Part shown: one piece after another, positions 1 through 37,283 of the stretch | Layout: every line of letters begins with the position of its first letter | Numbering within the stretch: the stretch's first letter is position 1 | Assembly (NCBI GenBank): GCA_947459825.1 | Contig: CANHFH010000012.1 | Span: 1 to 37,283, forward strand | From: Pseudomonadota bacterium | Lineage (GTDB): Bacteria > Pseudomonadota > Gammaproteobacteria > Steroidobacterales > Steroidobacteraceae | Length of the DNA stretch: 37,283 bases | Reading direction: 5' to 3' | The notes under the pieces: model-generated | Told to the model about the DNA's origin: nothing | Databases searched by the model: none | What the model saw: the letters and a program-made list of their open reading frames with translations, nothing else | Program-made: the position numbers and the translations under genes

Positions 1-14
1 CGCTCTTCCGATCT
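1..14. other. Illumina adapter remnant
   Basis: The first 14 bases, CGCTCTTCCGATCT, are the 3' end of the standard Illumina adapter; read on the minus strand they give AGATCGGAAGAGCG. They are not genomic. The lptE frame runs into them and would end in a false tail (IGRA). Genomic sequence begins at about base 15. Confidence 0.93.
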
Positions 15-449
15 GCTCGTCGAAGGTGAGGCTGCGCGAGGCCGAGACCTCGGCCGAGGAGATGCGCCGCGTACCGCCGGCATCCAACGAGAAGCGCACC
101 ACCTGCGTGAGCTCGTACTCGCGCGGGATGTTGCGCGCCGAGACCGAGGTCACCCGCTCGAGCACCTCGTCGCGCTCGATGCGCAGCACGGCGATTCCGG
201 GCGCCGCACCGGCCGCACCCGATGCGCCCGATGCGCCCGATACCGTCGCGCCCCGCGGCGCCAGCGTCGCACCCGAGGCGCCGAGCCGCCGCCGCAAGGC
301 CTGCGCGAAGGGTGTGCGGTCATCGGCGGCATCGAGCTGCACGGTGGCGACCACCGCCGGCAGCGGGGTGCTGCCCTGCAGCCTGAAGCCGCAGCCGCCG
401 ACCAGCACGGCGCAGGCGACGAGCAGCGCGGGGGCGACGGTGCGACGCA

Positions 450-450
<1 letters not shown>
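15..450 (-). CDS. lptE: LPS-assembly lipoprotein LptE, 3' end missing
   Basis: Partial gene of about 145 codons. LptE is the outer-membrane lipoprotein that plugs and helps assemble the LptD barrel, which inserts lipopolysaccharide into the outer leaflet. The N-terminus is a short signal peptide ending in lipobox LVGGC (Cys20), followed by GFRLQG, the family's typical start of the mature protein. A Gly/Ala/Ser-rich insert follows near residues 65-85 and then the conserved SARNIPREYELTQVVRFSLD region. The ATG overlaps the leuS stop by one base (TGATG), so translation is probably coupled; leuS-lptE adjacency is usual in Gammaproteobacteria. The C-terminal part is lost at the contig edge, where sequencing adapter replaces it. 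Confidence 0.9.
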
Positions 451-4836
<4,386 letters not shown>

Positions 4837-4874
4837 GGACCCGGTCTCCTAGACAACGCCCGAGCGGAAAAAGT

Positions 4875-6446
4875 TCACGGACGGGCCGCCGGTGCGGCAC
4901 CGGCGGCGACCCGGCGCCGCCACGCCGCGGCCAGCAGCAAGAGGCCCGCGAGCACCAGCAGCGGCAGATTGCCCGTGCGGGCATACGGCGGCAAGCCGGT
5001 GCGCGGCTCGACCGTCGAGCGCAGCACCGCCGGGAGGTATTCGGGTGCGGTCGCCCGCAGTTCCCCCCGCGGCCCGATCACCGCCGACACGCCGTCGTTG
5101 GCGGCGCGGATCAGGTCGCGCCGCGCCTCCTGGGCGCGCATCCGCGAGATCTGCAGGTGCTGGTAGCGCGCCGGCGAGTCGGCGAACCACGCGTCGTTGG
5201 TGACGTTGACGAGCGCGGTCGCCTCGCGCAGCCCCCGCAGCCGCGTCGGCGCATAGGCGTCCTCGTAGCAGATGCTCGCCTCCAGTACGAGACCGGCGAT
5301 GCGCAGCGGCGCCTGCTCGGCCGGGCCTGCGGTGAAGTCCGAGTACGGCAGGTTCATCATCCGCATCCAGCGCCGCACCATCTTCGGCACGGGGAAGAAC
5401 TCCGCGAACGGCACGAGGTGATGCTTGTCGTGGAACTGCAGGTCTTCGTCCAGCGCAAGGATGGAGTTGAAGTACCGCGGCGGCTCGCCGGGCTCGGTCG
5501 GCTCCTGACGGATGAGGCCCAGCAGCAGGCCCGTCCCGCGCGACCGCGCCTCGCGCGACAGCGACTGCAGGAACTCGACGTAATTGTTGGCCAGATCGGG
5601 GATCGCCGACTCCGGCCACACCACGAGCGGCGTGCCGAGCTCGGGCAGCGTGAGGTCGCGGTAGCGCTGCATGGTGGCATCGAGGTTGTCGGCCACCCAT
5701 TTCTGGTCCTGCGGGATCGCGCCCTGCACCACCGCGACGCGCACCGGTGCGCTGGCCGGTCGTGTCCAGTCGATGCGGTCGAGCGCGGCGCCGAGCGGCC
5801 ACGGCAGCAGCAGCACGACGAGCGGCGGCCAGACGAGGCCGCGCGCGCGCAGCATCACCAGCGCGCCCGCCATCGTCGCCAAAAGGAAGGAGATGAGGTG
5901 CGCGCCGCCCACCGGCGCGAAGCCCGCGAGCCAGGTGTCGACCTGCGAGTAGCCGAGCGACAGCCAACCGAAGCCCGACAGGAACCAACCGCGCAGCCAC
6001 TCGATGAGCCACCAGAGCGCCGGCAGACCCGCCAACCAACGCCACGCACCGGAAGCAGGCAGCACACGGGCGGCGAGCGCGCCGAGCAGCGCGAGGTAAC
6101 CCGACATCACCGCGACCAGGCCCGCCACCAGCAGCACCGCCAACCACACCGGTGCGCCGCCGAAGCCCTGGATGCTGACGAACAGCCACCAGGTGCCGGC
6201 GGTGAAGCAGCCCACGCCGAAGCAGAACCCGACCCATGCGGCACGGCGCGGCGCGGCGCCCTCGAGCAGCCAGAACAGCAGCGCGGGCGCGAGCACGGCG
6301 AGCGGCCACAGCGCGAACGGCGCGAAGGCGAAGCTGAGGAGCACGCCACCCGCCAGCGCCAGCCACGGCGCATGGCGGTCTGCGGCGGCGGCGACCGCGG
6401 TGGCCGCGGATGACGCGTCGGCGGACGGGTCGGTACGCGCGTTCAG
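4875..6446 (-). CDS. lnt: Apolipoprotein N-acyltransferase
   Basis: Inner-membrane enzyme that adds the third acyl chain to the N-terminal cysteine of lipoproteins, which is needed for their sorting to the outer membrane. N-terminal hydrophobic segments cover about residues 28-215 and a carbon-nitrogen hydrolase domain follows. With the start used here, the catalytic triad is Glu279 (WPESAIPD), Lys341 (DKHHLVPFAEF) and Cys393 (SICYEDAY), matching E. coli E267/K335/C387. A last membrane segment (LPLLVLAGLLLLAAAW) is near the C-terminus. No ATG, GTG or TTG lies at the expected start. A CTG at 6446 overlaps the corC stop (CTGA) and gives 523 residues, the usual family length. The first in-frame GTG (6344) would cut into the first membrane helix. 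Confidence 0.93.
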   Translation of the reverse strand: MNARTDPSADASSAATAVAAAADRHAPWLALAGGVLLSFAFAPFALWPLAVLAPALLFWLLEGAAPRRAAWVGFCFGVGCFTAGTWWLFVSIQGFGGAPVWLAVLLVAGLVAVMSGYLALLGALAARVLPASGAWRWLAGLPALWWLIEWLRGWFLSGFGWLSLGYSQVDTWLAGFAPVGGAHLISFLLATMAGALVMLRARGLVWPPLVVLLLPWPLGAALDRIDWTRPASAPVRVAVVQGAIPQDQKWVADNLDATMQRYRDLTLPELGTPLVVWPESAIPDLANNYVEFLQSLSREARSRGTGLLLGLIRQEPTEPGEPPRYFNSILALDEDLQFHDKHHLVPFAEFFPVPKMVRRWMRMMNLPYSDFTAGPAEQAPLRIAGLVLEASICYEDAYAPTRLRGLREATALVNVTNDAWFADSPARYQHLQISRMRAQEARRDLIRAANDGVSAVIGPRGELRATAPEYLPAVLRSTVEPRTGLPPYARTGNLPLLVLAGLLLLAAAWRRRVAAGAAPAARP

Positions 6447-7309
6447 TCGCCGCCCCCGCCCACGCCCTGCGCCGGCAGGTCGCGCGGCGTCGTCACCTTG
6501 AGCGCCTCGACGCGGCGACGGTCGGCGCGCAGCACCTTGAGTTCGAGGCCCTCGACCTGCAGCGTCTCGCCGCGGCGGGGCATGCGCCCGAGCTGCTGCA
6601 TCACGAGACCGGCGACGGTGTCGAAGGCCTCGTCGGAGAGCGACACGCCGAAGAAATCGTTGAACTCGGTGATCGGCGTGGCGCCGCGCACCAGGAACTG
6701 ACGCTCCCCCTCGCGGCGGATGTCGTGCTCCTCGTCGACATCGAACTCGTCGTCGATGTCGCCGACGATCTGCTCGATGGCATCCTCGATGGTGACGAGA
6801 CCGGAGACGCCGCCGTACTCGTCCACCACGATCGCCATGTGGTTGCGGCTGCGGCGGAACTCCTTGAGCAGGACGTTGACGCGCTTCGACTCGGGCACGA
6901 CCACCGCCGGCCGCATGCACTCGCGGATGTCGAAGTCGTCCGACCCGCCGGCCGCGTAGACGCGCAGCACATCCTTGGCGAGCAGGATGCCGACGATGTC
7001 GTCGCGGTCGTCGTCCATCACCGGGTAGCGCGAGTGCCCGGACTCGACGATCGCCGGCAGCAATCTCTCGAGCGGTTCATCGCGGCGCACAGCGACCATC
7101 TGCGCGCGCGGCACCATGATGTCGCGCACCTGCAGTTCGGCGACACCGAGCACGCCCTCGAGCATGCGCAGCGCCTCGGCGTCGATGAGTCCGCGGCCCT
7201 GCGCCTCGCGCAGCTGCTGCACGAGGTCGTCGCGGTCCTCGGCCTCGCCGGAGAGCGCGCGGCCGAGCTTGCGCATCCAGCTCATCGCGCTGTAGCGGGG
7301 GTCGTTCAA
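6443..7309 (-). CDS. corC: CorC/HlyC-family CBS-domain protein (YbeX type)
   Basis: Cytoplasmic protein of 288 residues with two CBS domains (about 63-120 and 127-185; second pair near VVDEYGGVSGLVTIEDAIEQ) and a C-terminal CorC/HlyC transporter-associated domain (about 200-280). There is no DUF21 membrane domain, so it is the short YbeX form rather than a CorB-like transporter. The family has been linked to Mg2+/Co2+ efflux and, for E. coli YbeX, to ribosome-related phenotypes; the role is not settled. The start is TTG at 7309, supported by GGAGG six bases upstream, and it overlaps the ybeY stop as TTGA. Its own stop overlaps the likely lnt start. Confidence 0.92.
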   Translation of the reverse strand: MNDPRYSAMSWMRKLGRALSGEAEDRDDLVQQLREAQGRGLIDAEALRMLEGVLGVAELQVRDIMVPRAQMVAVRRDEPLERLLPAIVESGHSRYPVMDDDRDDIVGILLAKDVLRVYAAGGSDDFDIRECMRPAVVVPESKRVNVLLKEFRRSRNHMAIVVDEYGGVSGLVTIEDAIEQIVGDIDDEFDVDEEHDIRREGERQFLVRGATPITEFNDFFGVSLSDEAFDTVAGLVMQQLGRMPRRGETLQVEGLELKVLRADRRRVEALKVTTPRDLPAQGVGGGGD

Positions 7310-7842
7310 GTTGTGCCTCCGAAGGCGGTGAGGTCCCCGTCCACCTCGAGATAGGGGTCGGGGAAACCGAGCGCCGCCAGCACGCGCCGCTCGCGACGCT
7401 CCATGCGGCGCGCGTCGGCGGGTCGTTCGTGGTCGAGGCCGACCAGATGCAGACAGCCATGCACCACGAGGTGCGCCCAGTGCGCCTCGGGGGTCTTGTG
7501 TTGCTGCCGCGCCTCGCGCGCCACCACGGGCGCGCAGAGCACGATGTCGCCGATGAAGCGTCGACGGCGCCCATGGCCGCGGGCACGCCCGCGCACCTTG
7601 CCTTCACCGCCCGCAGGCACCGGGAACGACAGCACATTGGTGGCGTAGTCCCGGCCGCGCCAGACGAGGTTGAGGCGGCGACCTTCGGCAAGCCCGACCA
7701 CGCGCACCGCGACCTCGCCGCCGCGCCCGCCGGCGCCGAGCGCGGCACGCGCCCAAGCGGTGACACGGGCGACCACCGGTGCGCCGCGGCGCACGCTGCA
7801 ACGCAGGTCGACGGCGAGCGGCGGACGACGCGCAGCGCTCAT
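7306..7842 (-). CDS. ybeY: Endoribonuclease YbeY
   Basis: Metal-dependent RNase of 178 residues involved in 16S rRNA 3'-end maturation and 70S ribosome quality control. The zinc motif H-x3-H-x5-H is clear: His128, His132 and His138 in [11 protein letters not shown]. The upstream TNVLSFP motif at about 68-74 is also typical. A basic Gly/Arg stretch (about 80-95, [15 protein letters not shown]) is longer than in most homologues and lies just before the conserved IGDIVL strand. The gene overlaps phoH by ATGA at its start and corC by TTGA at its end, giving a continuous coupled run phoH-ybeY-corC. Confidence 0.95.
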
Positions 7843-8939
7843 CGCGGCTCGCCCCCCGTCGGCCCGCCTGCGCGGCCGCCCGGCGGACCGCGCAGCTCCT
7901 CGTCGCCCTCGTAGGCCAGCACGATGCGCTGCACGAGCGGATGGCGAACGACATCGCGTGCCTCGAAGAACTGGAACGCGACGCCCTGCACATCCCGCAG
8001 CACCGCGATGACATGGCGCAGCCCGGACATCCGTCCGGCCGGCAGGTCGGTCTGGGTGACATCACCGGTCACCACCGCGCGCGAGCCGAAACCGATGCGG
8101 GTGAGGAACATCTTCATCTGCTCGACGGTCGTGTTCTGCGCCTCGTCGAGGATGATGAAGGAGTCGTTGAGCGAGCGGCCGCGCATGAACGCGAGCGGTG
8201 CGACCTCGATGACATTGCGCTCGATGAGCTTCGCGACGCGGTCGAAGCCCATCATCTCGTAGAGCGCGTCGTACATCGGGCGAAGGTACGGGTCGACCTT
8301 CTGGGTGAGATCGCCGGGCAGGAAGCCGAGCCGCTCACCGGCCTCGACCGCGGGGCGCACCAGCACGATGCGGCGCACGCGGTCGGACTGCAGCGCCTCG
8401 ACCGCGCAGGCGACCGCGAGATAGGTCTTGCCGGTGCCCGCAGGCCCGACGCCGAAGGTGAGGTCGTGGCGACGGATGCGCCGCAGGTACTCGCGCTGGT
8501 TCGGGCCGCGAGCGCGGATGGTGCCGCGCAGCGTGCGCAGCCCCGCTTCGGCGTCGTCGCCCTCGCCGCCCTCGCCCTCGCCCGGCCCGGCACCCGCAGC
8601 GGCGCCGGGCGCACCGACGCGGCCCGACCCGCCCGCAGCGGCGTCGCCCGAATGGTCGCGCAGCGCGAGGTGCACGGTCTCGGGGGTGATGTCCTCGGTG
8701 CGCGCGAGACGGAACAGTTCGCGCAGCAGCGACTCGGCGGCGGCGGCGTCATCGCCCTGCACCACGAACGAGTTGCCGCGGCGGCGCAGGTCGACGCCGA
8801 GCCGTGTCTCGACGAGGCGCAGGTTGGCGTCGAGCGGACCGCAGAGATTGGCGAGGCGCTCGTTGTCGGCGGGCGCGAGCACGAACTCGCGCACGACGGG
8901 CGGCGCCACGCCGCCGAGGTCGGCAGGATGGTCAGGCAT
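7839..8939 (-). CDS. ybeZ: PhoH-like ATPase (YbeZ)
   Basis: PhoH-family P-loop NTPase of 366 residues that accompanies YbeY in most proteobacteria and is thought to act with it on RNA. Walker A is GPAGTGKT at 165-172, Walker B is FIILDEAQN, and the [11 protein letters not shown] signature lies near 300. An acidic/Gly-rich low-complexity linker (about 97-132) separates the N-terminal single-strand nucleic-acid-binding-like region from the ATPase core. I place the start at ATG 8939 ([10 protein letters not shown]), which overlaps the last 8 bases of miaB; an in-frame start further upstream would lie inside miaB and add residues unlike the family. The gene ends in an ATGA overlap with ybeY. Confidence 0.93.
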
Positions 8940-10290
8940 GGGCTGCACCTGCGGCGACGGGCTCGGCCGCGACGATGCGGCCGCGCAGCGAATGCGCTCT
9001 AGCCTCGGTGATCTCGATGTCGGCGAAACGGCCGATGAGTCCAGCCGGGCCGGCGAAGTTGACCCAGCGGTTGTCCTCGGTGCGACCGGCGAGCTCGTTG
9101 GCATCGCGCCGCGACGGGCGCGCCACGAGCACGCGCTGCACGCTGCCGACCATCGCCAGGCTGCGCGCACGGGCCTGCTCGTCCAGCAAGGCCTGCAAGC
9201 GCACGAGACGCGACTGCTTCTCTTCGGGCGTGACCTCGTCGGGCAAGGACGCGGCAGGCGTACCGGGCCGGCGGCTGTAGATGAAGCTGAACGACTGGTC
9301 GATGTCGAGCTCGCGCACCAGGCGCAGCGTCGCCTCGAAATCGCGTTCGGTCTCGCCGGGGAAGCCGACGATGAAGTCGGAGGTGACCGCGATGCCGGGG
9401 CGCACGGCCCGCAGCTTGCGGATGCGCTCCTTGAACTCGAGCGCGGTGTAGCCGCGTTTCATGAGTGCGAGGATGCGGTCGGACCCCGACTGCACCGGCA
9501 GGTGCAGGTGGCCGGCGAGTTCGGGGACGCTGGCGTAGGCCTCGATGAGGCTGTCGTCGAACTCGAGCGGGTGGGAGGTCGTGAAGCGGATCCGGTCGAT
9601 GCCGGGCAGCGCCGCGACATGGTGCACGAGCGTGGCGAGGTCGACCTCGACGCCGTCGTCCATCGGTCCGCGGTAGGCGTTCACGTTCTGGCCGAGCAGC
9701 GTGACCTCGCGCACGCCCTGCGCGGCGAGGCTATGCACCTCGGCCATGACCGAGCTGAAAGGCCGGCTGATCTCGTCGCCGCGGGTGTAGGGCACGACGC
9801 AGAAGCTGCAGTATTTGCTGCAGCCTTCCATGATGGAGACGAAGGCCGAGGCGCCCTCGGCGCGCGGCTCGGGCAAGCGGTCGAACTTCTCGATCTCGGG
9901 GAAGCTGATGTCGACCACCGAACGCCCATGGCTGCGCAGCTCGGCGAGCATGTCGGGCAAGCGGTGCAAGGTCTGAGGACCGAACACGAGATCCACCTGC
10001 GGTGCGCGCGCCGTGATCGCCTCGCCCTCCTGGCTCGCCACGCAGCCGCCGACGCCGATGATGACGCCGGGACGCGCATCCTTGATGAGCTTCCACTCGC
10101 CGAGCAGCGAGAACACCTTCTCCTGCGCCTTCTCGCGCACGGAACAGGTGTTCATCAGCAGCACATCGGCCTGCCGGGGATCGTCGGTCGCCGTGAGGCC
10201 GAGCGAATCCGCGAGCACGTCGCCCATACGGGCTGAGTCGTACTCGTTCATCTGGCAACCGAAGGACTTGATGAAGTAGCGGCCAGGCAT
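8932..10290 (-). CDS. miaB: tRNA-2-methylthio-N6-dimethylallyladenosine synthase
   Basis: Radical-SAM methylthiotransferase of 452 residues that converts i6A37 to ms2i6A37 in tRNAs reading UNN codons. Three N-terminal cysteines (Cys12, Cys49, Cys83) bind the auxiliary [4Fe-4S] cluster, and the radical-SAM cluster motif CxxxCxxC is Cys157, Cys161 and Cys164 ([17 protein letters not shown]). A C-terminal TRAM domain begins near 375. The start at ATG 10290 gives the standard [19 protein letters not shown] opening. It lies only 17 bases after the ssb stop, so ssb and miaB are probably co-transcribed, an arrangement unlike E. coli. Confidence 0.97.
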
Positions 10291-10307
10291 GCGCGCGGCG
10301 CGGGTCC

Positions 10308-10793
10308 TCAGAACGGGATGTCGTCGTCGTCGAACTGGTCGCTGCCGCCGCCGCGCGGCGCATCGCCGTAGCCGCCCTCGCCGCCGCGGCCACCGCCGCC
10401 CGCCGCGCGCGACTCGCCGCGCGGCTCGCTGCGGCCCTCGCCGCCGCCCATACCGCCGCGGCTGCCGAGCATCTGCATCTCGTTGGCGACGATCTCGGTG
10501 GTGTAGCGGTCGCGACCTTCCTTGTCCTGCCACTTGCGGGTGCGCAGCCGGCCTTCGATGTAGACCTGCGAGCCCTTGCGCAGGTACTCGCCGGCGATCT
10601 CGGCGAGACGGCCGAACATCGCGACGCTGTGCCATTCGGTCTGCTCCTTCATCTCGCCGGTCTGCTTGTCCTTCCAGGACTCGGAGGTGGCGATGCGCAG
10701 GTTGCAGACCGTCATGCCGGAGGGCATGGCCTTGGTCTCGGGGTCTTGCCCGAGGTTGCCGACGAGGATGACCTTGTTGATGCCGCGAGCCAT
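10308..10793 (-). CDS. ssb: Single-stranded DNA-binding protein
   Basis: SSB of 161 residues that coats single-stranded DNA during replication, recombination and repair. The OB fold covers about 1-110 ([37 protein letters not shown]). A Gly/Arg-rich flexible linker follows, and the protein ends in the acidic partner-binding tip DDDDIPF. The ATG is preceded by AAGGAT with good spacing. It is divergent from uvrA, as in many Gammaproteobacteria, and sits at the head of the miaB-phoH-ybeY-corC-lnt run. Confidence 0.98.
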
Positions 10794-11027
10794 GGGAAAT
10801 CCTTTCTTGTAGGGGCCGGCGCCTGGGGCACCGACCGGGAGAGACGGGGGATGGATATATTAAGCGCGCCCCGCCCCCCCTGCACCGCCAATATCCGGGC
10901 AAAACGCACCGAAATGCCCCCTCAGGACCGCCCACGGGGCCCCTTTGGCCCCTCCCGGCTGGCCGGGGTACACTAACCGGCTGTTTTTCCTGCACAACGC
11001 GTCCCGCACCCGCGGGTCTCTCACCAC
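10794..11027. promoter_or_regulatory. ssb/uvrA divergent intergenic region
   Basis: A 234-base region between the two divergent starts. For uvrA there is a plausible sigma-70 promoter, TTGGCC at 10945-10950 and TACACT at 10969-10974 with an 18-base spacer, putting the start near 10981 and leaving about 47 bases of leader. For ssb an A/T-rich TAATAT (10857-10862, minus strand) could be a -10, but the nearest TTGGCG is 23 bases away, so that promoter is weak. No good LexA box (CTGT-N8-ACAG) was found, although the E. coli equivalent has one. Confidence 0.5.
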
Positions 11028-13880
11028 ATGAACCCGATCCGGATCCGGGGGGCGCGCACCCACAACCTGCGCGGCCTCGACCTCGACATCCCCCGCAACC
11101 GCCTGGTCGTGGTGACGGGGCTCTCCGGGTCGGGGAAGTCCTCGCTCGCCTTCGACACCCTCTACGCCGAGGGCCAGCGGCGGTATGTCGAATCGCTGTC
11201 GGCCTATGCCCGGCAGTTCCTGTCGATGATGGACAAGCCCGATGTCGACCACATCGACGGCCTCTCGCCCGCCATCGCCATCGAGCAGAAGGCGGCCTCG
11301 CACAACCCGCGCTCGACGGTGGGCACGGTCACCGAGATCCACGACTACCTGCGCCTGCTCTACGCACGCGCCGGCGTACCGCACTGCCCCGAGCACGGCA
11401 CCGCGCTCGAAGCGCAGACCGTGAGCCAGATGGTCGATCAGGCGCTGCGGCTCGGCGACGGCACTGCGGTGATGGTGCTCGCGCCGTTGGTGACCGACCG
11501 CAAGGGCGCGCACGACACGGTGCTGCGCGACCTGCAGGCACAGGGCTTCGTGCGTGCGCGCATCGACGGACGCGTGGTCGAGCTCGATGCGCCGCCGGAG
11601 CTCGATGCACGGCGCAAGCACAGCATCGAGGCCGTGGTCGACCGACTGCGGCTGCGCGCCGATGTCGCGCAGCGCCTCGCCGAATCCTTCGAGACGGCGC
11701 TGCGGCTGTCGGGCGGCACCGCGCGCGTGCTGCCGATGGAGGGCGGCGACGACGACGCGGGTCTGCTGTTCTCGAACCGCCACGCCTGCCCCGAGTGCGG
11801 CCATGCGGTGCCGTCGCTCGAGCCGAAGATGTTCTCATTCAACAGCCCCGCGGGCGCCTGCCCGTCCTGCGACGGGCTCGGTCAGCAGCCCTTCTTCGAC
11901 CCGGCGCGACTCGTCGCCTTCCCGCACCTGTCGCTCGCGGGCGGCGCGGTGCGCGGTTGGGACCGCCACAACGCGCATTACCTGCAGCTCGTGAGCACGC
12001 TCGCCGCGCACTACGGCTTCGACATCGAGGAACCGTGGCAGGAGCTGCCCGAGCGCGTGCAACGGATCCTGCTCTACGGCAGCGGCGGCGAGGAGATCGA
12101 CTTCACCTACGGCGGCACGCGCGGCAAGCCGCTGACGCGCCGCCATGCCTTCGAGGGAATGCTGCGCAACATCGAGCGGCGCTGGGAGGAGACCGACTCG
12201 CCGTCGGTCCGTGAAGAGCTCGCGCGCTTCCGTGGTCTGCGCCCCTGTCCCGACTGCGAGGGCAGCCGACTCAACCGCGACGCACGCTGCGTACGCGTCG
12301 GCGGCCGCACGCTGCCCGAGGTCACGCGGCTCGCGGTGGGCGACGCCGCACGGCAGTTCGGCGAGCTGCGGCTTGCCGGCTGGCGCGGCGAGGTCGCGGC
12401 CAAGGTGGTCCACGAGATCGGCGAGCGCCTGCGCTTCCTGGTCGATGTCGGGCTCGACTATCTGACGCTCGAGCGCGGCGCCGACACGCTGTCAGGCGGC
12501 GAGGCGCAGCGCATCCGGCTCGCGAGCCAGGTCGGGTCCGGTCTCACCGGCGTCATGTATGTGCTCGACGAACCTTCGATCGGCCTGCACCAGCGCGACA
12601 ACGCGCGGCTGCTGGCGACGCTGCGCCGCCTGCGCGACCTCGAGAACAGCGTGATCGTGGTCGAGCACGACGAGGACGCGATACTCGCCGCCGACCATGT
12701 CATCGACCTGGGTCCGGGCGCCGGCGTGCACGGCGGACGCATCGTGGCGCAGGGCACGCCCGAGGAGGTCCGCGCCGCGCCCGGGTCGCTCACCGGCCAG
12801 TACCTCGCGGGCAAGCTGCGCATCGCCGTGCCGACGCTGCGTACGCCGCGCCAGCCCGGCCGTGAGCTCGTCATCCGCAACGCCCGCGGCAACAACCTGC
12901 AGGGCTTGACGGTCGGCATCCCGGTCGGGCTGTTCACCTGCGTGACGGGCGTATCGGGGTCGGGCAAGAGCACGCTGGTCAACGACACGCTGCTGCGCCG
13001 CGCCACGGCACAGCTCGGCGGCGGCCCCTCGGACGCCGAGCCCTGCGACGGCATCGACGGCCTGGAGCACATCGACCGCGTCATCGAGATCGACCAGGAC
13101 CCGCTCGGCCGAACGCCGCGCTCGAACCCGGCCACCTACACCGGCGTGTTCGGCGCGCTGCGCGAGCTCTTCGCGCAGGTGCCCGAGGCGCGCAGCCGCG
13201 GCTACGATGTCGGCCGCTTCAGCTTCAATGTTAAAGGCGGTCGTTGCGAGGCCTGCCAGGGCGACGGCGTGATGCGCGTCGAGATGCACTTCCTGCCGGA
13301 TGTCTATGTGCCCTGCGACAGCTGCGGCGGCCGCCGCTACAACCGCGAGACGCTGCAGATCCTCTATCGCGGCAAGAGCATCCACGATGTGCTCGAGATG
13401 ACGGTCGAGGATGCGCTGCGCTTCTTCCAGGCGATCCCCGCGGTGCAGCCGAAGCTGCAGACGCTGCTCGATGTAGGACTCGGCTATCTCAAGCTCGGCC
13501 AGAACGCGACCACGCTCTCGGGCGGCGAGGCGCAGCGCGTGAAGCTCGCCCGCGAGCTCGCCAAGCGGGCGACCGGGCGCACGCTCTATGTGCTAGACGA
13601 ACCGACCACCGGGCTGCATTTCCATGATGTGGCGCAGCTGCTCGGCGTGCTGCAGCGGCTGCGCGACGAAGGCAACACGGTGGTGGTCATCGAGCACAAC
13701 CTCGATGTCATCAAGACCGCCGACTGGGTCGTCGACCTCGGACCCGAGGGCGGCGCAGGCGGCGGCGCCCTGGTCGCGGCCGGCACGCCCGAGCAGGTGG
13801 CGCGCGTAGCGGCTTCGTACACCGGGCGTTATCTCGGACCGCTGCTCGCCCGCACGGAGCCGCGCACCAAGAAGCGCTGA
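11028..13880 (+). CDS. uvrA: Excinuclease ABC subunit A
   Basis: Damage-recognition ATPase of nucleotide excision repair, 950 residues. It has two ABC ATPase modules: Walker A motifs GLSGSGKSS at 31-39 and GVSGSGKST near 643, and ABC signatures [12 protein letters not shown] near 486 and [12 protein letters not shown] near 828. Two zinc-finger cysteine sets are present: CPECGH with CPSCDG (about 254-285) and CEACQGDG with CDSCGG (about 740-770). Length is normal. The ATG has no strong Shine-Dalgarno sequence. The 3' end overlaps the convergent acetyltransferase gene by 52 bases. Confidence 0.98.
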
Positions 13881-14335
13881 CGGACCTCGCCGCCCTGCAG
13901 GCGCTCCGTGTGGCGCCCGCCCGTGTAACGCGTCACGGCGGCGCGCCAGAAACGCACCGCCGCCGCATCGCCCGCCAGCGCCGCTGTCTCCCACTCGCCG
14001 TCGTGGCGGTCGAGGATCAGCGGCACCGCAGTGCTGCCCACGCCGAGTCCACGCAGCCGGCGCGCGATCCAGAACTCGGCGAGCCGATGCAACGGCCCGC
14101 GCCGCTCGACGACCGCGAAACCCGCAGGCGCGCCGTCGCGGGCGATCAGCAGCACCTCGGCATCGCGCGCCGCGAGCCGGGCCGCCGCCTCGGCGTGCAC
14201 CGTCGGCGCGGCCAGCGCCGCGGCCGCGGCGGCGGCATCGCGGCCCATCTCCGCGATCCACGCGGCATACGCGTCGACGAACCAACGCCGGTCCGCGGCA
14301 GCGGCTCGCGCATCGCGCAGGCTCACGCCCATCAT
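13829..14335 (-). CDS. GNAT-family N-acetyltransferase
   Basis: Predicted 168-residue acetyltransferase that transfers an acetyl group from acetyl-CoA to an unknown amine. The acetyl-CoA-binding motif A is seen as [16 protein letters not shown] (about 92-108), preceded by the strand LHRLAEFWI and followed by [13 protein letters not shown], the usual motif-B helix with its FW pair. The start ATG-ATG at 14335 follows a GGGGGA purine run. The last 17 codons overlap the end of uvrA on the other strand, and this tail ([11 protein letters not shown]) is probably non-conserved. Substrate cannot be guessed from context. Confidence 0.78.
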
Positions 14336-14390
14336 CGTCCCCCGCAGCGCGCCCCGGCATCCTGCACGCCGCGGCGCTCAAAGAATTCAG

Positions 14391-14451
14391 AAAAAAAAGA
14401 ACCCGGGGGTGTCTCCACCGGCCCGGGTCCTTTTCGGGACCTTGCGGTCCC
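14391..14451 (-). terminator. Tandem-hairpin terminator of the repeat lipoprotein gene
   Basis: Reading the minus strand after the lipoprotein stop, a hairpin GGGACC-GCAA-GGTCCC (14451-14436) comes first, then a second one, ACCCGGG ... CCCGGGT (14428-14401), followed directly by a T-rich run (14399-14391, TC then eight T on the minus strand). The second is a classic intrinsic terminator. Only a T4 follows the stem on the plus strand, so termination of plus-strand transcripts would be weaker. The 137 bases between the acetyltransferase start and the lipoprotein stop hold little else. Confidence 0.82.
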
Positions 14452-14472
14452 CAAGAAGCGTCCCGTCAGGGA

Positions 14473-14784
14473 TTACTTCTTGGCCTCCGTCGCGGCGGCA
14501 GCGGCGTCCGTCGCGGCAGCGGCGGCGTCCGTCGCGGCGGCGGCGGCCGTGTTGGCGGCGTCCGTCACAGCGGCAGCGGCGTCCGTCGCGGCATCGGTCG
14601 TCGCAGCAGCGGCATCCGTCGCAGCGGCAGCGGCGTCGGTCGCAGCGGCAGCGGCGTCGGTCGCAGCGGCAGCAGCGGCGTCAGCAGCCGGAGCAGCGGC
14701 CTCAGCCGGAGCCTCGGCGGGCTTGCCGCAAGCGGTCAGGGCGAACGCCGCGACGAGGGCGGCGAGAGCGAGCTTCGTCTTCAT
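14473..14784 (-). CDS. Alanine-rich heptad-repeat lipoprotein
   Basis: Small protein of 103 residues that I do not recognise as a named family. The signal peptide [19 protein letters not shown] has a perfect lipobox LTAC (Cys19), and mature residue +2 is Gly, which predicts outer-membrane sorting. After a short Ala/Pro/Glu linker (20-35) the rest is a near-perfect run of seven-residue units of the type ATDAAAA, with a few variants (TTDAATD, VTDAANT), ending ATEAKK. It should form a long, very alanine-rich helix. The DNA shows the matching 21-base tandem repeat. It is monocistronic, with a good promoter (14867-14895) and a strong terminator, suggesting an abundant product. A structural or spacer lipoprotein is only an inference. 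Confidence 0.85.
   Translation of the reverse strand: MKTKLALAALVAAFALTACGKPAEAPAEAAAPAADAAAAAATDAAAAATDAAAAATDAAAATTDAATDAAAAVTDAANTAAAAATDAAAAATDAAAAATEAKK
14484..14700. repeat. 21-base tandem repeats encoding (A)TDAAAA units
   Basis: The C-terminal two thirds of the lipoprotein gene is a degenerate tandem array of a unit close to GCGTCNGTCGCGGCGGCAGCG on the plus strand. About nine to ten units can be followed, interrupted once by shorter spacing. Such arrays can change length by slippage and are difficult for short-read assembly. Confidence 0.8.
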
Positions 14785-14866
14785 GAGTGGATATACCCCA
14801 AAAGTAGAGACAGTTGATAAATCAAACAACCTAGCTAGTTTGTCTGGCGACGTGAATCGCGCACGA

Positions 14867-14895
14867 ATCGTACAGGTTTTGTAGACATTTGTGAA
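14867..14895 (-). promoter_or_regulatory. Sigma-70 promoter for the repeat lipoprotein
   Basis: On the minus strand TTCACA (14895-14890) and TACGAT (14872-14867) are separated by 17 bases. The start would be near 14860, leaving an A/T-rich leader of about 75 bases before the ATG at 14784. This leader region is strikingly A/T-rich compared with everything around it. Confidence 0.65.
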
Positions 14896-14967
14896 CGACC
14901 TGCCGACAGCCGGCTCACCGGGTGTCAGGGCCACGCAACACCCGCCGCCCGGGCAGGCCGGTTGCCC

Positions 14968-14973
14968 TAGAAT
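14968..14973 (+). promoter_or_regulatory. Possible -10 element for pepQ
   Basis: TAGAAT lies 39 bases before the pepQ ATG. No recognisable -35 is found at 16-18 bases upstream, so only the -10 is suggested. RNA would start near 14980. Confidence 0.35.
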
Positions 14974-15012
14974 CCGGTGATCGCCCCGAACGCCCCACCG
15001 CAGGACCTCCCG

Positions 15013-16353
15013 ATGGCCGACCACCCCCTCGCCCCCCTCTTCCAGGACCACCTTGCCGAGATCAGCCGGCGCACCGCCGCAGTGCTGGCGGCGACCGGCT
15101 ACGACGGGGTGGTGCTTCACGCCGGGGAGCAGCTCGGGGTGTTCGAGGACGACCAGCACTACCCGTTCAAGGCCCATGCGCCGTTCCGTTGGTGGGCGCC
15201 GATGACCGACGCCCCCGGGTCGTTGGTGGTGTTCCGCCCGGGGGAGAGGCCCCGGTTGGTGTTCCGCGTCGAGACCGACTTCTGGTACCAGCCCGCGGCC
15301 CTGCCCGAGGCCTGGTGGCCGGGTGCCTTCGATGTGGTGGAGGCCCGCTCGCGGGAGGCCGTCCGGGCAGCGCTGCCCGCCGACCTGCGTCGCATGGCCT
15401 GGATCGGTGACACCCTGCCCGAGCTCGGCGCCTGGGGTGTGGGCGCGGTCAACCCGCCCGCGCTGCTGCGGCGGCTCGACTTCCAACGCAGCCGCAAGAC
15501 GGTCTACGAGATCGCCTGCCTGCGCGAGGCCAACCGCATCGGCGCGCGTGGCCACCGCGCCGCCGAGGCCTGCTTCCAAGCGGGCGGCAGCGAGTACGAC
15601 ATCCATCAGGCCTACGCCTCGGGCTGCGGTCAGCGCGAGCAGGAACTGCCCTACAACGCCATCGTGGCGCTCGACGAGGCGGCCTCGGTGCTGCACTACC
15701 AGGTGCTGCGCCGGGAGCGTCCCACGGCGCCGCGCACGCTGCTGCTCGACGCCGGCGCGACCTTCGCGGGCTACGGCAGCGACATCACCCGTACCCATGT
15801 CCACTCGGCGGCGCCCGCTGACGCAGGCTTCGCGGATCTCGTCGCCGGGATGGACCGGGTACAGCAAGGGCTTTGTGCGATGGTCAGGCCCGGCGTCGAC
15901 TGGCGCGACATCCACCTCGCCGCCGTCGAGCGCATCGCGGGACTGCTGCGCCAGGCTGGCGTGATCCGCTGCAGCGTCGCCGAGTCGTTGGAGAACGGTG
16001 TGGCGCGGCTCTTCTTCCCGCACGGCATCGGCCACCCGCTCGGATTGCAGGTGCACGATGTCGCGGGCTTCATGGCGGACGAGAGCGGCAGCGTCGCGCT
16101 GCCGCGCCCGCCGCTGGACCCTGCCCTGCGCATGACCCGCGTCCTCGAACCCGGCTTCGTGGTGACGATGGAGCCGGGCCTCTATTTCATCGAGGCGCTG
16201 CTCGGCCCTGCTCGCACCGGCCCGCAGGCCCGGCACATCGACTGGCAGCGCGTCGAGCAGCTGCAGCCCTTCGGCGGCATCCGCATCGAAGACAACCTCG
16301 CGGTGACGGCGGACGGCTGCGAGAACCTGACCCGGACGGCCTTCGCCGCCTGA
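15013..16353 (+). CDS. pepQ: Xaa-Pro dipeptidase
   Basis: Metallopeptidase of family M24B, 446 residues, that splits dipeptides with a C-terminal proline; PepQ enzymes can also hydrolyse organophosphates. The five metal ligands align with E. coli PepQ: Asp246 (LLLDAG), Asp257 (GSDITRTHV), His337 (FPHGIGHPLG), Glu387 (TMEPGLYF) and Glu426 (GGIRIEDN). The N-terminal non-catalytic domain spans about 1-160. I use ATG 15013 because AGGA lies a few bases upstream; an in-frame GTG at 14977 would add 12 residues with no family match. The gene converges on mscL. Confidence 0.96.
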   Translation: MADHPLAPLFQDHLAEISRRTAAVLAATGYDGVVLHAGEQLGVFEDDQHYPFKAHAPFRWWAPMTDAPGSLVVFRPGERPRLVFRVETDFWYQPAALPEAWWPGAFDVVEARSREAVRAALPADLRRMAWIGDTLPELGAWGVGAVNPPALLRRLDFQRSRKTVYEIACLREANRIGARGHRAAEACFQAGGSEYDIHQAYASGCGQREQELPYNAIVALDEAASVLHYQVLRRERPTAPRTLLLDAGATFAGYGSDITRTHVHSAAPADAGFADLVAGMDRVQQGLCAMVRPGVDWRDIHLAAVERIAGLLRQAGVIRCSVAESLENGVARLFFPHGIGHPLGLQVHDVAGFMADESGSVALPRPPLDPALRMTRVLEPGFVVTMEPGLYFIEALLGPARTGPQARHIDWQRVEQLQPFGGIRIEDNLAVTADGCENLTRTAFAA

Positions 16354-16371
16354 CGGGGCACTGGGATCCGG

Positions 16372-16401
16372 GGCCGCCCGGGCGTATCGCGCCGGGCGGC
16401 C
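16372..16401. terminator. Hairpin between convergent pepQ and mscL
   Basis: A perfect 10-bp stem (16372-16381 with 16392-16401) encloses a 10-base loop and sits between two convergent stop codons, as expected for a shared bidirectional terminator. T-runs are absent on both sides, so efficiency is unknown. Confidence 0.6.
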
Positions 16402-16411
16402 ACCGCTCCGG

Positions 16412-16807
16412 TCAGCCCTTCTTCAGCAGGTCGCGGATCTCCTCCAGCAACACCTCGTTGCGCGGCGGCGCCGGCGGCGCGGCGGGCGGCGCCTCGGGTC
16501 GCTTCATGCGGTTGATCGCCTTGATGGCGAGGAACAGCGCCAGCGCGATCACCGTGAAGTCGAAGATGGTCTGGGCGAAGGCGCCCCACTTCAGCACCAC
16601 CTCCGAGCCGTCCGGCGCGGTGCCGAGCGAGGTACCGAGTTCATTGAACGACACGCCGCCCACCGCCTTGCCGAGCAGCGGCATCACGATGTCGCCCACC
16701 AGCGACGAGACGATCTTGCCGAACGCGGCGCCGATCACGACACCGACCGCGAGGTCGATGACGTTGCCGCGCATGGCGAACTCACGGAATTCCTTGACGA
16801 TGCTCAT
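16412..16807 (-). CDS. mscL: Large-conductance mechanosensitive channel
   Basis: Inner-membrane pentameric channel of 131 residues that opens under membrane tension to release solutes in hypo-osmotic shock. The N-terminal amphipathic segment [22 protein letters not shown] leads into TM1 (about 14-40, with the pore-lining [19 protein letters not shown]). TM2 is about 78-98 ([19 protein letters not shown]), followed by a Pro/Ala linker and a C-terminal helix [12 protein letters not shown]. The start has GGAGG upstream. A TATAGA at 16848-16843 (minus strand) could be its -10. It lies downstream of the rplQ terminator and probably has its own transcript. Confidence 0.97.
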
Positions 16808-16899
16808 GGGGTACCCCTCCGGTTGTACAAGACGGAGGGAAGTCTATACGGCAGGCCCGGCGAATCCACCTGTACCGAAGCAGCAGCGCCAAAGCAGAA

Positions 16900-16927
16900 G
16901 GCCGGCGTCCCTTGCGAGACGCCGGCC
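16900..16927 (-). terminator. Terminator after rplQ
   Basis: A perfect 10-bp GC-rich inverted repeat (16918-16927 with 16900-16909, eight-base loop) starts 43 bases past the rplQ stop on the minus strand and is followed by TTCTGCTTT. The T-run is interrupted, but position at the end of the ribosomal block makes a transcription terminator likely. Confidence 0.72.
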
Positions 16928-16970
16928 CTCGGTCCGGTCAGCGGAAGGCCCGGTCGTGCCGGGCGGACGG

Positions 16971-17450
16971 TCAGGCCGCGGCGGCCTTGCGCGCCCGCGG
17001 CTTCGCGGCCGTCTTGGCCTTCGCCTTGCCCTTCTTCTTCGTCGCGGCGGCCTTACCCTCGTCGGCGGCTTCGGCGCCCTCAGCGGCGGCGGCCGGACGG
17101 TCGACGAGCTGCATCAGCGCCATCGGCGCCGAGTCACCCGGCCGCGGCATCATGTGCAGGATGCGGGTGTAGCCGCCGGCGCGCGCCTTGAAGCGCGGAC
17201 CGAGGTCGTCGAAGAGCTTCTCGACGATCGCGGCATCGCGCAGGCGCGCGAACGCGAGCCGACGGCGCGCCTCGCTGTCGGTCTTGCCGAGCGTGATCAG
17301 GGGCTCGACCACCCGCCGCAGCTCCTTGGCCTTCGGCACCGTGGTGCGGATGGTCTCGTGACGCAGCAGCGCGACGCTGAGGTTGCGCATCAGCGCGTGG
17401 CGGTGCGGAGCGTTGCGCGACAGCTGTCGCCCGGAAAGTCTATGACGCAT
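16971..17450 (-). CDS. rplQ: 50S ribosomal protein L17
   Basis: Large-subunit protein of 159 residues near the polypeptide exit. The conserved core [20 protein letters not shown] to about residue 118 is standard. A 40-residue tail rich in Ala and Lys ([19 protein letters not shown]) follows and is longer than in E. coli L17 (127 residues). It is the last gene of the ribosomal block, 54 bases after rpoA. Confidence 0.98.
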
Positions 17451-17504
17451 TTCTGAACCTCACGAATACATGGGCGGCGCGGCCCCGCGGGCCGCACCGG
17501 TCCG

Positions 17505-18512
17505 TCACATCAGCCCCGGACGCTCTTCGTCGTGGCGCAGCCCGGCGGGCGGCCAGCCGTCGAGACGCATGCCGAGCATCAGACCGTGGCTCTGCAGCAC
17601 TTCCTTGATCTCGGTCAGCGACTTCTTGCCGAGGTTCGGGGTGCGCAGCAGCTCGACCTCGGTGCGCTGCACCAGGTCGCCGATGTAGTGGATGTTCTCG
17701 GCCTTGAGGCAGTTCGCACTGCGCACCGTGAGCTCGAGCTCGTCCACCGGACGCAGCAGGATGGGGTCGAACTGGGCCGACTCGGCCTTGCCGCCGGCCT
17801 CTTCCTCGCCCTGCAGGTCCACGAACACCGACAGCTGGTCCTTGAGGATGCTGCCGGCGCGACGGATCGCTTCCTCGGCGTCGATCGTGCCGTTGGTCTC
17901 GATGTCGAGGACCAGCTTGTCCAGATCGGTGCGCTGCTCGACGCGCGCCGCCTCGACCGAGTAGGTCACGCGACGGATCGGGCTGAACGAGGCATCGAGC
18001 TGCAGGCGGCCGATCGGGCGGGTCGCCTCCTCGAACGCGACGCGCTGCGAGGCCGGGCGGTAGCCGCGACCGCGCTCGACGCGCAGGGTCATCGTGAGCT
18101 CACCGGCCTTGGTCAGGTTGGCGATCACGAGCTCGGGGTTCACCACCTCGACATCGTGGTCGGTCTGGATGTCGCCGGCCGTGACCGGGCCGGGGCCCTT
18201 CTTCGACAGGCGCAGCTCCGCGGAATCACGCGAGTGCATGCGGATCGCGACCTGCTTCAGGTTGAGCAGGATGTCGACCACGTCCTCCTGCACGCCCTCG
18301 ATGGAGGTGTACTCGTGGAGCACGCCCTCGATCTCGGCTTCCGTGATGGCGGCGCCGGGCATCGAGGAGAGCAGCACGCGGCGCAGCGCGTTGCCGAGCG
18401 TGTGGCCGAAGCCCCGCTCGAACGGCTCGATGACGACGCGCGCCTGGCGGGGCGCGAGCGGGCTCACCTTCACCACGCGCGGCTTCAGGAATTCGCTGAC
18501 GGATCCTTGCAT
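17505..18512 (-). CDS. rpoA: RNA polymerase alpha subunit
   Basis: Alpha subunit, 335 residues. The N-terminal dimerisation domain ([20 protein letters not shown], about 32-51) begins RNA polymerase assembly. The C-terminal domain (about 250-320, [20 protein letters not shown]) carries the Arg that contacts UP-element DNA and activators, and [14 protein letters not shown]. The tail after 320 ([14 protein letters not shown]) is lineage-specific. It is placed between rpsD and rplQ as in other proteobacterial alpha operons. Confidence 0.99.
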
Positions 18513-18543
18513 GTTTCGTCCCTCTGTCCGGTCGCTCAGGAGA

Positions 18544-19167
18544 TCACTTCGAGTACAACTCGACGACCAGGTTCTCGTTGATGTCGGGCAGGATCTCGTC
18601 CCGTCCCGGCACCTGCTTGAAGACGCCCTTCATCTCCTTGTCGTCCACCTGCACCCACTCGGGGAGGCCGACCTGCGAGGCGATCTGCATGGCGTTCTGG
18701 ATGCGCAGCTGCTTGCGGGCCTTCTCGCGGATCTGGACGACATCGCCCGGACGCACCTGATAGGACGCGATGGTGACGGCGCCGCCGTTCACCTCGACGC
18801 CCTTGTGGCTCACCAGCTGGCGGGCCTCGGAGCGGGTCGCGGCGAAGCCCATGCGGTACACCACGTTGTCGAGACGGCACTCGAGGAGCTTGAGGAGGTT
18901 CTCGCCCGTGGCGCCCGGACGGCGGGCGGCCTCGGTGTAGTAGTTCGCGAACTGACGCTCCAGCACGCCGTACATGCGGCGCAGCTTCTGCTTCTCGCGC
19001 AGCTGGCTGCCGTACTCCGACAGGCGGGTCTTGCGCTCGCTCTTGACGCCGCCCGGCGGCACCTGGAGCTTGCACTTGGACTCGAGCGGCTTGACGCCGC
19101 TCTTCAGGAAGAGGTCGGTGCCCTCGCGACGAGCGAGCTTGCACTTGGGACCGATATAACGAGCCAT
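18544..19167 (-). CDS. rpsD: 30S ribosomal protein S4
   Basis: Small-subunit assembly-initiator protein of 207 residues that binds the 5' domain of 16S rRNA; in E. coli it represses its own operon at the rpsM leader. The S4 RNA-binding domain is at about 97-160 ([32 protein letters not shown]). Only two N-terminal Cys (Cys9, Cys32) are present, so this is the zinc-free type. It lies 25 bases after rpsK and 31 before rpoA. Confidence 0.99.
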
Positions 19168-19192
19168 GCGTGATGTCCTCTTCGTGCCTGCG

Positions 19193-19600
19193 TCAGACGC
19201 GGCGCTTCTTGGGGGGGCGGCAGCCGTTATGCGGGATCGGCGTGACGTCGAAGATGCTGGTGATCTTCAGGCCGCAGGCGTTGAGCGCGCGGACCGCCGA
19301 CTCGCGGCCCGGGCCGGGACCCGCGACGCGCACTTCCACGTTGCGCAGGCCATGCTCCTGCGCGGCGACGCCGGCCTTCTCGGCGGCGACCTGCGCGGCG
19401 AACGGGGTCGACTTGCGCGAGCCGCGGAAACCGCAGCCGCCCGAGGTCGCCCACGAGAGCGTGTTGCCCTGACGGTCGGTGATCGTGATGATCGTGTTGT
19501 TGAAGGACGCGTGCACGTGCGCGATGCCGTCGAGCACGTTCTTGCGCGCCTTCTTGGGCTTCTTCGCGCCGCCGGCGCCCTGCTGCTTGTTGTCTGCCAT
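19193..19600 (-). CDS. rpsK: 30S ribosomal protein S11
   Basis: Platform protein of the small subunit, 135 residues, next to the E-site and the 3' end of 16S rRNA. Conserved blocks are [37 protein letters not shown] and the C-terminal [15 protein letters not shown]. The N-terminus has a Lys/Gly-rich extension. It follows rpsM after 15 bases. Confidence 0.99.
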
Positions 19601-19615
19601 ATCCTGCCTGCTGCC

Positions 19616-19996
19616 TTATGCCTTGCCCGGGGGCGCGTTGAGCTTGACCGCCTGCTTGCGCGGGCCCTTGCGCGTACGCGCGTTGGTGCGCGTGCGCTGC
19701 CCGCGGACCGGCAGACCCTTGCGGTGGCGCATGCCACGGTAGGTGCCGAGGTCCATCAGGCGCTTGATGTTCATCGACACCTCGCGGCGCAGGTCGCCCT
19801 CGACCAGGCCCTTCGAGATCTGCGCGCGCAGCGCGGTGACCTCGGACTCGGTCAGGTCCTTCACCTTGGTGGTCGGGTCGACGCCCGCGGCGGCGCAGAC
19901 GCTGCGCGCACGGGTGCGTCCCACGCCGAAGATGTGGGTGAGCCCGATGACGACATGCTTGTTCATCGGGATGTTTATGCCGGCGATACGTGCCAT
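19616..19996 (-). CDS. rpsM: 30S ribosomal protein S13
   Basis: Head protein of the small subunit, 126 residues, contacting tRNA and the B1 bridges. It starts [19 protein letters not shown] at ATG 19996, with AAGGA five bases before; an upstream in-frame start would add 12 unrelated residues. The helix-two-turn-helix region and basic tail [17 protein letters not shown] are normal; the last 14 residues extend beyond E. coli S13. First gene of the alpha segment, with a promoter candidate just upstream. Confidence 0.99.
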
Positions 19997-20012
19997 GTTC
20001 CTTTGCCCCGAA

Positions 20013-20058
20013 GCCGCCGAAAGGGGCGGCATTCTAATGGAAAAACCCTGATCCTCAA
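20013..20058 (-). promoter_or_regulatory. Candidate alpha-operon promoter and hairpin before rpsM
   Basis: On the minus strand TTGAGG (20058-20053, containing the rpmJ stop codon) and TAGAAT (20036-20031) are 16 bases apart, placing a start near 20024, about 28 bases before rpsM. A GCCGCC/GGCGGC hairpin (20013-20030) lies at the start site. The alpha operon has its own S4-controlled leader in E. coli, but this leader is too short to carry that pseudoknot upstream of the ribosome-binding site. Confidence 0.45.
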
Positions 20059-20168
20059 CCCTGCCGCTGCTTGTGCCGCGGATCCTTGCAGATCACATAG
20101 ACGACGCCGCGGCGCCGCACGATCTTGCAGTCCTTACAGATCTTCTTGACGGACGGACGAACTTTCAT
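20055..20168 (-). CDS. rpmJ: 50S ribosomal protein L36
   Basis: The smallest ribosomal protein, 37 residues, starting [17 protein letters not shown] and ending RHKQRQG. The zinc ligands Cys11, Cys14, Cys27 and His32 are all present, so it is the zinc-binding (C+) form; a C- paralogue, if the genome has one, is not in this window. It lies 16 bases after secY, its usual place. Confidence 0.98.
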
Positions 20169-20184
20169 TTCGGTTACCTTTCGC

Positions 20185-21546
20185 TCACTGCGGGGCGCCG
20201 CCGCGGCCATACCCCATGAGGTTGGCCTGCTTCAGCAGCCCCGGATATTGGTGGGACATCAGGTGGGCCTGCAGCTGCGCCATGAAGTCCATGGCGACCA
20301 CCACCACGATCAGCAGCGAGGTGCCGCCGAACACCAGCAGCAGCCCGCTGCCGCCCAGCCGGCTCTGCGAGATGAGCAGCTCGGGCAGCAGACAGACGCC
20401 GGCCACGTAGATCGCGCCCCACAGCGTCAGTCGCGTGAGCACCTTGTCGATGTACTCGCCGGTCTGCTGGCCGGGGCGGATGCCCGGGATGAACGCGCCC
20501 GACTTCTTGAGGTTGTCGGAGGTCTCGCGCGCGTTGAACACCAGCGCCGTGTAGAAGAAGCAGAAGAAGATGATCAGCGCCGCGTACAGCACGAGGTGCA
20601 GCGGCTGACCGTAGCCGAGCGTGGCGGCGAAGGTCTGCAGGCCCTCGGCGAACTTGCCCTCGCCGGTGCCGAAGAACTGCGCGATGGTGGTCGGCACCAG
20701 CAGCAGGCTCGAGGCGAAGATCGGCGGGATGACGCCGGCCATGTTGATCTTGAACGGCAGGTGGCTGGTCTGGCCGGCCATCACGCGGCGGCCGACCTGG
20801 CGCTTGGCGTAGTGCACGGCGATACGGCGCTGCGCGCGCTCGACATAGACGCAGATGGCGGTGACGGCGAGCACCAGGACCAGCAGCACGATGGCCTGCA
20901 CGCCCGACATCTCGCCCGTGTTGACCGCTTCGATGGTGCGGCCGACCGCGCCCGGCAGCGTCGCCAGGATGCCGGCGAGGATGATCATGGAGATGCCGTT
21001 GCCGATGCCGCGCTCGGTGACCTGCTCGCCGAGCCACATCAGGAACATCGTGCCCGTGGTCATCGTGATGGTGGCGATGAACAGGAACGACCAGCCCGGG
21101 GCCACGACCATGCCGCCGTTCTGCAGCGCCGTCGCGGCGCCGAGCGACTGGAACACCGCGAGCACCAGCGTGCCGTAGCGGGTGATCTGGGTGAGCTTGC
21201 GCCGGCCGGACTCGCCTTCCTTGCGGTACTCCTCCCAGGGCGGGTACACCATCGAGACCATCTGCACGATGATCGAGGCGGAGATGTAGGGCATCACGCC
21301 CATCGCGAAGATCGACAGACGCTCGAGCGCGCCGCCCGAGAACACATTGGCGAGACCGAGCAGCGTGCCGGCGGTGTCCTGGAAGAACCGCGCCACCTCG
21401 GCGGGATCGATGCCCGGCACCGGGATGAAGGTACCGATGCGGTAGACGATCAGCGCGCCCAGCAGGAACAGCACGCGCGAACGCACCTCGCCGAAGCGGG
21501 TGGCGTCCGCGAGAGTCGCTGCCGGATTGCCTACGCCTGTGGCCAA
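20185..21546 (-). CDS. secY: Protein translocase subunit SecY
   Basis: Channel subunit of the Sec translocon, 453 residues, with ten predicted membrane helices. Typical blocks include the plug/TM2a region, [18 protein letters not shown] in the first large cytoplasmic loop, and the C5-loop segment [15 protein letters not shown], needed for SecA-driven export. The start is TTG at 21546 ([16 protein letters not shown]), supported by GGAG six to seven bases upstream. It sits between rplO and rpmJ in the spc segment. Confidence 0.98.
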
Positions 21547-21562
21547 GATGCTCTCCGTATCC

Positions 21563-21997
21563 TCAGGCTTCGAGGCGGCCGCCGGCCGCTTCGATGGCGG
21601 CCTTGGCGCCCTTGGTCGCGCCCACGCCCTTCAGCGTGACGGCACGGGTGATGCTGCCCGACAGCACGACCTTGGCGACCTCGGCGTGCGCCGGGACCAC
21701 ATTGGCGGCCTTGAGCGCGGCGAGGTCGACCACATCGCCCTGCACCTTCGCGAGCTCATCGAGGCGGACCTCGGCGCGCGTCGCCTTGATGGCCGAGCGG
21801 AAGCCGACCTTCGGCATCCGGCGCTGCAGCGGCATCTGGCCGCCTTCGAAACCGACCTTGTGATAGCCGCCCTTGCGGGCGCGCTGGCCCTTCACGCCGC
21901 GGCCGCAGGTCTTGCCCTGACCGGCCGAAGCGCCGCGACCGACGCGCAGGCGCGGGCGCTTGGAACCCGGGGCCGGCTTGATGGTGTTGATGCGCAT
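21563..21997 (-). CDS. rplO: 50S ribosomal protein L15
   Basis: Large-subunit assembly protein of 144 residues. The Gly/Lys-rich extended N-terminal arm is evident ([26 protein letters not shown]) and the globular C-terminal domain follows from about residue 75. It lies 36 bases after rpmD and 16 before secY. Confidence 0.98.
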
Positions 21998-22033
21998 GTC
22001 CGTTGACTCCTTGATGCTGCCGTCGCGCTGCCG

Positions 22034-22219
22034 TCAGGCTTCCGCGACCGACAGCAGATGACGCGCGGTGCGGACCATGCCGCGGTTCTCCGCCGTGTCC
22101 GCGACCGTGACCGTCTGGTGCCGGCGACGCAGGCCGAGACCGCGCACCGACTGCACGATGTTCGCGAGCTGCCCGTGCAGGCTCTTCTTCAGGGTGACCT
22201 TGATCTGCTTGCTGGCCAT
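22034..22219 (-). CDS. rpmD: 50S ribosomal protein L30
   Basis: Small large-subunit protein of 61 residues: MASKQIKVTLKKSLHGQLAN then VRGLGLRRRHQTVTVADT and RGMVRTARHLLSV. The ATG at 22219 is chosen because it gives the normal family length; longer readings enter rpsE. It follows rpsE after 5 bases. Confidence 0.98.
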   Translation of the reverse strand: MASKQIKVTLKKSLHGQLANIVQSVRGLGLRRRHQTVTVADTAENRGMVRTARHLLSVAEA

Positions 22220-22224
22220 GGTGC

Positions 22225-22731
22225 TCAACCCGTGATCTCGTCGACCGTCTTGCCGCGCTTGGCGGCGATGTCCTCGGGCGAGCGCACCGAGGCGAGGGCC
22301 TTCACGGTGGCGCGCACGACGTTGATCGCGTTGCGCGAGCCGTAGCTCTTGGCGAGCACGTTGCGCACGCCGGCGCACTCGAGCACCGCGCGCATGCCGC
22401 CGCCCGCGATGACGCCGGTACCGTCGGAGGCCGGCTGCATCAGCACGCGGGTCGCGCCGTGGTTGGCCTTCACCGAGTAGTGCAGGGTGTCGTTGCGCAG
22501 CGCGACGTTCACCATGTTCTTGCGGGCCGCGGCCATGGCCTTGGAGATGGCCACCGGCACCTCGCGGGCCTTGCCGAAGCCGAAGCCGACGCGGCCGGCG
22601 CCGTCGCCCACCACGGTCAACGCGGTGAAGCCGAACTGGCGACCGCCCTTGACGGTCTTCGAGGTGCGGTTGACGGCGACAAGCTTCTCGAGGAAGTCGT
22701 CGGTCGCCTGCGATCTTTCGGGTCGTGCCAT
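22225..22731 (-). CDS. rpsE: 30S ribosomal protein S5
   Basis: Small-subunit protein of 168 residues that takes part in decoding accuracy and mRNA helicase activity at the entry pore. The double-stranded-RNA-binding-like N-domain ([20 protein letters not shown]) and the C-domain with [20 protein letters not shown] are complete. It follows rplR after 15 bases. Confidence 0.99.
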
Positions 22732-22746
22732 TTGCGATGCCCTGCC

Positions 22747-23106
22747 TTAGAACTCGAGACCGGCTTCACGCGCGGCTTCCGCCAGCGCCTTGATGCGGCC
22801 GTGGTACATGAAACCCGCGCGGTCGAACGCCACCTTGGCGACGCCCGCGGCCTTCGCGCGCTCGGCGATGGCGCGGCCGACGGCCTTGGCGGCCTCGACG
22901 TTGCCCGTGCCCGAGAGCCCCTGCGCCACGCCGTCCTGCACCGTGGAGGCGGCCGCGATGACGCGGGCTCCGGCGGCGTCGAACACCTGCGCGTAGATGT
23001 GGCGGGGCGTACGGTGCACCGTGAGGCGCGGGGTGCCCTGCTCCCGGATCTTCGCCCGGGTGCGCACCGCGCGCCGCTGACGGCGCTCTTTCTTCGTGAT
23101 CTGCAT
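22747..23106 (-). CDS. rplR: 50S ribosomal protein L18
   Basis: 5S-rRNA-binding protein of 119 residues in the central protuberance. The N-terminus is basic and Arg-rich ([20 protein letters not shown]) and the conserved C-terminal segment is [20 protein letters not shown]. It lies 27 bases after rplF. Confidence 0.98.
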
Positions 23107-23133
23107 CTGTTCGTCCTCGTCTGTCGCGCGCGG

Positions 23134-23658
23134 TTACTTCTTCTTGCCTTCCTTGAGCGAGATCTTCTCGCCGGAATAACGCACACCCTTGCCCTTGTAG
23201 GGCTCGGGCGGACGCAGTCCGCGGATCTCGGCGGCCACCTGGCCGATGCGCTGCTTGTCGGAGCCCTTCAGCAGGATCTCGGTCTGGCTCGGCGCCTCGA
23301 CCGTGATGCCCTCGGGCATGTCCATGGCGATGGGGTGCGAGAAGCCGAGCGTCAGGTTCAGCGTCTTGCCCTGCACCGCGGCGCGGTAACCGACGCCCAC
23401 CAGCTCGAGCTTGCGCTCGTAGCCCTTGGAGACGCCCTGCACCATGTTGGCGAGGTGGGCGCGCACGGCGCCGGCCTGCATGCGGTTCGAGGTGTCGTAC
23501 TTCACCTCGAGCTGCTTGTCGGCCTGCACGACCTTGACGCCCGAGTTGAGCGGCACGGACAGCGTGCCCTTGGCGCCCTTCAGCGTCACGGCGTCGTCGG
23601 AGATGGTCGCCGTCACGCCCTGGGGCAGCGCAACGGGTTGCTTGGCTACACGGCTCAT
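23134..23658 (-). CDS. rplF: 50S ribosomal protein L6
   Basis: Two-domain protein near the sarcin-ricin loop and factor-binding centre, 174 residues. The first domain starts MSRVAKQPVALPQGVTATI; the second contains GFSHPIAMDMPEGITVEAPS and the signature PPEPYKGKGVRYSGEKISLK. Slightly shorter than E. coli L6 but complete. Confidence 0.99.
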   Translation of the reverse strand: MSRVAKQPVALPQGVTATISDDAVTLKGAKGTLSVPLNSGVKVVQADKQLEVKYDTSNRMQAGAVRAHLANMVQGVSKGYERKLELVGVGYRAAVQGKTLNLTLGFSHPIAMDMPEGITVEAPSQTEILLKGSDKQRIGQVAAEIRGLRPPEPYKGKGVRYSGEKISLKEGKKK

Positions 23659-23682
23659 GTTCCGTTCCTCGGGATCAAGGCG

Positions 23683-24078
23683 TCAGGCCACGATGCACAG
23701 GACTTCGCCGCCCTGGCCGATGGCGCGCGCCTGCTTGTCGGTCATCACGCCCTTCGGCGTGGAGACGATGACCGTGCCCATGCCGCCGAGCACCTTCGGC
23801 AGCTCGTCCTTGCCGCGGTAGATGCGCAGACCGGGGCGCGACACGCGCTCCAGGCGGTCGATGACGGGACGCCCCTCGTAGTACTTGAGGGCGATGGTCA
23901 TGGTGCTCTTGCCGCCGTCGGCGGCGATGCGGAAGTCGGCGACATAGCCTTCGTCCTTCAGCACCTTGACGACGGCCTGCTTGAGGCGCGACGCACCGAC
24001 GCTCACCTCGGTCTTGCGGGCGAGCTGGGCGTTGCGGATGCGGGTCAGCAGGTCAGCGATGGGATCGGTCATGCTCAT
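23683..24078 (-). CDS. rpsH: 30S ribosomal protein S8
   Basis: Central-domain 16S rRNA-binding protein of 131 residues; in E. coli it is the translational repressor of the spc operon, acting at rplE. The conserved C-terminal signature is visible as [19 protein letters not shown] and the protein ends [12 protein letters not shown] 24078 has AGGAG eight bases upstream; the next ATG is two codons downstream. Confidence 0.99.
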
Positions 24079-24089
24079 GGCGCGGACTC

Positions 24090-24395
24090 CTACCAGCTCG
24101 CCTTGGACACGCCGGGCAGTTCGCCCCGGTTCACGGCCTCGCGGATCTTCACGCGCGAGAGTCCGAACTTGCGGTACACGCCGCGCGGCCGGCCGGTGAT
24201 GGCGCAGCGGCGACGGCCGCGGCTCGGGCTGGCATCACGCGGCAGCTTCTGCAGCGCGGCGACGGCGGCGGCGCGCTCGTCGCCCGAGGACTTCGGGCTG
24301 CGGATCGCCTCCTTCAGCGCGGCGCGCTTGGCGGCGTACTTCTTGGCGGTATCGGCGCGGCGCTTCTCGCGCTCGACCATGCTGGTCTTGGCCAT
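24090..24395 (-). CDS. rpsN: 30S ribosomal protein S14, zinc-free form
   Basis: Head protein of 101 residues, the long zinc-independent type: the C-terminal half has [20 protein letters not shown] without the CxxC pairs of the short zinc form. It lies 15 bases after rplE and 11 before rpsH. Confidence 0.99.
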
Positions 24396-24410
24396 GTTCT
24401 CGTGTGCCCT

Positions 24411-24950
24411 TTACTTGCGGAACGGGAAGTTGAAGGCTTCGAGCAGAGCACGCCCCGCCTTGTCGTCCTTCGCCGTGGTGGTGATGGTGATGTCCATGCC
24501 CCGGAGCTGGTCGATCTGGTCGTACTGGATCTCGGGGAAGATGATCTGTTCCTTGACGCCCATGTTGTAGTTGCCCTGGCCGTCGAACGAGCGCGGCGAG
24601 ACGCCGCGGAAGTCGCGGATGCGGGGCATGGCGACCGAGATGAGGCGGTCGAGGAACTCGTACATGCGCGGGCCGCGCAGCGTGACCTTGCAGCCGATCG
24701 GCAGGTTCTCGCGCAGCTTGAACGACGCGATGGACTTGCGTGAGCGGCACATCACGGGCTTCTGGCCGGTGATCTTCGCGAGGTCGCCGGCGGCGGCCTC
24801 GACGATCTTCTTGTCGGCGACCGCCTCGCCCACGCCCATGTTGACCGTGATCTTGACGATCTTGGGGATCTGCATCGCGTTGGTGATGCCGAGCTCCGTG
24901 CGGAGCTTCGGGACGACCGTATCGCGGTAGAACTGCTGGAGCCTTGCCAT
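24411..24950 (-). CDS. rplE: 50S ribosomal protein L5
   Basis: 5S-rRNA-binding protein of 179 residues that contacts the P-site tRNA through bridge B1b. Conserved blocks are [35 protein letters not shown] and [21 protein letters not shown] use ATG 24950 ([11 protein letters not shown]), which gives the normal length; an upstream in-frame TTG at 24977 overlaps the rplX stop and would add nine residues. It follows rplX by 23 bases. Confidence 0.98.
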
Positions 24951-24973
24951 GATGTTGCCCGTTGGATCGACGC

Positions 24974-25291
24974 TCAAGCGTCGATCACCTCTCCGTTGGA
25001 CTTGAAGTAGCGCACACGCTTGCCGTCCGCCAGCAGCTTCACGCCGACACGGTCGGCCTTCTGCGTGGCGGGGTTGAACAGCGCGACCTTGGACGCGTGC
25101 AGGGGGGCCTCCTTCTCGAGGATGCCACCCGGCTTGTTCTGCTGCGGGTTGCCGCGCGTATGGCGCTTCACCCGGTTGACGTTCTCGACGAGCACCTTGC
25201 CATCGTCGAGCACCGCGACCACGGCGCCCTTGCGGCCCTTGTCGCGGCCCGAGATGACGATGACGTTGTCGCCTTTGCGGATCTTGTTCAT
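24974..25291 (-). CDS. rplX: 50S ribosomal protein L24
   Basis: Early-assembly large-subunit protein of 105 residues with an N-terminal KOW motif ([17 protein letters not shown]). The middle segment [20 protein letters not shown] is typical. It lies 11 bases after rplN. Confidence 0.98.
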
Positions 25292-25302
25292 GACGCAGTA
25301 CC

Positions 25303-25671
25303 TCAGAGCACTTCGGGCGCCAGCGAGATGATCTTCATGAACTGCGCGGTGCGCAGTTCACGGGTCACCGGCCCGAAGATGCGCGTGCCAATCGGCTCGA
25401 GCTTGTTGCTGAGCAGCACGGCCGCGTTGCCGTCGAACTTGATGAGCGAACCGTCGGCACGGCGCACGCCGCGACGGGTGCGCACGACGACCGCGTCGTA
25501 CACCTCGCCCTTCTTGACCTTGCCGCGCGGGATGGCGTCCCTGACGCTGACCTTGATGACATCGCCGACGGCGGCGTAGCGGCGGCGCGTGCCGCCCATC
25601 ACCTTGATGCACATCAGCGACTTGGCACCGCTGTTGTCCGCGGCCGCGAGGATGGACTGCAGCTGGATCAT
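25303..25671 (-). CDS. rplN: 50S ribosomal protein L14
   Basis: Intersubunit-bridge protein of 122 residues, starting [20 protein letters not shown] at ATG 25671, the family start; longer readings run back into rpsQ. The end [19 protein letters not shown] is standard. The ATG overlaps the rpsQ stop as ATGA, so there is no room for a separate spc leader here. Confidence 0.99.
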
Positions 25672-25937
25672 GACGCGCGCTCCAGGACCGACACCAGGCG
25701 CCAGCTCTTGCGGCGCGACAGCGGACGGCACTCGGCGATGGTCACCGTGTCGCCGATGCGCGACTCGTTCGACTCGTCATGCGCCAGCAGCTTGGTGGTG
25801 CGGCGGATGAACTTGCCGTAGCGCGGATGCTTGACGAGACGCTCCACCTCGACGGCGATCGTCTTCTGCATCTTGTTGCTGACCACGCGACCGGTGAGGG
25901 TGCGCTGGGCCTTCTGGATTTCGTTGGTCTCGGTCAT
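25668..25937 (-). CDS. rpsQ: 30S ribosomal protein S17
   Basis: Primary 16S-binding OB-fold protein of 89 residues: [20 protein letters not shown] and the C-terminal signature [20 protein letters not shown]. It lies three bases after rpmC and overlaps rplN by four. Confidence 0.99.
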
Positions 25938-25940
25938 GTG

Positions 25941-26144
25941 TTACTTCCCCGCGTCCTTCGCGGCCTTCTCGGCGAGCACCGTCTTCAGGCGCGCGATGTC
26001 CTTGCGCACACGGCCGAAGTCGTGCGGCTTGACGGCCTGGCCGGTGGCCCGCTGCATGCGCAGCGAGAACTGCTCGCGGCGCAGTTTCAGGAGGTCCTCG
26101 TTGAGATCACGCGCGACCTTGCCGCGCAGTTCCTTGGCGTCCAT
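25941..26144 (-). CDS. rpmC: 50S ribosomal protein L29
   Basis: Exit-tunnel protein of 67 residues that helps dock trigger factor and SRP. It is a two-helix protein: MDAKELRGKVARDLNEDLL then QATGQAVKPHDFGRVRKDIA-type family sequence. A single base separates its ATG from the rplP stop. Confidence 0.98.
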   Translation of the reverse strand: MDAKELRGKVARDLNEDLLKLRREQFSLRMQRATGQAVKPHDFGRVRKDIARLKTVLAEKAAKDAGK

Positions 26145-26145
26145 T

Positions 26146-26559
26146 TCAGCGTACCTGCCGCTTCACGAAGGAGGTGGTGACCGAGAGCTTGGCGCCGGCC
26201 AGCCGGAACGCCTCGCGCGCGGTCTTCTCGTCGACCCCCTCCATCTCGAAGAGGACCTTGCCGGGCTTCACCTTGGCGATCCAGTACTCCACGTTGCCCT
26301 TGCCCGCGCCCATGCGGACCTCGAGGGGCTTCTTGGAGACGGGCACGTCCGGGAAGACGCGGATCCAGATCTGGCCGCCGCGCTTCACGGCGCGGGCCAT
26401 GGCACGGCGCGCAGCCTCGATCTCGCGGGCGGTCATGCGCGCGCGCTCGGTGGCCTTGAGGCCGAAATCGCCGAACGCGACGGTGTTGCCGCGCTGCGCG
26501 AGTCCGGCGTTGTCGCCCTTGAACTGCTTGCGGTACTTGGTGCGCTTGGGTTGCATCAT
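26146..26559 (-). CDS. rplP: 50S ribosomal protein L16
   Basis: Late-assembly protein of 137 residues near the A site and peptidyl-transferase centre. The start [15 protein letters not shown] lines up with the family start MLQPKRTK. The block [19 protein letters not shown] contains the arginine hydroxylated in E. coli L16, and [12 protein letters not shown] follows. It lies 14 bases after rpsC. Confidence 0.99.
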
Positions 26560-26573
26560 GGCTGCAATGCTCC

Positions 26574-27305
26574 TCAGACCGCCGGCGCCGCAGCGGCGGC
26601 GGACGGTGCGGCGGCGGCATCGGCCGCGGCGGCCTCGGCCTCCGGGGCGGCCTTGGACAGGTCTTCCTTCTCGAAGACCTCGCCCTTGAAGATCCAGACC
26701 TTGACGCCGATCACGCCGTAGGTGGTGCGCGCCTCGCCGAAGCCGTAGTCGATGTCGGCGCGGAAGGTGTGCAGCGGGATGCGGCCCTCGCGCGACCACT
26801 CGGTGCGCGCGATCTCGGCGCCGTTCAGGCGGCCCGACAGGCGCACCTTGATGCCGAGCGCGCCGCTGCGCATGGTGCTCATCACGGCGCGCTTCATGGC
26901 GCGGCGGAACATCACGCGCTTCTCGATCTGCTGCGCGATGCCGTCGGCGACGAGCTGCGCGTCGAGCTCCGGCTTGCGGATCTCGGCGATGTTGATGCGG
27001 ATGTCGGCGACCGGACGGCCGAGCATCTTCGCCGTGTCCTGGCGCAGCTTGTCGATGTCCTCGCCCTTCTTGCCGATGACGATGCCGGGACGCGCCGTCT
27101 GGATGGTGATGTTCACCTTGTTGGCGGCGCGCTCGATGTTGATGCGCGAGACGCTGGCCTCGGCGAGCTTCTTGCGCAGGAACTCACGCACCCGGAAGTC
27201 GGTGTGCACGAGCGCCGGGAACTGCTTCTTGCCGGCGTACCACTTCGAGGACCACTCGCGGGTGATGCCGAGGCGGATGCCGATCGGATTGACTTTCTGG
27301 CCCAT
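26574..27305 (-). CDS. rpsC: 30S ribosomal protein S3
   Basis: mRNA-entry protein of 243 residues with an N-terminal KH domain (about 40-110; [15 protein letters not shown] is the GxxG loop) and a C-terminal domain ending near 215 ([15 protein letters not shown]). The last 25-30 residues form an Ala-rich tail ([20 protein letters not shown]) that is unlike the E. coli tail. It lies three bases after rplV. Confidence 0.99.
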
Positions 27306-27308
27306 GGA

Positions 27309-27650
27309 TCAGTCCTTCCTGCCGTCGCTGACCACGACGGTGATGTGGCTGTTGCGCTTGACGATGCGGGCACCGCGGCCCTTGGCGCGGGAGCTGGCGC
27401 GCTTCAGCACCGGGGCGGTGTCGACCATGATGCGGTGCACCTTGAGCTCGTCCACATCGGCGCCCTGGTTGTTCTCGGCGTTGGCGACGGCCGACTCGAG
27501 GACCTTGAGGACGATCTCGGCGCCCTTCTTCGGCATGAAGCGCAGCGTCGCGAGCGCGTTGCCCACGGGCTTGCCGCGCACCACATCGGCGACGAGGCGG
27601 CACTTCTGCGGCGAGATGCGCGCGTGCTTGAGTTTTGCGATGGCTTCCAT
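27309..27650 (-). CDS. rplV: 50S ribosomal protein L22
   Basis: Exit-tunnel protein of 113 residues; its extended beta-hairpin (about 80-100, [20 protein letters not shown]) lines the tunnel constriction and is where macrolide-resistance changes occur; the hairpin looks intact. It lies 13 bases after rpsS. Confidence 0.99.
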
Positions 27651-27663
27651 GTTTACCCCGGGC

Positions 27664-27939
27664 TCAGGCCGAGACTTTCTTGTCGCCGGAGTGCGACTTG
27701 AAGGTGCGGGTGGGCGCGAACTCGCCGAGCTTGTGGCCGACCATGTTCTCGGTCACGAGCACGGGGAGGTGCTGCTTGCCGTTGTGGACGGCGATGGTGA
27801 GACCGACCATCTCCGGCAGCACCATCGAGCGGCGCGACCAGGTCTTGATCGGCTTGCGATCGTTCTTGGCGGTCGCGACCTGCACCTTCTTTGCGAGGTG
27901 GAGGTCGACGAACGGACCTTTCTTGAGTGAGCGAGGCAC
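27664..27939 (-). CDS. rpsS: 30S ribosomal protein S19
   Basis: Head protein of 91 residues. Its start is GTG at 27939, giving [19 protein letters not shown], with AGGAG six bases upstream; no ATG lies at the family start. The C-terminal region has [16 protein letters not shown]. It follows rplB after 26 bases. Confidence 0.98.
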
Positions 27940-27965
27940 TGTTGGCTCCTGCGTTCCGAGGCCGC

Positions 27966-28802
27966 TCAGCGGACCTTGTTCTGGCGACGCTGCACGATCA
28001 TGTGGGTCGTGCGCTTGTTGGTGCGGGTCTTCTTGCCCTTGGTGTTCCAGCCCCACGGCGAAACGGGATGCGGGTTGCCCTGGCCGGACTTGCCCTCACC
28101 ACCGCCGTGCGGGTGGTCGACCGGGTTCATGGCGAGGCCACGCACCGTCGGACGGATGCCGAGCCAACGCTTCGCACCGGCCTTGCCGTAGCTGCGGAGG
28201 TTGTGCTCGTCGTTGCTCATCTCGCCGATCGTGGCGCGGCAGTCGATGTGCACCTTGCGGGTCTCGCCCGACTTCAGGCGGATGTAGGCGTAGATGCCCT
28301 CACGCGCGGTGAACTGCACCGAGCCGCCGGCGCTGCGCGCGAGCTGGCCGCCCTTGCCGGGCTTGAGCTCCACGTTGTGCACCGTGCTGCCGACCGGGAT
28401 GTGGCGCAGCTGCATGGCGTTGCCGGCCTTGATCGGGGCGTCCGCGCCCGAGCGGATCTCGTCGCCCGGCACCACGCCCTTCGGCGCGAGGATGTAGCGG
28501 CGCTCGCCGTCGGCGTACTTGATGAGCGCGATGTGGCCGGTGCGGTTCGGGTCGTGCTCGATGCGCTCGACCACGCCCTTCACGCCGTCCTTGTCGCGCT
28601 TCAGGTCGATGATGCGGTACTTCTGGCGCGAGCCGCCGCCCTTGTGGCGCGTCGTGATGCGGCCGTAGGCGTTGCGGCCGCCGGTCTTCGACTGGCGCGC
28701 GGTCAACGGCTCATGCGGGCCGCCCTTCCAGAGGTGCGACTTGTCGATCTTGACGACGAACCGGGTGCCCGGCGACGTCGGCTTCATCTTGACGAGTGCC
28801 AT
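27966..28802 (-). CDS. rplB: 50S ribosomal protein L2
   Basis: Universally conserved protein of 278 residues needed for subunit joining and peptidyl transfer. The C-terminal [14 protein letters not shown] loop carries the conserved histidine near the catalytic centre. The start [15 protein letters not shown] at ATG 28802 overlaps the rplW stop by one base (TGATG). Confidence 0.99.
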
Positions 28803-29122
28803 CAGCCCTTCCTCGATTCGTAGTCGATGGTCTGGCCCGGCGCGAGGCGCACATAGGCCTTCTTCCAATCCTGCGTGCGGCCCGGCGTCTTGCCGAAGCG
28901 GCGCGTCTTGCCGCTCTCGTTCACGACGTTCACGGCCGCGACCTTCACCTCGAACATGAGCTCGACGGCGGCCTTGATGTCAGGCTTGCTGGCGTCGCGG
29001 CGCACGCGGAAGGCGTACTGGTTGGCGTTCTGCATGGCGAGCGCGGTCTTCTCGGTGACGTGCGGCGCGAGCAGCACGCCCATCAGGCGCTCGGGGCTGA
29101 GAGTGGAGACGACGGCGCTCAT
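28802..29122 (-). CDS. rplW: 50S ribosomal protein L23
   Basis: Exit-site protein of 106 residues, the docking point for trigger factor and SRP. Conserved blocks are [20 protein letters not shown] and [20 protein letters not shown]. It overlaps rplD by four bases (ATGA) and rplB by one. Confidence 0.98.
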
Positions 29123-29724
29123 TGCAGGCGCTCCTCGATGAGTTTCACGGCGCCGACGGTCATCAGCACCTTGTCGTAGCTGACGAGCGCGAGCGGGTTC
29201 AGCGCGGTCACCGGCAGCACGCCGACGAGCGGCAGGTTGCGGGCGGCGAGGAACAGCTTCTCGTCGATGGCCTCGACCACGATCAGCACCTTGTCGAGCG
29301 ACATGGACTTGAGGCGGGCCGCGAGCAGGCGGGTCTTCGGGGCCTCGAGCTCGAGGCCGTCGGTGACGACCAGGCGGTCCTGACGCACGAGCTCGGAGAG
29401 CATCGAGCGCAGCGCGCCGCGGTACATCTTGCGGTTGACCTTCTGCTCGAAGCTGCGCGGCTTGGCGGCGAACGCGCGACCGCCGCCGACCCAGATCGGG
29501 CTGCGGCTGGAACCGGCGCGCGCCTGGCCCGTGCCCTTCTGGCTGTGGGGCTTCTTGCCGCCGCCACGCACCTCGGCCTTGGTCAGCTGGGCCTTGGTGC
29601 CCGAGCGGCCGGCGTTGCGGTACGCGGTGACGACCTGGTGCACCAGCGCTTCGTTGTACTCGTGTCCGAAGGTGGCTTCGGAGACCTGCAGCTCGTTCGA
29701 GCCGCCTGCGATCTTGATCTTCAT
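29119..29724 (-). CDS. rplD: 50S ribosomal protein L4
   Basis: Exit-tunnel protein of 201 residues; in E. coli it also represses its own operon by attenuation and translational block at the S10 leader. The tunnel loop is at about 44-95 ([20 protein letters not shown]). The start at ATG 29724 ([16 protein letters not shown]) is the family start. It lies 17 bases after rplC, whose unusual leader is a natural place to look for L4 control. Confidence 0.99.
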
Positions 29725-29741
29725 GACCTGTGCGCTCCCGG

Positions 29742-30446
29742 TCACTTCTTGGGCTTCGCCGTAGCGGCGGCCTTGGTCGGGACGATCTTCTTGCGCTGCG
29801 CGAGCCGCGCGGCCTTCACCGACGGACGGACGACGACCTGGCCGCCCTCGGAACCCGGCACCGCGCCGCGGATCAGCAGCAGGTTGCGCTCGGCGTCGAC
29901 CTCGACGACCTTGAGGTTCTCGGTGGTGCGACGCGCGACGCCCATGTGGCCCGACATGCGCTTGCCCTGGAACACGCGGCCCGGCGTCTGGCGCTGGCCG
30001 ATCGAGCCCGGGGTGCGGTGCGACACCGACACACCGTGGGAGGCGTTGTGGCCAGCGAAGTTGTGGCGCTTCATGGTGCCGGCGAAGCCCTTGCCGATGG
30101 TGGTGCCGGTGACATCGACCACCTGACCGACCTTGAAGTGGTCCGCCTTGATCTCGGCACCGACGGCGAGCTCCTCGCCCTCCTTGCCGACCACCCGGAA
30201 CTCGAGCAGCGCCTTGCCCGGCGCGGAGCCGGCCTTGGCGTAATGGCCCGCGAGGGCCTTCGAGACGAGCTGCGGACGGCGGGAGCCGTAGGTGACCTGC
30301 ACCGCGCGGTAGCCGTCCTTTTCGGCGGTCTTGACCTGCGTGACGCGGTTCGGAAGGACCTCGATGACGGTCACAGGGACGGATTCTCCCGCCTCGGTGA
30401 ACACCCGGGTCATGCCGCACTTGCGGCCGACGAGACCGATTGCCAT
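29742..30446 (-). CDS. rplC: 50S ribosomal protein L3
   Basis: Early-assembly protein of 234 residues reaching the peptidyl-transferase centre. The block [20 protein letters not shown] contains the glutamine methylated in E. coli L3. The start at ATG 30446 has GAGAGGAAC directly upstream. C-terminal Lys/Ala tail ([10 protein letters not shown]) is lineage-specific. It is separated from rpsJ by 319 bases, far more than the short spacer usual in this operon, and appears to be the first gene of its own transcript. Confidence 0.99.
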
Positions 30447-30694
30447 GTTCCTCTCACTCCTGCGCCTGCTGCGATTGGCAGACACAACAAAAACCTACCC
30501 CGGACACCCGGGGACGCTCCCCGGCAAGCCGGGGACCTGAGGACGACGACTGAAGAAGCCGCGGCGGGGCCCGCCACGGACTGCCTCGAGTGGTCTTGGC
30601 GGCCTCGCCGTTAAGGCCGACCGCCAACCTCGCCCGATAACCGCCGAATCCGGCGGCCCTCCCCGGAAAATGCCCGGGGTCAAAAAGGGCGCGC

Positions 30695-30723
30695 AGTGTA
30701 ATCGCCACCGCCGCCCGATGCAA
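30695..30723 (-). promoter_or_regulatory. Sigma-70 promoter for rplC
   Basis: TTGCAT (30723-30718) and TACACT (30700-30695) on the minus strand with an exact 17-base spacer. Four of six bases match consensus in each hexamer. Start expected near 30688. Confidence 0.65.
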
Positions 30724-30730
30724 GCGGCAT

Positions 30731-30756
30731 GGCCGGGCGGCGCTGGCCGCCCGGCC
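30731..30756 (-). terminator. Hairpin after rpsJ
   Basis: Perfect 11-bp GC-rich stem with four-base loop (30731-30741 with 30746-30756), beginning ten bases past the rpsJ stop codon. No T-run follows. It may end or slow the str-rpsJ transcript just before the rplC promoter, or protect its 3' end. Confidence 0.5.
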
Positions 30757-30765
30757 GACGCCTGG

Positions 30766-31077
30766 TCAGTTCAGCTTGATCTGGACATCCACGCCCGCCG
30801 GCAGCTCGAGACGCATCAGCGCGTCCACGGTCTTGTCGGTGGGGTTCAGGATGTCCATCAGCCGCTTGTGGGTACGCAGCTCGAACTGGTCGCGCGCGTC
30901 CTTGTCGCCGTGCGGGCTGACGAGCAGCGTGTAGCGCTCCATCTTGGTCGGCAGCGGCACCGGCCCCTTGACCGTGGCGCCGGTGCGCTTCGCCGTCTCG
31001 ACGATCTCGCGCGCCGAGTTGTCGATCAGGCGATGGTCGAACGCCTTCAGCCTGATGCGGATGTTCTGGTTGGCCAT
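30766..31077 (-). CDS. rpsJ: 30S ribosomal protein S10
   Basis: Protein of 103 residues of the small-subunit head, also a partner (NusE) in NusB antitermination complexes. Typical blocks are [20 protein letters not shown] and the loop [19 protein letters not shown]. It follows tuf after only 24 bases and is cut off from rplC by 319 bases, so here it belongs to the str transcript rather than heading the S10 operon. Confidence 0.99.
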
Positions 31078-31101
31078 TTTCTTTGTGCCTTTGGGTACGG
31101 A

Positions 31102-32292
<1,191 letters not shown>

Positions 32293-32325
32293 GGCGGCTC
32301 TCCTGCAGAAGGGATTGGATACGGG

Positions 32326-34413
32326 TTATTGACGGATGATGGAAGCCGCGACGTTCGGCGGGACTTCCGCGTACTTCTCGAACTCCATCGTGAAAGTGGC
32401 GCGACCCTGGCTCATCGAGCGCACGCTGGTCGCGTAGCCGAACATCTCGGACAGCGGCACCTCGGCGAGGATCGACTTGCCCGCGGGCGAGTCGTCCATG
32501 CCGGTGATCTGGCCGCGACGGCGGTTGAGGTCGCCGATGACATCGCCCGAATAGTCCTCGGGGGTGACGACCTCGACCTTCATGATCGGCTCGAGGATCA
32601 CCGGCTTCGCGTTGCGGAAGCCTTCCTTGAAGCCCATGGAGCCCGCGATCTTGAAGGCCATCTCGTTCGAATCGACATCGTGGTACGAGCCGTCGAAGGC
32701 CGTGACCTTGACGTCGACCACGGGGTAGCCCGCGACCACGCCGGTGTCGACCGCTTCCTTGACGCCCTTGTCGACCGCCGGGATGAACTCGCGAGGCACA
32801 GCGCCGCCGACGATCGCATTGACGAACTCGTAGCCCTTGCCGGGCGCGTTCGGCTCGAGCTTGAGCCAGATATGGCCGTACTGACCACGGCCGCCCGACT
32901 GGCGCACGAACTTGCCCTCGGACTCGACCGTGCCGCGCAGCGTCTCGCGGTACGCGACCTGCGGCTTGCCGACATTGGCCTCGACCTTGAACTCGCGCTT
33001 CATGCGGTCGACGATGATCTCGAGGTGCAGCTCGCCCATGCCGGAGATGATGGTCTGGCCCGACTCCTGGTCCGTGTGGACGCGGAACGAGGGGTCTTCC
33101 TTGGCGAGGCGCTGCAGCGCGAGGCCCATCTTCTCCTGGTCGACCTTGGTCTTGGGCTCCACGGCGACCGAGATGACGGGGTTCGGGAACACCATCTTCT
33201 CGAGCGTGATGATCTTCGACTCGGCGCACAGCGTGTCGCCGGTGGTGACATCCTTGAGGCCGACGGCCGCGGCGATGTCGCCGGCGCGGACCTCCTTGAT
33301 CTCGGTGCGGTCCGAGGCGTGCATCTGCAGCAGGCGGCCGATGCGCTCGTTGCGCGACTTGGTCGGCACATACACCGAATCGCCCGAGTTGAGCACGCCC
33401 GAGTAGACGCGGAAGAAGGTGAGGTTGCCGACGAAGGGGTCGTTCAGGATCTTGAACGCGAGCGCCGCGAACGGCGCATCGTCGCTGCTCGGGCGCGTGG
33501 CCGGAGCGCCCGACTCGTCCATGCCCTTCACCGGCGGCATCTCGATGGGCGAGGGCATGTAATCGATGACGGCGTCGAGCAGCGCCTGCACGCCCTTGTT
33601 CTTGAACGCCGAGCCGCACATGCACAGCACGATGTCGTTGCGCAGCGCGCGCTCGCGCAGGCCGCGCTTGATCTCGTCCATCGAGAGCTCCTCGCCCCCG
33701 AGGTACTTGTCCATCAGCGTCTCGTTGGCCTCGGCCGCGGCCTCGACCAGCTGCGTGCGGAAGCGCTGCGCGTCCTCGAGCAGGTCCGCGGGGATGTCGC
33801 GGTACTCGAAGTTCATGCCCTGCGTCCCCATGTCCCAGTAGATGGACTTCATGTGGAGCAGGTCGACCACGCCCTCGAAATCGTCCTCGGCGCCGATCGG
33901 CAGCTGGATGGGGACCGGGTTGCCGCGCAGCCGGGTCTTGATCTGCTCGATGCAGCGCAGGAAGTTGGCGCCGGCGCGGTCCATCTTGTTGACGAACGCG
34001 ATGCGCGGCACGCCGTAGCGGTTCATCTGCCGCCACACCGTCTCGGACTGCGGCTGCACGCCCGACACCGCGCAGAAGAGCGCGACCGCCGAGTCGAGCA
34101 CGCGCAGCGAACGCTCCACCTCGATGGTGAAGTCGACATGCCCCGGCGTGTCGATGATGTTGATGCGGTGCTCGGGGAAGGTCTTGTCCATCCCCTTCCA
34201 GAAGCAGGTGGTGGCCGCGGAGGTGATGGTGATGCCCCGCTCCTGCTCCTGCTCCATGTAGTCCATCACGGCCGCGCCGTCGTGGACCTCGCCGATCTTG
34301 TGCGAGACGCCCGTGTAGAAAAGGATGCGCTCGGTGGTCGTGGTCTTGCCCGCATCGATGTGCGCGGAGATACCGATGTTCCGGTAGCGCTCGATGGGGG
34401 TGACGCGAGGCAT
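32326..34413 (-). CDS. fusA: Elongation factor G
   Basis: Translocation GTPase of 695 residues that also works with RRF in ribosome recycling. The G-domain motifs are [16 protein letters not shown] and NKMDRAG; domain IV contains the [15 protein letters not shown] region. The end SIIRQ is close to the usual length. It lies 65 bases after rpsG, the widest gap inside the str segment, with no promoter recognised in it. Confidence 0.99.
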
Positions 34414-34478
34414 GGGCGGGGGCCGGGTTTACGGGTGGATGCGGACGGCGGCGGACGGACGGACCGGCGCGCTGACGC

Positions 34479-34970
<492 letters not shown>

Positions 34971-35345
34971 TTATTTCTTGGGACGCTTGGCGCCGTACTT
35001 GGAACGGCTCTGCTTGCGGTCGTTGACGCCCGCACAATCGAGGGTGCCGCGCACCGTGTGGTAGCGCACGCCCGGGAGGTCCTTGACGCGGCCGCCGCGG
35101 ATCAGCACCACCGAGTGCTCCTGCAGGTTGTGGCCTTCGCCGCCGATGTACGAGGTGACCTCGTAACCGTTGACGAGGCGCACGCGGCAGACCTTGCGCA
35201 GCGCGGAATTGGGCTTCTTGGGCGTCGTGGTGTAGACGCGGGTGCACACGCCACGCTTCTGCGGGGCGGCGCCGAGGGCGGGCACCTTCGTCTTCTCGGT
35301 GCGCGTGCGGCGCGGGGCGCGAATCAGCTGACCTGTGGTGGCCAT
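34971..35345 (-). CDS. rpsL: 30S ribosomal protein S12
   Basis: Decoding-centre protein of 124 residues. The streptomycin-related lysines are wild type: Lys43 within [11 protein letters not shown] and Lys88 within [10 protein letters not shown]. The start at ATG 35345 ([18 protein letters not shown]) has GGAG upstream; longer readings enter the leader. It is the first gene of the whole ribosomal block. Confidence 0.99.
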
Positions 35346-35794
35346 GCAGTCTCCAGTCTTGCAGCGTTGTCGGACAGAACCGCCGGACAGGAGAGGTCGC
35401 TCGTCGGCCCGCCAAAACATCCCGCGCGAACGGGAGAACCCGGGCCTACGACCGACAGCCCTACGACCGGCTGTGGCGGGCGGCTGCCGAAGACGACCCG
35501 GGCCACCCCCTTGCGGGGGCGGCCCGGATGTTCGTAAGCCGCTGTTTTTCGGGGGTCCGAACAAGGGACTCCCGAGAAAGGGTGCGGATTTTAGGTAGAC
35601 CCCGCGGGGCTGTCAATCGCCCCGCCCTCGGAAGAGGCGGGGTGGTCGCACGCCGGACCCCCATCGCAGGGTACCCGCCGGCCCTTCGAAACCCCAGAAA
35701 TCAGTGCCGCTGTGGCTGCGTGGGGACCCGGCTGCGCAGTTCCACCCTACCCCCGCCACCCCCCGCCGTCCGGACTTGCGTCGCAGGACTTGCC
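35346..35794 (-). promoter_or_regulatory. str operon promoter and structured 5' leader
   Basis: 449 bases without a gene. On the minus strand TTGACA (35616-35611), a 17-base spacer and TAAAAT (35593-35588) form a near-consensus sigma-70 promoter; the start is about 35581, giving a leader of about 236 bases. The leader shows a ten-pair stem with one mismatch (35575-35549), a 13-pair stem closed by a GCAA tetraloop with one G-U pair (35527-35498), a 10-base direct repeat CCTACGACCG (35445-35454, 35460-35469) and a small TCCCG/CGGGA hairpin (35435-35420). Upstream of the promoter, a CCCCGCC/GGGCGGGG hairpin lies around 35620-35642, and two GGACTTGC copies lie just past the vapC stop. Confidence 0.75.
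35588..35616 (-). promoter_or_regulatory. Near-consensus sigma-70 promoter of the str operon
   Basis: TTGACA, 17 bases, TAAAAT: a perfect -35 and a five-of-six -10. It is the best promoter match in the window and is fitting for the most heavily expressed operon. Confidence 0.85.
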
Positions 35795-36226
35795 TCAGAG
35801 GATAAGGGGTTGTCCTGGAACCGGGCCCGCCGCCGTGTCGGCGGCTGCGGCGTCGGCGGCGGCGGCGTCGGCGGCGGCGGCGAGGCGCAGATCGAGCGTC
35901 ACCAAGGCCGCGCCCTCGCGCAGCGCGAGCTGCAGATAAGCGGCGTCGTAGACGCTGAGCGCCCAACGCTGCGCCAACTGCGGCAGCCCATCCCAGTCCG
36001 GCTCCATCAGCCTCACCCCGACCTGCGACAGCGACCGGTGACAGTCGAGGAGGCGCTGCGCCTCCTCGGGCCGACGCAGCATCTTGGTGCGGCAGACGCT
36101 GGCCATCTCGTAGGGCAGCAAGCCCGGGGCGATGAGCTCGGACTCGCAGCCCGCCAGCACGGCCGGCGCCTCGGGTTCGTCGTAGAGCACGGCCGCCAGC
36201 GCCGAGGCGTCGATGACCGTAGGCAT
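35795..36226 (-). CDS. vapC: PIN-domain ribonuclease toxin, VapC family
   Basis: Predicted toxin of 143 residues. The PIN acidic residues are Asp6 (VIDASA), Glu40 (LPYEMAS), Asp94 (SVYDAAYLQLA) and Asp112 (LVTLDLRL), so the Mg2+ site looks complete. Such toxins cut tRNA or rRNA when free of antitoxin; the target here is unknown. The ATG is four bases past the antitoxin stop. The last 30 residues are unusual: three AAAAD units encoded by an exact 15-base repeat, then a Pro/Gly tail, where most homologues end soon after Asp112. Confidence 0.9.
   Translation of the reverse strand: MPTVIDASALAAVLYDEPEAPAVLAGCESELIAPGLLPYEMASVCRTKMLRRPEEAQRLLDCHRSLSQVGVRLMEPDWDGLPQLAQRWALSVYDAAYLQLALREGAALVTLDLRLAAAADAAAADAAAADTAAGPVPGQPLIL
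35837..35881. repeat. Three 15-base tandem repeats inside vapC
   Basis: Unit GTCGGCGGCGGCGGC (plus strand) occurs at 35837-35851 (one base different), 35852-35866 and 35867-35881, encoding AAAAD in the toxin. The unit preserves the frame, so copy-number change would lengthen or shorten the toxin tail without a frameshift. Confidence 0.9.
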
Positions 36227-36230
36227 GGCC

Positions 36231-36584
36231 TCAACCGCCCGAGCGGGCCTCGTGCGCGTCGCGGTCGCGACGCAGGATCTCGGCCGATTCGCCCATCGGC
36301 GCGCGCGATGGCGACCCGGCCATGATCCGGCGCGAGCGCTCCCAGGCCTCGGCCAGGGTCATGCGCCCCTCGGGCGCCGCAGGCTGCCCGACCCCCGCAT
36401 CCGGCCGGGTGACCCTGAAGGGTGCGGCCGGCTCCTGCACGGACAGCGAAGCCGACCCGGCGGCCGCGGCCTCGAGCAAGCGGAGCAGTTCGCCCTGCAG
36501 GGAACGATGGTGGGCGGCGGCGCGGCGGCGCAGCGCGTCCGCCAACTCCACGGGCACCTTTTTTATAGTGAGCGTGACGGTCAT
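36231..36584 (-). CDS. vapB: Ribbon-helix-helix antitoxin, VapB/FitA-like
   Basis: Antitoxin of 117 residues. The N-terminal 40 residues (MTVTLTIKKVPVELADALRR then HRSLQGELLRLLE) fit an Arc/FitA-type ribbon-helix-helix DNA-binding domain that would repress its own promoter. A Pro/Ala-rich linker follows, and the C-terminal segment APMGESAEILRRDRDAH resembles the toxin-neutralising tail of FitA-type VapB proteins. It is longer than most. It is immediately upstream of vapC in the same orientation, with inverted repeats over its promoter. Confidence 0.87.
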   Translation of the reverse strand: MTVTLTIKKVPVELADALRRRAAAHHRSLQGELLRLLEAAAAGSASLSVQEPAAPFRVTRPDAGVGQPAAPEGRMTLAEAWERSRRIMAGSPSRAPMGESAEILRRDRDAHEARSGG

Positions 36585-36619
36585 GTAACCATTTTGGTAC
36601 CGTTACGGATGCCCGTCAA
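36585..36619 (-). promoter_or_regulatory. vapBC promoter with inverted-repeat operator
   Basis: Minus strand TTGACG (36619-36614), 17 bases, CAAAAT (36596-36591). The start predicted about seven bases on falls at the A of the vapB ATG, suggesting a leaderless message. GTAAC (36585-36589) and GTTAC (36602-36606) form an inverted repeat around a GGTACC palindrome (36596-36601), covering the -10: a reasonable VapB operator. Confidence 0.6.
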
Positions 36620-36672
36620 TATCTCTCCCCTCCCGCAGCGACCGGCGGGTGCTGTCGTTGCAAGACCGCCGG

Positions 36673-36714
36673 TTGTGAGCCGCGCCTTGGATGCTTATCA
36701 TTCACGGTGTGAAT
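36673..36714 (+). promoter_or_regulatory. Promoter and palindrome of the ATPase gene
   Basis: TTGTGA (36673-36678), 17 bases, TATCAT (36696-36701). The predicted start is about 36708, next to a GTG start codon at 36709. A perfect palindrome ATTCAC-GGT-GTGAAT (36700-36714) covers the start site and start codon. Regulator unknown. Confidence 0.5.
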
Positions 36715-37283
36715 AGTTTACCGAGACTGGTCGGGCCCGCGCTTACCCAACGCTTGTGCGTCATGCCGGCCGTGGTCGTCACGGGCGCCCGTCAGACCGG
36801 CAAAAGTACGCTGGTGGAGCATCTGGTCGGCGGGTCGCGGCGCTATGCCACCCTCGACGACCTCGATGTGCTCGATGCCGCGCGGCGCGATCCCGCCTCG
36901 CTCGTCGATCTTCCCGGTCCGATGACGATAGACGAGGTGCAGCGCGAGCCCGGTCTGCTGCGGGCGGTGAAACGCGCCATCGACCGTGACCGGCGGCCCG
37001 GCCGGTTCCTGCTGACGGGCTCCGCGGACCTGCTGCTGATGGGCAAGGTCGCCGAATCCCTCGCCGGCCGCGCGAGCCATCTGACGCTGTGGCCGATGAC
37101 CCGACGCGAACAGCTCGGGCTCGGTACCTGCGGACGATGGGACGAACTGCTGGCGACCCCCGAGTCCCGCTGGCGCGAGTTGTTGGCGGACGAGAAGCCG
37201 CGCGCCGAGGACTGGCGGCCCCTGGCAGGCCGCGGCGGATTTCCGACGCCCGCCCTGACGCTTACCGACCCAGCCGACAGACG
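36709..37283 (+). CDS. AAA ATPase, DUF4143-type, 3' end missing
   Basis: Open frame that runs off the end after 191 codons. The protein begins MNSLPRLVGPALTQRL and has Walker A GARQTGKST (about 27-35), the RYATLDDLDVLDAARRDP region, a Walker B-like TIDEVQREPGLLRAVKRAI, then GRFLLTGSADLLLM and ESLAGRASHLTLWPM, the standard run of AAA_14/DUF4143 ATPases. These are widespread in bacteria and of unclear function; the C-terminal DUF4143 part would be beyond the contig end. The GTG at 36709 is preferred because of the promoter position; an in-frame ATG at 36691 would lie upstream of the predicted RNA start. It is divergent from vapBC across about 124 bases. Confidence 0.82.
   Translation, partial: MNSLPRLVGPALTQRLCVMPAVVVTGARQTGKSTLVEHLVGGSRRYATLDDLDVLDAARRDPASLVDLPGPMTIDEVQREPGLLRAVKRAIDRDRRPGRFLLTGSADLLLMGKVAESLAGRASHLTLWPMTRREQLGLGTCGRWDELLATPESRWRELLADEKPRAEDWRPLAGRGGFPTPALTLTDPADR

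Follow-up and report, generated by a model that had tools for sequence, protein, structure and literature searches.

A leader RNA between rpsJ and rplC with a conserved hairpin at the rplC start, a candidate L4-type operator, in a Steroidobacteraceae genome and its relatives

Background

In the part of a 2024 review covered here (PMC10931766), the S10 leader of Escherichia coli is described as controlled by ribosomal protein L4, partly via attenuation, and an E. coli-like L4 site is given as absent from Pseudomonas and probably late. The covered part of a second paper (PMC10578931) names the attenuator stem of that leader E and reports that stem D is needed for control by L4. An L4 r-leader standing before rplC has been predicted in Archaeoglobi by Eckert and Weinberg (2020; PMC7247131, as excerpted), and the part of their r-leader table that was covered lists none before rplC for Gammaproteobacteria. 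Among the literature matches listed, as judged from titles and abstract openings, there was no rplC leader or rpsJ-rplC promoter in Gammaproteobacteria; Fu 2013 might describe part of the present findings. PMC8249722, as excerpted, describes cloning in E. coli.

Here we analyze the rpsJ-rplC gap of the window, that is, the whole stretch of 37,283 nucleotides from a Steroidobacteraceae draft genome, for which an original prediction had proposed an S10 operon leader displaced to this gap and acting there as an attenuation device. By linking gene order, covariation, and class-wide searches, we arrive at a different reading, to which we give a probability of roughly 0.6: an S10-type operon begins at rplC, with the gap as its regulatory region, and L4 would exert feedback on rplC translation via a hairpin at the ribosome-binding site.

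Methods

The window comes from a draft genome of 2.6 Mb in 200 contigs. Its nearest named relatives are all MAGs, of which several carry the label Steroidobacteraceae and many just Gammaproteobacteria or Proteobacteria. Both rpsJ and rplC lay within the fetched stretch in 73 of 80 named relatives, the exceptions being L008, L010, L012, L017, L018, L021, and L075. In the promoter set, the 320 nt before rplC replaced the gap for L008, L010, L012, L017, L018, L021, and L027. The order sampled around genome G366 is called Enterobacterales-like, its S10 being 98% identical to that of E. coli; rpsJ was found in 59/59 of its genomes, and the set examined (n=53) comprised 52 of these 59 (L235-L237, L304-L352) and E. 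coli.

A strict hairpin was defined as the loop CAATCGNA on a stem of at least 4, counted after removal of loci identical in rpsJ and the 40 nt that follow it. Alignment A1 contained 41 sequences, L027 having been dropped as its loop match sits in an unrelated insert. Alignment A2, to which more genomes were added, contained 65 sequences; the duplicates or near-duplicates L011, L044, L062, L063, L085, L089, L104, L109, and L151 were left out. Two covariance models were used: R1, built from the first 41 hairpins, all with a closing C-G pair, and R2, which also has U-A rows; the E. coli hairpin was not used in training R2.

Results

Locus layout

The ribosomal genes of the window lie on the minus strand in the order fusA, tuf, rpsJ, a gap, rplC, and rplD onward; rplC is followed by rplD (L4), rplW, rplB, and others, named by eye from their translations. 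The features to which the analysis refers are as follows.

32292-31102, minus strand: tuf (Pfam EF-Tu)
31077-30766, minus strand: rpsJ (S10; PF00338), 24 nt after tuf, final gene of a str-type cluster
30765-30447, minus strand: rpsJ-rplC gap, 319 nt
30723-30695, minus strand: rplC operon promoter, a poor consensus match but conserved in relatives
30690-30447, minus strand: leader RNA, from its predicted start to the rplC start codon (MFE z-score)
30640-30582, minus strand: element B (25 distinct sequences, covariation, order-wide pattern search)
30513-30489, minus strand: terminator-like hairpin (hairpin and T-run search in the window and relatives)
30487-30460, minus strand: hairpin C, proposed L4-type operator hairpin (covariation, model R2)
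30461-30447, minus strand: ribosome-binding region of rplC (sequence; same region listed in relatives)
30446-29742, minus strand: rplC (L3; PF00297), first operon gene after the leader

The short distance to tuf is the reason for assigning rpsJ to the str-type cluster. The long gap with regulatory elements that had been predicted is present, and long gaps are usual among the nearest relatives (L002-L048, 47 loci), where none of the 41 loci with both genes has a gap shorter than 168 nt and the largest gap is 2659 nt. Farther loci (many of L052-L081) often have short gaps of 10-90 nt. One of the nearest loci, L002 (CAMAQZ010000001.1), comes from a MAG titled Klebsiella pneumoniae with S10 98% and L3 90% identical to those of the window, and this label is very likely wrong.

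Promoter and leader RNA

The promoter consists of a -35 hexamer TTGCAT (30723-30718), a 17-nt spacer, and a -10 hexamer TACACT (30700-30695), followed by GCGCGCCCTTTTT. It had been described as a good promoter with a 17-base spacer; the spacer holds, but the consensus match is unremarkable (7/12), with 69/100 shuffles of the gap scoring as well. A stricter promoter scan of the gap reported none, so promoter strength was rejected as proof and conservation alone carries the promoter. A -10 element followed by a GCGCGCC-type stretch occurs in 41 of 61 named sequences (at least 150 nt, window included) versus 1.4 (maximum 5) in Markov shuffles, an excess that does not amount to 40 independent events because the set includes close relatives. 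The S10 promoter of E. coli resembles it in its -10 and discriminator, TATAATGCGCGGGC.

Folded from 30690, the leader has an MFE of -139 kcal/mol and a z-score of -4.82, and 0/200 shuffles fold as well; the stability of its final 62 nt is not unusual (z -0.37). The region between rpsJ and rplC is thus a structured leader with a promoter ahead that is conserved in relatives and, as had also been foreseen, rpsJ stands outside it, since promoter and leader both lie between the two genes. In L056, L110, L128, and others, a strong hairpin of the GGCCCGGUGC...GCACCGGGCC type occupies the 5' end of the leader, just past the promoter.

Hairpin C at the rplC ribosome-binding site

Hairpin C has a 10-bp stem, UUGUGUCUGC / GCAGGCGCAG, and a loop CAAUCGCA at 30477-30470. 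The ribosome-binding region of rplC comprises AGGAG (30461-30457), at the foot of the hairpin, and GAGAGG (30455-30450). When sequences are anchored on the loop only, and not on pairing, an 8-bp stem emerges around CAAUCGNA; this loop is found in 42 of 61 sequences with a gap of at least 100 nt (60 loci and the window) and is missing from the other 19. In alignment A1, 96.6% of cells are paired and the covariation score is 0.781, versus 0.281 in shuffled and at most 0.155 in slid controls. In alignment A2, 96.5% of cells are paired, 105 cells are compensatory versus 23.2 in shuffles, and the closing base pair varies between C-G (55 rows) and U-A (10 rows). The A2 covariation score is 0.804 versus 0.324 shuffled; while kinship alone can lift sequences above such shuffles without structure, the slid controls drop to at most 0.178. 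Alignment of the gap from relatives, the check proposed with the original prediction, therefore yields a covarying stem in hairpin C.

A strict hairpin is present in 70 of 201 non-Enterobacterales gaps of at least 40 nt, versus 0.055 in shuffled gaps and 1 on the reverse strand, and is absent from the remaining 131. In 64 of the 70, the loop ends 20-44 nt ahead of the rplC start, and the gap of L234, just 48 nt long, holds little besides the hairpin and a ribosome-binding site; these narrow start-codon distances and the small gap of L234 point to an operator of translation initiation. Counting either a strict hairpin or an adjacent model match, at least 24 family codes have the element (8 in the order, 16 elsewhere in the class), all outside the Enterobacterales-like order. 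Tandem CAAUCGNA hairpins, possibly a double operator, occur in the gaps of L064, L076, L118, L119, L122, and L124, where the two loops end 68-85 nt and 20-23 nt ahead of rplC; L118, L119, L122, and L124 share family code f7.

In the genome of the window, hairpin C is the top-scoring match of model R2, at 32.7 bits against 16.8 for the next (the training set includes the window). Over 370 whole genomes of the class there were 28 matches at E<0.003, of which 27 lie just downstream of rpsJ on its strand, the one not adjoining rpsJ being in G354. Sixteen of the 27 genomes are outside training (A2). Thirteen of these 16 carry family codes f62, f67, f82, f95, f103, and f144, which are absent from the coded training genomes, although the named training loci are uncoded and may include these families. 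For 9 of the 16 matches the position was unknown when they were found, and all nine lie between rpsJ and rplC, 23-62 nt before rplC. Under the stricter filters of this search, by which weak matches are lost, 318/370 genomes had no match at E<=0.1, and the hairpin is thus widespread but patchy. The 27 weak rows (E 0.003-0.1) include at least 5 beside rpsJ (G458, G221, G193, G400, G024) and at least 3 away from it (G421, G207, G440).

Searches of the window, of the S10 region of E. coli, and of nine further loci yielded no Rfam 15 family at its gathering score, and the eight matches in 30400-30800 (E 0.53-9.2) all fall under it. Hairpin C is a conserved, covarying RNA structure before r-protein genes and specific to that place, as is characteristic of an r-protein leader.

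Element B and loci where rpsJ and rplC lie far apart

Element B, a highly conserved sequence of the form UCGGGCGAGGUUGG - variable stem-loop - CCAAGACCACUCGAG, occupies the central part of the leader in the window and in some of its relatives, with helices CGAG/CUCG and UUGGNNN/NNNCCAA and a G / GACCA internal loop. Its covariation score is 0.251 versus 0.081 shuffled over 25 distinct sequences, where 6 of the 11 pairs never vary and the double changes come from three pairs. The exact pattern was found in 10/147 genomes of the order, one copy each (reversed control pattern, 0), all 10 in the window's family code (24 genomes sampled). Eleven named loci of the window's clade have element B yet no strict loop at rplC. 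In five loci with element B and without strict hairpin C (L015, L019, L024, L025, L051), a variant hairpin, CUGgCAAUCGUUuCAG, stands further upstream instead.

In three genomes the copy of element B follows rpsJ by about 4 kb (G122), 4 kb (G110), and 8 kb (G106), with S9 peptidase genes in between in G122 and G110 and also an amidohydrolase gene in G110. L018 and L021, taken for G106 and G122, have promoter, element B, and hairpin C directly before rplC, and L027, with a gap of 2659 nt, has promoter and element B before rplC while strict hairpin C is absent. Because promoter and element B stay with rplC where 2.6-8 kb part it from rpsJ (L018, L021, L027), the leader belongs to rplC, and rplC most likely starts an autonomous operon. 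The same kind of gene content is recorded for loci L354 and L355, with about 4 kb holding S9 peptidase genes between rpsJ and rplC (and an amidohydrolase gene in L354); these inserts break a very conserved ribosomal gene order, and that of L356 is about 8 kb.

Comparison with the E. coli S10 leader and with Enterobacterales-like loci

The E. coli leader (L083) has CCCAU[CAAUCGUA]AUGGG in a hairpin which, as it stands ahead of a T-rich stretch, we take to be attenuator stem E. This hairpin was not among the 90 matches of R1, and R2 ranks it first in a search space of 701 bases (15.5 bits, E 0.002; next 0.92). Four genomes of family code f64 have CAU[CAAUCGUA]AUG in the rpsJ-rplC gap, identical over all 14 letters to the E. 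coli sequence. The expected resemblance to the E. coli S10 leader is thereby found at the level of the hairpin, that at the rplC start having the 8-nt loop of the E. coli hairpin. The two leaders also share the placement of a CAAUCGNA-loop hairpin near the start of the L4-encoding operon, a TATAAT-GCGCG-type -10 region, and the order of the genes downstream. They differ in that the window's leader stands before rplC and not before rpsJ, which is left outside, and in having the extra element B. In the window the hairpin abuts the ribosome-binding site, its loop ending 23 nt from the start codon versus 54 in E. coli, and it is followed by this site and not by a T-run, the terminator-like hairpin lying ahead of it.

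Enterobacterales-like leaders are likewise leaders of S10 genes but stand upstream of rpsJ, their rpsJ-rplC gaps being 14-76 nt. All 53 loci have a T-rich stretch no more than 70 nt from rpsJ, and none of the 53 gaps contains a strict hairpin. Upstream of rpsJ, a strict loop occurs in 5/53 loci versus 0.032 expected, although several of the five look related; in E. coli, L306, L308, and L311 this CAAUCGNA hairpin precedes the T-rich stretch, and in L345 it is an earlier hairpin. The link to E. coli is beyond chance but is borne by the minority of enteric-type leaders that have the loop, and some of those are related. As 48/53 loci lack the strict loop, the link to L4 depends on few sequences and the defining weight of the CAAUCGNA loop is limited. 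In L344 and L345, a hairpin that precedes the one next to the T-rich stretch has the loop CAAUCGAA / CAAUCGCA, of which only that of L345 is strict, and a relationship between stem D and the rplC-proximal hairpin is possible. With regard to stem D, a CCNAUYNGG-like hairpin was seen by eye in many enteric-type leaders, and no clear counterpart was seen in the window. Upstream of rpsJ in 260 unique non-Enterobacterales loci, the sole strict match (L038) is spurious, its contig beginning within rpsJ; the upstream stretch is often cut by contig ends, with at least 150 nt in 216/285 loci.

The likeness to the Archaeoglobi L4 leader candidate, which also stands before rplC-rplD-rplW-rplB, concerns gene placement as described in the excerpt of PMC7247131, and the host there is archaeal.

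Terminator-like hairpin and rejected mechanisms

The terminator-like hairpin, CCCCGGGUGUCCGGGG at 30513-30498, is followed by a UAGG spacer and UUUUU at 30493-30489. Hairpin and T-run had been predicted and are present, but this is not the last hairpin of the leader, as had been thought, because hairpin C intervenes before rplC. By the criteria applied, the nearest relatives L002, L003, and L005 share a similar hairpin and T-run at this position, and L004, L006, and L007 do not.

Two further mechanisms were considered and rejected. In a fold of 30560-30444, UCCUC pairs with GAGGA, but the upstream complement expected of a conserved anti-Shine-Dalgarno switch is present in 2/49 loci versus approximately 5.7 expected. 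For rRNA mimicry, the loop and the short conserved pieces of element B gave only chance-level matches against E. coli 23S rRNA, with which the comparison was made since the window's own assembly had no match to it.

Discussion

We propose that transcription from the promoter in the gap yields an mRNA whose 5' leader carries element B as well as an L4-type operator hairpin, with the CAAUCGNA loop, placed at the ribosome-binding site of rplC. Free L4, the product of the second gene, rplD, most likely binds hairpin C; bound L4 would stabilize the hairpin against the ribosome-binding site, and translation of rplC-rplD, together with the genes translated with them, would be lowered. The gene rpsJ would escape this control and go with fusA-tuf. 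L4 is suggested as ligand by the E. coli loop and the operon content, while repression of translation and a regulatory part for element B are put forward as presumed roles.

Another ligand, above all L3 as product of the first gene, or a complex, acting on a real rplC promoter and r-protein leader with convergence on the E. coli loop, is an unlikely alternative. In its favor, hairpin C keeps its distance to rplC and stays with it where rpsJ is far, and the scarcity of the loop among Enterobacterales-like loci points the same way. The E. coli leader, however, which is L4-controlled in the covered part of PMC10931766, contains the best R2 match of its region, and strict loops upstream of rpsJ exceed expectation even though several of them appear related.

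Somewhat less probable still is a transcription attenuator in which hairpin 30513-30498 and its T-run end transcription within the leader when a regulator is bound. Besides their presence in the window, terminator-like sites lie upstream of hairpin C in 36/78 loci versus 8.6 expected, and in 10/20 element B loci versus 3.3 expected; the E. coli leader works partly so, according to the same excerpted review. Against this, the element at this place is common to L002, L003, and L005 only, 4 nt separate its stem from the T-run, and several of the 36 sites are palindromes over the -10 region or are placed to end the rpsJ transcript instead. The attenuation device of the original prediction is consequently poorly supported, as the better conserved hairpin is the one at the ribosome-binding site, and L4 feedback on rplC translation is the likeliest mechanism. 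Given the excess of terminator-like sites, termination may come in addition in some lineages, or the sites may serve to end the rpsJ transcript.

That the gap is only an internal promoter and spacer, with rplC expressed without feedback and the hairpin protecting or processing mRNA, would suit the conserved promoter and the 19 long gaps without the loop, but is very improbable in view of the near-invariant loop, the compensatory stem changes, and the hairpin in the gap of L234, which leaves little room for a promoter.

With L4 feedback on rplC translation as the preferred reading, the notion of a displaced leader is only partly retained: the leader is rplC-proximal in the window, but the direction may be backwards, as either placement could be derived when the rplC-proximal form spans at least 24 family codes and the rpsJ-proximal form was seen only in the Enterobacterales-like order. 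We tentatively consider a broader scenario, itself somewhat doubtful, in which Gammaproteobacteria have an ancient L4 operator located at the start of rplC, the E. coli leader is a relocated, derived copy from the parting of the S10 genes and the str operon, surveys on the rpsJ side missed the older form, and element B, in the window's family, is a new second RNA element adding another r-protein or assembly signal.

The 48-nt gap of L234 offers a natural small operator, and separations of the L018, L021, and L027 type are natural test cases. Surveys limited to the E. coli position would miss the rplC-proximal switch. If L4 binds hairpin C, its control is older and wider than the 2024 review has it, with the place shifted by one gene and the ligand kept. 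The switch that probably tunes r-protein production in these bacteria sits one gene further downstream than that of E. coli and has its own start signal. S10 is also the factor NusE, and if L4 binds hairpin C, S10 would lie outside L4 control in those lineages.
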